This document shows, piece after piece, positions 1 to 60,721 of a stretch of 60,721 nucleotides of DNA. Below the pieces are notes generated by a model, which worked only from the letters and a program-made list of their open reading frames with translations, was not told where the DNA came from and did no database searches. The DNA is from Lachnospiraceae bacterium (GTDB lineage: Bacteria; Bacillota; Clostridia; Lachnospirales; Lachnospiraceae): NCBI GenBank assembly GCA_016281335.1, contig JAEEIK010000128.1, forward strand, positions 1-60,721, written 5' to 3'. Each line of letters starts with the position of its first letter. Within the stretch, counting starts at the first letter, position 1. The translations under genes and the position numbers were made by a program.

Positions 1-164
1 GGGAAATGACCGACGTTACATTGGCACATGTTGCCACTATATTGGACAAAAAAGATCATTCCACAATTATCCACGGCTGCAACAAGATAGATGAGGAAAT
101 CAAGATAAATACCCAGTTGAAGGAAAGCATTGAGGCAATTAAGACCCGCATATACTCACAGTAA
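1..164 (+). CDS. dnaA: DnaA replication initiator, C-terminal end (partial)
   Basis: The reading frame is already open at base 3 and ends with TAA at 162-164. The last 53 residues match DnaA domain IV, the helix-turn-helix that binds DnaA boxes: the family signature appears as a TLAHVATILDKKDHSTIIH-type stretch (residues 6-24 of the fragment), including the D-H-S-T motif that touches DNA. The ATPase domain lies outside the window. The position directly upstream of dnaN is the standard Firmicutes arrangement at the chromosome origin. Identification is firm although only the tail is seen. Confidence 0.93.
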   Translation, partial: EMTDVTLAHVATILDKKDHSTIIHGCNKIDEEIKINTQLKESIEAIKTRIYSQ

Positions 165-311
165 CCCCAAAGCTTCATATATAGTATAAACAAGTTATTA
201 TTTTAATTTTTTCAAAAGTTTAGTATAATAGGAAGGGTTATGAACATTTAAACGCGCCCTACTAATGATATTATGATATAATAATATATAATACGCGCAC
301 AGGAGGAAGCA
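165..311 (+). promoter_or_regulatory. dnaA-dnaN spacer with dnaN promoter candidate and RBS
   Basis: This AT-rich spacer contains TATAAT at 224-229 inside the string TAGTATAATA, a good -10 box, but the -35 position (201-206) is poor. Further TATAAT-like strings lie at about 275-292. A strong Shine-Dalgarno AGGAGG at 302-307 sets the dnaN start at 312. I see no cluster of DnaA boxes here, so the origin is probably upstream of dnaA, outside the window. Confidence 0.5.
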
Positions 312-1415
312 ATGAAGATAGTATGTTCTAAACAAAATCTGCTTAACGGACTTAATATAGTTTCAAAGGCTATCCCTACCAATACTACAATGTCCATACT
401 TGAATGCATACTCATTCAGGCAGGTAACGGAAAGATTAAGCTTACCGCTAACGATATGGATCTTGGTATAGAGACGGTTACGGAAGGTAAGATAGAAATA
501 GCCGGTACCATAGCTATAGAAGCCAGGATGCTGATTGATTCAGTTCGTAAGATGCCGGATGATGCAGATATATGTATAGAATCCGATAAGAACTATAATG
601 TAAGTATTTCCTGCGGAAAGATAATACTTAATATAAACGGCAAGTCAGGAGATGACTTTACTTATCTTCCAAATATAGATAAAGCTGATCCTATCAGCAT
701 ATCTACCATGACATTTAAAGATGTCATCAGACAGACTATCTTCTCTATAGGAAACAGTGATATAAATAAGATAATGTCAGGTGTTGATGTTATCATAAAG
801 AATGACCAGATGCGTATTACCACACTTGACGGTCATCGTATTTCCATAAGAAAAGTACAGCTTAAAAATATATATTCGGAGCAGGAGATAATAATACCCG
901 GAAAGACTCTGAATGAAATAAGCAAGATAATACCTGCGGATTCTGAAAAAGAGATAATGATGTATATGTCCGATGCGCATGTATTATTTGAGTTTGATGA
1001 TACCATAGTTGTATCAAGACTTATAGAAGGCAATTATATAAATGTTGATAAGATGATGTCTTCGGCTTATGAGACAAAGATCACCATTAATAAGAAGAGT
1101 CTTTACAACTGTATAGACCGTTCAATGCTTTTCTCAAAAGAGGGAAACAAGAAGCCTATAGTCATTGAAGTAAGAGATGATGTTCTTGAGCTTAAAGTTA
1201 ATTCACCTCTCGGAAGTCTTGATGAAGAGATAGATATTGTTAAGCAGGGCAAGGATATAACCATAGGTTTTAATCCCAAGTTCATACTTGATGCACTTAG
1301 GGTAATAGATGAAGATGAAGTTGATATGTACATGGTCAATCCCCGTTCTCCTCTTTATATCAAAGATGAGAATGAGAAATATGTATATATGATACTGCCG
1401 ATCAACTTAAGCTAA
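312..1415 (+). CDS. dnaN: DNA polymerase III beta subunit (sliding clamp)
   Basis: The 367-residue product is the ring-shaped processivity clamp that tethers DNA polymerase III to DNA. Length and the three-fold repeated clamp domain agree with the family: the N-terminal MKI..S..L..gl..v.kai pattern, the central R..DGHR segment (GHRISIR near residue 175), and the C-terminal hydrophobic end with MYMILPI, which forms the partner-binding pocket. The ATG follows a strong AGGAGG. It is the second gene of the dnaA-dnaN-yaaA-recF-gyrB block and is followed after one base by yaaA, so the genes are co-transcribed. Confidence 0.97.
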   Translation: MKIVCSKQNLLNGLNIVSKAIPTNTTMSILECILIQAGNGKIKLTANDMDLGIETVTEGKIEIAGTIAIEARMLIDSVRKMPDDADICIESDKNYNVSISCGKIILNINGKSGDDFTYLPNIDKADPISISTMTFKDVIRQTIFSIGNSDINKIMSGVDVIIKNDQMRITTLDGHRISIRKVQLKNIYSEQEIIIPGKTLNEISKIIPADSEKEIMMYMSDAHVLFEFDDTIVVSRLIEGNYINVDKMMSSAYETKITINKKSLYNCIDRSMLFSKEGNKKPIVIEVRDDVLELKVNSPLGSLDEEIDIVKQGKDITIGFNPKFILDALRVIDEDEVDMYMVNPRSPLYIKDENEKYVYMILPINLS

Positions 1416-1416
1416 G

Positions 1417-1616
1417 ATGAACATAAGCATTAAAGACGAATATATAAAACTCTCGCAGGCAATGAAACTTGCGTCTCTTGTATCAGAAGGATCTGAGGCA
1501 AAGTATGTAATACAGAACGGAGAAGTAAAAGTAAACGGCTCCGTTTGTGATCAGCGCGGGAAAAAATTATATAAAGGTGACAGTTTCGAATATAACGGCA
1601 AGACGGTTACGATAGA

Positions 1617-1620
<4 letters not shown>
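1417..1620 (+). CDS. yaaA: S4-domain RNA-binding protein, YaaA/RlbA type
   Basis: A 67-residue protein made almost entirely of an S4 RNA-binding fold: residues 8-55 carry the pattern I-K-L-x-Q-A-M-K-L...G-S-E-A-K...G-E-V-x-V-N-G, typical of S4 modules. In Bacillus the equivalent gene sits between dnaN and recF and is linked to ribosome assembly; that role is inferred by synteny. It starts one base after dnaN ends, and its stop overlaps the recF start (ATGA), so translation is probably coupled. Confidence 0.9.
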
Positions 1621-4722
<3,102 letters not shown>

Positions 4723-4724
4723 AA

Positions 4725-5465
4725 ATGTCAGTTAAAGACGAAGTAAAATTATGTCCTAAGTGCGGAGCCAAACATTCGGAAAATGAATTAAAATGTCCGT
4801 ATTGCGGATACTATAATGACAGTTTATCCTTAAAGAGAGAAGAAGAGAAACTGGAAAACCTTCATGAAGAACACCTTAAGACCATGAAGGAAATGCCTGC
4901 AGAAATGGTAACAAAAAGCAGACGCAGGATGTTTACTCTTCTTGCTCTTTTTGTTATTGCGGCTGTTATCATCATAGCTGTCATAATGATCGTATCAGAT
5001 ATGATCGATAAAAAAGACTACAATGATATGCAGGCATATATGGCAGAACTTGAAGAACTCTACAGTAACGGAAAATATGATGAGCTCTTTGATGCGTATT
5101 ATAATAACTCGCGATTTCACGGAAGCAGTTTCGGAAAATATGAAAATACCGCAGATGTGGCCAATGCAAGATATTATGCGGTAAAGAGCCTTAAGGACTG
5201 TTATGATAAAAACGGAAATGCTGATGAGCTGGCAGAAGCATTGAGAAAAACTTTCCGCTGTCTTAAACTGGCGCAGAGACTGCGTGATAAAGGATTCATC
5301 TACGGTGAAAAAGAAGCGGTGGAAAGCATAGAAGCAGAGATGCTTGATGCGATCAGGGATACGTATGCTTTAACTGATGAAGATATAGAAGAAGGCATTA
5401 ATGCATACGACGGTTATGACAGCGATTATTCTGAAATGGCGGAGCGTATACTGAATGGAATGTAA
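4725..5465 (+). CDS. Zinc-ribbon membrane protein, first of three paralogues
   Basis: A 246-residue protein of unknown function. A zinc ribbon lies at residues 10-27 (Cys10, 13, 24, 27 in CPKC/CPYC knuckles), then a charged helical linker, one membrane segment at about 70-91, and a helical C-terminal part probably outside the membrane. Near residues 113-123 it carries the pattern Y-x2-G-x-Y-x2-L-x-D, which recurs in the next two genes. It begins two bases after gyrB with no clear Shine-Dalgarno, so it probably depends on coupling to gyrB translation. Its end overlaps the next gene by 11 bases. The zinc ribbon is clear; the function is not. Confidence 0.85.
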   Translation: MSVKDEVKLCPKCGAKHSENELKCPYCGYYNDSLSLKREEEKLENLHEEHLKTMKEMPAEMVTKSRRRMFTLLALFVIAAVIIIAVIMIVSDMIDKKDYNDMQAYMAELEELYSNGKYDELFDAYYNNSRFHGSSFGKYENTADVANARYYAVKSLKDCYDKNGNADELAEALRKTFRCLKLAQRLRDKGFIYGEKEAVESIEAEMLDAIRDTYALTDEDIEEGINAYDGYDSDYSEMAERILNGM

Positions 5466-6159
5466 AAACTGCGGGGCCAGCTATAAATTAACCAAATTGC
5501 GCTGTCCCTATTGTGAATCGGAAAATTTCATAGGTAAGATGCTGCTCTTAAAACGCACTGATACAATCAGGCAATATGAGCGTGAGCAGAAAGAAGCTAA
5601 AGTACGTTATATTCCTTATGTAGCGAGCAAGCTTGTAAATACAATGCTACTGTTTTCACTGCTAATGATAGTGATCCTTGGGGTTTTATTTACCGGCTTT
5701 AACGGAGAAAATTCTTATGCCAGTAAACTTTACAGGGAAGGAAGATATATGGAACTTCACGATTACATGTCCTCTTTCGATATGTTTCAGGATCTTCCTA
5801 AATATATGAGCCAGGCGGCTTTGCTGACATATGATTATAATGAGTTTCTTTCTCACAGAATGGCATATGTGGATGATGATCCTAATGAATGGGATCCAAC
5901 ATACATCTCTCTGGCGATGAGAGAGGCAATGGATATATATATCCTGGAAGTCGGAGTATACAGCGGTGAATTCAGACAGAATGAAGAAATGTATAAAGAA
6001 TACCGTGAACGCATAATGGCATTTTGGAGAGGGACCATGCTCTGTGATGATGAAGATATTGCATTCCTGACCGAGCCGGAAAACTTCTGGCATCAGACTT
6101 ATATAACTGAGATGGCTGAAAAACTTAAGGAAAGGAGAATCGAAAAAGATGGAAAATAA
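5455..6159 (+). CDS. Zinc-ribbon membrane protein, second paralogue
   Basis: The 234-residue product repeats the plan of its upstream neighbour: a zinc ribbon at the extreme N-terminus (Cys3, 6, 17, 20), a basic linker, one membrane segment at about 62-82, and a helical domain that opens with LYREGRYMELHD (residues 92-103), which is the shared Y-x2-G-x-Y-x2-L-x-D motif. The start ATG lies inside the end of the previous gene and the stop overlaps the start of the next by 11 bases, so the three form one translationally coupled unit. Function is unknown. Confidence 0.83.
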   Translation: MECKNCGASYKLTKLRCPYCESENFIGKMLLLKRTDTIRQYEREQKEAKVRYIPYVASKLVNTMLLFSLLMIVILGVLFTGFNGENSYASKLYREGRYMELHDYMSSFDMFQDLPKYMSQAALLTYDYNEFLSHRMAYVDDDPNEWDPTYISLAMREAMDIYILEVGVYSGEFRQNEEMYKEYRERIMAFWRGTMLCDDEDIAFLTEPENFWHQTYITEMAEKLKERRIEKDGK

Positions 6160-6595
6160 AAATATTTATCGTTCTCCTAAACCCCTTGGTTTTATCCTGA
6201 GAATGTTATTACTGGCATTCAATATGTTTCTGGTAATAGCAGGCTGTTTCAGCGCTGCAAAGAATATGGGTCTGATAAAATTCAGGAAGTTCAGTTCGGC
6301 AGAAGACAGGACTTTTTATGATTCATATTATTACAAAGGACAGTACGGATCATTAAGAGATCTCTTTTATCTGCATGATTTACCGGATAATGAAGTATAC
6401 GGAAAATTTTGGGAGATCATAAGGGCAGCAGAACATAAAAATGCTTATGATGATTTCAGCAAGGCAAAAGAACTTGGGTATTATGACGGCGATAAGGCAG
6501 AAGAAGAACTGTCCATGCTTAAAGAAATGGCAGCTAATCCGAAATACCCGGAAAATAAGGAAAAAATCAATAAACTTGTTTCTGAAGTACAATGA
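6149..6595 (+). CDS. Membrane protein, third paralogue without zinc ribbon
   Basis: A 148-residue protein with one predicted membrane segment (about residues 14-34) followed by a short helical domain. The motif Y-x2-G-x-Y-x2-L-x-D is present at residues 61-71, which links it to the two genes upstream, but the N-terminal cysteine knuckles are absent. An AGGAG in the end of the preceding gene lies about 9 bases before the ATG. It looks like a shortened member of the same family. Function unknown. Confidence 0.78.
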   Translation: MENKNIYRSPKPLGFILRMLLLAFNMFLVIAGCFSAAKNMGLIKFRKFSSAEDRTFYDSYYYKGQYGSLRDLFYLHDLPDNEVYGKFWEIIRAAEHKNAYDDFSKAKELGYYDGDKAEEELSMLKEMAANPKYPENKEKINKLVSEVQ

Positions 6596-6647
6596 TGCTA
6601 TGATTTAATCGTTTGGCAGACGGATAATAAACGGAGGCAAAGATATC

Positions 6648-7235
6648 ATGAAAAAGTTAATGATCATTATTCTTATAGTAGCGGCTGTATTTGTTTTCGT
6701 AACAGCCTGCGGTAAAAACGTAGTCGGAGTCACTCTTGATACGGACAGAGCAGAAGAAGAAAAGAAAGCGGAAGAAAAAGAAGAAGAGCCCGTATCGGAA
6801 CCGGAAGAAGCGGTAAAACCTGAAGAAAACGAAGAACCGGCAGAACCTGATACAAAACCCCAGACTGCTTCGGGAGATGTGATCGTAGAGATCAGCTGGG
6901 ATGAAACAGACGTTACGTTTTTTGAAGATTCATTACTCATGAATTATTCACTGGAAGATGTATGTCAGCCCTGTGTATATATAGAAGGAGAAAGCGTGCA
7001 GCGTCAGGTATTTATCGAAGATAAGCTGCATACAGAAAAACTGACCATCACGGATCCGAATGAATTTGTAAATATAACGGTACAGCCCTGCCAGCCTTCC
7101 AATTACTGTCCTCTGGATACTGCAAGCGCTACCATAACTTATGCAGACGGTACGGTAAAGAATCTTGCCGCAGATGAAATGAAGGTCCGCGGACAGACAG
7201 GAATATGGTATCTGGACGTATATACACAAAATTAA
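6648..7235 (+). CDS. Lipoprotein with acidic linker, unknown function
   Basis: The 195-residue product has a type II signal peptide: MKKLM, a hydrophobic run, and lipobox VTAC with Cys21 as the lipid-anchored residue. An acidic Glu/Lys/Pro linker (about 33-77) follows, then a compact domain of about 110 residues with no motif I recognise. ACGGAGG precedes the ATG. It is expected on the outer face of the cytoplasmic membrane. It is separated by only 13 bases from the double zinc-finger gene downstream, so they probably form an operon. Confidence 0.82.
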   Translation: MKKLMIIILIVAAVFVFVTACGKNVVGVTLDTDRAEEEKKAEEKEEEPVSEPEEAVKPEENEEPAEPDTKPQTASGDVIVEISWDETDVTFFEDSLLMNYSLEDVCQPCVYIEGESVQRQVFIEDKLHTEKLTITDPNEFVNITVQPCQPSNYCPLDTASATITYADGTVKNLAADEMKVRGQTGIWYLDVYTQN

Positions 7236-7248
7236 GCGGAGATAAAAA

Positions 7249-8319
7249 ATGAATGTATGGACCTATTGGAAATGTCCGTCCTGCGGGGCGATTATAAGGG
7301 GAGATAACAGAGACTGTCCCAACTGCGCCACACCGGTGCCTGCAGGAACAAAATATCTGATGCCTGACAATCCCGAAGTAGCGAGAGCCATAGAGAACGG
7401 TACCGCATATATCACTTCCCACGACATGGTGGAGGAAGCGGTAACACAGGTATCCGAAGAGAAAAAGAGTGACAAGGCTAACTGGGTCTGCGATTACTGC
7501 GGATATCAAAACCGTTTTGAAAGTACGGTATGTGAGGGCTGCGGCGCTCCGAAGGAAGAATCGAAGAAGGACTATTTCACACCTGTTCCGGAAACGCCTA
7601 AACCTCAGCCTTATATTCCGACAAGAAGACCATCCGGAAGATTTAAAAAACTGATACCTGTCATTGCGGTGATACTCTTCCTGATATGGCTGTTTACACC
7701 GGTCACCAGAAAGACCGTGATATCCGGCTTTGAATGGATGAGGAGCATAGCGGTAGATGAATACCAGCTCTGTCATGAAGATGACTGGAGCCTGCCGGCA
7801 GGAGCCACGCAGACTTCTACCAAACAGGAGATACATCATTACGATCATGTCATAGATCATTATGAGACCAAGACCAGACAGGTATCCGAACAGGTGCTGG
7901 ACGGTTATGATACGGAATACAGAGATCTTGGTAACGGGCAGGCAGAAACTGTATCGGTGCCGAGATATCGTACGGAATACAGAACCGAAACCTATGAAGA
8001 TCCGGTATATAAAGATGTCCCGGTATATCAGACCAAGTATTATTATGATATAGACAGATGGGTAACAGTTTCAAGTATAGATACAAGCGGTAAAGACCAT
8101 GATCCCAAATGGGGTGAATCGGATCTTCCGGAATCGGTGGCATCACCGGTATACGGAGACCGTAAGCTGGGACAGCGAAGCGAAAGATACTATATACATT
8201 TCAAAGATAAAAAAGGAAACGAGCAGACAGAAGAATACAATTTCAGTGAATGGTCGGAATATAAACTTGGTGATGCGATAACTTATAAATCCTTCAGATT
8301 CTCAAACAAACCGTTATAA
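7249..8319 (+). CDS. Membrane protein with zinc ribbon and RanBP2-type zinc finger
   Basis: A 356-residue protein with two different cytoplasmic zinc modules: a zinc ribbon (Cys9, 12, 23, 26) and a RanBP2-like finger at residues 79-98 (pattern W-x-C-x2-C-x3-N-x6-C-x2-C). One membrane segment follows at about 134-150, then an external domain rich in Tyr, Thr and acidic residues with Y-E/D-T-K and Y-R-T-E-Y elements. RanBP2 fingers bind ubiquitin or RNA in eukaryotes; no such role can be inferred here. The gene ends just before a hairpin terminator. Domains are clear, function is not. Confidence 0.83.
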   Translation: MNVWTYWKCPSCGAIIRGDNRDCPNCATPVPAGTKYLMPDNPEVARAIENGTAYITSHDMVEEAVTQVSEEKKSDKANWVCDYCGYQNRFESTVCEGCGAPKEESKKDYFTPVPETPKPQPYIPTRRPSGRFKKLIPVIAVILFLIWLFTPVTRKTVISGFEWMRSIAVDEYQLCHEDDWSLPAGATQTSTKQEIHHYDHVIDHYETKTRQVSEQVLDGYDTEYRDLGNGQAETVSVPRYRTEYRTETYEDPVYKDVPVYQTKYYYDIDRWVTVSSIDTSGKDHDPKWGESDLPESVASPVYGDRKLGQRSERYYIHFKDKKGNEQTEEYNFSEWSEYKLGDAITYKSFRFSNKPL

Positions 8320-8330
8320 ACGTATCAATC

Positions 8331-8366
8331 AAAAAGGCCATGGGAACTTTTCCTATGGCTTTTTAA
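8331..8366. terminator. Bidirectional terminator between convergent genes
   Basis: AAAAAG-CCAT pairs with ATGG-CTTTTT around a short AT-rich centre, with one bulged G on the left arm. A-run and T-run flank the stem, so it can work on both strands. The stop codon of the minus-strand gene lies inside the T-run. Confidence 0.75.
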
Positions 8367-9268
8367 TCTAATACACTCATAAGCATGCGAGCTTTTTCGA
8401 GTCGTTTTTCCGGAGACTTTACTTTGAATTTTTCCCTTCCGGATATGTGATCCGTATAATAACGAAGTCCCAGTTCAAAGCAGATCTTGTTGATCACATC
8501 GGGAAGCTTTATCATGTCCTGATTACTGATCAGACCGAAAGATCTGGAAAAATAACCTTCGATCAGATACTTGGATGCTTCGTGATCCATGCGTCCGTTT
8601 ACCAGACAGCAGGAACGTATGCAGTCGGCAAGGTCTTCGAGCAGAGAACCCTGCATGATGGTATCGAGATCGATGAAGGTTAAGACCTGTCCGCCTTTGA
8701 ACAGCATATTTCCGAGCTTGGCATCGCCGTGAACTACAGCGGTCCTGTCAAGTTCTATTGCCAGCAGCTTATCAACCCAGGCATTGATCTTATCTTCAAC
8801 ATAGCTGTCTCTCAGCGTATCATCAAAATCATTTCCTACAAGAATGCTTATGTATTCTTTATAATAATATTTAAGATCATGAAGCATCGGATAGACCGCC
8901 CAGGGTTTGTCGGTAAAGGTCTGAAGCACGGAGTGCAGTCTGGCCAGTCCCTGACCTGTAGCGTACAAAAGGTTCTGTGAAAGAGGCGGTTCCAGTATAT
9001 CACCACAGATATAGGGATAAGTTCTCCAGTGATCGCCGTTGGCATCGGTGGAAATATACTTGCCGTCGCTTCCCTTGATCCATTCGGGATGAGGATAATT
9101 CGCTTTTTCGCAGGCTTCCGCATACAAAGAATAGTTGTGCTCAAGGATATCAATATCCATGGCACTGCGTATCCTTTGCGACACGTACCAGTCACTCATG
9201 GTCTCAACCAGGTAACTGTCGTTGATATGTCCCTCGCCCAGAGGTTTTACGGATAAAGCTTTACTCAT
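8363..9268 (-). CDS. APH-fold sugar kinase, N-acetylhexosamine 1-kinase-like
   Basis: The 301-residue product belongs to the aminoglycoside phosphotransferase/NahK-like kinase family. Key motifs are the N-terminal GEGHINDSY nucleotide loop, the catalytic VVHGDAKLGNMLF (Brenner-type H-G-D-x-K-x2-N) and the metal-binding FIDLDTIM. The I-D-L-D-T-x-M variant is typical of NahK-like enzymes that phosphorylate sugars at C1; the substrate here is inferred only. ATG 9268 is chosen because AAGGAG lies about 10 bases upstream on the minus strand; the ATG at 9292 has no such site. Its start overlaps the stop of the HD-GYP gene (ATGAGTAA), so the two are coupled. Confidence 0.85.
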   Translation of the reverse strand: MSKALSVKPLGEGHINDSYLVETMSDWYVSQRIRSAMDIDILEHNYSLYAEACEKANYPHPEWIKGSDGKYISTDANGDHWRTYPYICGDILEPPLSQNLLYATGQGLARLHSVLQTFTDKPWAVYPMLHDLKYYYKEYISILVGNDFDDTLRDSYVEDKINAWVDKLLAIELDRTAVVHGDAKLGNMLFKGGQVLTFIDLDTIMQGSLLEDLADCIRSCCLVNGRMDHEASKYLIEGYFSRSFGLISNQDMIKLPDVINKICFELGLRYYTDHISGREKFKVKSPEKRLEKARMLMSVLD

Positions 9269-10652
9269 GAAGAGTGTACTCCTTATCTTCATCGATTATC
9301 TCTATCATACACGCTGCAGCCTTCGGGTCAAACTGTGTTCCGCTGTTTTTCTCAAGTTCACTTCTTACTTTTTCCTGGTTAAGATATTTTCTGTAACTCC
9401 TGTTGGAAGTCATAGCATCATAACTGTCTGCAACGGCTATTATCCTGGCAGAAAGGGGAATGTCCTCACCGCTCTTCTGATCCGGATATCCTTTACCATC
9501 GTATCTTTCATGATGCCATCTGGCACCGGTACCAAGGTCGGGACGGCTCTTTATCTCATCCAGTATATCAAAACCTACGCCGGGATGTATCTTTATCTTA
9601 GAATATTCTTCATCGGTAAGAGGTCCCGGGCTGTTGATGATCTCATTGGGCACAGCTATCTTGCCTATATCATGAAGCAAGCCATAATAGTATACATTCT
9701 CACAGTCGGTTTCGGAAAGCCCCATTTTTTCGGCGATCATTTTAGAATATTTTGCCACGCGCACCGAATGACCTCTGGTATAGGAATCCTTGGCATCTAT
9801 GGTATGCGCAAGGGCTTCCATGACTTCGACGGAAAGAGTCTTGATCTCTTTGTTGGCTTTTTCTGCCTCGTTCATAAAGATGATATTTTTGGTGATAACA
9901 TGAAAAGATATCATCAGAATAAGGAGGATCACGGTGATGGAACTGTATGAAAGAACAGTTAAGCAATTGCTGTTGAAATACAGATAAGCCTTTACGGATT
10001 TCATATCTCCCATAACAGGAATGTTTTTGTCAGTCAGAGCCTTCATTACATTAACATACAGATCAGCTACGGCATCCGGTTCGCTTATTACGATTGCAAG
10101 TATGGCGAATACCAAAGCACTGAACAGATAAGCGACTACGGGCAGCAGGACAAAAAGCAGGATATTTGTTTTCAGTTTTTCTCCGGCAATAACACACATA
10201 GGCTTTATGGTCAGGAAATAAAACATGATCATTAAAGCAATATTGATAATAACCAGGATCCAGACGGCTGATGATAATGCAAATAATGTGATATTAGGTA
10301 AGAGCAATATATTGCAGACATAAATGAACACAGCTATGGGAGGACTCACTGCTTTTACTATCTTAAGGTAAAGAAACAGAGTTACAGTCTGAAAGATCAA
10401 CTGAACGCCGAAAAGCAGAGTGATAGTAAGCAAAATATCCCCCAGATCATCTTCCAGGGAAAAGACATATGAAATAAATCCACTTGCTAAAGAAGTAAGA
10501 GCAAAACTGCAAAGAGGAGAAACAAGCACAAGTAAAAAACCTTTCAAAACCGAAAGCTTTTTAAAGAAAAGCTTCTTAGTTACGAAAATAAAGTAAATAA
10601 GAGAAATAACACATAATATCTCATAATTAAAGAAAGTGCTATCATACTCCAT
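9261..10652 (-). CDS. Membrane HD-GYP domain protein (c-di-GMP phosphodiesterase)
   Basis: The 463-residue product has six or seven hydrophobic segments in its first 255 residues and a cytoplasmic HD-GYP domain after that. The metal-binding HD is at residues 327-328 (HDIGKIAVP) and the diagnostic HHERYDGKGYP at 380-390. HD-GYP proteins hydrolyse cyclic di-GMP; all catalytic residues are present, so activity is likely. The integral membrane N-terminus probably senses a signal, not identifiable here. GAGGAG precedes the ATG on the minus strand. It is divergent from the PP2C/kinase locus and shares a 282-base spacer with it. Confidence 0.9.
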   Translation of the reverse strand: MEYDSTFFNYEILCVISLIYFIFVTKKLFFKKLSVLKGFLLVLVSPLCSFALTSLASGFISYVFSLEDDLGDILLTITLLFGVQLIFQTVTLFLYLKIVKAVSPPIAVFIYVCNILLLPNITLFALSSAVWILVIINIALMIMFYFLTIKPMCVIAGEKLKTNILLFVLLPVVAYLFSALVFAILAIVISEPDAVADLYVNVMKALTDKNIPVMGDMKSVKAYLYFNSNCLTVLSYSSITVILLILMISFHVITKNIIFMNEAEKANKEIKTLSVEVMEALAHTIDAKDSYTRGHSVRVAKYSKMIAEKMGLSETDCENVYYYGLLHDIGKIAVPNEIINSPGPLTDEEYSKIKIHPGVGFDILDEIKSRPDLGTGARWHHERYDGKGYPDQKSGEDIPLSARIIAVADSYDAMTSNRSYRKYLNQEKVRSELEKNSGTQFDPKAAACMIEIIDEDKEYTLHE

Positions 10653-10788
10653 TGATATTTCTCCTCGTACGGAACAAATGTCCCAAACCGCCTGATTCTA
10701 CCATAATAACATAAAATGCCGAAAAATGCGATAATTGTCATGAAGAGATGGGGAGTAAGTGTCAGTTGGTGATTTTGCTACATATAAT

Positions 10789-10817
10789 TTGACAGAAAGA
10801 GCGAAAAATTATATAAT
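10789..10817 (+). promoter_or_regulatory. Consensus sigma-A promoter of the PP2C/kinase locus
   Basis: TTGACA (10789-10794), a 17-base spacer and TATAAT (10812-10817): a perfect match to the vegetative consensus. Transcription should start near 10824, about 110 bases before the PP2C start codon. Confidence 0.88.
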
Positions 10818-10889
10818 ATGCCCAAATCGGTGTTTATGGAGTTTAAGTAATGGATGTGTCAATCATCTGAAGTATAGGCTTGCGGAGAA

Positions 10890-10913
10890 GGGGACCGGAC
10901 TGTCCCCTTTTTT
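10890..10913 (+). terminator. Terminator-like hairpin in the PP2C leader
   Basis: GGGGAC (10890-10895), loop CGGACT, GTCCCC (10902-10907) and six T. It lies between the consensus promoter and the PP2C ribosome binding site, so it would attenuate the whole locus unless bypassed. CCGGA at 10895-10899 could alternatively pair with TCCGG at 10921-10925 next to the Shine-Dalgarno. Whether it is regulated cannot be seen from sequence. Confidence 0.7.
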
Positions 10914-10934
10914 CCGTGTTTCCGGAGGAAAAAA

Positions 10935-11927
10935 ATGTTACTTAGAGGCTACGGATTAACTCATCAGGGAAATGTAAGGCAGAATAACGAAGACAACTTC
11001 TATCTGTTCGGAAAATATAAAAAAGATGTAAATATGCTGACGCTGGAAGAAGAAGGAGAAATGCCCGATCAGCTTGCGCTGGCCGGAGTATTTGACGGAA
11101 TGGGCGGAGAAGAAGCCGGTGAGATAGCTTCCCTCATTGCAGCTGAAGGTGTAAGCCCGAGCGGTATAGAGACAGCTGAGAATTCAGCCAAAGAACAGAT
11201 AATCAGGATCAATGATAAAGTCTGCGAAGAAATAAGAAGAAGACAGGCAAGAGTCGGGACTACGGCTGTCCTGTTGTATTTTGATAAAGGTGAAACAGTA
11301 AGTGTCAATATAGGAGACAGCAGGGCTTATTGTTTACGCGGCGGAAAACTTATACAGCTTTCCAAGGATCATTCCGAAGGACAGTCCATGGTTGATATGG
11401 GTGTCTTCACTGAGGAAGAAGCAAAGAAGAATAAGGCCTGGCATAAGCTGACTCAGCATATCGGTATTTTTCCGGAGGAATTTATAATAGAACCTTACAG
11501 TTCCGGAAGAATGAAAACGGAAGACGGCGATATCTATCTGCTCTGCAGTGACGGACTGACAGATATGCTGTCAAATGAAGAGATAGCATCAATAATGATG
11601 CAGAACTCGGGAACCGGTCTTTCAGCTATGGCCCATGCTCTGAGAGATGCCGCATTACAGGCAGGCGGTAAGGATAATGTTACCGTAGTACTGGTCAGGG
11701 CAAGTAACAACGCAGAAAATAACAGTAACGGAAATAAAGGAAAAGATATATTAAAACACACGATCATCGGTGTTCCGGTCGTAGCAATGCTGCTGCTGGG
11801 AGTAGTTCTGGGAGTAAAGGCTATAAAGTCAGAGGATGATGAAGCGAAAGAATCAAAAGTAAAAACAGAAAAAGAAGTCGTTTCCGATAACATAATAATG
11901 AATATATTAAAAAAGGAATTGCAGTAG
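10935..11927 (+). CDS. PP2C-type Ser/Thr protein phosphatase, membrane-anchored
   Basis: The 330-residue product is a metal-dependent phosphatase of the PPM/PP2C family that would reverse the action of the kinases downstream. Motifs in order: RQNNEDN near the N-terminus, GVFDGMGGEEAG (metal-binding Asp), VNIGDSRAY, LCSDGLTDML and GKDNVTVVLV. A single membrane segment lies at about 277-296 and a charged tail follows, unlike the soluble PrpC/Stp. CCGGAGGAAAAAA precedes the ATG. It is first in a series of genes on the same strand and is separated by nine bases from the first kinase. Confidence 0.93.
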   Translation: MLLRGYGLTHQGNVRQNNEDNFYLFGKYKKDVNMLTLEEEGEMPDQLALAGVFDGMGGEEAGEIASLIAAEGVSPSGIETAENSAKEQIIRINDKVCEEIRRRQARVGTTAVLLYFDKGETVSVNIGDSRAYCLRGGKLIQLSKDHSEGQSMVDMGVFTEEEAKKNKAWHKLTQHIGIFPEEFIIEPYSSGRMKTEDGDIYLLCSDGLTDMLSNEEIASIMMQNSGTGLSAMAHALRDAALQAGGKDNVTVVLVRASNNAENNSNGNKGKDILKHTIIGVPVVAMLLLGVVLGVKAIKSEDDEAKESKVKTEKEVVSDNIIMNILKKELQ

Positions 11928-11936
11928 GGAAGGGTA

Positions 11937-13307
11937 ATGGAACACGGTCTGGAATACTATAAAGCGCTTGAACCGTTTTGGGGTTTTTGGCGGATAAAAG
12001 ATCTGATAGGCGAGGGCGCATACGGAAAAGTATTTGAAGTAGAGAGGCAGGATTTCGATAAGGTATATCGTTCTGCCATGAAAGCTATTACCATCCCTCT
12101 GTCTGAAAGTGAGTGGAAAAGCATTTTATCCGAAGGGATGGACGAGATCACCGCTACCAGTTACTATAAAGGATTTGTAAAAGAACTGATAGAAGAGATC
12201 TCTCTTATGAATACCCTGCGGGGACACAGTAATATCGTAAGTTATGAGGATCATGCCGTTATCGAAAGAGAAGACGGACACACCTGGGATGTGCTGATGC
12301 GAATGGAATTGCTGACTCCCCTGGTAGATACACTGACAGCCGGCGGTTCCATGGAAAGAAAAGAAGCGATCAAAATGGGTATCGATCTGTGTACGGCGCT
12401 GGAGGTATGTGCGCAGAAGAATATCATACACAGAGATATAAAACCGGAAAACATATTTATCTCCCCGCTTGGCTATTATAAACTCGGAGATTTCGGAATA
12501 GCCAGAAAGCTGGAACAGACCATAGGAGGTCTCTCAAAGAAAGGCACGTATTCTTATATGGCGCCGGAAATATACAAGGGTGAGCCTTACGGAGCCGGAG
12601 TGGATATATACTCTTTAGGAATGGTATTGTACAGAATGCTGAATAAGAACAGAGGAGTATTCCTGCCGCAGTATCCTAATCCGATAGGGTATAACGATAA
12701 AGAAGAGGCTATAAGAAAGAGGATGACGGGAGAAACCATACCGCTTCCTTTAGATGCTCAGGATGAACTGGGCAGGATAGTATGTAAAGCCTGTTCTTAT
12801 GTACCCGGAGAAAGATTTAAAAATCCCACGGAATTTAAAAAAGCGCTGCAGTCCGTACTGGAAGGAAAAATTCAGGTCAGTGAAGAAATAAAAAAACCTC
12901 CCGTGAAAGAGGAAGTAATAAAAGAAGAAAAACCGGAGATTAAAACAGAGATCAAACAAGAGATCAAAGCGGAGAGTAAAATCGAAAGCAAGCCGGAAAA
13001 CAAAGCAAAGACTGTAAGTAAACCGCAGAAATATGACTGGACCAAAGATCTTAAAGTAAAAGACAGCATAAATGATCTGAGAAAAAAGATAATGGAATTA
13101 AAAAAGAAACGGTCAAATCCGTTTGCCAATAAGTCTTCCATTGAAAGAGAAATACTCGGAAGCTGGGAAGTTGTTGTGAGTAACCTGAAAACAGCGATAA
13201 AAAACAGTGATGATGTTGCATGGGAGATATATCTGATATATCCGACTGATTATACACAGGAAAGAATAACGGAATTAAATCCGAGAGTAGGAAAAAAGTT
13301 TTTATAA
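11937..13307 (+). CDS. Eukaryote-like Ser/Thr protein kinase 1 (soluble)
   Basis: A 456-residue Hanks-type kinase with all catalytic elements: glycine loop GEGAYG (25-30), Lys49 in AMKAI, HRDIKPEN (165-172), DFG (185-187) and APE (209-211). A Lys/Glu-rich linker (about 320-370, repeats of K-x-E-I-K) joins it to an uncharacterised C-terminal domain of about 80 residues. No membrane segment is visible, unlike PknB/PrkC. Its first 215 residues closely resemble the kinase encoded at 14170, sharing ALEPFWG/SLEPFWG, EGMDE and RMELLTP, so they are tandem paralogues. PASTA repeats are absent. Confidence 0.93.
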   Translation: MEHGLEYYKALEPFWGFWRIKDLIGEGAYGKVFEVERQDFDKVYRSAMKAITIPLSESEWKSILSEGMDEITATSYYKGFVKELIEEISLMNTLRGHSNIVSYEDHAVIEREDGHTWDVLMRMELLTPLVDTLTAGGSMERKEAIKMGIDLCTALEVCAQKNIIHRDIKPENIFISPLGYYKLGDFGIARKLEQTIGGLSKKGTYSYMAPEIYKGEPYGAGVDIYSLGMVLYRMLNKNRGVFLPQYPNPIGYNDKEEAIRKRMTGETIPLPLDAQDELGRIVCKACSYVPGERFKNPTEFKKALQSVLEGKIQVSEEIKKPPVKEEVIKEEKPEIKTEIKQEIKAESKIESKPENKAKTVSKPQKYDWTKDLKVKDSINDLRKKIMELKKKRSNPFANKSSIEREILGSWEVVVSNLKTAIKNSDDVAWEIYLIYPTDYTQERITELNPRVGKKFL

Positions 13308-13321
13308 CATGGAGGTAGAAT

Positions 13322-14167
13322 ATGCAGAATAACAGAGATGATCAGTATGATGTTACTATCGGTTTCATGAATATGGGCAGATCGCAGAATCCGCAGATGC
13401 CTGCCGGTCAGCCGGCAATGCCTCCGGTAAACAATATTCCGCCTGCAACGGCAGTACCTCCGGTACCTGCAACGACTCCTGCAGCTGCTGTTAATCCGGT
13501 TCCCGTTGTTAATCCGACTCCAGTTGTCAATCCGACACCGGCTGCCAATCCGATTCCGGTTCCTAATCCGGCGCCGGCGGCAAGCCCGGTAAATATGTAC
13601 AGAGGTCCTGTAGTGCAGGGTGATGACAGCGAGAAGACGATCGGCATGTTTTCTTATATGAAGCCTCCTGTAAATAAACCGGCACAGCCGGCTGCTGTTC
13701 CTCCGATGAATAACATACCGCCGACAGCGGCAGTGCCCCCGGTAAACAGTATACCGCAGCCACCCGTACCTCCCGTAAATAACATACCGCAGCCATCTGC
13801 GCCTGTGAATAACGGAGCTAAATCTCAGGATGATATGTTTGAAAAAACAGTAGGAATGTTTTCAGGTATACCGCCCATTCCTCCTGCAGCAAGGCCTGCA
13901 GCGGCAGTGCCTCCCGTGCAGCCCGTAAGACCGACACCGCCTGTTACTCCGGTACAGACGCCGCCTGTTCAGCCGGTTACGCAGGATGCAAAGAAAGATA
14001 CAGGAAAAGTGAGTATCGGCGGTATAATCCTTCTGTTGCTAGGCCTGGTATATATAGGCTTTAATATCGGAGTATTAATTCACGGCTTTACGTTTGCGAT
14101 CATATTTATGATAGTAGGTATCGCATTGGTAGTAGCAGGTGTAAAGAAAATAAAGGACAGTAACTGA
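13322..14167 (+). CDS. Proline-rich membrane protein, candidate kinase substrate
   Basis: The 281-residue product is dominated by Pro/Ala/Val/Asn repeats (PVVNPTP and PPVNNIP units) and ends with two hydrophobic segments (about 229-276). Three spaced copies of an acidic-Thr motif stand out: YDVTIGF (residues 9-15), EKTIGMF (104-110) and EKTVGMF (174-180), each preceded by Asp-rich residues. They resemble phosphothreonine motifs of kinase substrates such as GarA (ETTSVF). The gene lies between two kinase genes, 14 bases after one and two bases before the other, and GGAGG precedes the ATG. The substrate role is an inference; no FHA domain is encoded nearby. Confidence 0.85.
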   Translation: MQNNRDDQYDVTIGFMNMGRSQNPQMPAGQPAMPPVNNIPPATAVPPVPATTPAAAVNPVPVVNPTPVVNPTPAANPIPVPNPAPAASPVNMYRGPVVQGDDSEKTIGMFSYMKPPVNKPAQPAAVPPMNNIPPTAAVPPVNSIPQPPVPPVNNIPQPSAPVNNGAKSQDDMFEKTVGMFSGIPPIPPAARPAAAVPPVQPVRPTPPVTPVQTPPVQPVTQDAKKDTGKVSIGGIILLLLGLVYIGFNIGVLIHGFTFAIIFMIVGIALVVAGVKKIKDSN

Positions 14168-14169
14168 TC

Positions 14170-15855
14170 ATGGAATACGGCATAGATTATTACAAGTCTC
14201 TGGAACCTTTCTGGGGTGAGTGGAGAATAAGCAGAACCCTGGGAGAGGGCGCATACGGAAAAGTATATGAGGTGGAACGTATCGATTTCGGAAAACGGTA
14301 CGTATCTGCCTTAAAAGCCATTACTATTCCGCAGTCGGAAAGCGAATGGAAATCCGTCTGCTCCGAGGGAATGGATGAGAAATCCGCTACAGCGTATTTT
14401 ATGGATGTTATCTCAGGCATAGTAGACGAGACTGCTTTAATGAATCAGCTAAAAGGACACGGAAATATCGTGTCTTATGAAGATCATAAAGTCGTCGAGC
14501 ATGAAGATAAGCATGGCTGGGATATATTTATCCGTATGGAATTGCTGACGCCTTTTCTGGATAAGTATGATACTAATGATTCGGTGCCTGTTGAAGAAGT
14601 AGTCAAACTGGGGATCGATATTTGTAAAGCCCTTGAATTTTGTCACGGCAGAAATATCCTTCACAGAGATATCAAGCCGGAGAATATTTTTGTCACTGAT
14701 TACGGAGCATATAAGCTCGGAGATTTCGGTATAGCCAGAACCGTGGAAAAGACCATGGGTTCCATGTCCAAAAAGGGAACCTATAACTATATGGCTCCCG
14801 AAGTATATCTGGGAAAAGCCTATGACCGAACAGTAGATATATATTCATTGGGAATAGTTCTGTATCGCTTACTGAATCATAACAGACCGCCATTCTATCC
14901 CGCATATCCTGAGCAGATATTATATGAACATAAGGAGACCGCGCTGCAGAGAAGGATGAGAGGAGAGGAGCTCCCCGATCCCGATCAGGCAACGGAAATA
15001 CTTGCAAAGATAATAAAGAAAGCCTGCGCCTACAAAGCGGAGGATCGTTATCAGAATGCAGAAGAATTCAGAATAGCGCTGGAAAAAATGGAAGCTCCCG
15101 AGGAGAAGAAGGAGGAAACGCAGACACCACCGGTTATTCAGACCAGTGAGACTAAAACGATCCCGCAGCCATCATCTGAAGAAGTCAAAAAGAAACCGGA
15201 TAAATATTATAATGATCCGAAAAAGCAGCTGAAAAAACAGATCAGCACATACAGACAGATAAATCTGGGAATAATCTTTGCAGTATCGATAGGAATACTG
15301 TTGATATCAGAAGAAACAGGTATAAAAATCATGCTGATAGTTCCCTTTATCGTGGCGCTGGTTATTTTAATAACAGGATTCGCCAAAAGAAAACGCATTA
15401 ACCATGAACTGGTGAAAGAAATGACGGCGCAACAACAGCTGCCGTTAAAATGGTATAAGTTTATTGCCAATGTTTATCCTTTTCTGTGCATTGTTGCAGG
15501 AGCATTCGGTGCGGCTAATACTATTGTAAGAGGCCGATTAGGAGACATATGGTCGTACATGATCATATGCCTTGCAGAGATAATCGTGGCTGTAATAGCA
15601 CGCAAAAAGATCAAAAGCGGATCCGATAAGATGTATATTATGCTTTATGCAATGCTTGATCTGGCATCGATACAAGCAATATTCAGTGTTCCTGCCATGC
15701 CCGAAATGTATGAAATGATTTATTATATTCTGAATATGGACTTTACGTCTGTACTGATAATGGTATGGATAATAGTTATTATTTTAAGAATAGTGTTTAT
15801 CAATCTGAACGTTAAGTATTTTGAAAAACGCAGATTTCAATTGATCAGAAAATAA
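14170..15855 (+). CDS. Eukaryote-like Ser/Thr protein kinase 2 (polytopic)
   Basis: A 561-residue kinase with glycine loop GEGAYG, Lys49, HRDIKPEN (about 167-174), DFG and the APE motif, all intact. After a short charged linker the C-terminal half contains about six membrane segments (roughly residues 358-555), an arrangement different from one-span PknB-type kinases. The kinase domain is a paralogue of the one at 11937. It starts two bases after the proline-rich gene, so co-translation is likely. The polytopic half may sense a membrane signal; this is conjecture. Confidence 0.92.
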   Translation: MEYGIDYYKSLEPFWGEWRISRTLGEGAYGKVYEVERIDFGKRYVSALKAITIPQSESEWKSVCSEGMDEKSATAYFMDVISGIVDETALMNQLKGHGNIVSYEDHKVVEHEDKHGWDIFIRMELLTPFLDKYDTNDSVPVEEVVKLGIDICKALEFCHGRNILHRDIKPENIFVTDYGAYKLGDFGIARTVEKTMGSMSKKGTYNYMAPEVYLGKAYDRTVDIYSLGIVLYRLLNHNRPPFYPAYPEQILYEHKETALQRRMRGEELPDPDQATEILAKIIKKACAYKAEDRYQNAEEFRIALEKMEAPEEKKEETQTPPVIQTSETKTIPQPSSEEVKKKPDKYYNDPKKQLKKQISTYRQINLGIIFAVSIGILLISEETGIKIMLIVPFIVALVILITGFAKRKRINHELVKEMTAQQQLPLKWYKFIANVYPFLCIVAGAFGAANTIVRGRLGDIWSYMIICLAEIIVAVIARKKIKSGSDKMYIMLYAMLDLASIQAIFSVPAMPEMYEMIYYILNMDFTSVLIMVWIIVIILRIVFINLNVKYFEKRRFQLIRK

Positions 15856-15875
15856 AGGATTACTGGTACCGTTGT

Positions 15876-17945
15876 ATGCTATTGAATGAACAATTGCCGG
15901 ATGTATATGAAGTAAAAAGTGAGATAGGATCCGGAGGCGGAGGCACGGTCTTTTTGGCATGGCATAAGAATCTTAGAAAAGATGTCGTGATCAAGAAGAT
16001 CCATGATTATATTTCCGATGAAGAGATACAGCGAGTCGAGGTAGATATACTTAAGAACCTGCATCATCCTTATCTGCCGCAGGTATTTGACTACTTTACC
16101 ATAGACGGAGTAGGTTATACTGTAATGGATTTTGTTCAGGGTGAAAGCCTGAAACAGATGACAGATAAAGGAAAAGTATTTTCCGAAAAAGAAGTGCTTA
16201 AGATCGGTAACCAGCTTACCGAAGCTCTGGAATATCTGCACACGAGAATACCTCCGATCATTCACGGAGATATCAAGCCCGAAAATATAATATATACGCC
16301 GGAAGGAAATATCTGCCTGATAGATTTCAATATATCAGGCATATCAAAAGACGGAAAGGCAAGAACTTTCGGATGTACTCCGGGATACAGCGCTCCGGAG
16401 CAGGTCAGAGATGTCAGAAAAATGATGGAGCTGATAGAGAACGGCTCTATGACTGCACAGGTAGAGGGTGTTCCGATAGATAAAAGATCCGACGTGTACA
16501 GTGTCGGAGCAACACTGTATCGTATTTATACCGGCAGAAAATTTAATTCTGAAGATGTTAATGTTCTTAAAGGAGGAACCGGAGAAGGATTATTATACAT
16601 ATTTAATCATTCGCTGCAGGAAGATCCTGCTAAACGTTTTTCCGATGCAGCAGAAATGCACAGAGCCTTTCAGAATATTCATAAAAAAGACCGGAAATAC
16701 CGGATGATGATATCAGGTCAGATTCTGACACAGCTGATACTGATGGTAATGTGTCTGGCAGGTGTATGGCTGATCATTAACGGAAGGATAGAACTCAGAA
16801 AAGAAAAACAGGAACAGTATGACGGATACATTAAAGAAATGTCAAAGATCAGCGAAACAAGTCTTACTGAAGATCCTGAATTTGATGAGTTGTTTGAAAA
16901 AGCCTCAGCCTTTTATCCCGATCGTCTGGAAGCATATTATCAAAAAGCAATATATCTGTATCAGCTCGGCAGGTATGAAAAAGACTGTATCTTTATAGAA
17001 TCGGATATACTGACAAATGAGATATTAAGCGGACAGGACGATATGCCCGGTGTATATGCCATACTGGGAGAAGCATATTTTGCGCTTAAGGATTATGAAA
17101 GCGCTGCGGATAATTATGAAAAGGCCATCGATCTCAAAGCAGAGGATCCGGAACTGTATGTATCCTATGCCATAGCATTGGCAAGGAACGGAGAAACCGA
17201 TATAGCCAAAGAAGTCATGGAGACCGCAAAAGAAAAGAAAGCAGGAAATGACAGGATACTGCTTATCATGGGAGAAATAGAAAGCCGCGAGAAAGATTAT
17301 AAAATGGCTGAAAAGCATCTGCGTGAATGTATAGGCTATGCGGAAGATGATTATACAAAGTATAGGGCATATCTGGGATGTGCCTTAGCCATATCGGGAC
17401 AGATACCGGATTTTGCTTATGATGATGAAGCAAAGAAACAGGAGGCTGAAGAACTATCCGATAAGGAGATAGAATTATTAAAGGATGCTCTGGTTTCACT
17501 TCCTTCCGAATATGAAAACCGGATATTGCATCAGCTGGGAACAGTATATCTGTATCAAAGAGACCAGCTGAAAGATTCCGATGCGTTGAAGCAGGCAATA
17601 GGAGTATATGAGCGTTTGTATGAGAACGGAGAAAGCGATGTATCGATCTGTGATACACTTGCCAATCTGTATTACGAAGCAGGCGAATATGATAAAGAAG
17701 AGGAAATGCTCAAAAAGCTGGAAGAGATAAAGCCTGATGATTATTCAGTTGTGATCAGATACGCGATGATAGAATGTGCAAGAGAAAATGACAAGGAAGA
17801 AAGCAAAAGAGACTATACACGTTTTCTTGAATATTATAACAAGGCAAATCTGCTGATAGATAAACAGGTAGATGAAGCTGTAAGAAATGATGATATGTAT
17901 GTGAAAACTCTGAGATGGAGTTCTTTTTTGTGGCAACTGTGGTAG
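15876..17945 (+). CDS. Ser/Thr protein kinase 3 with TPR repeats, altered C-terminus
   Basis: A 689-residue protein: N-terminal kinase domain (G-S-G-G-G-G loop 18-23, Lys40), one membrane segment (about 280-300) and a long external TPR-like region (about 340-680). The catalytic loop reads HGDIKPEN (Gly replaces the Arg of HRD, a non-RD kinase) and the metal-binding motif is DFN instead of DFG at 150-152; both variants keep the essential Asp residues. The last residues (after about 678) come from a different gene: the frame runs into a zinc-ribbon gene at about 17911-17914 and stops out of frame. The natural C-terminus seems to be lost. Confidence 0.88.
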   Translation: MLLNEQLPDVYEVKSEIGSGGGGTVFLAWHKNLRKDVVIKKIHDYISDEEIQRVEVDILKNLHHPYLPQVFDYFTIDGVGYTVMDFVQGESLKQMTDKGKVFSEKEVLKIGNQLTEALEYLHTRIPPIIHGDIKPENIIYTPEGNICLIDFNISGISKDGKARTFGCTPGYSAPEQVRDVRKMMELIENGSMTAQVEGVPIDKRSDVYSVGATLYRIYTGRKFNSEDVNVLKGGTGEGLLYIFNHSLQEDPAKRFSDAAEMHRAFQNIHKKDRKYRMMISGQILTQLILMVMCLAGVWLIINGRIELRKEKQEQYDGYIKEMSKISETSLTEDPEFDELFEKASAFYPDRLEAYYQKAIYLYQLGRYEKDCIFIESDILTNEILSGQDDMPGVYAILGEAYFALKDYESAADNYEKAIDLKAEDPELYVSYAIALARNGETDIAKEVMETAKEKKAGNDRILLIMGEIESREKDYKMAEKHLRECIGYAEDDYTKYRAYLGCALAISGQIPDFAYDDEAKKQEAEELSDKEIELLKDALVSLPSEYENRILHQLGTVYLYQRDQLKDSDALKQAIGVYERLYENGESDVSICDTLANLYYEAGEYDKEEEMLKKLEEIKPDDYSVVIRYAMIECARENDKEESKRDYTRFLEYYNKANLLIDKQVDEAVRNDDMYVKTLRWSSFLWQLW

Positions 17946-19044
17946 TAAGATAGAAGCTGTACCGGAAACGGAGATAAAGAAGAAAAAGAGTATACTGCCC
18001 TTTGTAATTATTGGTATGGTTTTGATACTTGCGATAATTGCTGTAGTCTTATTTGTAGTGAAGGGCAGTACGAAGGGTAAGTATGAGAAACAGCTGAAAG
18101 TGGCAGAAAGATATCTGGAAGAATTGGATTATGAAAGGGCTGTAGCTGCATATAAGAAGGCGATAGAGATAGATCCGAAGAAACCTGAAGCTGTAACAGG
18201 TATGACGGATGCATATGTTGCTTGGATCAAAGAAGAATTGGATGTGTTGAATATAGAAATAGCTGAAGGTCGCATAAGTGCTGCTTTGTCAGCTTTGGAT
18301 GATGCTGAAAAATACGGAGCTGATGAAGAACTGATCGAAGAGCAGAAAGAAAGGATCGAGAGATTAAGACCGGAAGAGAAGAATACGGATAATGTTGAAG
18401 AAGCAGATGAATTGTCAGTAAAGACAAACGAATTAATAAATTATTATGAAGAATACAGGAATGAAAAAGATACTCTGACACAACAGGAGAAAGACGAAAA
18501 ATATACTTATTATGCACAGGAATTTGAAAATTATATTGCATTATATATTGATACAAACGGAACAGGGGATTGTACATGCGGTATATTGGATGATAGTGGC
18601 TGGCACAGAAATGATAAGGATTATTTTGATATCGGAAATGCTTATGATTTAGCTATCAGTTTTCGATTAATGACAGATGATGAGGATAAAGCATGGAAAC
18701 TAAGGAGTGAACAGGCACAGAACTCAGGATTAACTGTCTTATTGGAAGGTTTTACATGTGTTCTTGATAGTGATAATCCTATATATTATGACAATAGCGG
18801 ACAGGTAATTACAATAGAACATGATGGGGGTGGCACCATGAATGCAACGAGTACATACGATAAGTTTGGACGTGTAATTGCTATTGATGAATACGATGAA
18901 GAAACTGATAAAACATGGCATATGGAATATGTATATGGTTCGAGAAACAGGATAATAAGAAGATATGATTATAATCATTGGACAGAAATACAATATGATG
19001 AAAATGGGAATATGATAAATTCTGCCATAGAAATTGTGGAATGA
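17914..19044 (+). pseudogene. 5'-truncated zinc-ribbon/TPR membrane protein gene
   Basis: From 17914 one frame encodes DGVLFCGNCGSKIE, the second half of a zinc ribbon, then a membrane segment, a TPR-like unit (ERAVAAYKKAIEID) and a C-terminal region with Rhs-like YD motifs (YDKFGRV, YDENGN). It closely matches the intact gene at 19103, but the start codon and first CxxC knuckle are missing; TGA lies in frame at 17911-17913. The beginning overlaps the end of kinase 3 in another frame, so a deletion seems to have joined the two genes. Translation could restart at ATG 18016 inside the membrane segment, giving 342 residues, or occur through +1 slippage at the T6 run (17924-17929). Confidence 0.72.
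17962..17990 (+). repeat. 29-base direct repeat shared with 19184-19212
   Basis: The same 29 bases, starting CCGGAAACGGAG and ending AAGAAAAAGAG, occur at 17962-17990 and 19184-19212. Both encode the P-E-T-E-I-K4-S segment just before the membrane helix of the zinc-ribbon paralogues. Such identity could support recombination between the two genes. Confidence 0.85.
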
Positions 19045-19102
19045 AAGGTATTATTTCGAATGATCGGAGAGATATCTGGAAGATATGAGACGGGGAAAAA
19101 CA

Positions 19103-20356
19103 ATGGTTTGTGATAAATGCGGAAACAAAATAGCAAAGGGAACAATGTTTTGCGGGAACTGCGGAAATAAGATCGAAGTAATGCCGGAAACGGAGATAAA
19201 GAAGAAAAAGAGCATTTTGCCGTTTATAGTAGTAGGTATTCTTCTGGTGATAGGCATAATCGCAATAGTGGTTATGACAGTTAAAAGCAATCCGGACAGA
19301 AAGTATGAAAAGCAATTGAAAATAGCGCAGAGATATGTAGATGAGCTGGATTATGAAAAAGCGATAGCAGCGTATAAGGCAGCAATCGAGATAGATCCGA
19401 AGCGACCGGAAGCATATCTGGAACTGGCAGAGGTATATGAAGAAAACGGTAATTATGATGAAGCTGTACGGATATTAAAAGAAGGATACGATAAAACCGG
19501 CGATGAAGAGATTAAGGATATGCTGGAACGCCTGGAAAAGAAGCTGCTGACATCGGATAATGATGTACAGAATGAAAACGAAGAAGCTGATAATAGCGTA
19601 GAAGCTGTTTCAAGAGAAGAACAGATAGAGAAATTCATTGAGAAATATGAACCTCTGATGGAGAAGATCGCTATAGAATATGAAGCGTTTGAGGGAGAAG
19701 GAAACGAGATCGGCTGGTATTGCGCTCCCCAGGATTATTACTCGAAATATCATTCGGATGAAATGCTAAAAGAGATATACAATCCTCTAATCACTGAATT
19801 AGAGGAATATAAAAAGGAAATAGCGGAACTGAATTTTGAAGGTGAGGAAGAAATAGACGGACGGATTTATAAAGGTCAGGAGGAACTTGAAAGCTATTGT
19901 CAAAAGTATTGTAAGAAATCAGGACAGGTATTCTTAACGGAAGATATCGCTGAATTATTCCTGTACCAGTATTATCTGTGGGTTGGAGATATGGAGAAAC
20001 GCGCCGCCCTGGCACCGAAACTTATCGGCTGTCCATACATATACAGCGGTGAAGAAGGAACGACATATGACCAATACGGCAGGGAAATACATGCGGTATA
20101 CCGGGATGGTTCGGTAACTGATTATACTTATGACGGTAACAGACTGATCCATCAGAGATCGGATTCATCGCAATATGTGGATATGACCATGGAATATGAT
20201 GCAAAAGGCAGAATGACCGTATTTATTCAGGATTATAATGGCGATACAACAACATATTATTACGAGTATACGGATGATCATAATATAGTGGAAAAATGGG
20301 AGGATCATGAAAGCGGAATAACCATTGATGAGTACGGCGGTGTTCATTTTGAGTAA
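19103..20356 (+). CDS. Zinc-ribbon membrane protein with TPR and YD-type C-terminus
   Basis: The intact paralogue of the truncated gene upstream. From ATG 19103 (chosen because the family starts MxCxxCG; the frame is open to ATG 19085) the 417-residue product has a zinc ribbon (CDKCG and CGNCG), a basic KKKKS stop-transfer segment, one membrane helix, a TPR-like unit (EKAIAAYKAAIEID), a helical region and a C-terminal stretch with Rhs-like YD motifs (YDQYGREI, YDAKGRM). Function is unknown. It is the last gene of the kinase locus, ahead of the promoter of the polysaccharide cluster. Confidence 0.85.
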   Translation: MVCDKCGNKIAKGTMFCGNCGNKIEVMPETEIKKKKSILPFIVVGILLVIGIIAIVVMTVKSNPDRKYEKQLKIAQRYVDELDYEKAIAAYKAAIEIDPKRPEAYLELAEVYEENGNYDEAVRILKEGYDKTGDEEIKDMLERLEKKLLTSDNDVQNENEEADNSVEAVSREEQIEKFIEKYEPLMEKIAIEYEAFEGEGNEIGWYCAPQDYYSKYHSDEMLKEIYNPLITELEEYKKEIAELNFEGEEEIDGRIYKGQEELESYCQKYCKKSGQVFLTEDIAELFLYQYYLWVGDMEKRAALAPKLIGCPYIYSGEEGTTYDQYGREIHAVYRDGSVTDYTYDGNRLIHQRSDSSQYVDMTMEYDAKGRMTVFIQDYNGDTTTYYYEYTDDHNIVEKWEDHESGITIDEYGGVHFE

Positions 20357-20370
20357 TAAATGAAAGAAAA

Positions 20371-20399
20371 TTGAAATATCCTGAGCTTTTTAGTATAAT
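20371..20399 (+). promoter_or_regulatory. Sigma-A promoter of the polysaccharide cluster
   Basis: TTGAAA (20371-20376), a 17-base spacer and TATAAT (20394-20399) within TAGTATAATA. The first gene of the cluster begins at 20438, leaving a leader of about 30 bases. Confidence 0.8.
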
Positions 20400-20437
20400 A
20401 AGCACCGTAAAATACGCATTTGTGATGAGAAATTGAA

Positions 20438-20887
20438 ATGAAGATCTGTTTAGTCGGCTCGTCCGGAGGCCATCTTGCACATTTATATATGTTAAAGCCT
20501 TTCTGGTCAAAACACGACAGATTCTGGGTGACTTTTGATAAGGAAGATGCACGTTCACTTCTTAAGGAAGAGAAGTTGATACCCTGTTATTATCCTACCA
20601 ACCGGAGTTTCAAAGGGCTTATGGTCAATACAAGGCTGGCATGGAAGGTATTAAGGAAGGAACGTCCCGATCTTATCATTTCGTCGGGGGCTGCAGCAGC
20701 TGTCCCGTTTTTTTATCTGGGGAAGCTTATGGGCATAAAGACGGTCTACATTGAAATCTTTGACCGTATTGATCGTCCCACTCTTTCAGGCCGGCTGTCT
20801 TATCCCGTTGCAGATAAGTTTATTGTTCAGTGGGAGGATATGAAGAAAATCTATCCCAAGGCGGTTGATCTTGGAAGTATTTTCTGA
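20438..20887 (+). CDS. Alg14-like glycosyltransferase membrane subunit
   Basis: The 149-residue product matches the Alg14/PssD/Cps14F family: N-terminal LVGSSGGHLAHLY and the central P-D-L-I-I-S-S-G-A motif with a hydrophobic helix after it. In such two-component enzymes this subunit anchors the catalytic Alg13-like partner, encoded next at 20913, and they add the second sugar to a lipid-linked precursor. It is the first gene behind the 20371 promoter. Length is normal for a bacterial stand-alone Alg14. Confidence 0.9.
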   Translation: MKICLVGSSGGHLAHLYMLKPFWSKHDRFWVTFDKEDARSLLKEEKLIPCYYPTNRSFKGLMVNTRLAWKVLRKERPDLIISSGAAAAVPFFYLGKLMGIKTVYIEIFDRIDRPTLSGRLSYPVADKFIVQWEDMKKIYPKAVDLGSIF

Positions 20888-20912
20888 AGCTCTTTTCAGG
20901 GGAAATTAGGAA

Positions 20913-21398
20913 ATGATTTTTGTGACAGTAGGGACCCACGAGCAGCAATTTGACAGGCTTGTAAGCTATATGGATAAATGGGCCGGTAACAATGATGAGG
21001 AAGTTGTCATTCAGACCGGTTATTCCGGATATAAGCCGCAAAACTGCCGCTTTAGCAGTTTGTACCCATATGAAAAAATGATAGAACTGGCAGAAGAAGC
21101 AAGACTTGTGATCTCGCATGGCGGACCTTCAAGTTTTATCGTGCCGATGAAGGCAGGCAGGATCCCGATAGTTGTGCCGCGCAGGGCCGAATACGGCGAA
21201 CATATAAATGATCACCAGCTTGGTTTCTGCAGGGAATTGAAAAAGCGCTGGGGTAATATCATAGTTGTTGAAGATATAGCTAAACTTGATGATGTGATAA
21301 AACGATATAATGAGATCACAAAAGACATCAGGAATGACTATAAAAGCAATAATGAAAATTTCTGTAAAGAATTTGAAAAAATAGTTGAGGCTTTATAG
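20913..21398 (+). CDS. Alg13-like glycosyltransferase catalytic subunit
   Basis: The 161-residue protein belongs to the GT28 C-terminal family (Alg13/PssE/Cps14G). MIFVTVGTHEQQFDRL at the start and VISHGGPSSF followed by PRRAEYGEHINDHQ carry the nucleotide-sugar-binding signature. It should act with the Alg14-like protein encoded 25 bases upstream. The sugar donor cannot be told from sequence. The Shine-Dalgarno is a weak AGGGGAAATTAGGAA. Confidence 0.92.
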   Translation: MIFVTVGTHEQQFDRLVSYMDKWAGNNDEEVVIQTGYSGYKPQNCRFSSLYPYEKMIELAEEARLVISHGGPSSFIVPMKAGRIPIVVPRRAEYGEHINDHQLGFCRELKKRWGNIIVVEDIAKLDDVIKRYNEITKDIRNDYKSNNENFCKEFEKIVEAL

Positions 21399-21427
21399 CT
21401 TAAGGATATCCATTGAATAGTTGACTG

Positions 21428-23389
21428 ATGACCGAAAAAATACTGGACAAAGTCGTGCTTTTTGCACTTATAGCGCAGATAGGCTTTATTCTGTATATGA
21501 ATTTATTCCGGGCTGATACCATCATAGATTATGATTCGTCGAGCGTCTATATGCATGAAATGGAGATGGGAAGCCAGGGGAAGCTCTTTCCGTCGGAGTA
21601 CTGTTATCAGGGCTCAATGGATCTTGACAGTGCAGCTGTCATATCGGCATTTCTTTATCATCTCAGCGGGAACATTTTTCTGTCCAGGGGGATCGCCAAC
21701 AGTCTGGTAGTCATACTGTATATTTTTGTATTAAACTATGTCCTGGCCAATACCGGTATTTCATTAAGATGGAAACGTTTCGGAATTCTTTTGTTTTTTA
21801 TACCTTACAGTATGATCATGCTTGGCTACTGGCGGATGCTTTTTACCGGCGGCGGTTTTTTTGCATTAAGGGCACTGGTACCTATCCTGATGATAAGTCT
21901 GATACAGGATATCGAAAAAGGAAAAGCCTTTAAGCAATATGCCCCAAGGGCTGTTTTCGTACTGTTTATAGTATTTCTTACCGGTTTGAGCAGCGGGGTT
22001 TATATTCTTTTATGCGGGGTATGCCCGCTGCTTGTGTGGGAATTTATCCGTGCATTTTTGAAAGCTGATTACGGCTGCGTCAGATCGAAAAGGACGGTAT
22101 TGGCGATAGCCGCTGTTATTGCTTCGGTAACGGGTATGATAATACAGAAAGCCTTAGGCTTATCTTCCATATCGGACGGAATGAATATCCTTACGTCGAA
22201 TAAATGGATAGATGCATTGCTGGCAAGCTTTGCAGGAATATTTGAACTGTTTGGAGGCCTGACGATACATGAACAGGTAAAACTGTTTTCCTTCGAAGCT
22301 ATCGGCACGGCAGTAGATTTTGCGGTCAGCTGTATCCTGATAACCGCAATAATATATACTGTCGTGAGCTGTATAAAGAAGAAAAAAATAACAGATATGA
22401 AAGGATATATCCTTTCCGTCATGCTGGTCAACGCAATGATGTTTACTTTTGTCGATCTGAAATACGGGGAAAATGTCTTTGAAAGCAGATATCATCTGGT
22501 ACCGATGCTGCCTTCATTTCTTCTGCTGGCAATGATGATGGACGATATCAGCAAAAATTCCAAGCTTAAAAAAGTACAGATCCAAACCATACAGATTCTT
22601 GCCATTGTAATCTTTGGGGCATCGATGCTCTTTGGGGATGCGCAGTGGGTATATGCCAAGACCGCACTTGGAACGGATCAGCTGGAGGAACTAAACGGTA
22701 TCATAGAAGGAGAAGGGATAAATACAGCATTCATCGTGGGAAATGATAATAAAGTATTAGGCAGAAAACTCAGAGTATACAGCAGGGATACTCATTATAT
22801 AGTATTAAGCGATGGGGCTGAGTCAGCATGGCAGACTTATTTCGGAGGCACCACGCGTTATCTTGACAATAGCATGCAGACCGGAAGGACAGCCGTAATA
22901 GCTTCGCCTGAAGCATATGAAACCCTTCCGCCTTATCTTATCAGGGATATGCAATATTTAAGAGATTACGATGGATTGCAGATCTATGATGCGGATCAGA
23001 GCAGCTTTGACTGTGTGGGAGGTATAGTAGCAGAAAGAGACAGGGTAATAGATTTTCCCTATTCTCCGGATTATACCTATGATAATGCGGTACTCGATGA
23101 TGAGGGTATTCTTGTGATGAAGGCAGGAGGAGGAAGCCTTAATAATTCCTGTGAATCTGCAGAGGGGACGTGGAATTACACTGTTTATTATGATCTGCCG
23201 GATGCGGGTGGTGATGTCAGCCTTGAGATAAAAGTCGGAAATGATGAACCGGTTTGCTATAAGCCGGATACGCCGGGAAGTCCGGTGGTGACGGATGATA
23301 TAGTAATGAGCGGAGGTAAAACGGTCAGTTTCATTGTAAGTGCAACCGAAGGGATCGGCATCAGAAAGATAGAGATAAATCGAAGATAA
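21428..23389 (+). CDS. Polytopic membrane protein, GT-C-like
   Basis: A 653-residue protein with roughly ten to twelve membrane segments in the first 420 residues and a soluble external C-terminal domain of about 230 residues. The first extracytoplasmic loop contains the acidic pair in IDYDSSSVYMHE, the arrangement seen in lipid-linked-sugar GT-C transferases. I cannot assign a family precisely, so GT-C is a suggestion. It lies between the Alg13-like gene and a GT4 gene. The start has no strong Shine-Dalgarno; the downstream gene starts two bases after its stop. Confidence 0.75.
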   Translation: MTEKILDKVVLFALIAQIGFILYMNLFRADTIIDYDSSSVYMHEMEMGSQGKLFPSEYCYQGSMDLDSAAVISAFLYHLSGNIFLSRGIANSLVVILYIFVLNYVLANTGISLRWKRFGILLFFIPYSMIMLGYWRMLFTGGGFFALRALVPILMISLIQDIEKGKAFKQYAPRAVFVLFIVFLTGLSSGVYILLCGVCPLLVWEFIRAFLKADYGCVRSKRTVLAIAAVIASVTGMIIQKALGLSSISDGMNILTSNKWIDALLASFAGIFELFGGLTIHEQVKLFSFEAIGTAVDFAVSCILITAIIYTVVSCIKKKKITDMKGYILSVMLVNAMMFTFVDLKYGENVFESRYHLVPMLPSFLLLAMMMDDISKNSKLKKVQIQTIQILAIVIFGASMLFGDAQWVYAKTALGTDQLEELNGIIEGEGINTAFIVGNDNKVLGRKLRVYSRDTHYIVLSDGAESAWQTYFGGTTRYLDNSMQTGRTAVIASPEAYETLPPYLIRDMQYLRDYDGLQIYDADQSSFDCVGGIVAERDRVIDFPYSPDYTYDNAVLDDEGILVMKAGGGSLNNSCESAEGTWNYTVYYDLPDAGGDVSLEIKVGNDEPVCYKPDTPGSPVVTDDIVMSGGKTVSFIVSATEGIGIRKIEINRR

Positions 23390-23390
23390 T

Positions 23391-24578
23391 ATGAAAATAC
23401 TTGTTTTTGCCGAAGTCTATTATCCGGATGTGATGGGCGGCGGCGAGTTTTCAACCAAACAGATGGCAGAAGGCATGGTACGAAAGGGACATGAAGTAGT
23501 TGTCATCTGCCTTGGGAAAAAGAAACAGGAAGAAAAGATAAACGGAGTAACGGTAAAAAGAAGGTATATCAAAGGTTTAAGCGAACACTTCCTGAGCAAT
23601 ACAAAAAACAACAGCATATCTGACCCCTTTACTAAATTTGATAAGATCCTGCGAAAGAGGGGGGATATCTATCCCTGCAATAAAATATATGAGATATACA
23701 GATCCGTAATAATGAAAGAAGCTCCGGATATAGTTCATACAGTATCTCCGATGTCCTATCTTGGCCGGATGAATCTGTGGAAAGCCGCATATGATCTGAA
23801 GATACCGGTATCCCATGTCTGCCGTGGACCGAATCTGCTGGAACTTAAGTTCATGGGAGGAGGGCTGGATAAATATAATGCAGGCAGAAATGCAAAAGCT
23901 TCCCGTTATCTGACAGCGCTGGCAGCGCCGTCCGGATACATGCTTAAACGCCATAATACGGCAGGGATAAGAGGACAAAGTTTTAATGATGTGATCTATA
24001 ATGCGATAGATTTTGAACCTCTCGTATTATCTTCAGACATCATGGCGCAAAAGGAGGAAATGATCCTCTATGCGGGTGAGATAAAAAAAGAAAAAGGTAT
24101 ACATACTCTGCTGCAGGCAACGGAAGGCTCAGGAAATGTAAAACTGCTCCTGATAGGAAGAGAAGTACCGACAAACTGTATCAGGGAAGATCTGAGCGGT
24201 CACGGAAGCAGAGTGGAGGTCATGGACTGGATGGAACGGGAAGAGCTCTTTAAATACATGAGAAGGGCAAAGGCTGTGATACTTCCATCCGAATGGGAAG
24301 AGCCTTTTGGGCGTATACTTATAGAAGCGGTCTTTAACGGAACCATAGCTATAGGAAGCGACAGAGGCGGGATACCCGAGGTACTTGGTAATGATGAGAA
24401 TTACATTTTCAGAAGCGGGGATGTAAAAGTCCTGCGAAGCCGTATCGAAAGGGTTCTGCGTATGGACGAGGCCACATACCTGGAAGAAGTCCGTAAACAG
24501 CGTAAGATAACGGCAGGATCAACAAACGATGCATATGTCGATAAATGGGAGAGGTTCTTTTTACAGCAGCTGAAATGA
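23391..24578 (+). CDS. Glycosyltransferase family 4 (GT-B)
   Basis: The 395-residue product has the GT4 plan: N-terminal GGGEFSTKQMAEG loop, the acceptor-binding half, then a donor-binding half with LYAGEIKKEKGI, LLIGRE and the E-x7-E motif in PSEWEEPFGRILIEA. It transfers a sugar with retention of configuration to a growing lipid-linked oligosaccharide on the cytoplasmic face. Donor and acceptor are not predictable. It starts two bases after the preceding gene. Confidence 0.93.
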   Translation: MKILVFAEVYYPDVMGGGEFSTKQMAEGMVRKGHEVVVICLGKKKQEEKINGVTVKRRYIKGLSEHFLSNTKNNSISDPFTKFDKILRKRGDIYPCNKIYEIYRSVIMKEAPDIVHTVSPMSYLGRMNLWKAAYDLKIPVSHVCRGPNLLELKFMGGGLDKYNAGRNAKASRYLTALAAPSGYMLKRHNTAGIRGQSFNDVIYNAIDFEPLVLSSDIMAQKEEMILYAGEIKKEKGIHTLLQATEGSGNVKLLLIGREVPTNCIREDLSGHGSRVEVMDWMEREELFKYMRRAKAVILPSEWEEPFGRILIEAVFNGTIAIGSDRGGIPEVLGNDENYIFRSGDVKVLRSRIERVLRMDEATYLEEVRKQRKITAGSTNDAYVDKWERFFLQQLK

Positions 24579-25531
24579 AAAATACAGATCAACAGATAGC
24601 TCAGGCTGAGGCTGAGTGGCGCAGATACAGATACGAAAACATCGGAGTCCGTGAAAGTGCGGAACAGTTTTTTGCTGCGCTTAAAAGAAGTATAAAGAAA
24701 AGGATCCGCTGTGCTGCCATCAATACGCATAGTGAAAGACAAAGGATAGAATTCAGGCCTTCATATGATGAAAGAAAAGTAAATCTTGTAGTATCGCTTA
24801 CAAGTACAAAGAGCAGGATAGTAAATATCCTTCCTGCTCTGTATTCTCTTGCGGCCCAGAGTCGTAAGCCGGATCTGATAGTATTATGGCTGGAAAAACA
24901 TGAATCATATCCCAGGCATATGATCGAAAAGATCAGGGCAATGGGTATAAAGATAAAATTCCGTGAAGATCTGGGACCGCATACAAAATACTATTATGCA
25001 TTTAATGAATATAAGAACGACCTGATCATCACGGCTGATGACGATATCATATACCATGAAAATATGACGGAAGAGCTGTATCGTGCATATCAGGATCAAA
25101 AAAACTGTGTGATCGCCAGGCGTGTGAACAGGATGAGATTTGGTCATAACAGAAAACTTTTAAAGTATACGGATTGGATATGGGAGTACAGAGATGCCAA
25201 AGCTCCGGCTTATGATCTGCTGGCCACTGGTGTCGGCGGAGTGTTGTATCCTCCGGAGGTTACAGCCTTGATAAAACCGGATGATAAAGCGTTCTTAAAG
25301 GTAAGCCCTAAGGGTGATGATATATGGCTTAAATTCCTTGAGCTTTCAGAAGGTATAAAAGTATGCGCTGTCAAAGAATCTGCTTTTTATCTGGATGTTA
25401 TCAACAATAAAAGTCAGAAGATAAGTCTGTCGACAGAGAACGTGGATAAGGGAAAGAACGATGAACAGATAAAGGCCTGTATCGAGTATTTTGGTATGGC
25501 TGAAGGTCTGTGTGAAAGGGTGCTGGCATGA
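24575..25531 (+). CDS. GT-A type glycosyltransferase-like protein
   Basis: A 318-residue protein with a GT-A-like core: NLVVSLTSTKSRI at the start of the fold, PDLIVLWLE, and the metal-binding ITADDDIIY (D-D-D) near the middle, followed by an A-T-G-V-G-G-V-L-Y-P-P segment typical of sugar-nucleotide transferases. ATG 24575 overlaps the upstream stop (ATGA) and is preferred over ATG 24545, which has no ribosome binding site. It overlaps the next gene by four bases as well. Specificity is unknown. Confidence 0.82.
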   Translation: MKNTDQQIAQAEAEWRRYRYENIGVRESAEQFFAALKRSIKKRIRCAAINTHSERQRIEFRPSYDERKVNLVVSLTSTKSRIVNILPALYSLAAQSRKPDLIVLWLEKHESYPRHMIEKIRAMGIKIKFREDLGPHTKYYYAFNEYKNDLIITADDDIIYHENMTEELYRAYQDQKNCVIARRVNRMRFGHNRKLLKYTDWIWEYRDAKAPAYDLLATGVGGVLYPPEVTALIKPDDKAFLKVSPKGDDIWLKFLELSEGIKVCAVKESAFYLDVINNKSQKISLSTENVDKGKNDEQIKACIEYFGMAEGLCERVLA

Positions 25532-26313
25532 GCATTCCGCGTATGATCCATTATTGCTGGTTGAGTGACGATCCGGTTCCGGAGAAGATGAAGCGTAATT
25601 TTGAAGGCTGGAAGCGTATGCTTCCGGACTATGAATTCGTGAAATGGGATCTTAAGAGATTTAAAAAGGATACTTCTGTCTGGGTAAGTGAAGCCATAGA
25701 TCAGAAAAAATACGCATTCGCATCGGACTATATAAGGATATATGCGGTATATCATTACGGCGGTATATATCTGGATATGGATGTAGAAGTATTAAAGCCC
25801 TTTGATGAGCTGCTGGAATCTCCGTATATGTTTGCTTATGAAAGCCCGGATAAAAAAAGGATAGAGGCCGGATGCTTCGGAGCAGAGAAGCATGACCCCT
25901 TCCTTAAGACCTGTCTTGCCTACTATAAAAACAGACATTTTATAAAGGATGGCGGAGTATTGGACATACTTCCGTTGTCAAAGCTAATGGGCAATATTAT
26001 CATTAAGAAAAGACTGAAAATGAATATCTATTCCCGGGAATACTTTACCGCAAAGTCTTTTGAAACAGGGATCGAGACACCCGGGGAAAACACATATGCC
26101 ATTCATCACTTTGCGGGATCCTGGAAAAGTAAAGAAGAACGCAGGATCATAAAAAGAGCCAGAAGGATAAGAAAAGCACATCCGATAGTCGGCAAATATG
26201 TTGCATTTATATACGAGAAAACATCCAAAGCCATATTGATTATCAAGAACGGCGGGATCAAAGAACTGTGTTACCGCATAAGAGAATACAGCTATGGAAA
26301 CAAGAACACTTAA
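25528..26313 (+). CDS. Glycosyltransferase family 32 (capsular sugar transferase)
   Basis: The 261-residue product starts with IPRMIHYCWLS and carries ASDYIRIYAVYHYGGIYLDMD, the GT32 core with its DxD metal-binding motif (LDMDVE) around residue 88. Members add hexoses to capsule or O-antigen repeat units. The ATG overlaps the preceding stop (ATGA), and the end overlaps the flippase gene by 20 bases, so the cluster is tightly coupled. Confidence 0.92.
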   Translation: MSIPRMIHYCWLSDDPVPEKMKRNFEGWKRMLPDYEFVKWDLKRFKKDTSVWVSEAIDQKKYAFASDYIRIYAVYHYGGIYLDMDVEVLKPFDELLESPYMFAYESPDKKRIEAGCFGAEKHDPFLKTCLAYYKNRHFIKDGGVLDILPLSKLMGNIIIKKRLKMNIYSREYFTAKSFETGIETPGENTYAIHHFAGSWKSKEERRIIKRARRIRKAHPIVGKYVAFIYEKTSKAILIIKNGGIKELCYRIREYSYGNKNT

Positions 26314-27817
26314 TTCAAAACGCAATATCATAGCCGGGATATTTACTAACTGCCTTATCCCTGTTTTTGCTTTTGTGATCAAATCCGCTATAGTCAGGTA
26401 TTTCAGTGTTGAATATATAGGTCTGACTACGGTGTTTTCATCTGTTTTTCAGATACTGAACATCGCAGAGCTGGGTTTTTCAACGGCGATCATCGTTAAT
26501 CTCTATAAACCCTTAAAAGAAAATGATACTTTGGCAGTACGGGGGATCCTGGCATATTACAGACGTATATACAGGATAATAGGCCTTGTTATACTTGCAG
26601 CCGGGATCATTGTATGCTTTTTTATTAAGAGTTTAGTTGGTGACACCGGCATGATAAGTGAGAACATATTTATACTTTATATTATATACCTGACGGAGAA
26701 GGTATGCGGCTTTTTGTTATTTGCATATAAGGAAGCTTTGTTTAATGCAGCCCAACGACTTGATATTACAAAAATCGTATATATCAGCATCTATTTTTTC
26801 AGAGGCTGCTTCCAGCTTCTGGCACTGATAGTTTTCAGAAATTTCTATTTATTTGCCACAGTTTTTATGATGGCGACAGTTATCTACAACATAACTCTGG
26901 ATATACTTTCAAAGAAGAAGTTCGCACAGTATTATCCTGAAGGAAAGATAGATGCTGATATCAAACGGAATGTGATAGAACAGGTTGCCGGCCTGTCTGT
27001 TTCCAATGTACTTGGTGTGAGCAGGGATTCCCTGAACTCGATAATAGTCACTTCGTATCTCGGACTTACCATATCGGGGCAGTATTCAAATTACCTGACA
27101 ATCTATGACGCGGTGATAGGCTTCTTTCTTGTGATAACAAAAGCGATACAGGCCAGTATAGGAAACAGTATAGTATCGGAAAGCGTTGAAAAGAATTATG
27201 CTGATCTTACCAGGATGGAGTTTTTGCATAATCTTTTTATTACTGCATGTACCGCGTATATGCTTTCTCTGTATCAGCCATTTATGAAGCTGTGGATGGG
27301 GGAGGAGCTGATGTTCAGTAATCCTGTCATGATGCTCTTTGTTGTATATTTTTATATCAGGGCCATGAGCGAGGTTAAAAATGCATACTTTTCGGCACTG
27401 GGATACTGGTGGAAAGCAAAATGGGTATTTGTGACGGAAGCAGTGGTAGTCATTGCGTTGATGAGCTGTCTGGGTAAGCTGTTTGGTGTAGCGGGAGTTG
27501 TCGTTGCACCGAGTATTTCCATTTTAACTATAAACTATATAGGTATCACAAATCTTTTATTCAGAGAATATTTCGGATCCGGCAGAAAAGAGTTTTACAC
27601 TAACCGTTTGATGTATACTGTCATAACGCTTATAACCTGCGGAATATCCTGGTATTGCTGCAGCTTGGTAACTTATGAAGGCATACCCGGACTGGCGATA
27701 AGGATTGCCGTCTGCTCTCTTGTTCTGCTGCTGACAGTACCGGCATTAATGTATCTGTTTAAAAGAAAATATTTCATGGAGTCGATTACTTTTATAAAAC
27801 AGATAATCAGGGCGTAA
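26294..27817 (+). CDS. Wzx-type polysaccharide flippase
   Basis: A 507-residue polytopic protein with about 12-14 membrane segments, of the MOP exporter superfamily. The N-terminal SKRNIIAGIFTNCLIPV and the GLSVSNVLGVSRDSLNSIIV region resemble Wzx/RfbX transporters. It would move the undecaprenyl-linked repeat unit across the cytoplasmic membrane for the polymerase encoded at 29678. Confidence 0.9.
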   Translation: METRTLNSKRNIIAGIFTNCLIPVFAFVIKSAIVRYFSVEYIGLTTVFSSVFQILNIAELGFSTAIIVNLYKPLKENDTLAVRGILAYYRRIYRIIGLVILAAGIIVCFFIKSLVGDTGMISENIFILYIIYLTEKVCGFLLFAYKEALFNAAQRLDITKIVYISIYFFRGCFQLLALIVFRNFYLFATVFMMATVIYNITLDILSKKKFAQYYPEGKIDADIKRNVIEQVAGLSVSNVLGVSRDSLNSIIVTSYLGLTISGQYSNYLTIYDAVIGFFLVITKAIQASIGNSIVSESVEKNYADLTRMEFLHNLFITACTAYMLSLYQPFMKLWMGEELMFSNPVMMLFVVYFYIRAMSEVKNAYFSALGYWWKAKWVFVTEAVVVIALMSCLGKLFGVAGVVVAPSISILTINYIGITNLLFREYFGSGRKEFYTNRLMYTVITLITCGISWYCCSLVTYEGIPGLAIRIAVCSLVLLLTVPALMYLFKRKYFMESITFIKQIIRA

Positions 27818-27820
27818 GGT

Positions 27821-28702
27821 ATGGATAACAGGATAACGGATAAACCGGCAGTGATCATATTGAATTATAATTCGTATGAAGAAACACTGAATCTGATCAA
27901 CAGTATCGATAAATATGACCCGGGATACTGTATCATAGTGGTTGATAACGCTTCCGGCAAAAAAGAAAGACAAAAACTGTCAGCTATCAGGGAACGGTGT
28001 ATAACGGTACTTCTTGACGAAAACAAAGGATATGCATCCGGAAATAATGCCGGGATAAGGAAGGCCATAGAACTCGGATATGATACTTTTCTTCTGGCAA
28101 ACAGTGATACATGTCTTATAAGTGAGCATGCGATAAGTGACTGCTATGCCTATATGAAAAAAAACGGGATAGATATCCTGGGGCCTAAGATGGTAAATGA
28201 GACCGGTGCAGATATTTCAGGCTGCATCTGTGTTGACCGATACGGCGGAACAAAGCATAAGTTTACGGATGATATAACTGAGTGCAGCAGCCTCGGCGGG
28301 GCTTTTATACTGATAAACAGAAAGGTGACAGACAGGATAGGTTTTATCAGGGAATTCTATTTTTTATATCGTGAGGAGACGGACTATTGCATCAGGGCGC
28401 ATAAGGAAGGTCTGAAGATAGTTTACTATCCGGAGGTAACAATAGTCCATAAGGCAGGTGTTACCACAAAAAATGTAGCAGTGTATTACTATAATAGAAA
28501 TATGTTTATTCTTTCAAGGGAAATATATAAAACCGGTAGTTTTGATCTGGCGGCTTTCTTTTTTCCGAGATTCCTGGTATATTCTCTGCGAATCATTAAA
28601 AAAGGCGGTACCGGCAAAGAGAAGAGAAGGAAGCTTAAACAGCTCTGGCATGCTTATATAGACGGGGTAAGAGATATACGCGGTGTAAAAAACGTGTTGT
28701 GA
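27821..28702 (+). CDS. Glycosyltransferase family 2 (rhamnosyltransferase-like)
   Basis: The 293-residue product is a GT2 enzyme: VIILNYNSYEETL at the start, VVDNASG, LLANSDTCL carrying the metal-binding Asp, and the catalytic-base region REETDYCIRA. The pattern is that of the WcaA/rhamnosyltransferase subgroup, but the donor is not certain. It begins four bases after the flippase gene. Confidence 0.92.
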   Translation: MDNRITDKPAVIILNYNSYEETLNLINSIDKYDPGYCIIVVDNASGKKERQKLSAIRERCITVLLDENKGYASGNNAGIRKAIELGYDTFLLANSDTCLISEHAISDCYAYMKKNGIDILGPKMVNETGADISGCICVDRYGGTKHKFTDDITECSSLGGAFILINRKVTDRIGFIREFYFLYREETDYCIRAHKEGLKIVYYPEVTIVHKAGVTTKNVAVYYYNRNMFILSREIYKTGSFDLAAFFFPRFLVYSLRIIKKGGTGKEKRRKLKQLWHAYIDGVRDIRGVKNVL

Positions 28703-28738
28703 AAGAGTAAAAACTGATAACGGGAGGGATAAGCTGAT

Positions 28739-29674
28739 ATGGCTGAGAATAAGGGATTATCGGGAACGATAGTCGGAGGCTTATGTTGGGACAGGCTTAC
28801 GCGTGAGCGCATGAGAGATCCGCTTGCCTTGGAAAATTTCGGATATAAGGTCTATTCCGAGAATGATGAGGATGGGATCATACAGGAGATATTCAAAAGG
28901 ATAGGCACTGAAACGAAAGAGTTTATCGAGTTTGGAGTGCAGAACGGTCTTGAATGCAATACCCATTTCCTTTTACATCACGGCTGGCACGGACTATGGC
29001 TTGAGGGTGATGCAAACTCCTGTAAAGAGATCGGGAATAAGTTCAGGCCAGTGCTGAAACACGGACGGCTTAAAGTAGTCAATGCATTTATTACCCGTGA
29101 GAATATAGATGAACTGATCAATAAGAACAGAAATACTGAGCATAAAGACAGTATGCCTGATTTCTTATGCATAGACATAGACGGAAATGACTGCTATGTC
29201 TGGGAAGCGATAAAGTCGATCAAGCCAAGGCTTGTCTGCATTGAGTATAACGGCAAGTTCCCGCCTGATCTGGATTGGAAGCAGGCATATGACTGGAAAC
29301 ATGTCTGGGATAAGACCGACTGGCAGGGGGCTTCGCTGAAAGCGGTGGAACTGCTGGGCAGGGAAAAGGGCTATGTTCTGGTCGGAACCAATCTTACAGG
29401 TGCCAATGCTTTCTTTGTAAGAGAAGATCTGTATTCACAGGATAAGTTTATAAAGTCAGATACTGCCGAAGCTCTGTATAATCCTTATCGGAAGAAGAGA
29501 CTCAGGTTTGAGGCTCCGGGGCATGCGGCGAGATACTGTCTTGTGGGACAGGAAGAAAACAAAGGTGTTCTGAATTATTTTGACAACGAAGCGGAATACA
29601 AAAGAAGCAGGAAAAAAGAAAAAAGAAAAAGATTAAAAGAACTGATCAGAAAAAAGATATTGAAGGGATCCTGA
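28739..29674 (+). CDS. SAM-dependent methyltransferase-like protein (FkbM-related)
   Basis: A 311-residue protein with a Rossmann-like core: KEFIEFGVQNGLECNT (motif I-like), GLWLEGD, FLCIDIDGND and VCIEYN. The layout resembles FkbM-type methyltransferases that modify sugar hydroxyls, so it may methylate the polysaccharide; this is an inference. The C-terminus is highly basic (K/R-rich from about 285). GGGAGGG precedes the ATG after a 36-base gap. Confidence 0.8.
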   Translation: MAENKGLSGTIVGGLCWDRLTRERMRDPLALENFGYKVYSENDEDGIIQEIFKRIGTETKEFIEFGVQNGLECNTHFLLHHGWHGLWLEGDANSCKEIGNKFRPVLKHGRLKVVNAFITRENIDELINKNRNTEHKDSMPDFLCIDIDGNDCYVWEAIKSIKPRLVCIEYNGKFPPDLDWKQAYDWKHVWDKTDWQGASLKAVELLGREKGYVLVGTNLTGANAFFVREDLYSQDKFIKSDTAEALYNPYRKKRLRFEAPGHAARYCLVGQEENKGVLNYFDNEAEYKRSRKKEKRKRLKELIRKKILKGS

Positions 29675-29677
29675 GGT

Positions 29678-31291
29678 ATGAACTCCGATACGGTAAAAAA
29701 GAAAAAAGGATCTCCCGGCGAAACCGGAGGCATGGCAAAGTCAATACTTATTTGGCTGGTAAAGCTGTATGTGTTTTTGATCATGGCTGTCTATCCCCTG
29801 TATTATAAGGATAAGTATTATGACATGGATGTTGCAAAATGGGAATTCTTCAAATATGTAAACTTCTTTTTTGTTGCCATTATTGCCATAGTATTTATCC
29901 GTTACCTGGGATACTTCATGGCAGAAAAGAAACTTAAAGGGTTTTTAAGTACGGCATATAAAAAGCTGACGGTCACGGACTGTTTTGTTTTAGCTTACCT
30001 GCTTGTCTGTTGTATATCCACGCTTATTACGCCTTACAGACAAAATCTGATCTGGGGCGTTGAGGGCTGGTACATGGGTTTTATCGCCCAGCTCAGTTTC
30101 GTTCTTATCTATTTCCTTGTTTCAAGGTTCTGGAGATGGGATCCGTTTCATCTTGCTGTATTCTTCCTGACCGCCTTTGCGGTGTTCTTCCTGGGAGTGA
30201 TCATGAGGTTTCGTATCGATCCCCTGAAAATGTACGAAGGTCTGGATGATTACAATATACAGCACTTTCTGTCTACGTTAGGACAGACCACCTGGTATTC
30301 CAGCTATATGTGTATCATGGCACCTCTCGGGCTTGTGGGATACTGGTGCGCGGAAAAACTCCTTCACAGGACAGCTTACGGGATCTTCTGTGTGATAAGC
30401 TTTATGACCTTTGTCACACAGAATTCGGACAGTGCTTATGCGGCGGTATTCGGTTTATTCTTTATGTTGTTTTGGATATCTTTAGAATCCGATGATAAAT
30501 TCCTGCGATTCCTGGAGTGCATTATCATGGCACTCGGCTCATTTAAACTTATCGGATTGCTGCAGCTTTGTTTTACGGATCGTGCGGTAGCGCTGGATGG
30601 TCTTTCGATATTCATGAGTCAGTCGGCTGTGACGTTATTTCTTCTTGTGGCTGTGATAGTGCTGTATATACTGTTGCGCTCTGTCGTGTTTAAGAATATG
30701 GATTTTCATATTGAAAAAATCAAGAAAATAAGGATAGTGATACTCATTCTCCTTATACTCGGATTGTTGGGTATGGTTATATATATCTTTTTAAATACGA
30801 CGGGGAAACTGCCGGAACGCTTTTCTTCAAACAGTAATTACCTGGTCTTTAATGATGCCTGGGGCAATAACAGGGGAGTTTCCTGGCGCTGTACCGTAGG
30901 CGGATATCTTAAGGCGGATCCATTGCGTAAGCTTTTCGGCGTGGGACCGGACAGTTTTGCGGAATATATCTATACCATTTATCAGGCAGATCTGGACAGG
31001 ATCCTGGGCGGTCATATCGCCCAGATCTGTGCCCATAACGAGTGGCTCAATACACTTTTAAATCTGGGAGTTCTGGGACTTATCGCATATCTCGGTGTTT
31101 TTATATCTTCTTTTAAAGACTGTATGAAGGGAGCAGAAAAATATCCCTGCCTGTATGGAGTGGCTATAGCGATAGTAGCATACATACTCCACAACTTTTT
31201 CTGTTACCAGCAGATAATCTGCACTCCGGCGATATTTATACTTATGGCAATGGCACAGGCCCTGATAAGATACGGTAGCTTAGAGGAGTAA
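29678..31291 (+). CDS. O-antigen ligase/polymerase family protein (Wzy-like)
   Basis: The 537-residue product has about twelve membrane segments and the Wzy_C/WaaL signature: a large external loop with N-N-R-G-V-S-W-R (about 404-411), then LFGVGPDSF and the conserved H-N-E-W-L-N at about 455-460. It likely polymerises the exported repeat units. In a cluster with Wzx and no lipopolysaccharide in a Gram-positive, a polymerase role is favoured over ligation. It is the last gene of the cluster. Confidence 0.88.
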   Translation: MNSDTVKKKKGSPGETGGMAKSILIWLVKLYVFLIMAVYPLYYKDKYYDMDVAKWEFFKYVNFFFVAIIAIVFIRYLGYFMAEKKLKGFLSTAYKKLTVTDCFVLAYLLVCCISTLITPYRQNLIWGVEGWYMGFIAQLSFVLIYFLVSRFWRWDPFHLAVFFLTAFAVFFLGVIMRFRIDPLKMYEGLDDYNIQHFLSTLGQTTWYSSYMCIMAPLGLVGYWCAEKLLHRTAYGIFCVISFMTFVTQNSDSAYAAVFGLFFMLFWISLESDDKFLRFLECIIMALGSFKLIGLLQLCFTDRAVALDGLSIFMSQSAVTLFLLVAVIVLYILLRSVVFKNMDFHIEKIKKIRIVILILLILGLLGMVIYIFLNTTGKLPERFSSNSNYLVFNDAWGNNRGVSWRCTVGGYLKADPLRKLFGVGPDSFAEYIYTIYQADLDRILGGHIAQICAHNEWLNTLLNLGVLGLIAYLGVFISSFKDCMKGAEKYPCLYGVAIAIVAYILHNFFCYQQIICTPAIFILMAMAQALIRYGSLEE

Positions 31292-31352
31292 AAATCTGAC
31301 GGGATCAGACCGCAGAAAAGAAAGATCCGATATGGCAATATTACCCGCGATA

Positions 31353-31361
31353 TGATAAAAT
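31353..31361 (+). promoter_or_regulatory. Extended -10 promoter candidate for the large surface protein
   Basis: TGATAAAAT is an extended -10 element (TG-n-TAAAAT) in the 139-base gap between the polymerase gene and the secreted protein gene. The -35 region is poor. The start codon follows about 70 bases downstream. Confidence 0.45.
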
Positions 31362-31430
31362 ATCGAAGGCAGAGACAGATTTGCACAACAGGGAAATATA
31401 TGTGCTCATAAGCACGGAAAGGATAAATAT

Positions 31431-34400
31431 ATGTTTAAAAAAGGAATGATCAGATTCAGAAGAAAAATGGCAACATTGCTGACAGTGGTTATGGTTTTTT
31501 CAAATTATCCGCTTCCGGCTTATGCAACAGCAGAGCCGGCAGATGAAGTTGAAGTGATGTCTGAAGTCAGTGATGGGAATGAGACTGTCAGTGAAGATCC
31601 GGGTCAGAACAATGATCATCAGAAGAAACTTTATTTCAGTGAAATAAGTAATGATGTACTGATTGGAGAAGGGCTCGATAAACATTTAAATACCCCTTCT
31701 TTAGACATAAACGATTTCTCTATTCATGATACCGGAGACGATGAAGATGAAAAGTTGATCATTCGTAAAAATACTACTCCTCAGGATATATGCATTTCAT
31801 CAATCAGTGCTACAGCCGATGCATATATCAGGTTTAATGAAAAGTCTTCATCGGAAAAGACATATATCAGCTTTGAAACCGATATAACTTCTGAAGTAGC
31901 TATAGTTGCAAGAATGATTACTTCTTATTTCGATAATCACGATGATTATGATGATTACGATACAGTTTATTTAGAAAAAGAAGGCGGGGAAGTACAGGAA
32001 AAGGATATAGACTTTACATCTAATAGTAATAGAAAGGCGCAGGTAGTATTATTTAATAATATTACTGCAGGTACTTATAAAATTTATGCCGGCTGTGGTA
32101 TGGAGATTTATTATATTATGGTTATGCCGAAGTCGACCAACAAGACCTGGGATTTTACAACGGCCGATACTTTCGGAATGCTCACGGATAACAAAATAGA
32201 GGATACGATCGGATATATAGATGGCATGATAGTTGATGCCTGTTACACTAGTTTAAAATATACTGACCAAAAGACTTTGTTTACAAATAATACAGTTATA
32301 TATGTTCCGGTATATGAAAACTCTATGATCTATATAAATACAAACGACCAAGACGATATGCATATTAGCGTGAATTATAGAGAATATCTTTTCCAAGGAG
32401 AGGCTGAGTTTTACTGTACTAGTTGTGGTTCTAAACCGGGATATGTAAAAATTCAAGCTTTAGATGACAATTATATCAGTAAGATCAGGATCTTGGATGC
32501 TCATACTGTTTCTTTTAATGCTGCAGATAATATCTATGAGGCAGTTTATAGCGATCACCTTTCATTGGATGATAAAAATGCAGCTTTAGCTGTAGATACG
32601 GCTGTGATGCATTCTCCTGAAGGCAAGGTCTTTGCAGGCTGGTCAGAGACGGAAAACGGGGAAAAGATAGATTTTAATACTGCTATTATTTCGGGAGATA
32701 AAACGCTTTATGCAATATATGAAGATGCTTCAGAAGGAAGCAGAGAATTATATTTCAGCGACATAGAAAATCTTACAGATGAAGGAAAACTGAAATACCG
32801 CTTTGCTACCGTTAATGGGTTTACCATATATGATATAACTGACAGCCAGAATGCCGTAAGGATAGATGATGATAGCCCCAAAAGCACCTGTGTTTCATCG
32901 GCGGACCAGGGTACAGCAAATGTATATTTCCGCTGTGGTGAAAACGTTAAAGGAAAGGATACATCTTCCTATATATCGTTTAAGACTACTGTCGATTCCG
33001 AAATAGCTATAGTCGCAAGGGCGCTAGAAGATGACCGTGTGATAAGCATGAAGAGTCAAATTTTAACTCCTGCGGGAAGCATAGATTTTAGTTCTAAATC
33101 GGATATCCATGTATTAAAGGATCCGGATAAACCATCATTGATTTTATTTGAAGCAAAAGCAAACCGTATATGCAAGATCAATATTCAAAAAGATGTATAT
33201 TTATATTTTGTAAAAGTTATGCCTAAGTCTCAGACGACTTCCTGGGATTTTACAGGCACAGAACCCTTCGGAGTATTGGGTGAAGAGATATCCGGTATAT
33301 CTGCTTATATCGACGGACTGTATGTGGATGCTACCGAAGATGGGGCAAAATTAGAAAAGTATGATGATCAGGCTGACAGAGAGGCAAAGGGCATTAAACT
33401 TGCAGAGGGAAGCGTTATCTACGTTCCGGTAAACGGATATGAAAATCTGTCTGTCGACGCTCCGAACGGATATAATAATATAGAAGTTAACGGCAAAGCC
33501 CTTACGGCTGAGGAAGAGAGTGTCAGCTGCAATGATATCGGTTCGGACCGAAGTGGTTACGTTAAGCTTGAAGCAAAGAACGGTGAGGTGGATCTTAAGA
33601 AGATCGAGACATTCAGTTATCATACGGTATCTTTTAATGCGGCAGGCGAAAATGTGCATGATGTGACCGTTCGGACAAACAGCAGAGTCAGTGAGGCTGA
33701 CAGAGTAACTGCCGAAAGCAGGCTTGCGGTACCGGAGGGCAGGAAGTTCTTATGGTGGTCGGAGACGGAAAACGGTGATGAATATGATTTTAATACTCCT
33801 GTCAGATCTGATATTACCCTGTATGCTGTATTCGCATCATCAGAGTTAACGGATATTACTCTTACTGCACCGGAAGCAAAGAAAGGACTGAAGGAATCCG
33901 GCACGGCACAGGAGCTGCTGACAGCCGGAAGCGTAACAGGCGGAACGCTGTACTATGCGCTGGGTAAGGATGACAAGACTGCTCCGACAGAGGGCTGGAA
34001 AGAAGAAATACCGACAGCTGAAAAGGCAGGCACATATTATGTATGGTATAAGGTGATCGGCGACAAAGGCTATAAGGATAAAGAGCCTGAATGCATAAGT
34101 GTTACCATAGCCCAAAAGGAACAGCCTAAAGAGGAACCTAAGGACGAGCCTAAAGAACAACCCAAGGAAGAACCTAAAGAGGAACCCAAGGAAGAGCCTA
34201 AAGAGGAGCCTAAGGAAGAACCCAAGGATCCTGTCATAGTTAAAAAAGATGAAGTATCCGAAACGATCAATTACACCATAAATGATATGCCGGTAAGTGC
34301 GAACCTGGCAGTGTCTTATCCCGAGGCAGTGGAATGGACCGGAAAGAAGGTAACAAAAGCGCAGCTGGAAGCTCTGTGTAAAGAAGGAGAGTCTATAGCT

Positions 34401-34949
34401 AAGCTTAACATATCCGGTCTTGAAGAAGCGCTTAAGGGTAAGATGAAGGAAGGAACGGATGTAAACGGACTTTTCAGCTTCAGCTATTCAATCGGCAAGG
34501 AGAAAAATGCTGAAAGTAAGAGCTATTTTACGGTCAAGGTCAAGCTGAATGCAAAGGCTGTTAAGAAAGCAAAGATAAAAGCTGCTGATAAGAAGGCGCT
34601 TACAAAGCTTGTTAAGCAGCTTAATGATAAGCTAAAGGATACAAAGTTTGAATTTAAGATCGCCCGTTTAAAACTGGCTGAGGCCGAGAGCGTAACTATC
34701 AAGGCTAAGTTTAAGAAAGGTGAACTGCAGCTGGATGAAAAGGGTGAACTGAAAGGTCTTAAGAGCGTTAAACTGAAGGTGAAGATCAAAGGCGTGAAGA
34801 AGGCTAAGACTTTCACTTACAGCGCAAAGAAAGCTGCAAAGCTCTTTACGATCAAGATCACGGATGCAGCAGGTGCTAAGGCTGACATAACTGCACTTGA
34901 CGGTAATGGCTTTACCGGGACAAAGACTGGGGTTACCATTATAAAATAG
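31431..34949 (+). CDS. Large secreted surface protein with duplicated modules
   Basis: The 1172-residue product has a signal peptide (basic start, hydrophobic core, AYA cleavage near residue 34). Two homologous units of about 330 residues follow: each holds LYFS-I, a beta-rich part with YISF-T, a WDFT...F-G-x-L...YIDG segment and an InlB-type repeat (HTVSFNA...W-S-E-T-E-N-G...LYA). Then comes a domain with AGTYYVWYKV, a PKEE-type repeat linker (about 900-934) and a Lys-rich C-terminal domain. There is no LPxTG, transmembrane anchor or SLH motif, so attachment is unclear. The first unit looks more AT-rich in codon choice than the second. Confidence 0.87.
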   Translation: MFKKGMIRFRRKMATLLTVVMVFSNYPLPAYATAEPADEVEVMSEVSDGNETVSEDPGQNNDHQKKLYFSEISNDVLIGEGLDKHLNTPSLDINDFSIHDTGDDEDEKLIIRKNTTPQDICISSISATADAYIRFNEKSSSEKTYISFETDITSEVAIVARMITSYFDNHDDYDDYDTVYLEKEGGEVQEKDIDFTSNSNRKAQVVLFNNITAGTYKIYAGCGMEIYYIMVMPKSTNKTWDFTTADTFGMLTDNKIEDTIGYIDGMIVDACYTSLKYTDQKTLFTNNTVIYVPVYENSMIYINTNDQDDMHISVNYREYLFQGEAEFYCTSCGSKPGYVKIQALDDNYISKIRILDAHTVSFNAADNIYEAVYSDHLSLDDKNAALAVDTAVMHSPEGKVFAGWSETENGEKIDFNTAIISGDKTLYAIYEDASEGSRELYFSDIENLTDEGKLKYRFATVNGFTIYDITDSQNAVRIDDDSPKSTCVSSADQGTANVYFRCGENVKGKDTSSYISFKTTVDSEIAIVARALEDDRVISMKSQILTPAGSIDFSSKSDIHVLKDPDKPSLILFEAKANRICKINIQKDVYLYFVKVMPKSQTTSWDFTGTEPFGVLGEEISGISAYIDGLYVDATEDGAKLEKYDDQADREAKGIKLAEGSVIYVPVNGYENLSVDAPNGYNNIEVNGKALTAEEESVSCNDIGSDRSGYVKLEAKNGEVDLKKIETFSYHTVSFNAAGENVHDVTVRTNSRVSEADRVTAESRLAVPEGRKFLWWSETENGDEYDFNTPVRSDITLYAVFASSELTDITLTAPEAKKGLKESGTAQELLTAGSVTGGTLYYALGKDDKTAPTEGWKEEIPTAEKAGTYYVWYKVIGDKGYKDKEPECISVTIAQKEQPKEEPKDEPKEQPKEEPKEEPKEEPKEEPKEEPKDPVIVKKDEVSETINYTINDMPVSANLAVSYPEAVEWTGKKVTKAQLEALCKEGESIAKLNISGLEEALKGKMKEGTDVNGLFSFSYSIGKEKNAESKSYFTVKVKLNAKAVKKAKIKAADKKALTKLVKQLNDKLKDTKFEFKIARLKLAEAESVTIKAKFKKGELQLDEKGELKGLKSVKLKVKIKGVKKAKTFTYSAKKAAKLFTIKITDAAGAKADITALDGNGFTGTKTGVTIIK
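34129..34229 (+). repeat. 12-base coding repeat encoding PKEE/EPKE
   Basis: About eight degenerate copies of a 12-base unit (CCTAAAGAGGAA-like) encode a rigid charged spacer between the external modules and the C-terminal domain of the large secreted protein. Copies differ mainly at third positions. Confidence 0.85.
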
Positions 34950-35021
34950 TATTTCAGTCTGACAGTAAGTGAAATGACAAGATGTAGCGTAAATCAATAT
35001 ATAAAAATCCCTATGTTGTCG

Positions 35022-35050
35022 TTGAAATGATAATACTTTTGGGGTAAAAT
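35022..35050 (+). promoter_or_regulatory. Sigma-A promoter of the zinc-ribbon/TP-repeat gene
   Basis: TTGAAA (35022-35027), a 17-base spacer and TAAAAT (35045-35050), placed 37 bases before the start codon, with AGGGAGG at 35073-35079. Confidence 0.7.
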
Positions 35051-35086
35051 TATGGTAAACTTTAATGTTCTTAGGGAGGTTACATA

Positions 35087-35725
35087 ATGTTTTGTACTTA
35101 CTGTGGGGCCGAGATAAATGACAATTCCAAATTTTGCCCCAAATGCGGTAATAAGATAGATGATAATGCCATAGTTAAAGAGTTTCCGATAAAGAAGATA
35201 TTAATACCGGTAATAGTGGCAGTTCTGGTAATAGCGATAGTTGCCGAGATCATAATCTTTGCAGGCAAGGCCGGCAAGTCGAAAGACGGTGATGATGACA
35301 AGCCTACGACTTCAACGGAAACAGAGGCAACACCTACAATAGAACCGACACCGGAACCGGAAGCAACGGCAACGCCGGCACCTACGGCTACATCGACACC
35401 TACGCCGAAGCCGACCGCAACGCCGACACCGGAGCCGACGGCTACGTCGACACCGACACCGGAGCCGACCGCAACGCCGACACCGCTGCCGACTGCAACA
35501 CCTACGCCAAAGCCGACACTGGCACCGACACCTACGCCTGTACCTGTGGCAACGGCAACTCCGATACCGGAACCTACGGCGACGCCCGTACCCGAACCGC
35601 AACCGGAGCCTGAACCGGAACCCGAACCCGAGCCGGAACCTGAACCGCAACCGCAGCCGACTTCAGCGCCGGATCCTAAGCCGGACAATCCTAAGAAGCC
35701 GACGCCCATACCGATAGATATGTAA
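35087..35725 (+). CDS. Zinc-ribbon membrane protein with Thr-Pro-rich tail
   Basis: A 212-residue protein: zinc ribbon (CTYCG and CPKCG within the first 22 residues), one membrane segment (about 43-63) and a long external tail made of T-P-T-P/E-P-T-A repeats ending in (EP)n. The tail probably spans the cell wall and could be glycosylated; nothing catalytic is present. It has its own promoter and a terminator-like hairpin, so it seems monocistronic. It is one of seven zinc-ribbon proteins in the window. Confidence 0.85.
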   Translation: MFCTYCGAEINDNSKFCPKCGNKIDDNAIVKEFPIKKILIPVIVAVLVIAIVAEIIIFAGKAGKSKDGDDDKPTTSTETEATPTIEPTPEPEATATPAPTATSTPTPKPTATPTPEPTATSTPTPEPTATPTPLPTATPTPKPTLAPTPTPVPVATATPIPEPTATPVPEPQPEPEPEPEPEPEPEPQPQPTSAPDPKPDNPKKPTPIPIDM

Positions 35726-35732
35726 TGAAAAG

Positions 35733-35765
35733 GTCCCCGCCCATAATTGGACGGGGACTGTGTTT
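35733..35765 (+). terminator. Hairpin terminator after the TP-repeat gene
   Basis: GTCCCCG (35733-35739) pairs with CGGGGAC (35752-35758) around a 12-base loop; the following T-run is interrupted (TGTGTTTAAT), so strength is uncertain. Confidence 0.6.
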
Positions 35766-35789
35766 AATAACAAGTTTTAAGGGGTATAT

Positions 35790-36641
35790 ATGAGGTTTTA
35801 TCTTATTGATTTTGAAAACGTGGGTGTAAAAGGACTGAAAGGCGCTGAATTCCTTACATCCAATGATGTAGTCCATTTATTCTCCACTAAAAACGCAGCG
35901 AAGATCCCGACGGCGGAGCTTGCGAAATTTAAGGATCATCTGCCTGCATTTCATGAAGTACCGGCCAAAAGCCAGTCTCTGGATATGCATCTGGTATCTT
36001 TTATGGGCTATCTTATGTGTGAAAAAGGCATTGATCAGGAATACATCATTATCAGCAATGATACGGATTATGATAATATAATCAAATTCTGGAGAGAAGA
36101 GAAGGGCCTTAAGCTTTATCGTCAAAACGTTCTGATAACAGAGGAAAAAAAGAAAAAAACTACGACAAAGGAAGCAGTAAAGGACGAGAAAACAGCTTTA
36201 AACGATGCTGTTCAGAAGGTCGTGAGCAAAGCAGGCCATGGGCAGAAGGAATCGGCCAGAGTCGCAAAGATAGTCGCGATGCATTTTAAGGATGAGGATA
36301 TACTGACGGTAGTACATAATGAGCTGAGAAATGAATTCGGTGAAGAAAAATACCTGAAGATATACAATCTGGTCAAGCCGCTGATAAGCAAGACCAAGAA
36401 GAGTATTGCGAAAAAGAACGAAGAAAACAAAAAAACCAATGATACAACAACCATTAACTGCAACATCCAGAAGGCCCTGAGCAAAGCAAAGTATGATACG
36501 ACTATCATAAGCAAGGTGGCTTCCCTGGTCTCCAAACATCATACGGAAGGAAAGCAGATCATCTACCGTTCCATCATCAAGGAATACGGCGCGGAAGAGG
36601 GACTGAAGATATATAATGTAATAAAGCCATTAATAAAATGA
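35790..36641 (+). CDS. PIN/NYN-like putative nuclease with two C-terminal repeats
   Basis: The 283-residue product begins with FYLIDFENVG, the first acidic motif of NYN/PIN-like nucleases, and has ISNDTDYDNII with further acidic residues at about 89-99. A Lys-rich linker follows, then two homologous helical units of about 60-65 residues ending LKIYNLVKPLI and LKIYNVIKPLI. The units resemble no domain I know and may bind nucleic acid or protein. The likely role is RNA cleavage, inferred from the fold only. AAGGGG precedes the ATG. Confidence 0.8.
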   Translation: MRFYLIDFENVGVKGLKGAEFLTSNDVVHLFSTKNAAKIPTAELAKFKDHLPAFHEVPAKSQSLDMHLVSFMGYLMCEKGIDQEYIIISNDTDYDNIIKFWREEKGLKLYRQNVLITEEKKKKTTTKEAVKDEKTALNDAVQKVVSKAGHGQKESARVAKIVAMHFKDEDILTVVHNELRNEFGEEKYLKIYNLVKPLISKTKKSIAKKNEENKKTNDTTTINCNIQKALSKAKYDTTIISKVASLVSKHHTEGKQIIYRSIIKEYGAEEGLKIYNVIKPLIK

Positions 36642-36661
36642 CCTGATGATGCAGGTCATTT
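36636..36661. terminator. Perfect 10-bp hairpin between convergent genes
   Basis: AAATGACCTG (36636-36645) and CAGGTCATTT (36652-36661) form a perfect stem with loop ATGATG. Both convergent stop codons lie in the stem arms. The T-run is better on the minus strand. Confidence 0.8.
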
Positions 36662-37201
36662 AAGTTCTTCGTCATAATGAGCTCTTTCGCCGCCGATGAA
36701 CTTGGGTCGTACCCTTGCTGCGGTGATATGGGCTTTTCCTATCGTATGGTTTTCAAGTCTGACAGGAACCGCAACTTTCTTCAGATGCATTCCTATGAAA
36801 GTATCTCCTATATCAAGTCCGGCATCGGCCTTTATCTCTTCGAGGGCGACGGGATCGCTGAAGTTCTTATAGGCAGTAGTAGCAAATGAGCCTCCGGCTT
36901 TGGGCTGGGGAACAACGTTTACTATTTCTGCAAAAGGAACTGCAGCTCTTTCTGTGATGATGGCCCTGTTCAGATGCTCGCAGCACTGGGCTGCAAGATA
37001 TATGCCGCGCTCCTGCAATACTTTATATATACCTGCAAATACCGCTTCGGCTGCCTCCGGGCTGGAATTCTTTCCTATCCTGTCTCCGCATACTTCTGAG
37101 GAGGAACAGCCTACCACCAGTATCTGTCCTTTTTTTAGCTTCGCCGTATCACATAATTCTTCAACGCATTTTGCAGCCTGTTCTGTCAGTTCCTCAAACA
37201 T
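36656..37201 (-). CDS. UPF0340/YwlG family protein
   Basis: The 181-residue product matches the conserved YwlG family in full length: GQILVVGCSSSEV, the QCCEHLNRA cysteine-histidine motif, VPQPKAGGSFAT and a GDTFIGMHLK segment. Function in the family is not established. The upstream gene on the same strand (ECF S component) ends 16 bases before the start, and AAAGGAG lies between them, so the two are co-transcribed. Confidence 0.9.
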   Translation of the reverse strand: MFEELTEQAAKCVEELCDTAKLKKGQILVVGCSSSEVCGDRIGKNSSPEAAEAVFAGIYKVLQERGIYLAAQCCEHLNRAIITERAAVPFAEIVNVVPQPKAGGSFATTAYKNFSDPVALEEIKADAGLDIGDTFIGMHLKKVAVPVRLENHTIGKAHITAARVRPKFIGGERAHYDEELK

Positions 37202-37217
37202 TTTCAGTCATCTCCTT

Positions 37218-37745
37218 TTAGTCTGTATAGTTACCGGTCACGGCACGGAACCTTTCCCGGATCGGTGTTCTCCAGCAGAGTATCATGCCCATCACGCCGC
37301 CGAGAGTGGCCTGGGCTATCTCGTACGGGAGCTTGATCATCGCATATTCAAAGGTGCTGTAGATAAAAGTCTTGCCGAGTGTATAACCGACTACCATTAT
37401 AATACCGCCGATGAAAACCGCAATACCCGATGCAAGTTTAGGTTTGTTCTTCAGCAATTTATGAGATATCAGGGAGATCGCTACTGCCTGAAGACCGTGT
37501 GTCGCAAGCGACACAAACATGGGTGCGGGGTAAAATATCATATCTCCGATGAAAGAGCCTACACCGCCGACTACGAAAGCTTCAAAAGGATTTAACAGTA
37601 TGGCAGCAAGACAGATCACGGTATCGCAGAGATAAAGGTGTCCTCCGGGAACGGGGATACCGAAGGATGAACTGATGATGTTCATCGCCATAAAGGCTCC
37701 GGTCAGTGTCATGCGGATAATCCGCGCATCTGCTTTCTTTGTCAT
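37218..37745 (-). CDS. ECF transporter S component
   Basis: A 175-residue integral membrane protein with five or six membrane segments, of the ECF S-component type: LTGAFMAMNII at the start (small-residue contact with the EcfT subunit), a glycine-rich IPVPGGHLYL loop, and GVGSFIGDMIFY. Such proteins bind one vitamin or metabolite and share the ATP-driven EcfAAT module encoded elsewhere. The divergent MocR-type regulator hints at vitamin B6 or a related compound, because PdxR-type regulators often control such transporters; this is only a contextual suggestion. Confidence 0.85.
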   Translation of the reverse strand: MTKKADARIIRMTLTGAFMAMNIISSSFGIPVPGGHLYLCDTVICLAAILLNPFEAFVVGGVGSFIGDMIFYPAPMFVSLATHGLQAVAISLISHKLLKNKPKLASGIAVFIGGIIMVVGYTLGKTFIYSTFEYAMIKLPYEIAQATLGGVMGMILCWRTPIRERFRAVTGNYTD

Positions 37746-37838
37746 TGGATATTTCCTCCTTTACAATAACTGATGATGATAGTATTATAAATCTGACCAT
37801 ATCAAAATAACCAAAACGGAAGTGTTTAATAAGACCAG

Positions 37839-38930
37839 ATGAATATCAAGATTAAAAAGAGTTCCGCAGAACCCGCATATATACAGCTTTACAGGGCATT
37901 TGTAAAAGATATCACAGCCGGTGTATATCCTTACGGGAACAAACTGCCTTCAAAAAGGATAATAGCCGAAGAGACAGGGGTCAGCCTTATCACGGTAGAA
38001 CATGCACTGATGCTGCTTGCCGAGGAGGGCTATGTGGAAAGCCGCGAGAGAAGCGGTGTATTTGTGATATACAGGGCAGAGGATTTCCTGAGAGGCAGTA
38101 ATGATACGGAGGAGATAATACCTGTCTCGAGCACGCAGTCTCATGCTACCGGAGAATTTCCATTCTCGATAGTGGCCAAGACCATGCGAAAAGTCCTGCT
38201 GGACCGGGGCGAGGATATACTTGTCAAATCACCGAATCACGGCTGTCAGGAACTCCGTAACGAGATAAGCCTGTATCTGGCCAGGAGCAGAGGACTGAAA
38301 ATAAATCCCTCACAGCTTATAATAGGTTCCGGCGCCGAGTACCTCTACGGCCTGATAGTGCAGCTGTTGGGTACTGAGGATACATATGCCATGGAGAAAC
38401 CTTCGTATAATAAGATACGCGAAGTCTATGAAGCCATGGGCGCAAAATGCGATATGCTCACGATGACGTCAGAGGGCATATCTTCCAAGGAGCTGGAAAA
38501 GACAGAAGCAAAGATCCTGCATGTTACGCCTTTTAACAGTTATCCCACAGGTGTGACCGCCGGCATTTCCAAGAAAAAGGAATACTTAAGCTGGGCGAAA
38601 AAGAGAAAGGCCGTTATCATTGAAGATAATTATGATTCGGAACTGACCGTTTCAAGAAAACCGGAAGATCCGCTGTATTCTCTGAGCAAAGAAGAAAACG
38701 TAATTTATCTGAACACATTCTCACGGACCATTGCGCCTTCCGTGAGAATAGGTTATATGATACTCCCGCCGCGTCTTGAAAAACTCTTCAACGAAAAGCT
38801 CGGCTTCTATTCCTGCACAGTGCCGATCTTTGAGCAGTACGTACTGGCAGAACTCATTAAAAACGGAAATTTTGAGCGCCATCTGAACCGCATGCGCAGG
38901 AAGAGAAGAGACAAAACCTTTGAAAAATGA
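37839..38930 (+). CDS. MocR-type GntR regulator, shortened, Schiff-base Lys replaced
   Basis: The 363-residue product has an N-terminal GntR winged helix (YIQLYRAFVKDI, G-N-K-L-P-S-K-R, residues about 12-78) and an aminotransferase-like domain from about 110. The family is normally 440-480 residues; this protein ends at RMRRKRRDK, so roughly the last 100 residues of the PLP-fold are missing. The PLP-lysine motif T-F-S-K reads TFSRTIAPS, so Arg replaces the Lys that should bind pyridoxal phosphate. It may be a degenerate regulator or one that no longer uses PLP. A terminator follows directly. Confidence 0.8.
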   Translation: MNIKIKKSSAEPAYIQLYRAFVKDITAGVYPYGNKLPSKRIIAEETGVSLITVEHALMLLAEEGYVESRERSGVFVIYRAEDFLRGSNDTEEIIPVSSTQSHATGEFPFSIVAKTMRKVLLDRGEDILVKSPNHGCQELRNEISLYLARSRGLKINPSQLIIGSGAEYLYGLIVQLLGTEDTYAMEKPSYNKIREVYEAMGAKCDMLTMTSEGISSKELEKTEAKILHVTPFNSYPTGVTAGISKKKEYLSWAKKRKAVIIEDNYDSELTVSRKPEDPLYSLSKEENVIYLNTFSRTIAPSVRIGYMILPPRLEKLFNEKLGFYSCTVPIFEQYVLAELIKNGNFERHLNRMRRKRRDKTFEK

Positions 38931-38948
38931 CAAAAACACTAAGGAAGA

Positions 38949-38978
38949 CGGCGGCTTGAAAGAGCCGCCGCCTTTTGT
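38949..38978 (+). terminator. Intrinsic terminator after the MocR-type gene
   Basis: CGGCGGCT (38949-38956) pairs with AGCCGCCG (38963-38970), loop TGAAAG, followed by CCTTTTGTT. The loop carries the -35 box of the next promoter. Confidence 0.82.
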
Positions 38979-38984
38979 TATAAT
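38956..38984 (+). promoter_or_regulatory. mnmG promoter embedded in the preceding terminator
   Basis: TTGAAA (38956-38961, at the terminator loop), 17-base spacer, TATAAT (38979-38984), with TG at 38976-38977 making an extended -10. The predicted start of transcription falls at about 38991-38992, the A of the preferred mnmG ATG. Confidence 0.72.
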
Positions 38985-38991
38985 CGGCAGG

Positions 38992-40920
38992 ATGGACGAA
39001 CTGTTATTGAAAAATACCATACATGAGAAAACCGATGTCTGCGTGATAGGCGCAGGACATGCGGGCTGTGAGGCTGCTCTTGCCTGTGCGAGGAGCGGCC
39101 TTGATACCGTTGTGTTCACTGTGAGTGTTGACTCCATTGCACTGATGCCCTGTAATCCAAACGTGGGTGGGTCTTCCAAAGGTCACCTGGTAAGAGAGCT
39201 GGATGCTATGGGCGGCGAGATGGGACATGTTATTGATAAGACTTTCATTCAGTCCAAGATGCTGAATGTTTCCAAAGGCCCTGCCGTACACTCGCTGCGC
39301 GCCCAGGCTGATAAGGCCGAGTATACACGGGCTATGCGTAAAGTTCTGGAGAAACAGGAGCACCTGCGCATCAAACAGGCAGAGGTATGCGAGATATATG
39401 TCGATGAAGGAAAGATAAAAGGTATAAGGACAAACACCGGTGCATATTATGAATGCGGCGCTCTGATCATCTGTAGCGGTACTTATTTAAAAGCCCGCTG
39501 TCTGACCGGTGAAGCCATCACACATACAGGACCGAACGGTCTGATGGCGGCCAACAATCTGTCCGCTTCGCTGATCGCAAACGGCGTAAAACTGCAGCGT
39601 TTCAAGACAGGAACGCCTGCGCGTATGTCACGTTCCAGCATCGACTTTGATAAGATGCAGCCACAGCACGGTGATGAGAGGGTAATACCTTTCTCGTTTT
39701 CCACCGATCCCGACAGTGTGCAGATAGAGCAGGCCGACTGTTATCTTACCTATACAAATGAAAAGACACATGAGATCATCCGCGCAAATCTTGACAGATC
39801 ACCTATTTATGCAGGCGTGATAGAGGGTACCGGTCCCAGATACTGTCCTTCCATAGAGGACAAGGTAGTCAGGTTCGCGGAAAAAGAAAGACACCAGGTA
39901 TTTGTAGAACCCGAAGGTCTGCATACGGATGAGATGTATATAGGCGGCATGAGTTCATCACTGCCTGAAGATGTGCAGCTTGCGATGTACAGAACAGTGC
40001 CGGGTCTTGAGCATTGTCATATCGTTAGAAATGCCTATGCCATCGAGTATGACTGCCTTGCATCAGGACAGCTGAAGCTGAATCTGGAATTGAAGAATAT
40101 AAGCGGTATCTTCTGCGCAGGCCAGTTTAACGGCAGCAGCGGTTATGAAGAGGCAGCAGCCCAGGGACTGATGGCGGGCATTAACGCGGCGAAGTATATA
40201 AGAAAAGAGGAGCCTCTGATCATTGACAGGTCGGAAGCCTATGTAGGCGTACTCATAGATGATCTGGTGACCAAAGAGCACAGGGAGCCTTACCGCATGA
40301 TGACCAGCCGCGCTGAATACAGGCTGCTGTTAAGACAGGACAATGCGGACCTGCGTCTTAGCCATTACGGTTATGAAGCGGGACTCGTAAGTAAAGAGTT
40401 TTACGAGCGTGTACAGAAGAAACAGAAACTTATCGACAGTGAAACAGCGCGTATGCATGAGACCATGGTGGGTGCGGGAGCAGAGGTCTTAAGTTTTCTC
40501 GAAAGACATGAAAGCGCGCCGGTAAAGAAGAGCACTTCCCTTGCCGAACTTATATGCCGACCGGAACTGACTTATGAAGCAGTAGCTGAGCTGGATCCGG
40601 AACGGGAAGATACATGGAAAGAATATGATGCGGATCTGCGTCTTAAAAAAGAAGTGATCGAACAGATCGATATACAGATCAAGTATGAAGGTTATATCCG
40701 CAGACAGGAAGCCCAGGTCAAGCAGTTTAAACGCATGGAGAACAGAGTGATACCTGAAGACCTGGATTATGATAAGGTGGAGAGTCTGCGTCTGGAAGCA
40801 AGGCAGAAATTAAAAGACCTGCGCCCCGCAAATGTGGGCCAGGCCTCTCGTATAGCGGGAGTCAGTCCCGCAGATATTTCCGTATTATTGGTATATCTTA
40901 CCGCTAACGGTGGCGTATGA
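38992..40920 (+). CDS. mnmG: tRNA uridine-5-carboxymethylaminomethyl synthesis enzyme MnmG
   Basis: MnmG (GidA) with MnmE modifies U34 of several tRNAs using FAD and methylene-THF. Motifs: VIGAGHAGCEAALA (FAD site), MPCNPNVGGSSKGH, GEMGHVIDKT, GPAVHSLRAQADK, CAGQFNGSSGYEEAAAQG, and the C-terminal GVSPADISVLLVY. Length of 642 residues fits. ATG 38992 is chosen over the in-frame ATG 38920, because the latter would place the terminator hairpin inside the gene. The promoter implies a leaderless or nearly leaderless mRNA. The 3' end overlaps the convergent neighbour by 17 bases. rsmG and mnmE are not adjacent. Confidence 0.94.
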   Translation: MDELLLKNTIHEKTDVCVIGAGHAGCEAALACARSGLDTVVFTVSVDSIALMPCNPNVGGSSKGHLVRELDAMGGEMGHVIDKTFIQSKMLNVSKGPAVHSLRAQADKAEYTRAMRKVLEKQEHLRIKQAEVCEIYVDEGKIKGIRTNTGAYYECGALIICSGTYLKARCLTGEAITHTGPNGLMAANNLSASLIANGVKLQRFKTGTPARMSRSSIDFDKMQPQHGDERVIPFSFSTDPDSVQIEQADCYLTYTNEKTHEIIRANLDRSPIYAGVIEGTGPRYCPSIEDKVVRFAEKERHQVFVEPEGLHTDEMYIGGMSSSLPEDVQLAMYRTVPGLEHCHIVRNAYAIEYDCLASGQLKLNLELKNISGIFCAGQFNGSSGYEEAAAQGLMAGINAAKYIRKEEPLIIDRSEAYVGVLIDDLVTKEHREPYRMMTSRAEYRLLLRQDNADLRLSHYGYEAGLVSKEFYERVQKKQKLIDSETARMHETMVGAGAEVLSFLERHESAPVKKSTSLAELICRPELTYEAVAELDPEREDTWKEYDADLRLKKEVIEQIDIQIKYEGYIRRQEAQVKQFKRMENRVIPEDLDYDKVESLRLEARQKLKDLRPANVGQASRIAGVSPADISVLLVYLTANGGV

Positions 40921-42289
40921 CTTCGAAACGTTGAAGTGATACCTCCTCCTCCGGACGTATACCGGCCTTGCGTTTGGCTATAGCGATCTGTTCTTCAACG
41001 GTATCCACGCCGTCGAGATCGGGCAGCAGCAGGCCCCGCTTATATCCTTTGGTAACGATCACGCCGTACCTCTTAACATCAAGTTCTTCGGGACCGGATA
41101 TGCTTTCCGGATCCCCGAGCACATCAACATTTATTTCGAGCCATTCTAATTCATCGGGAGTGATAGCTTCAAAACGCGGATCTTCGGTAGATGCGCTGAT
41201 GGCATTGTTTATTATCTCCTGTGCAACGCAGCCTGTAGTCGGAAGTATGGTGCCTATGCAGCCCCGGAGCTGTCCATGCTTATGTATGGAAACAAAAGCT
41301 CCTGCCCGCTTGCTGAGCAGTTCTTCGGAAGTATCATCGGGAATAGCTATCTTGCTGCCTTCAAGTATATAGTTTTCAAGGGATTTTCTTGCAAGCCTTA
41401 CATACTCATCCGAATCATTTCGCATCTTTTCAAGTTCCTTTCTGCGTTTGTTAAGTCTGATATCCAGAAATCTGCGTTCGTCATCTTCTCCTTCCGGATA
41501 AAAACTGCAGATGCCGTAACCTACGCCGGTCACATCTTCATGAGAGTATTCTGTTGCTTTGACAAAGATGCCGTCCAGAGCGCCGGCCATTATCACGAAA
41601 GAACGGTGGCCGCATTCCGCGGCTTTGTCACAGAAGCTTTCATCAAAATCAAAGAGTTCACCGAAAGCGCCCCGGGAACATACATCCATTATACGTTTGT
41701 CGTATTCGGGTCCCTCCGGAGCAAAGCCGTAAGGACCGTAATCCTGAAGCTTATGGGAAAGATCTCCGCTGGCCACATATACTGCTTTGCGACCGAGTTC
41801 GTTTACTGCCTGTGCTATCAGCTGTCCGAGCTTATAATGCATGGTAAGTGGCAGGCCTGATAAGCCGACCCGTATGATGGATCCTTCCTTGTATTTCTGT
41901 CTGATAAAGTACAGAGGAACCATGGTGCCGTGGTCAAGCTGAGGTTCCCGCTCGCCCATTGTGCCTGCGCGAAGCCCCGTCGCCGTTGCCAGTTCTTCGA
42001 TCTTATCAACCAGCTGTCTGTCATATTTTTCATTAAAGCTGACGCGGCTAGCGCCGAAGTTGGAAAAAGAGCCTTTTGCCGAAGTGCCCGGAGAAATATG
42101 GAAATAGTCGCCATACATCGTCGCATGGGGACTGGAGATGATGATGGTGTCCGGCTTTATGGCGGCGATCTCTTCAGCCACTTTCATATATGAATCAATG
42201 GTCTTTTGTACCTGTTTTTCACTGCCCCGTCCTACGTCGGGAACTATCATGGGAGGATGCGGGACCATAAATGCGGCTTGGAAGGACAT
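40904..42289 (-). CDS. AmmeMemoRadiSam system protein: LigB-like plus AMMECR1 domains
   Basis: The 461-residue product fuses two conserved modules. Residues about 1-260 are MEMO/class III dioxygenase-like (VPHPPMIVP, ISSPHATMYGD, VASGDLSHK). Residues about 290-460 are an AMMECR1 domain, with HGQLRGCIG and SASTEDPRF as signatures. In clostridia such fusions belong to the AmmeMemoRadiSam system with a radical SAM partner, whose biochemical task is not settled; no partner gene is visible here. AAAGGAGGT directly before ATG 42289 fixes the start; the frame is open to 42307. It ends inside the 3' end of mnmG. Confidence 0.9.
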   Translation of the reverse strand: MSFQAAFMVPHPPMIVPDVGRGSEKQVQKTIDSYMKVAEEIAAIKPDTIIISSPHATMYGDYFHISPGTSAKGSFSNFGASRVSFNEKYDRQLVDKIEELATATGLRAGTMGEREPQLDHGTMVPLYFIRQKYKEGSIIRVGLSGLPLTMHYKLGQLIAQAVNELGRKAVYVASGDLSHKLQDYGPYGFAPEGPEYDKRIMDVCSRGAFGELFDFDESFCDKAAECGHRSFVIMAGALDGIFVKATEYSHEDVTGVGYGICSFYPEGEDDERRFLDIRLNKRRKELEKMRNDSDEYVRLARKSLENYILEGSKIAIPDDTSEELLSKRAGAFVSIHKHGQLRGCIGTILPTTGCVAQEIINNAISASTEDPRFEAITPDELEWLEINVDVLGDPESISGPEELDVKRYGVIVTKGYKRGLLLPDLDGVDTVEEQIAIAKRKAGIRPEEEVSLQRFEVIRHR

Positions 42290-42312
42290 TGGGGGACCTC
42301 CTTTCATGAGGT

Positions 42313-42341
42313 TTGAATTTTCTTATACTATATAGTATAAT
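42313..42341 (+). promoter_or_regulatory. Divergent promoter region with 18-bp palindrome
   Basis: Forward: TTGAAT (42313-42318), 17 bases, TATAAT (42336-42341), serving the hprK operon. The perfect palindrome TTATACTATATAGTATAA spans 42323-42340 and covers the forward -10; on the other strand TATACT with TTCCAA 17 bases upstream could drive the AMMECR1 gene. The palindrome could be an operator or simply back-to-back -10 boxes. Confidence 0.7.
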
Positions 42342-42385
42342 AGCATTTGCACTCTTTTGGAATACCAAAACATGGAGAATATCGG

Positions 42386-42799
42386 ATGTACGATTCTTTT
42401 GACAAATTGAGAAGGGGCAACCTCAAGGTGAGCTGTGAACAGTGCGGTGCTCCTTTGATAGGAGTCCGTTCGGGCCAGTATCAGTGTACGAAGTGCGGTG
42501 CCCTTGAGTATGATGATTTCGGAAAGATCAGGAAATATCTGGATGAGAACGGCCCGGCATCAAAAGAAGAGATAATGAAGGCTACCGGTGTGGGTAAGGC
42601 TGTCGTTATAGAGTATCTGAAAGAGCAGAGACTCATGGTTTCAGGAAAAGGCAACAATGTCTGTGTGCTCTGCGGCGCAAGGATAGCGGCCGGAACGCTC
42701 TGCATCGACTGCAAGGGCGGCAACAAGCCAAGAAGCACGAGCGGAAGACCGACCGGCGGTTCCGGAAAGATGCGCATGGACCACAACAGAAGATCATAA
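42386..42799 (+). CDS. Small zinc-binding winged-helix-like protein
   Basis: A 138-residue protein: first zinc ribbon (CEQC...CTKC, residues about 17-39), a helix-turn-helix-like central part (KIRKYLDENGPASKEEI), and a second cysteine cluster (CVLCGARI...CIDC). The basic tail is rich in Gly, Ser and Arg. It resembles the flagellar-regulator-like YvyF family only in plan; I would not name it. ATG 42386 is preferred because GGAG lies 8 bases upstream. It leads the hprK operon; the hprK start follows 16 bases after its stop. Confidence 0.8.
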   Translation: MYDSFDKLRRGNLKVSCEQCGAPLIGVRSGQYQCTKCGALEYDDFGKIRKYLDENGPASKEEIMKATGVGKAVVIEYLKEQRLMVSGKGNNVCVLCGARIAAGTLCIDCKGGNKPRSTSGRPTGGSGKMRMDHNRRS

Positions 42800-42815
42800 G
42801 AAAAGGAGATTTATC

Positions 42816-43748
42816 ATGGCAAGCAGTATCAGCTTACAGAGGCTCATCGACAAGATGAAGCTCACAAATCTTACCGAAGATATAGACATTACCAAGAAAA
42901 AGATAACCCAGCCGGATATCAACCGTCCGGCCATACAGATGACGGGATATTTTGAGCATTATGATTCAACACGTCTGCAGATAGTCGGCTTCGTGGAGTA
43001 CAGCTATATGCAGTCGCTGACGGAGGAGCGTCAGAGGGAGATATACAGCCAGATACTGAATCATCCCACGCCTGCTTTCGTATTCTGCCGTGATCTGCAG
43101 CCGGATCCCTTATTTAAAGAAATGGCTGAGAAATACCAGGTGCCCCTGTTGATGACATCAAAGGCAACTTCCACTTTCATGGCGGAAGTTATCAGATGGC
43201 TGAATTCCAAGCTGGCTCCTATGGTGACCGTGCACGGAGTGCTGGTGGACGTATACGGCGAAGGCGTGCTGATAACCGGTGAGAGCGGCATAGGTAAGAG
43301 CGAAGCTGCACTGGAGCTTATAAAGAGAGGTCATCGTCTGGTTTCCGATGATGTGGTGGAATTAAGGAAGGTCAGCGAGAATACCCTGATAGGCACGGCT
43401 CCCGCGGTTACCAAGCATTTCATAGAGATAAGAGGTATAGGCATAGTTGATGTGAAGACACTTTTCGGTGTGCAGAGCGTTAAGGAAGACCAGGAGATCA
43501 ACCTGGTGATCAAGCTCTCCGAATGGTCCAAAGATAAAGAATATGATCGTGTCGGAATGGAAGAGGAATACACGGAATATCTGGGCACCAAGGTAGTCTG
43601 CCACAATATTCCCATCCGTCCCGGACGTAATACTGCGCTGATCTGCGAATCGGCAGCCATCAATTACAGACAGAAGAAGATGGGTTATTACGCTGCACAG
43701 GAGCTTTACAAGAGAATGCAGGCATCTCTGGAGACTAAGGAGGAATAA
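42816..43748 (+). CDS. hprK: HPr kinase/phosphorylase
   Basis: The 310-residue bifunctional enzyme phosphorylates and dephosphorylates Ser46 of HPr and Crh, the central switch of carbon catabolite control in Firmicutes. Walker A GESGIGKS is at 155-162, His140 and the following VYGEGVL precede it, SDDVV is at about 177-181, and the signature EIRGIGIVDVKTLFG is intact. AAAAGGAG precedes the ATG. The same operon ends with a Crh-like protein, its probable substrate, and includes glucokinase. Confidence 0.96.
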   Translation: MASSISLQRLIDKMKLTNLTEDIDITKKKITQPDINRPAIQMTGYFEHYDSTRLQIVGFVEYSYMQSLTEERQREIYSQILNHPTPAFVFCRDLQPDPLFKEMAEKYQVPLLMTSKATSTFMAEVIRWLNSKLAPMVTVHGVLVDVYGEGVLITGESGIGKSEAALELIKRGHRLVSDDVVELRKVSENTLIGTAPAVTKHFIEIRGIGIVDVKTLFGVQSVKEDQEINLVIKLSEWSKDKEYDRVGMEEEYTEYLGTKVVCHNIPIRPGRNTALICESAAINYRQKKMGYYAAQELYKRMQASLETKEE

Positions 43749-43751
43749 GTG

Positions 43752-44693
43752 ATGGGAAAATATGTATTCGGAGTAGACTTAGGCGGAACCACCGTTAAGC
43801 TCGGGCTTTTCGAGACGGACGGAAAACTGCTTGATAAGTGGGAGATACCTACACGTAAGGAAGATAACGGAAGTAAGATTCTTCCCGATATTGCTGCAGC
43901 GATCAAAAACAAGATGTCGGATAAAGGCTTAGAGAAGAATGATGTTGTGGGTGTCGGAATAGGTGTTCCGGGTCCCGTGGATGATAAAGGAATCATATAT
44001 AAAGCAGCCAATCTGGGCTGGGGTAAGTTCTCGGTCAACGAAGAACTTGCAGTATTGCTCGGAGGTATTCCGGTAAAAGCCGGCAATGACGCCAATGTAG
44101 CAGCCCTTGGAGAGATGTGGAAGGGCGGCGGAGAAGGTTATTCCAATCTGGTAGCCGTAACCCTCGGCACAGGTGTCGGCGGAGGCATCATAGTTAACGG
44201 CCGCATATTGACCGGCGCTACAGGCGCAGGCGGAGAGATAGGCCATATACATCTTGAAGATGATGAGACGGAAAGCTGCGGCTGCGGAAATAAGGGCTGC
44301 CTTGAGCAGTATGCTTCCGCAACCGGTATAGCAAGGCTTGCAAGGAAGAAACTTAAAGATACGGATAAGGCCAGCAGCATGAGAAGTCATAAGGAAATAT
44401 CCGCCAAGACCGTATGGGATGCGGTAAAGAGCGGAGACGAGCTGGCTATCGAAGTAGCCAATGAATTCGGCGAGTATCTCGGAAAAGGCCTGGCAGCTAT
44501 TGCCTGTGTGGTCAATCCCGAAGTATTTGTCATCGGCGGCGGTGTATCCAAGGCCGGAGAAGTGATACTTAAATATATAGAAGGACCTTATAAGAAATAT
44601 GTTTTCCATGCCAGCAGGGATACGAAGTTTGCGCTGGCATCCCTCGGAAATGATGCAGGTATCTACGGTTCTGCGAGGATGGTACTTGACTGA
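43752..44693 (+). CDS. glcK: ROK-family glucokinase
   Basis: The 313-residue product is a ROK kinase: GVDLGGTTVKLG (ATP site), VGIGVPGPVD, AGNDANVAALGE with the catalytic Asp, TLGTGVGGGI, and the zinc motif CGCGNKGC with LEQYAS. It phosphorylates glucose at C6. The frame is open from GTG 43749 but ATG 43752 immediately after is more likely. The stop overlaps the murB start (TGATG). It links sugar entry to the HprK circuit. Confidence 0.94.
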   Translation: MGKYVFGVDLGGTTVKLGLFETDGKLLDKWEIPTRKEDNGSKILPDIAAAIKNKMSDKGLEKNDVVGVGIGVPGPVDDKGIIYKAANLGWGKFSVNEELAVLLGGIPVKAGNDANVAALGEMWKGGGEGYSNLVAVTLGTGVGGGIIVNGRILTGATGAGGEIGHIHLEDDETESCGCGNKGCLEQYASATGIARLARKKLKDTDKASSMRSHKEISAKTVWDAVKSGDELAIEVANEFGEYLGKGLAAIACVVNPEVFVIGGGVSKAGEVILKYIEGPYKKYVFHASRDTKFALASLGNDAGIYGSARMVLD

Positions 44694-45607
44694 TGGGACT
44701 TTCGCTGCCGGAAAAGCTGAATGAATGCTGCTCTTTGGTAGTGGAAAATGCATCCCTGAAGGAGTATACCACCTTCAGGGCAGGCGGAAATGCCGGAATA
44801 CTGGCTGTTGTCGATGACGAGGAAGCACTGATAAAGGCGGTTGATATATTGGAAGAAACAGGGACAGACTGGTTCCTTCTCGGAAACGGTTCCAATATCC
44901 TGGTGTCCGATGCCGGCTATAAGGGTGTAATGCTGAAACTCGGAACAGGCTTTGAAGAAATAAGAACGGAAAATGGGAATATAATTGCAGGTGGCGCTGT
45001 CATGCTGTCAAAGGTTGCCGGAACGGCAGCAAACGAAGGTCTTACGGGACTTGAGTTTGCATCCGGCATACCGGGAACGGTGGGAGGCGCCATTACAATG
45101 AATGCGGGAGCTTACGGCGGAGAGATGATCGATGTCGTGAAGGAGGCCCGCATTTATTTTCCCGAAAAGGGCATAAAGACCCTTAAGACAGAAGAACTGC
45201 ATTTCGGATACAGACACAGCATACTTAAAGAAGAACGCGGTGTTCTTATCTCCGTAGTGCTCAGCTTGCAATTTGGCATAAAAAAAGATATTATAGACAA
45301 GGTGAATGAGCTAAGCAGGCTGCGAAGGGAGAAGCAGCCTCTTCAGTATGCTAGCGCAGGATCCACCTTTAAACGTCCCGAAGGAGCATATGCCGGGAAA
45401 CTGATAATGGAAGCCGGACTGGCAGGCTATTCCTGCGGTGAGGCCTGCGTATCGGAAAAGCATTGCGGATTCGTGATAAATAAGGGAAAGGCTACGGCTA
45501 CGGATATATATAAAGTGATCAGAGCCGTACAGGAAAAGGTAAAGGAGAGCTCCGGTTACGAACTGGAACCGGAAGTTATACTCCTGGGTGATTTTTCAGA
45601 GGAATGA
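44693..45607 (+). CDS. murB: UDP-N-acetylenolpyruvoylglucosamine reductase
   Basis: MurB reduces UDP-GlcNAc-enolpyruvate to UDP-MurNAc in peptidoglycan synthesis with FAD and NADPH. Signatures: YTTFRAGGNA, LGNGSNILV, SGIPGTVGGAITMNAGAYG, SAGSTFKRP and the C-terminal PEVILLG. Type and length (304) are normal for the Firmicutes form. Start and stop both overlap the neighbouring genes by a few bases. Confidence 0.96.
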   Translation: MGLSLPEKLNECCSLVVENASLKEYTTFRAGGNAGILAVVDDEEALIKAVDILEETGTDWFLLGNGSNILVSDAGYKGVMLKLGTGFEEIRTENGNIIAGGAVMLSKVAGTAANEGLTGLEFASGIPGTVGGAITMNAGAYGGEMIDVVKEARIYFPEKGIKTLKTEELHFGYRHSILKEERGVLISVVLSLQFGIKKDIIDKVNELSRLRREKQPLQYASAGSTFKRPEGAYAGKLIMEAGLAGYSCGEACVSEKHCGFVINKGKATATDIYKVIRAVQEKVKESSGYELEPEVILLGDFSEE

Positions 45608-46716
45608 TGGACTCATATGAAGAACGGAGGACCGCTCCCAGAGGCAGAAGGAATAAAAAAAGAGGCGGCCCGGTATATTTTGATATCATAGTTATCATAG
45701 CGGTTTATCTGACGGTTGCAGGGTATTCGGGACTTAAGGATCTGTATTCGATAGTCCAGCCCGGAACGGTTTTTTATTGTGTATGCCTGGTCACCTCGAT
45801 AGTGACCAATGCCGCGCCGTTTCTGATATTCATGGTGGCGGGAGCCAAGATACTTCCTAAAGAAGAGACTACGCGATACAACTTAAAACACAGGATATTG
45901 CCGCTGCTTCTGTTTTTGCTGATCTTTTCATTTTTGTATTATCAGAATGATGTGAGACTCGGAAGGGATGAGCTGAATCTCGGTAATTTCTTCTGCGATC
46001 TGTATGCAAGGGACAGGGTGATCCCTTTTGGCTATGTATACGGTTTCTTAGGTTTTCTGATATCCCTGCCTTTACTGCGTCCCATGGCGCAGAACATGAG
46101 GGACAGGGATTTCGTATATCTTTTCATAATGGTGTTTGTGCTGGAAAGCCTGCTGCCCTTTATCGATGATCTGTTCTTCATTCACAGATATGAGCTGAAT
46201 CCCAATATCAAACTGAACTGGATCGTTAATTATATCGTGGTCTATCCGCTGGCAGGATATTTTGTGCAGCAGCGCGCCGACAGGAAAATGTGTTTTAAAG
46301 CGCTGGCCTGGCTGTGGAGCATAACGGTGCTGTGGTTCATCCTTGTGATATGGCGCAGCTATGAATATGTTATGCATACCGAATATATAACAAGCTTTAT
46401 GGGCTATCACAGCCAGCTTTATTTCCCTATGAGTCTGGCCTTCTTTATAAGTGTCCGGCTTATCTTTGAATCGAAACACAGAAGCAGGATACTCTCGCAG
46501 ATAGCAGCTACGGGCTATGGCATATATTTTGCGATGGACTTTTTCAATAACAGGGGCGGCGTGTTTGCCGATTGGAGATTTAAGATACTGAATGTAAATT
46601 TGGGAATGGGAATGTGGTTTGCCTTTCTGTTGTGGGCATTGATAATCTGCCTGATCACAGGCATTGTTACCTGGATATTACAGCGGCTTTATGCAGCGAT
46701 CATGAGGAAAGAATAA
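45604..46716 (+). CDS. Acyltransferase 3-like membrane protein
   Basis: A 370-residue polytopic protein with about ten membrane segments after a basic N-terminus (RRGRRNKKR-like). The layout (short first cytoplasmic segment, APFLIFMVAGAKILPKEE, then KHRILPLLLFLLIFSFLYY) is that of acyltransferase 3 proteins that O-acetylate sugars or peptidoglycan; the catalytic His of many members is not obvious, so the family call is tentative. It overlaps murB by four bases and ends directly before rapZ. Confidence 0.7.
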   Translation: MMDSYEERRTAPRGRRNKKRGGPVYFDIIVIIAVYLTVAGYSGLKDLYSIVQPGTVFYCVCLVTSIVTNAAPFLIFMVAGAKILPKEETTRYNLKHRILPLLLFLLIFSFLYYQNDVRLGRDELNLGNFFCDLYARDRVIPFGYVYGFLGFLISLPLLRPMAQNMRDRDFVYLFIMVFVLESLLPFIDDLFFIHRYELNPNIKLNWIVNYIVVYPLAGYFVQQRADRKMCFKALAWLWSITVLWFILVIWRSYEYVMHTEYITSFMGYHSQLYFPMSLAFFISVRLIFESKHRSRILSQIAATGYGIYFAMDFFNNRGGVFADWRFKILNVNLGMGMWFAFLLWALIICLITGIVTWILQRLYAAIMRKE

Positions 46717-47577
46717 ATGCGTTTTGTAGTTGTTACGGGAATGAGCGGCGGCGGTAAGCGTACTGCCATGAAAATGCTGGAAGACATGGGTTTCTACTGT
46801 GTCGATAATCTTCCCGTGCCTTTGATCGAACGCTTCATAGAACTGATAAACACACCCGGCGGAGAGATCACGAAAGTGGCTCTGGGACTGGATGTGAGGG
46901 CTGACCAGAATTTTGCCGAAGCAGAAGAAGTTCTGAAACGCATGAATAAAGCGGGCTATCAGATGGAGATCATCTTCATGGATGCCTCGGATGAGATACT
47001 GATCAAACGATATAAGGAGACCAGACGCAAGCATCCCGTTTCGGGAGACGGCAGTCTGGAAGACGGTATCAAGAAAGAGAGAAAGATATTAAAGAGCGTA
47101 AAAGCTCACGCAGACTATGTTTTCGATACTTCAAGCCTGCTGACCAGAGAACTGAAGGAGGAGATGGACCGCATATTCCTGCAGAATGAGGAGTATAACA
47201 GCCTGATAGTCAGGGTTCTTTCTTTCGGTTTTAAATATGGCATACCCAATGATGCGGATCTGGTCTTTGATGTGCGTTTCCTGCCCAATCCTTTCTATAT
47301 CGATGAACTGAAGAACCTGACAGGTAATGATGCTGCGGTAAGAGATTATGTCATGGGCTTCGAGGAAGCCGGGATATTCCTGGATAAAGTATGTGATATG
47401 CTGGAATTCCTGCTTCCCGGATATGTGAAGGAAGGGAAGCATCAGCTGGTGGTGGCCATAGGCTGTACCGGCGGTAAACACAGGAGTGTAACCCTTGCCA
47501 ACGCTATAGCCAAAAGGCTTAAGAAAAAAGGAAAATACGGACTTACCATTTCGCACAGGGACGAGAGGAAGGTTTGA
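46717..47577 (+). CDS. rapZ: RNase adapter protein RapZ (YvcJ)
   Basis: The 286-residue product has the P-loop VVTGMSGGGKRT (residues 4-15; the usual S after K is R), DNLPVPLIERF, the DASDEILIKRYKETRRKHP motif and the C-terminal VAIGCTGGKHRSV. RapZ-type proteins bind nucleotides and in E. coli direct RNase E to a small RNA; in Gram-positives YvcJ is a GTPase of less clear role. It follows the acyltransferase-like gene with no gap and is followed by whiA, as in many Firmicutes; yvcK, usually between them, is missing. Confidence 0.94.
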   Translation: MRFVVVTGMSGGGKRTAMKMLEDMGFYCVDNLPVPLIERFIELINTPGGEITKVALGLDVRADQNFAEAEEVLKRMNKAGYQMEIIFMDASDEILIKRYKETRRKHPVSGDGSLEDGIKKERKILKSVKAHADYVFDTSSLLTRELKEEMDRIFLQNEEYNSLIVRVLSFGFKYGIPNDADLVFDVRFLPNPFYIDELKNLTGNDAAVRDYVMGFEEAGIFLDKVCDMLEFLLPGYVKEGKHQLVVAIGCTGGKHRSVTLANAIAKRLKKKGKYGLTISHRDERKV

Positions 47578-47578
47578 C

Positions 47579-48460
47579 TTGAGTTTTACTTCCCAGATAA
47601 AAGAGGAGATATCGCAGATATCAGACAGCGCAAGGCATTGCAGGCTGGCGGAAATGGCTGCGCTGTGTGTCGCCGAGCTGGAAAGAGAGGCTGACGGCAG
47701 CCTTAAATTTAAGGCAGAACAGGCTTTTATCAGACAAACACTTGTAATGCTCCTGACAAAACTATATAATATACAGGATGCGCCGTCGGAGAATGCCAAT
47801 ATCGTTATCCGTGACGGAGCGGAAGAGATAACTGAATCACTGAAGCTTAATGATACGAAAGCCGGCATGGTTTCCGGTCTGCTGCTGCAGCAGAGCTGTT
47901 GTAAGCGGGCATATTTAAGAGGTATGTTTTTGTGCGGAGGATCGGTCAGCGATCCGAGAAAAGGATACCATCTTGAGATAGTATGCAGGACCGAAGAGAC
48001 TGCAGACCAGCTGTGTGCAGTATTTGCGGACTTTGAAGTACAGGCGAGAAAGACCGAGAGAAAAGGCCGGATGCTTGTATATATAAAAGAAAGCGAAGCG
48101 ATATCCGAAGCGCTGAATATCATTGGCGCTCACAGATCGCTTATGGAGCTTGAAAACCTGCGGATCGAAAAGGATCTGATAAACGATACCAACCGCAGGG
48201 TAAACTGTGATACGGCGAATATACAGAAAATGCTGGCTGCTTCGCAAAGGCAGCTTGAAGATATAAGGTTTTTAAAGAAGCGCGGACTTCTTAATTCTCT
48301 GCCTGAAGGACTGAAAGAGATGGCAGAAGTAAGGCTGGAGAATCCGGAGCTGAATCTCAAAGACCTTGGAATGCTGATGGATCCACCGATAGGGAAATCG
48401 GGTGTAAATCATAGATTGCGCAGGCTCTCAAAGCTTGCAGAAGAGGAGAGGAGTAAATGA
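47579..48460 (+). CDS. whiA: Putative sporulation/division regulator WhiA
   Basis: The 293-residue product is a full WhiA: N-terminal SFTSQIKEEIS and the LAGLIDADG-like region (YLRGMFLCGGSVSDPRKGYHLE), then the C-terminal helix-turn-helix with PELNLKDLGMLMDPPIGKSGVNHRLRRL-type features. It starts with TTG at 47579, preceded by GAGAGGAAGG, an uncommon start codon in this window. In Firmicutes it affects cell division and chromosome segregation. Its stop overlaps the Crh-like gene start (ATGATG). Confidence 0.95.
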   Translation: MSFTSQIKEEISQISDSARHCRLAEMAALCVAELEREADGSLKFKAEQAFIRQTLVMLLTKLYNIQDAPSENANIVIRDGAEEITESLKLNDTKAGMVSGLLLQQSCCKRAYLRGMFLCGGSVSDPRKGYHLEIVCRTEETADQLCAVFADFEVQARKTERKGRMLVYIKESEAISEALNIIGAHRSLMELENLRIEKDLINDTNRRVNCDTANIQKMLAASQRQLEDIRFLKKRGLLNSLPEGLKEMAEVRLENPELNLKDLGMLMDPPIGKSGVNHRLRRLSKLAEEERSK

Positions 48461-48702
48461 TGGAAAAAACAGTAATCGTAAAGAATGAAGCGGGTCTCGA
48501 TCCCGGGCGCATAGCGGTAATGGTGCAGACTGCATGTAAATTCGAAAGTTCGGTGCACCTGAAAAAAGACGACCGTAAGGTAAATGCCAAGAGTATCATG
48601 GGTATGATGAATATGGCTGTACCCAAGGGCGGAGAAGTGACCATCATCGCGGAAGGTCCCGATGAAGAGGCCGCTATCGCCGAAATGGAGAAGGAGTTTT
48701 AA
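48460..48702 (+). CDS. crh: HPr/Crh-like protein lacking the active-site histidine
   Basis: The 80-residue product has the HPr fold. The regulatory site KVNAKSIMG with Ser45 (equivalent to Ser46) is intact. The histidine loop, GLHARPA in HPr and GLQARPA in B. subtilis Crh, reads GLDPGRIA: Asp14 replaces His15 and the conserved Arg is shifted. It cannot carry PTS phosphate on His but can be phosphorylated by HprK, encoded six genes upstream, so a Crh-like corepressor role for CcpA is likely. ATG 48457 is an alternative start one codon earlier. Confidence 0.88.
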   Translation: MEKTVIVKNEAGLDPGRIAVMVQTACKFESSVHLKKDDRKVNAKSIMGMMNMAVPKGGEVTIIAEGPDEEAAIAEMEKEF

Positions 48703-48716
48703 ATAAGTCTTTTCCC

Positions 48717-49460
48717 TTATTTCATCACAAACATGCTTATATATCCGAGTATCAGCAGATGCACGGGATAAAAGAAGTAAGATAAGTATTTGTGCTGTTT
48801 ACCGCGCTTCCCGTTATAAAAGAGAATAGGAATGCAGGCTATCAGCGCATACCATTCTCTCGGACTGGAAAGCAGGAGTACAAGGCAGCAGACGGGCATC
48901 TGCAGATAGCGCAGGTCTTTCAGCATCCAGGCAGCGCAGATGGCGAGAACACCGACGGAGTGATAATCAGTCTCAAGGAATTCTGCGAGCAGGCAGAAGA
49001 CGAGAGTGACGCCGAGATCAAGGAAAATATTATAAAGTTTCAGCTTAGCCGTATTCTTAATGATGCGGCTGCTTTTTTTATTCAGCTCATCCATTATCCA
49101 GATGGCGATGAAACCAAGGGCAAGGGTAAAGAAGACATTCTGGTATTTCCAATAGAAAAACTTAGTTTTGAAGGCCATATCGAAGGGGATCTCCGAGATA
49201 ATACCGAATATAAGGAGGCGGATAAGGTAGTTTTTCCTGCTTTTCGTGTGCTGATAGCCTTCAACCAGCAAAAAGATAAAGATAGGGAAAGCGATCCTTC
49301 CGATATTCCTTAAGATGTTGTAAGGAAGCTCCTCCATATAGTCAATATGATCTGCGAGATACTGATACTTAACGATCGACGCTCCAATGTGATCGATCAG
49401 CATCGTAACGATAGCGAGCCATTTCAGGATCGCCCCGGAAATACCCTTTTTAGTTTCCAT
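48717..49460 (-). CDS. TraX-family membrane protein
   Basis: A 247-residue polytopic protein, about seven membrane segments, with LKWLAIVTMLIDHIG at the start, LRNIGRIAFPIFIFLLVEG and a C-terminal YFFYPVHLLILG. These match the TraX family, first known for acetylating F pilin; chromosomal members in Firmicutes have no proven role and may acylate an envelope component. ATG 49460 is preferred, because GGAGG lies just upstream on the minus strand; the frame is open to 49475. Confidence 0.88.
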   Translation of the reverse strand: METKKGISGAILKWLAIVTMLIDHIGASIVKYQYLADHIDYMEELPYNILRNIGRIAFPIFIFLLVEGYQHTKSRKNYLIRLLIFGIISEIPFDMAFKTKFFYWKYQNVFFTLALGFIAIWIMDELNKKSSRIIKNTAKLKLYNIFLDLGVTLVFCLLAEFLETDYHSVGVLAICAAWMLKDLRYLQMPVCCLVLLLSSPREWYALIACIPILFYNGKRGKQHKYLSYFFYPVHLLILGYISMFVMK

Positions 49461-49475
49461 TTTTCCTCCATACAT

Positions 49476-49548
49476 ACGTCAAATGTCCATACGATTTGCG
49501 ATTCAATAGCCCAAACGGCTGCGCCGTTTGCCGATATTGCTCAAAAGA
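49476..49548 (+). repeat. REP-like element, copy 1
   Basis: A 73-base unit that starts ACGTCAAATGTCC, contains AATAGCCC, then the hairpin CAAACGGC-TGC-GCCGTTTG (49512-49530), and ends GATATTGCTCAAAA. It repeats in tandem at 49549-49619 and in inverted form at 49655-49724. It lies in a noncoding gap of 456 bases between the TraX-like and cyclophilin genes. Confidence 0.88.
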
Positions 49549-49619
49549 ACGTCAAATGTCCATACGATCTGCGATTCAATAGCCCAAACGGCTACGCCGT
49601 TTGCCGATATTGCTCAAAA
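49549..49619 (+). repeat. REP-like element, copy 2 (tandem)
   Basis: Nearly identical to copy 1 with few changes (CGATCTGCG for CGATTTGCG and loop TAC for TGC in the hairpin); hairpin arms CAAACGGC and GCCGTTTG are fully conserved. Confidence 0.88.
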
Positions 49620-49623
49620 TCAT

Positions 49624-49645
49624 CCCGGCAAATAAATTTGCCGGG
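49624..49645. repeat. Perfect 10-bp hairpin between REP-like copies
   Basis: CCCGGCAAAT and ATTTGCCGGG with a two-base loop AA, followed by GAGATTTTT. It could act as a rho-independent terminator of either strand. Confidence 0.75.
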
Positions 49646-49654
49646 GAGATTTTT

Positions 49655-49724
49655 CCGCAATATCTTACTACGACCTGCGGTCGTAGGGCTATTTTAGCAG
49701 ATTCGGCGCTTGGGGACATTTGAC
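49655..49724 (-). repeat. REP-like element, copy 3 (inverted, different hairpin)
   Basis: Read on the minus strand it has the same flanks as copies 1 and 2: GTCAAATGTCC, then AATAGCC, then ATATTGC. The central stem is different: CTACGACC-TGC-GGTCGTAG on the plus strand (49668-49686). Shared flanks with an exchanged hairpin sequence suggest compensatory evolution. Confidence 0.78.
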
Positions 49725-49752
49725 TTTATAAATTCCCTCTAAAAAGGGAGGA

Positions 49753-49784
49753 TGCCAGGCTGACCCCGTCGGGTCTGCCTGGCA
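49753..49784. repeat. Long hairpin of unknown role
   Basis: TGCCAGGC-T-GACCC pairs with GGGTC-T-GCCTGGCA, one T-T mismatch, loop CGTC. It follows a TCCC/GGGA small hairpin at 49734-49749. No T-run is adjacent, so it is not a standard terminator. Confidence 0.7.
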
Positions 49785-49811
49785 TAAATTATGAAAAAGT
49801 TTTGTAATAGT

Positions 49812-49905
49812 CGTTTTAGGATCGTTGGGTTGTTCCCTTCGATGATTTAATATTACAGTACATATTTGGCAAAACAATGCATATCAGTTTAACGATTCTA
49901 AAACG
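49812..49905. repeat. 15-base inverted repeat pair enclosing 64 bases
   Basis: CGTTTTAGGATCGTT at 49812-49826 and AACGATTCTAAAACG at 49891-49905 are inverted copies with one mismatch. The enclosed bases are AT-rich and hold no gene. It looks like a very small MITE-like unit or a stem of a structured RNA; neither is proven. Confidence 0.55.
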
Positions 49906-49931
49906 ATTTGTGAACAAAATATTAACGTGAT

Positions 49932-50453
49932 TTACATGGTCTCAGGCAGGGGATATTCAACTCCGAAAGTATCAACGCTCATGCTTTTGATACGCTGGTC
50001 TTTCAGGGGTTTGTCGTTGTAATCGGTCTGTGTTCCGGCAATCTTATCGATGACCTCGAGGCCCTCAAAAACCTTGCCGAAAGCTGCATAATCGCCGTCC
50101 AGATGAGGCGAATCCTTATGCATGATGAAGAACTGGCTTCCCGCTGAGTTGGGCATCATGGATCTGGCCATGGAAAGCACGCCTTTGGTGTGTTTTAAGT
50201 CATTTTTGAAGCCGTTGGATGCGAATTCTCCGCGGATGCCGTAGCCGGGGCCGCCCATGCCGGTACCCTGGGGATCGCCGCCCTGGAGCATAAAGCCCTT
50301 TATAACTCTGTGAAAGATAAGCCCGTTGTAAAAGCCCTTATTTATAAGGCTGATAAAGTTGTTGACGGTGTTAGGCGCTATCTCGGGATAGAGCTCGGCC
50401 TTCATCACATCGCCGTCTTCCATTGTTATTGTTACTACAGGATTTTGTGCCAT
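49932..50453 (-). CDS. Peptidyl-prolyl cis-trans isomerase, cyclophilin type
   Basis: The 173-residue protein is a compact bacterial cyclophilin catalysing proline isomerisation in protein folding. Motifs include NFISLINKGFYNGLIFHRVIKGFMLQGGD (catalytic Arg in FHRV), NSAGSQFFI and YAAFGKVFEGLEVID. No signal peptide, so it is cytoplasmic. CGGAGGT precedes the ATG on the minus strand. A promoter at 50483-50511 overlaps the terminator of the gene upstream. Confidence 0.95.
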   Translation of the reverse strand: MAQNPVVTITMEDGDVMKAELYPEIAPNTVNNFISLINKGFYNGLIFHRVIKGFMLQGGDPQGTGMGGPGYGIRGEFASNGFKNDLKHTKGVLSMARSMMPNSAGSQFFIMHKDSPHLDGDYAAFGKVFEGLEVIDKIAGTQTDYNDKPLKDQRIKSMSVDTFGVEYPLPETM

Positions 50454-50482
50454 TAATAATACCTCCGAAATAAGATGCTACG

Positions 50483-50511
50483 ATTATAATATAAAAAGCC
50501 GGGAGGAACAA
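50483..50511 (-). promoter_or_regulatory. Cyclophilin promoter overlapping the upstream terminator
   Basis: On the minus strand: TTGTTC (50506-50511), 17-base spacer, TATAAT (50483-50488). The -35 box occupies the loop of the terminator at 50494-50524. Confidence 0.62.
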
Positions 50512-50524
50512 CCCCCCGGCTTTT
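50494..50524 (-). terminator. Terminator of the 447-residue protein gene
   Basis: On the minus strand AAAAGCCGGGGGG, a loop of about five bases, and CCTCCCGGCTTTTT with one mismatch, followed by TATATT. It lies 17 bases after the stop codon at 50541. Confidence 0.82.
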
Positions 50525-50540
50525 AGCATTCTATGATAGT

Positions 50541-51884
50541 TTACATACCCATTCCGCGGCCTGCATTGTGTTTCGGCGGTGTCTTGGGACCTATCTGAGC
50601 TTCCGGAAGAACTACGATACGTTCTCTGTGTTTTGCCTTGTTGGTGCCCATTTCCTTTTCCATCAGATCGTCGAAAGACATAGCCTTGCCTCTCTTTTCC
50701 GCACGGCGGTCTACGGCTTTTTCATTAATAACGATATGATCGGGTTTTGACAGCTCCATAAGAGCCATAGCAGTATTCTTTCTTTCGATGCCGCGACTCG
50801 TACTCTTTTCTTTTCCGAATACTTCTTTTTCCGCATAGGCATTTGACGCGTTATAAACGGCTGACAGCGCATCGGTAAGTTCCTTGGTAACAAAAGCATC
50901 ATCGGTAGGTAATTGTCTTCCGTCGATAATGTCCACATCGGGATCAAAGCCAAAACGCTTGGCAACGCTCATCAGGTTGTCAACAGCCCATTTCATGTGA
51001 TTGTATTCATCCGAGTTTTTGTGAAAGCGGCTTTCCCCCGCTGCCATTTTACGCTGGAGATCGCTGATGTTATGGAGCTTTTCCTCGAGATCGTTGAAAT
51101 CTTCGGACTGCCGCTGGGCCATTTTCATGGAGTAACGGTTGGGATCCAGGGCTTCGGCTGTTTTTATATAAGCACTTTTATTGTCGACATATGCAGCGGA
51201 AAAACCTTTGCAGGCGAGATGATTGGCTTCAAGCATATCGCAGGCAGTGCCTATAAGGTTGCGGGCTACCTCCATATCTGCGTGATCAAGGTAGTGAGCA
51301 CCTGCCCAGGCTGTGTTCATGTAGCTGACATTACTGTGAAGACCGTCAGCATCCATGGCTTTTGTCCGCATTGCCATCTGAAGTGAAGAGAGCATGGGAC
51401 CATAAGGGCCCAGAGTTGCGGCATACATAGGATTGCTGTTTGCCGCTGACACGAGACCTCCTATGATGGCATCCATTTCTTCCCAGGTGTTGGCTTTTTC
51501 TGCTTCATCACGGATATTGTATGAGATATCCAGCGTATCGCCTATGGTTATGGTTTCGGGAGCCGGAGCCTCCTCTTTACCTTTCCAGAAATCTCTCTGA
51601 TAATTATCATCGATAGCTTTAAAACCGGCAGGGTCCAAATCTGACATGTATGAAACTGTAGACAGACAGGCGAATACTTCATCCCCCCAGGTGGGACCGA
51701 TATGGTCGTAAGAAATATCATTATATAATTGGCCGAGCCAGTCTTTTGCTACGGTCTGCTCTTCGGGCAGATTGTCCATTACGGCTGTCATGAGAGGATA
51801 AAGATCCAGCGGATTACGATCCGCAGGCACCTTGTTTCCCCATAAATCCATCAGATCCTGTTTTAATTGTGCGAGTCCTGCCAT
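50541..51884 (-). CDS. Hypothetical helical protein, 447 residues
   Basis: I do not recognise this protein. It appears wholly soluble and mainly alpha-helical with no signal peptide. It has Trp-rich N-terminal segments (LMDLWGNKVP, GPTWGDEV), a central region with alternating Met/Ala/His helices, a conserved-looking RFGFDPDVDI stretch near 310, and a basic, Gly/Pro-rich tail (PKTPPKHNAGRG). The Shine-Dalgarno is AGGGGGA. It has its own terminator. It neighbours other uncharacterised genes with the same GGGGGA type ribosome site. Confidence 0.8.
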   Translation of the reverse strand: MAGLAQLKQDLMDLWGNKVPADRNPLDLYPLMTAVMDNLPEEQTVAKDWLGQLYNDISYDHIGPTWGDEVFACLSTVSYMSDLDPAGFKAIDDNYQRDFWKGKEEAPAPETITIGDTLDISYNIRDEAEKANTWEEMDAIIGGLVSAANSNPMYAATLGPYGPMLSSLQMAMRTKAMDADGLHSNVSYMNTAWAGAHYLDHADMEVARNLIGTACDMLEANHLACKGFSAAYVDNKSAYIKTAEALDPNRYSMKMAQRQSEDFNDLEEKLHNISDLQRKMAAGESRFHKNSDEYNHMKWAVDNLMSVAKRFGFDPDVDIIDGRQLPTDDAFVTKELTDALSAVYNASNAYAEKEVFGKEKSTSRGIERKNTAMALMELSKPDHIVINEKAVDRRAEKRGKAMSFDDLMEKEMGTNKAKHRERIVVLPEAQIGPKTPPKHNAGRGMGM

Positions 51885-51999
51885 TTTATTTTCCCCCTAT
51901 TTGTTTTGAAGTGGTTATATGGATACGTTTCGCATTTATCATATTCTACGAAGCCCCTTCTCTTGCCATGATATCAGCTTGGCAAAATAATAACATAAC

Positions 52000-52068
52000 A
52001 AGTGATGCAAAAGTGAAGCAAATAGAAAAAAAATTAAAAAATTTTTTTGCTTCGCTTTTGCTACGCTT
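52000..52068. repeat. 23-base imperfect inverted repeat with A/T loop
   Basis: The arm at 52000-52022 (contains GCAAAAGTGAAGCAAA) pairs with 52046-52068 (contains TTTGCTTCGCTTTTGC); four or so mismatches or wobbles. The loop is an A-run followed by a T-run. It lies in the 258-base gap between 51884 and 52143 and could be a bidirectional terminator or a 5' regulatory structure. Confidence 0.65.
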
Positions 52069-52142
52069 AATGTGTTATCTTTTGGAAAAGGTCACGCCGG
52101 GAGCGTGCCGACAGTATGAACAAAATTAAGTGGGGGAATGTT

Positions 52143-52364
52143 ATGAAAAAAATATCACAGAGTACAGTACAGAGCGCAGATTCTGAAGAACTTAAAAAAG
52201 AAGCAAAGAAGCTGCTTAACTTTGAAACTTCCGAAATATGCAAGGATATGATAGTAAGCGAACTGATCAGGCAGGAGATCAAAAGAAGATATGAGCGTTC
52301 CGCGATCAGATTACTGATGTGGAAAAAAAGCGCACATAAGAGAGATCTTACACCTGCACATTAA
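52143..52364 (+). CDS. Small helical hypothetical protein, 73 residues
   Basis: The 73-residue product is Lys/Glu-rich and helical with a basic C-terminal half (IRQEIKRRYERS, WKKSAHKRD). No known motif. ATG 52143 is chosen because GTGGGGGA stands 7-14 bases upstream; the frame is open to ATG 52116. The last 17 bases overlap the end of the convergent coiled-coil gene at 52348. A real gene is plausible but not certain. Confidence 0.55.
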   Translation: MKKISQSTVQSADSEELKKEAKKLLNFETSEICKDMIVSELIRQEIKRRYERSAIRLLMWKKSAHKRDLTPAH

Positions 52365-53385
52365 ATGAAGGCATTGCCGATGCTGCAGGAGACATACCTG
52401 CACTCATACCCGGCATTGAAGCAGAGATATCCATGTGGTGTTTTACCATACCTTTAAGATAATCAAGATCGGCTTTTATCAGGGCTTTCTCCTCGGAGGC
52501 CCTGTGTTTGCGTTTAAGATCTTCCAGATCTTCCTTACTCATATGAGGATCGATGATCTCCATGTTTTCAAGCATTTCCATAGCTTCTTCCAGTTCTTTG
52601 AGTTCATCTTCCCCTATTTCCGAAATCAGTTTGTTAAGATCCGCGATCATTTCGTCTGATACTTTGGCGCCGCTTTCTCTTATCTCATCCATAGTATCGG
52701 AGATCTGTTTCTGACGCTCATCAAAGATCGCATCTTCCTGTTTGCTGATTTTTTCTTCCTCAGCGGATACCATGGAATTTTTAAGCTCGTTCGCAGCTTC
52801 CTCCTGCTGTTCATAACGCTCATCGCGTTTTTGGGTTATCTGAGCAAGTTCTTCCTGTTCCAGATGATGCTTTTTCTTTTTTGCAACCATCTCCATGCGT
52901 TTTGCATGGGTGAGCGCAAGCTGCAGCTCTTCCGGATCACCATCGCCTGCAGCGATCTTGCGCTGCATTTCCAATACCTTTCTTTTAGCGGTGATAACGG
53001 CCTTTCCTGCGCTTGTGGAAGTTTTAGCCTGACGTATCTTTGATTCAACTTCTTTACTGTTGTAATTTACAGGTTTTTCGACTTTATCATCATCTTCTTT
53101 TTCTGCCATGGCAGACTGTTCAAATAAAGTCTTTATGCGATCCTGAGTGGAGTTTTCATTCTGTTCTTTTGAAACTGATCTTTTTAATTCACGCAGCTGT
53201 TGGCGCAGTTCCCTGGCCTGATTTGCTTTTTCTTCTTCGGCTCTGTCAGCCAGATATGTAGAATAAGAAGCAGCAGCTGACTGTTCCCTTGAGATACCTG
53301 TGCTTTTACGCACAGCTTCGGTATTCGGAATGCTATTCCGCATCACAGCCGTATATTGAATTTGTGAATTGATCGAGATGCTCAT
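52348..53385 (-). CDS. Coiled-coil protein, unknown function
   Basis: A 345-residue protein dominated by charged coiled-coil helices (about 50-310), with a Met/Ala/Pro-rich C-terminus. The N-terminus MSISINSQIQYTAVM resembles starts of flagellar-associated or export-chaperone-like proteins, but no family can be named. It has no signal peptide or membrane segment. It is ten bases downstream of the DUF6033 gene on the same strand, so they form an operon and may act together. Confidence 0.8.
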   Translation of the reverse strand: MSISINSQIQYTAVMRNSIPNTEAVRKSTGISREQSAAASYSTYLADRAEEEKANQARELRQQLRELKRSVSKEQNENSTQDRIKTLFEQSAMAEKEDDDKVEKPVNYNSKEVESKIRQAKTSTSAGKAVITAKRKVLEMQRKIAAGDGDPEELQLALTHAKRMEMVAKKKKHHLEQEELAQITQKRDERYEQQEEAANELKNSMVSAEEEKISKQEDAIFDERQKQISDTMDEIRESGAKVSDEMIADLNKLISEIGEDELKELEEAMEMLENMEIIDPHMSKEDLEDLKRKHRASEEKALIKADLDYLKGMVKHHMDISASMPGMSAGMSPAASAMPSFNVQV

Positions 53386-53395
53386 TCTGAAATCC

Positions 53396-54202
53396 TCAAC
53401 CTCTGAAATCTATATGTGTGCCTACCATGCGTTCGGCATCGGTCATGACACGTTCGGAAACACTGCTGTAAGAATAACTCTGCACTTTTGAAAGCAGTTC
53501 TTCAAAAGAATCGGCTTCTTCTATACGTTCTTCTCTGGCTTCTTTTTCTGCTTTCTTCTTTTCTTTGGCTTTCAGTTCTTTCTTTTCTTCCGCTTTCTTT
53601 TCCAGTCGTTTCTTTTGCAGATCGCTTGCTTTCTCTATAGTGGCGAAGAATTTTTCAGTGCCGTTTGAGTCAACGGACATACCGAAGTTCTTAATGTTTG
53701 CGCCGCTGCTTGCCAGACTGTTCTTGGCCTCGGTAAGCTTGTTGGAAGCCATGGCGATGATCCCCTCGTATTTATTGCGGAATGATTCATCTTCAGCCAT
53801 GCGTTCAATCTTCTCATCATCAATGAGAACTACCATTTTACCGGCATTTCCGTAAGCCGCCGCATTCTGCTTAACCTGTTCCTTCATGTCTTTGCTGACG
53901 GCTATGAATTCCATGTTATGAAACTTTGATTTCAGCGTATCATAATAAGCCTTCGCTTTATCCGAAAGCTGAACATCGCCTATGGTATAGCCGTATTCGG
54001 TTTTACGGGGAACGAGAGAACTCTTTTCATCTATGGGAGACCAGGCTTTGGTCTCAACTTTTGATGAGCTGCTTTCTTTAGCGCTGTCAGCTGAAGCCGA
54101 ACGCGCTTTTAAAGGATCGCCTGCGCGCTCCGTGCCGGTACTTTTTGTTTTAACGGAATAATAATTCTTCTGATATGCAGATGCGCCCTGTAATCCGGTC
54201 AT
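53396..54202 (-). CDS. DUF6033-like protein
   Basis: The 268-residue product matches my recollection of the DUF6033 family: SSLVPRKTEYGYTIGDVQLSDKAK, FHNMEFIAVSKDM, NAAAYGNAGKMVVLID and a Lys/Glu coiled coil followed by the C-terminal VMTDAERMVGTHIDF. The family has no established function; it is common in Lachnospiraceae. GGGAGGT lies ahead of the ATG on the minus strand, and a hairpin (ATCGAAA-TCCT-TTTCGAT, 54227-54244) lies in the leader. It is co-transcribed with the coiled-coil gene at 52348. Confidence 0.8.
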   Translation of the reverse strand: MTGLQGASAYQKNYYSVKTKSTGTERAGDPLKARSASADSAKESSSSKVETKAWSPIDEKSSLVPRKTEYGYTIGDVQLSDKAKAYYDTLKSKFHNMEFIAVSKDMKEQVKQNAAAYGNAGKMVVLIDDEKIERMAEDESFRNKYEGIIAMASNKLTEAKNSLASSGANIKNFGMSVDSNGTEKFFATIEKASDLQKKRLEKKAEEKKELKAKEKKKAEKEAREERIEEADSFEELLSKVQSYSYSSVSERVMTDAERMVGTHIDFRG

Positions 54203-54419
54203 GCCCGCTACCTCCCTGTAGATGAAATCGAAATCCTTTTCGATAAAAATACTTCAATCTTTATATCGGCAGTGTCTTTTATAAAACTTATAGTTCATAA
54301 AATTTTTTTTCTGCGATAAATGTCGCTTCTCATGCGACCATAGGGATAAAAGTTTTTCATATACTTACTTCAGAACATAAATAAAGCAGGCCGTTAAGCG
54401 GCAGAAAGAGAGGCAGGTT

Positions 54420-55094
54420 ATGAAGAAAGGTTTAACAGAGATAGTTTTTATCCTTGATCGCAGCGGATCCATGTCAGGTCTGGAAGCAGATACCATCGGA
54501 GGATACAACTCCATGCTTAATAAGCAGAAGAAAGAGGAAGGAGAAGCGCTGATCTCAACGGTACTCTTTGATGACAGAACGGAGATACTGCATGACAGAA
54601 AGTCTTTGAACACCGTTAAAGAGATCACTGACAAAGAGTATTATGTCAGAGGCTGCACGGCCCTTCTCGACGCAGTAGGCGGAGCGATTCACCATATCAG
54701 CCACATCCAGAAAGAGATGCCTAAAGAGGACAGACCGGAAAAGACACTGTTCATCATCACCACCGACGGAATGGAGAATGCCAGCAAAACGTATTCTTAT
54801 GACAAGGTGAAGAAGATGGTGGAGAAGAAGAAAAAGAAGGATCACTGGGAGTTTGTTTTCCTAGGAGCCAATATCGATGCGGTAGAGGTGGCAGGAAGAT
54901 TCGGCGTGGCAGCAAACAGAGCAGTCAGATACGAATGTGACAGTGAGGGAACGCAGCTTAATTTTGATGTAATGTCAAAGATGGTCAGCTGTGCAAGGGC
55001 CTGCGGCAGCGCAATTAAGATGGAAGAGGCATTTGACGCTGATGAGATGTTGGCTCCGATACAGGAAGATTATAAAAAGCGTCACAGAGCCTGA
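54420..55094 (+). CDS. VWA-domain protein
   Basis: The 224-residue protein is a single von Willebrand factor A domain. The metal-ion site is complete: DRSGSM (residues 12-17), the Thr in RGCTALLDAVG (about 80) and TTDGMEN (about 115). No membrane segment or signal peptide is present, so it is cytoplasmic. VWA proteins of this type bind partner proteins in a metal-dependent way; the partner is not known. AGAGAGGCAGG precedes the ATG. It is divergent from the DUF6033 operon, sharing a 217-base spacer in which I see no other gene. Confidence 0.9.
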   Translation: MKKGLTEIVFILDRSGSMSGLEADTIGGYNSMLNKQKKEEGEALISTVLFDDRTEILHDRKSLNTVKEITDKEYYVRGCTALLDAVGGAIHHISHIQKEMPKEDRPEKTLFIITTDGMENASKTYSYDKVKKMVEKKKKKDHWEFVFLGANIDAVEVAGRFGVAANRAVRYECDSEGTQLNFDVMSKMVSCARACGSAIKMEEAFDADEMLAPIQEDYKKRHRA

Positions 55095-55212
55095 AAACAG
55101 CGCAAACCCATATCTTGTGGAAAAAAGTTGATGCAGGACTATCTCTTGCCCCGGTTGTGTAGATTTTGCTTGGAATTGTGCATAGTGACAAAAATTTCGC
55201 GCAAATATTTAG

Positions 55213-55241
55213 TGGAAATCATTTAAAAATGATAGTATTAT
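55213..55241 (+). promoter_or_regulatory. Promoter candidate for the proline-rich zinc-tail gene
   Basis: TGGAAA (55213-55218), 17 bases, TATTAT (55236-55241) in the context TAGTATTATTA. Weaker than the other promoters listed; the start codon is 48 bases downstream. Confidence 0.42.
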
Positions 55242-55289
55242 TAAATCGAAGCTGATATAGCAATATCTTATCACGGGGGAGTAATTCTG

Positions 55290-56093
55290 ATGGCAACGAT
55301 TTTTGACAAGGCTAAACAACTCGCAACCAAGATCACAGATGAGATCAACAAGGATAAGTGGGACTCGAACTGTATCAATACAGCGCTTTTTAACGATCAA
55401 CCTTATACCAAGATACCTGATAAGCCCGCTGTTGCCGATGGTCCCGACATAAATGTGATCCCGTTCAGTGACAAGGGAAGTGCAGCCCCCGCCTTTGATC
55501 CTTTAGGAGGCAATGACAGGCCTAAGGTAAAGGAAACGTCCATACCGCCTGTAGTGCCTTCGGCACCGGCATCGCAGCCGGCACCGGCTCCCGCATCTAA
55601 CACAGGATATGTTAAGCCGGTATTTAAGTCCCGTTTCGGCGGACCCGGCGGCAGCGGATATTCTACTTCAAAGGTACCTAACAGCGGCGGCCTGCGTTCC
55701 TTATCGGATCTGCCGGTTGTTGACAGGTCCCAGGCTATCAGCAGTATAGGAACGATGGAAGCCAACAGGTTACTGGCAGAACAGGCTGAAAAAGAGAAAC
55801 AGGCTCAGGCTGCCAAAGCAGCGGAACCGGTTGAAGCAGCAACTCCCGCGCCTGCCAAAGAGGAACCTGAAGTTAATGCCGCAGCACCTGCTGCATCAAC
55901 AAATGAATGCTGTTATTACGTTCTGGTAAAACATACAAAAACTTTTCCGGCTGTCGGTAGCTGTGTAATGATGCGAATGTGCGACAGTAAATATGTATGG
56001 ACGGATGAGGCAGGTGAAGACCAGAAACCCAAATATAAGATTTGTCCGAATTGCGGAAAGAGGGCAGGCTACACGGAAACAGAAATGGATTGA
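55290..56093 (+). CDS. Proline/alanine-rich protein with C-terminal zinc-binding motif
   Basis: A 267-residue protein with no family I recognise. The first 55 residues are helical (AKQLATKITDEINKDKW), residues about 55-210 are low-complexity Pro/Ala/Ser, and the last 55 carry CCYYVLVKH...CPNCGKR, which could bind zinc. No signal peptide. The Shine-Dalgarno ACGGGGGAG is strong and a terminator follows immediately, so the gene is probably monocistronic. Confidence 0.78.
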   Translation: MATIFDKAKQLATKITDEINKDKWDSNCINTALFNDQPYTKIPDKPAVADGPDINVIPFSDKGSAAPAFDPLGGNDRPKVKETSIPPVVPSAPASQPAPAPASNTGYVKPVFKSRFGGPGGSGYSTSKVPNSGGLRSLSDLPVVDRSQAISSIGTMEANRLLAEQAEKEKQAQAAKAAEPVEAATPAPAKEEPEVNAAAPAASTNECCYYVLVKHTKTFPAVGSCVMMRMCDSKYVWTDEAGEDQKPKYKICPNCGKRAGYTETEMD

Positions 56094-56094
56094 T

Positions 56095-56124
56095 AAAAGA
56101 CCGGGGGACAAACCCCCGGCTTTT
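56095..56124 (+). terminator. Intrinsic terminator
   Basis: CCGGGGG (56101-56107), loop ACAAA, CCCCCGG (56113-56119), then CTTTT; flanking AAAAG and TTTT add pairs. It ends the proline-rich gene two bases after its stop. Confidence 0.88.
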
Positions 56125-56147
56125 GATGATAGAAAGGGGCAGGAATT

Positions 56148-57026
56148 TTGACGGATTATAATATCGGACACCAGCAGATAGACAGATGGATAGACGGCGT
56201 AAGTTATGAAGTTGCTTTTTGGAGTTCTTATCTGGCTTCCGATCAGCATAAAACACAGATATTATCACATCTTTCCTCTAAAGAAGATATACAGCAGCCG
56301 CTGGGAGAGTTCGATCCTGCAGTACTTAATGAGGATTTCAAAGTGCTGGATGTAGGCTGCGGCATGGCATACCACAACTGTCCGTATATTAACGGACACA
56401 AGATAGATCTGCATTATGTGGATCCCCTTGCTTTCTTTTATAATGATATTGCAAACGCAAGAGGCGTGGCGCTTCCGAAGATAGAGTTTGCAATGGTCGA
56501 ATATCTTTCTTCTTTTTATGAAAAAGGCTCGGTATCGCTGGTGCTGATACAGAATGCTCTGGATCACTGCTTCCAGCCGGTAAGGGGTATACTTGAAAGC
56601 ATGAAACTGCTGAAGACCGGGGGCACACTTTACCTCTTCCATCATAAGAATGAAGCCGAGCACGAGAACTATATAGGTTTTCATCAGTATAATATCGATC
56701 TGAAGGACGGAGCGCTGACTATCTGGAATAGAGAAGCAAGTTACAATATCAACGAACTTCTTGCAGGCTGTGCCCATGTGGAAGTCGAAGAGATTAACGA
56801 TCACATCCGCGCACGCATCATTAAGGATAATGACGATATCCCGGCTACCCAGTCCGATGATATACCTGTTCTGGCAGAACAGATAATGTACTGTATCTCG
56901 CATCTCATGGACACTTCATATACCGGAAAGATACAGAAAAACGCCCGCAGACAGAAGCTGCTGCATGCGGTCGCTTCCAAGGTGCCTTCAGGCCTGAAGG
57001 AAAAGATCAAGGCAATGAAAAAGTAA
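56148..57026 (+). CDS. SAM-dependent methyltransferase-like protein
   Basis: The 292-residue product has a class I methyltransferase motif I at about residue 68 (VLDVGCGMAYHN), a later acidic segment and LVLIQNALDHC near the post-I region; the C-terminal 60 residues are basic. It resembles small-molecule or sugar methyltransferases, but the substrate is unknown. The start is TTG 56148, with GGGGCAGGA upstream; no ATG with a good ribosome site fits better. The GH5 gene starts 16 bases after its stop. Confidence 0.8.
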   Translation: MTDYNIGHQQIDRWIDGVSYEVAFWSSYLASDQHKTQILSHLSSKEDIQQPLGEFDPAVLNEDFKVLDVGCGMAYHNCPYINGHKIDLHYVDPLAFFYNDIANARGVALPKIEFAMVEYLSSFYEKGSVSLVLIQNALDHCFQPVRGILESMKLLKTGGTLYLFHHKNEAEHENYIGFHQYNIDLKDGALTIWNREASYNINELLAGCAHVEVEEINDHIRARIIKDNDDIPATQSDDIPVLAEQIMYCISHLMDTSYTGKIQKNARRQKLLHAVASKVPSGLKEKIKAMKK

Positions 57027-57042
57027 AAATGAGGATGATCAG

Positions 57043-58362
57043 ATGAAAAACAGATTCAGATGTATATTATCTGCCGGCGTGGCAGCAGTATTCCTGCTGA
57101 CGGCCTGCAGGAATGCGGATACAGTTACACCGAAGGCAGAGCCGACTGTGGCAGTTGAAGCCACACCGGTTCCGACTGCGGAAGCAGAGCCTACTGAAGA
57201 AGCAAAACCTACCGAAGCACCCACGCCGACTGAGGCTCCGGCAGAAAACAACGGTCTCGTGGATTATCATATTGCAATAAAGGCATCAGTTCCGGAGAAT
57301 GAAGCCCTGGCTTTCACGAGGGATATGAGAATAGGATGGAATCTCGGAAACTGTTTTGATGCACATGACTGTGGATGTGCGGATGAAATGGATTATGAGA
57401 CAGCATGGTGCGGTGCAAAGGTTACGAAGGAACTCATACACAGCATGAAGGAAGCGGGTTTCAACACTATACGCGTTCCGGTTTCCTGGCACAATCATAT
57501 AGATGCGGATAACAACATCAGTGAGAAATGGATGAACCGCGTGGAAGAAGTAGTAGGCTGGGTAATTGACGAAGGCATGTATGCGATAATCAATATCCAT
57601 CATGATGACGATCAGTTCTATCCGTCCTATGATAAACTGAATGCTTCAAAAAAATATGTAAAAGACATATGGACGCAGGTGGCTGACCGTTTTGCGGATT
57701 ATGATGAGCATGTCATCTTTGAGACACTGAATGAGCCCAGACAAGTCGGCAAAGACTATGAATGGTGGATAAACGATAAGGAAGCGGATTATGCAAAGGA
57801 GAGTTTTGACTGCATAAACCAGCTGAACCAGATCGCAGTGGATACCATAAGGGCTGACGGCAAGGGACACAACGGCGACAGATACATACTGGTGCCCGGA
57901 TACTGCGCGGCTCCCGAATTTGAGACATATAAGGACTTTAAGATACCCGATGATACTGCGGATAACCGCATCATCATTTCGGCGCATGCCTATACGCCTT
58001 ATGATTTCGCGCTTAACAAAGGCGGCACGAAAGAGTTTTCCATCAGCGGACAGAAAGGTACCGGAGATATCGATTCCTTTATCAGAAAGCTGCACGGAAG
58101 TTTTATCATAAAGGGCATACCCGTGGTGATAACCGAATGGGGATCACTTGATAAGGATAATCTTGATTCACGACTTGACTTTGCGGCATACTATATTGTA
58201 ACGGCAGCTAATTACGGTATACCGACAGTTCTTTGGGATAACAATGCATATAAGACCGACGGTGAGAATTTCGGTATCATCAACAGAGCGACGCTGGAAT
58301 GGATTTTCCCTGAGATAAAGGATCAGCTGATCTATTCCGCAGAGCTCGGATGGGGAGAGTGA
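57043..58362 (+). CDS. GH5-family glycanase lipoprotein (cellulase-like)
   Basis: The 439-residue protein has a lipoprotein signal (LLTAC, lipid Cys at about 22), a Pro/Thr/Glu linker (to about 68) and a GH5 catalytic domain. The catalytic residues are the acid/base Glu in ETLNEP and the nucleophile Glu in VVITEWGS; TIRVPVSW and NLGNCFD also match. It should cleave beta-glucans such as cellulose outside the cell, anchored to the membrane. There is no carbohydrate-binding module. GAGGATGATC precedes the ATG. Confidence 0.94.
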   Translation: MKNRFRCILSAGVAAVFLLTACRNADTVTPKAEPTVAVEATPVPTAEAEPTEEAKPTEAPTPTEAPAENNGLVDYHIAIKASVPENEALAFTRDMRIGWNLGNCFDAHDCGCADEMDYETAWCGAKVTKELIHSMKEAGFNTIRVPVSWHNHIDADNNISEKWMNRVEEVVGWVIDEGMYAIINIHHDDDQFYPSYDKLNASKKYVKDIWTQVADRFADYDEHVIFETLNEPRQVGKDYEWWINDKEADYAKESFDCINQLNQIAVDTIRADGKGHNGDRYILVPGYCAAPEFETYKDFKIPDDTADNRIIISAHAYTPYDFALNKGGTKEFSISGQKGTGDIDSFIRKLHGSFIIKGIPVVITEWGSLDKDNLDSRLDFAAYYIVTAANYGIPTVLWDNNAYKTDGENFGIINRATLEWIFPEIKDQLIYSAELGWGE

Positions 58363-58365
58363 AAT

Positions 58366-59550
58366 ATGCAGTACAGAAAAGATAAGAAAGGCGAAGACAT
58401 TTCCATACTCGGCTACGGCTGCATGCGTTTTTCCAGAAGCGGTGCGTCCATAGATGTGGAGAAAGCCGGAAAAGAGCTGATGGCAGCACTGGATGCGGGT
58501 GTCAATTATTTTGATACTGCATATATCTATCCGGGAAGTGAAGCGGCACTCGGTGAGATAATGGAAAAATATCAGTGCAGGGACCGCATGAAGATAGCGA
58601 CAAAGCTGCCGCAGTATCTCATTACGAATACCACACAGATAGAGAAGTATTTTCAGGAGCAGCTGACGAGACTTAAGACAGATCACATCGATTATTATCT
58701 GATGCATATGCTTACGGACGTTGCATCCTGGAGAAAGCTGGTGGCTCTGGGCATCAAGGACTGGATAGAAGAGAAGAAGAAAAGCGGAGCCATAAGGAAT
58801 CTGGGATTTTCCTTCCATGGCAATTCCGATATGTTCATACAGATCCTTGATGATTATGACTGGGACTTCTGTCAGATACAGTACAACTATCTTGACGAAC
58901 ATACTCAGGCCGGTGTTAAAGGCCTGAAAGCTGCCGGAGAAAAGGGAATCCCCGTGATCATCATGGAACCGCTGAGAGGCGGTAAGCTGGTGGATATGCT
59001 TCCCGAGAAGGCAAAGAAACATATCGCGCAAAACGAGCGTAAATATACGCCTGCAGAATGGGCATTCCGCTGGCTGTGGAATCAGCCTGAGGTTACCTGT
59101 GTGCTGTCAGGCATGAATTCCATGGAAATGGTACAGGAGAACTGCCGTACGGCTTCGGATTCTACGCCGGGCATGTTCACAGAGGACGACTTCAAGCTGA
59201 TCGGAGAAGTAAAGGCAATGATACAGGAAAATATCAAAGTAGGCTGTACCGCCTGCCGTTACTGTATGCCCTGTCCGAAAGGTGTGGATATTCCCGCCAC
59301 ATTCCAGTTTTATAATGAGATGTATACGGAAACAAAGAGCTCGGCACGTGCCAATTATATGCAGGTGGTCGGAGCCCGCAAGGAAGCTGCGTTCGCTTCG
59401 CAGTGCATAGAATGCGGTAAGTGCGAACAGCATTGCCCGCAGCATATTCCTATCCGTGAGAAATTAAAAGAAGCGGACAAAGCACTGCGTCCGCTTCCTT
59501 TCAAACTTATAATCGGCGGTTACCGAAAATTCATGATGCGTAAGAGTTAA
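58366..59550 (+). CDS. Aldo/keto reductase with C-terminal 4Fe-4S domain
   Basis: A 394-residue protein: aldo/keto reductase barrel (GYGCMRFSRSG, FDTAYIYPGSE with catalytic Tyr, DYYLMHM with His) and a ferredoxin-like C-terminus with CTACRYCMPCPKG and CIECGKCEQHCPQ, two potential 4Fe-4S sites. Such proteins are widespread in anaerobes; the electron partner and substrate are not known. It begins four bases after the GH5 gene, GGGGAG precedes the ATG, so both are likely co-transcribed. Confidence 0.93.
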   Translation: MQYRKDKKGEDISILGYGCMRFSRSGASIDVEKAGKELMAALDAGVNYFDTAYIYPGSEAALGEIMEKYQCRDRMKIATKLPQYLITNTTQIEKYFQEQLTRLKTDHIDYYLMHMLTDVASWRKLVALGIKDWIEEKKKSGAIRNLGFSFHGNSDMFIQILDDYDWDFCQIQYNYLDEHTQAGVKGLKAAGEKGIPVIIMEPLRGGKLVDMLPEKAKKHIAQNERKYTPAEWAFRWLWNQPEVTCVLSGMNSMEMVQENCRTASDSTPGMFTEDDFKLIGEVKAMIQENIKVGCTACRYCMPCPKGVDIPATFQFYNEMYTETKSSARANYMQVVGARKEAAFASQCIECGKCEQHCPQHIPIREKLKEADKALRPLPFKLIIGGYRKFMMRKS

Positions 59551-59615
59551 TTCTCCCCGCAAGGCTTCTCCCCGGTGGGGAGAAGCTGTCAGCCTCAGGC
59601 TGACTGATGAGGGGT
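59551..59615. repeat. REP-like double hairpin between convergent genes
   Basis: GCTTCTCCCC-GGT-GGGGAGAAGC (59564-59586) followed at once by GTCAGCC-TCA-GGCTGAC (59588-59604) and TGATGAGGGG. Similar double hairpins recur in many gut and rumen Firmicutes as I recall. Here the element fills the whole gap and ends at the stop codon of the minus-strand gene, so it may serve as the terminator for both genes. Confidence 0.8.
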
Positions 59616-60721
59616 TACTCTGTCTTTACTCCCTCAAGTCCATTCACCGTGATGTTCTTATTAACCTTTGCATCATAGGTGCTTGCTCTCATTATCTCGG
59701 TGAAATCCACACCTGTTGCTTCGGTCATGGTATCGAATACCTGCTTCATGACTACGGGCATGTTACCGGAGATCTGTGATACTCCGCTGCCGTCCGTACC
59801 GCCACCATAGATACTTACCTTATCGATAGCGGCGAGAGGTTTGGAAACTTCTGCTGCCATCTGGGGCAGGATGTTTACCATCATCTCGATAACGGCTGCA
59901 CCGTTGTACTTCTTGTAAGCATCGGCCTTCTTCTCCATTGCTTCTGCTTCTGCAAGACCCTTAGCCCTGATAGCCTCAGCCTCTGCAACACCCTTTGCGG
60001 TGATACCGGCTGCTTCCTGCTCTGCTGCGTATCTTGCTGCATCTGCCTTTGCCTTCTGAGCTTCTGCTGCTTTTTCCTGCTCGTATTTCTCAGCTTCTGC
60101 CTGTCTCTGACGCTGAACAAGTTTAGCTTCTGCTTCCTTCTCAGCTTTGTACTTTTCTGCATCGGCCTGTCTCTCGATCTGTGCTGAGAGTTCCTGCTGA
60201 CGAACGATGACTTCGCGCTGTTTCAGTTCTGCTTCTCTTTCTGCCTTAGCGATCTGTACGTTGACGGTCTCTGCCTCGATGACTTTGGCCTGTTCCTGTT
60301 TCTGTATCTCGTAAGCAGCATCAGCTTCTGCACGCTTGATATCTGCGGTTACCTTCAGTTCTGACTTTCTGATATCCAGTTCGTTGTTCTTCTGAGCTAT
60401 CTGGGTCTCAGCGGAGATCTGAGCGTCGTTTGCTTCTTTCCTTGCGGAAGCCTGTGCAACAGCGATTTCCTTTTCTGCGTTTGCTCTGGAGATCTCAGCG
60501 TTCTGACGGATGGCTACGGTGTTTGCGATACCGAGGTTCTCAATTACACCAAGGCCTGCATCGTCGATGTTCTGGATATTGAAGGAAACGATCTCAAGTC
60601 CCATCTTAGCCATATCCAGTGCTGCGTTTTCCTGTACCATTGCTGCGAAAGTTTTACGGTCGTTCATGATGTCAACCAGCTTCATGGCACCGATGATCTC
60701 ACGCAGGTTACCTTCAAGTAC
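59615..60721 (-). CDS. Flotillin-like SPFH protein (5' end beyond window)
   Basis: The visible 368 residues are the C-terminal part of a flotillin: the end of the SPFH/band 7 domain (MGLEIVSFNIQNIDD), then a long Ala/Glu/Lys coiled coil with EAEA repeats (about 75-265) and the tail ending NVNGLEGVKTE. Flotillins scaffold membrane microdomains. The frame remains open to base 60721 (upstream codons VLEGNLREIIGA), so the gene starts outside the window, and the internal Met at 60685 is not the start. The stop adjoins the REP-like element. Confidence 0.93.
   Translation of the reverse strand, partial: VLEGNLREIIGAMKLVDIMNDRKTFAAMVQENAALDMAKMGLEIVSFNIQNIDDAGLGVIENLGIANTVAIRQNAEISRANAEKEIAVAQASARKEANDAQISAETQIAQKNNELDIRKSELKVTADIKRAEADAAYEIQKQEQAKVIEAETVNVQIAKAEREAELKQREVIVRQQELSAQIERQADAEKYKAEKEAEAKLVQRQRQAEAEKYEQEKAAEAQKAKADAARYAAEQEAAGITAKGVAEAEAIRAKGLAEAEAMEKKADAYKKYNGAAVIEMMVNILPQMAAEVSKPLAAIDKVSIYGGGTDGSGVSQISGNMPVVMKQVFDTMTEATGVDFTEIMRASTYDAKVNKNITVNGLEGVKTE

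Follow-up and report, generated by a model that had tools for sequence, protein, structure and literature searches.

A run of seven genes in a Lachnospiraceae genome (GenBank assembly GCA_016281335.1) encodes a PP2C phosphatase, three Ser/Thr kinases (K1, K2, and K3), a proline-rich membrane protein (PRO), and two TPR membrane proteins (ZT_A and ZT_B). In PRO, a threonine motif is present three times, and the same motif is found repeatedly in the linkers of kinases related to K1 and K2. In other genomes, kinases of this family are encoded at many loci near genes for type VII secretion or FHA proteins, but neither WXG100 nor EssC was found in the genome studied here. Taken together, this points to a stand-alone threonine-phosphorylation module, in which type-VII-like kinases and a PP2C would act without the secretion machine and PRO would offer phosphothreonines to an FHA reader, a reading to which we give about an even chance. 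The window, i.e. the whole stretch of DNA analysed, comprises 60,721 nucleotides of contig JAEEIK010000128.1 and contains no tRNA genes.

According to the ORF reading of the window, the seven ORFs extend from 10935 to 20356 on the + strand, as the sequence-only reading of this DNA had stated. They are separated by gaps of 9, 14, 2, 20, 70, and 40 bases; the range of 2-40 bases given earlier holds for five of these six gaps, the remaining one having 70 bases. The consensus promoter of the earlier reading was found again as a sigma-70 promoter-like site, TTGACA-17-TATAAT (10789..10817, + strand), with 12 of 12 consensus positions and a 17-base spacer. It is the sole 12/12 site among 46 sites listed, shuffled sequences having 37 sites on average. 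In the 5' leader, a terminator-like hairpin (10888..10913, + strand) was read from sequence and fold, consisting of six mostly G-C pairs plus two A-T pairs and a following T run, some 20 bases ahead of the start of PP2C. As the gene upstream of the promoter-like site is divergent, this hairpin may be an attenuator of the PP2C-kinase operon. It is not listed by the terminator scan, a search for known RNA elements gave no Rfam match on the + strand of the leader, and the fold of the whole leader is little better than that of shuffles (z -1.5; 17 of 200 equally stable). A second promoter-like site with 11/12 positions (20371..20399, + strand) lies ahead of the next gene cluster and suggests that the putative operon ends here. 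More zinc-ribbon proteins with predicted TM segments are encoded near gyrB at 4725-8319 and 35087-35725 of the window.

The gene kinds named in the sequence-only reading were confirmed with Pfam and a hydrophobicity scan made for this analysis, from which all TM counts are taken; the exception is one of its two zinc ribbons, as ZT_A has no complete one. PP2C (10935..11927, + strand; Pfam 3.3e-16) has one C-terminal TM segment and scores 168.8 bits with the NCBIfam Stp1 model, below the cut-off of 230. K1 (11937..13307, + strand; Pfam Pkinase 5e-39) is a soluble Ser/Thr kinase with 0 TM segments and K2 (14170..15855, + strand; Pfam Pkinase 4.3e-41) is a polytopic Ser/Thr kinase with about five. 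Both contain HRD and DFG and are 57-58% identical over the kinase domain. By the established catalytic-motif rules for PP2C and kinases, the translations of PP2C, K1, and K2 contain the usual catalytic motifs. K3 (15876..17945, + strand; Pfam Pkinase 1.6e-38, TPR matches) is a TPR kinase with one TM segment and a C-terminus altered at a junction described below. In K3, HGD and DFN replace HRD and DFG; as the same replacements are present in 5/5 relatives compared, this looks like a subfamily trait rather than a local defect. The best 60 of 376 solved relatives are other protein kinases only, with PknB first (1.4e-24). Like the PASTA kinases PrkC/Stk with Stp/IreP, the locus combines a Hanks-type kinase with a PP2C in one operon. 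In contrast to PrkC/Stk, no PASTA was found in K1-K3 by the Pfam scan, as had been noticed before, and the genome, with seven Pkinase and three PP2C_2 matches, keeps a PASTA kinase (L051, three PASTA stretches) with an adjoining PP2C gene on another contig, C109. Thus, the K1-K3 locus is a second system, which bears out the earlier view of a signalling set separate from PrkC/Stp.

PRO (13322..14167, + strand) is encoded between K1 and K2. It has 281 residues, 20% of them proline, two C-terminal TM segments according to the hydrophobicity scan, and no Pfam family. Its three [DE]-x-T-[VI]-G-[MF]-[FM] motifs have their threonines at aa 12, 106, and 176. Shuffling of PRO yields a mean of 0.0006 copies and a maximum of 1 (20,000 shuffles), and 853 other proteins from the same loci, with 279,041 aa, hold three copies together. 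The earlier inference that PRO is a substrate gains support from these motifs and their recurrence in kinase linkers, an argument absent from the sequence-only reading. PRO was found in 1/35 genomes of the genus set and 1/392 genomes of the order, the only one in each case being its own, in a search with a low-complexity query that a diverged relative could escape. As no relatives of PRO were found, motif conservation within PRO cannot be checked and the gene order is not conserved. The conserved neighbourhood of both kinases with PRO that the sequence-only reading had envisaged is therefore not borne out, PRO being absent from the 34 other genus genomes and the 391 other order genomes; the gene order is seen in this genome only, an outcome that this reading had itself listed as refuting it.

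The relatives of K1 and K2 were collected in a census of 69 sources (the window to 26000, L038-L043, L052-L073, and L108-L147), which yielded 66 loci with a family kinase and 86 kinases in total. L043, L072, and L073 have no family kinase under the census filter, and L044-L051 and the K3 loci L094-L105 stand outside the census. The 66 loci were counted without removal of duplicates: L111/L112 lie at two positions of a single contig and agree in their gene sizes, and L070/L130, both counted, appear to be the same contig drawn from two collections. Some stretches stop at contig ends. In the linkers, defined as the segment between the kinase domain and the first TM segment, T[VI][SG]-hydrophobic-[FYWL] occurs in 13 of the 86 kinases with 21 copies, compared to 0.22 on average and at most 3 in 500 shuffles. 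With F, Y, or W at +4, the motif is absent from the remainder of the 86 kinases outside the linkers. Allowing M at +4 gives 27 sites, which are distributed over linkers (22), PRO (three), and two other neighbours, namely an OmpA-domain protein in L053 and a TPR protein in L066. An acidic residue, D or E, occupies position -2 at 25/27 sites, the exceptions being L042 and one of L122; D+E make up 17.5% of the linkers. When each locus contributes a single site, position -2 is acidic in 8/10. Position +5 is G, D, S, or N at 24/27 sites. The first motif scan followed the reading of PRO and demanded D, E, or K at -2, a requirement that was dropped in later scans. At L068 (6924-19216), five family kinases are encoded in a row, four of them with the threonine motif and one with four copies in its linker.

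Parsimony on the kinase tree requires eight or more changes of state for the motif, as would fit a short linear motif that is repeatedly gained or lost. The motif is absent from K1 and K2, as it is from 73/86 family kinases; in some relatives the motif is located on the kinase itself, whereas here it is located on the separate membrane protein PRO. Neighbours in general show no enrichment of the loose motif, with 7 copies in 238,986 aa near the kinases and 2 in 40,336 aa further off, and an FHA gene is present in the stretch at just 3/9 motif-bearing loci. A genome-wide search with an exact DNA pattern, which demands G at +2 and F at +4 and misses the first PRO copy and all serine forms, gave 3 forward matches, two of them in PRO, versus 4 in the reversed control. 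For PknA sites of M. tuberculosis, the available parts of PMC7164672 list acidic residues (-1, -3 to -6), Pro (-1, +2), Leu/Val (+3), and basic residues (+4) as enriched. The hydrophobic +3 of the family motif agrees with this list, from which acidic -2 and aromatic +4 are absent. The absence of the motif from K1 and K2, the few FHA genes at motif-bearing loci, the lack of enrichment among neighbours, the genome-wide count, and this partial fit weigh against the module reading. The motif is named in none of the titles and abstract openings listed for kinases, type VII secretion, FHA, and phosphothreonine motifs, which include few subscription papers, so that this is weak evidence of absence; the string TVSLF is likewise absent from seven papers listed among these matches.

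A PP2C is encoded within 7 kb of a family kinase at 36/66 loci, a type VII marker (WXG100, DUF4176, or EssC cluster member) within 7 kb at 19/66, and both together at 17/66. FHA proteins are encoded in the stretch at 23/66 loci; this number and the 19/66 for type VII markers are raw counts. The PP2C and type VII clusters were formed by single-linkage BLAST with a Pfam check on representatives only, and the FHA counts derive from an HMM built from three seeds. Pfam-confirmed representatives near family kinases include EssC with FHA, WXG100, DUF4176, YukD, FHA-ABC transporters, and DUF6382-FHA. These ties of the kinase family to type VII secretion and FHA genes had been missed by the sequence-only reading, as had the K3/ZT_A junction. 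At L129, L136, and L147, family kinases are encoded 8 to 29 bases from genes for transporters that combine an ABC ATPase with two FHA stretches. At six further loci (L117, L121, L123-L125, and L127), the kinase lies near a conserved 400-aa protein and two very large genes (~1,240 and 1,285 aa), which resemble rpoC and rpoB. The 400-aa protein of L117, the one scanned, has no Pfam family; at its N-terminus, DFEQTV is present in 5/6 loci and DFEQTVAFD in 4/6.

The genome studied here (92.9% complete, 159 contigs) has 0 WXG100 matches at 0.001 and no FtsK/SpoIIIE match of EssC length. The FtsK/SpoIIIE matches are in frames of 939 (strong), 693, and 920 aa (two weak, on C32), compared to 1489 aa for EssC of L053. 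A tie to a type VII system within this genome was rejected on these grounds. One FHA protein was found, a DUF6382-FHA protein encoded on another contig than the locus. Its gene is located downstream of T2SSE, T2SSF, and Peptidase_A24 (prepilin-peptidase) genes and closes a Tad-type pilus-like cluster. In FHA domains, GR are the usual phosphothreonine-binding residues, the rule being GR, S-x-x-H, and N. The DUF6382-FHA protein has GK at the position of GR; EssC FHA domains of several relatives (e.g. L053 and L054) retain GR, S-x-x-H, and N.

In the GarA/OdhI FHA switch, the threonine follows acidic residues and precedes hydrophobic and aromatic ones. The motif threonine has the same surroundings but, unlike GarA/OdhI, PRO has no FHA match in Pfam. 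The TerY-P triad consists of a vWA protein with a PP2C and a kinase, whereas no vWA match was obtained among the nine proteins scanned with Pfam. For the newer type VII subtypes T7SSe and T7SSj, kinase, PPM phosphatase, and FHA components (TsxD, TsxF, and TsxJ) have been described, and TPR has been reported in the kinase TsjD, in the available parts of Garrett, Higginson and Palmer 2024 (PMC11217815). Like these sets, the locus has a membrane kinase and a PPM phosphatase adjoining, and one kinase (K3) with TPR; further likenesses are the DUF6382-FHA protein in the genome and the type VII genes near K1/K2 relatives. In contrast to these subtypes, no EssC or WXG100 was found in the genome, the locus has three kinases and PRO, and the FHA reader encoded in the same cluster in type VII-associated kinase/PPM modules was not found among the nine proteins scanned. 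The likeness to TsxD is drawn from the descriptions in these parts of PMC11217815. In the juxtamembrane domain of StkP, threonines are phosphorylated in a disordered kinase linker, with docking discussed as a possible role; the StkP substrate motif is matched by 0/7 sites, which the authors infer to lack conservation between homologues (PMC12077195, available parts). In contrast to this description of StkP, here one motif recurs, and in PRO it stands on a separate protein.

K3 and ZT_A meet at a deletion-like junction (17910..18016, + strand), where the end of K3 runs in another frame over the second half of a zinc ribbon without start codon. In the ZT_A frame, this second CxxC half directly follows an in-frame stop, precedes the first start codon, and lies inside the K3 end. 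No ATG, GTG, or TTG is available in frame upstream for the zinc-ribbon half, and the first start codon of ZT_A falls inside its own TM segment. The last ten residues of K3 differ from the ends of five relatives, and in the relative L094 a K3-like gene is followed by ZT_B-like zinc-ribbon genes with both CxxC halves. Compared with these, the last residues of K3 and the start and first zinc-ribbon half of ZT_A look lost at the junction, which is most simply explained by a genomic deletion or by an error in assembly. ZT_A (18016..19044, + strand) is a TM-TPR protein with one TM segment and a weak RHS-repeat match; its Pfam scan gave no zinc-ribbon match and TPR scores just below the curated cut-offs. 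ZT_B (19085..20356, + strand) is a zinc ribbon-TM-TPR protein with one TM segment and a Zn_Ribbon_1 score of 24.6 versus a cut-off of 25. As the start of ZT_A looks lost, a single complete zinc ribbon remains in the locus. To judge from the junction, part of the operon may be undergoing decay or may have been misassembled, which counts against the reading as a stand-alone module.

The loss of a start codon and the altered K3 end would be expected if the locus were non-adaptive or decaying, i.e. recently assembled accessory kinase genes with damaged K3/ZT_A and PRO as a fast-evolving spacer with meaningless motifs. The restriction of PRO, and hence of the gene order, to one genome also favours this explanation, and so does the sporadic distribution of the kinases. 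A search with the K2 kinase domain at 1e-45 gave a match in 33/392 order genomes, including its own, and in 22/173 genera, and close relatives within the genus set (its own genome and 34 others) are present in four genomes (G000, G010, G023, and G028). However, PP2C, K1, and K2 are intact with respect to catalytic motifs, tight spacing, and a perfect promoter-like site, the three motif copies of PRO are far beyond its composition, and in a 159-contig genome the junction could be an assembly error. A non-adaptive or decaying locus appears unlikely to us. A role as anti-phage defence kinases of the PD-T4-6 or MADS6 type is far less probable still and was discarded: the PADLOC models MAD6 and PD-T4-6 match K1, K2, and K3, but the NCBIfam MADS6 model reaches only 82-113 bits against a cut-off of 460, as for a generic kinase, and PP2C, PRO, and both TPR proteins have no PADLOC model match at 1e-5.

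Window 9261-35000, which is located near dnaN-recF-gyrB and holds an HD-GYP gene, the kinase locus, and a 14-kb polysaccharide cluster, is missing at this spot in the sister genome G024 (identities of 99% for GyrB, 96% for DnaN, and 90% for RecF). In G024, the genes matching window 8363-9292 and 35087-35725 adjoin each other with none of these three between them, and the block 6648-9292 is inverted relative to gyrB. G024 has no K3 relative at 1e-25 and a single distant K2 match (34% identical). The kinase locus is accessory. The shared absence and the position of kinase locus and polysaccharide cluster side by side on one strand would also suit a variable island whose regulatory half, the kinase locus, controls the cluster directly downstream, in which Pfam recognises glycosyltransferases and Wzy_C (Alg14-like and glycosyltransferase-28-like genes, further glycosyltransferases, and a Wzy_C ligase). 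However, a strong promoter-like site separates the two, a motif scan that reached 26000 of the window picked out no kinase substrate in the cluster, and variable islands can adjoin by chance. We consider direct control of the cluster improbable.

In the stand-alone module that we infer, K2 and K3, together with the TPR membrane proteins, would sense envelope or cell state, and the kinases would add phosphate to the threonine in each of the three acidic-x-T-[VI]-G motifs of PRO. The motif region of PRO is proline-rich, presumably disordered, and predicted to be cytoplasmic. Anchored in the membrane through its two C-terminal TM segments, PRO would then act as a multivalent dock for an FHA-domain protein, and PP2C would reset it by removing the phosphates. 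The DUF6382-FHA protein would be the leading reader by elimination only, as the sole FHA protein found in a genome of 92.9% completeness; its GK and its place on another contig speak against it. More tentatively, and with somewhat more doubt than confidence, [DE]-x-T-[VI]-[SG]-[ILVM]-[FWY]-[GDSN] may be a transferable phosphothreonine docking motif of these Clostridia through which type-VII-associated kinases connect with FHA readers, either in cis in kinase linkers with up to four copies or, as here, in trans on a dedicated membrane scaffold; the module could then be uncoupled from secretion and rewired, for example to a Tad pilus. Kinases, phosphatases, and FHA domains of the newer type VII subtypes have already been described; the motif is new here and provides concrete threonines, the available parts of PMC11217815 naming no phosphosite. 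If true, this would show how kinases of this family pick their partners and how such a module leaves secretion for another output.
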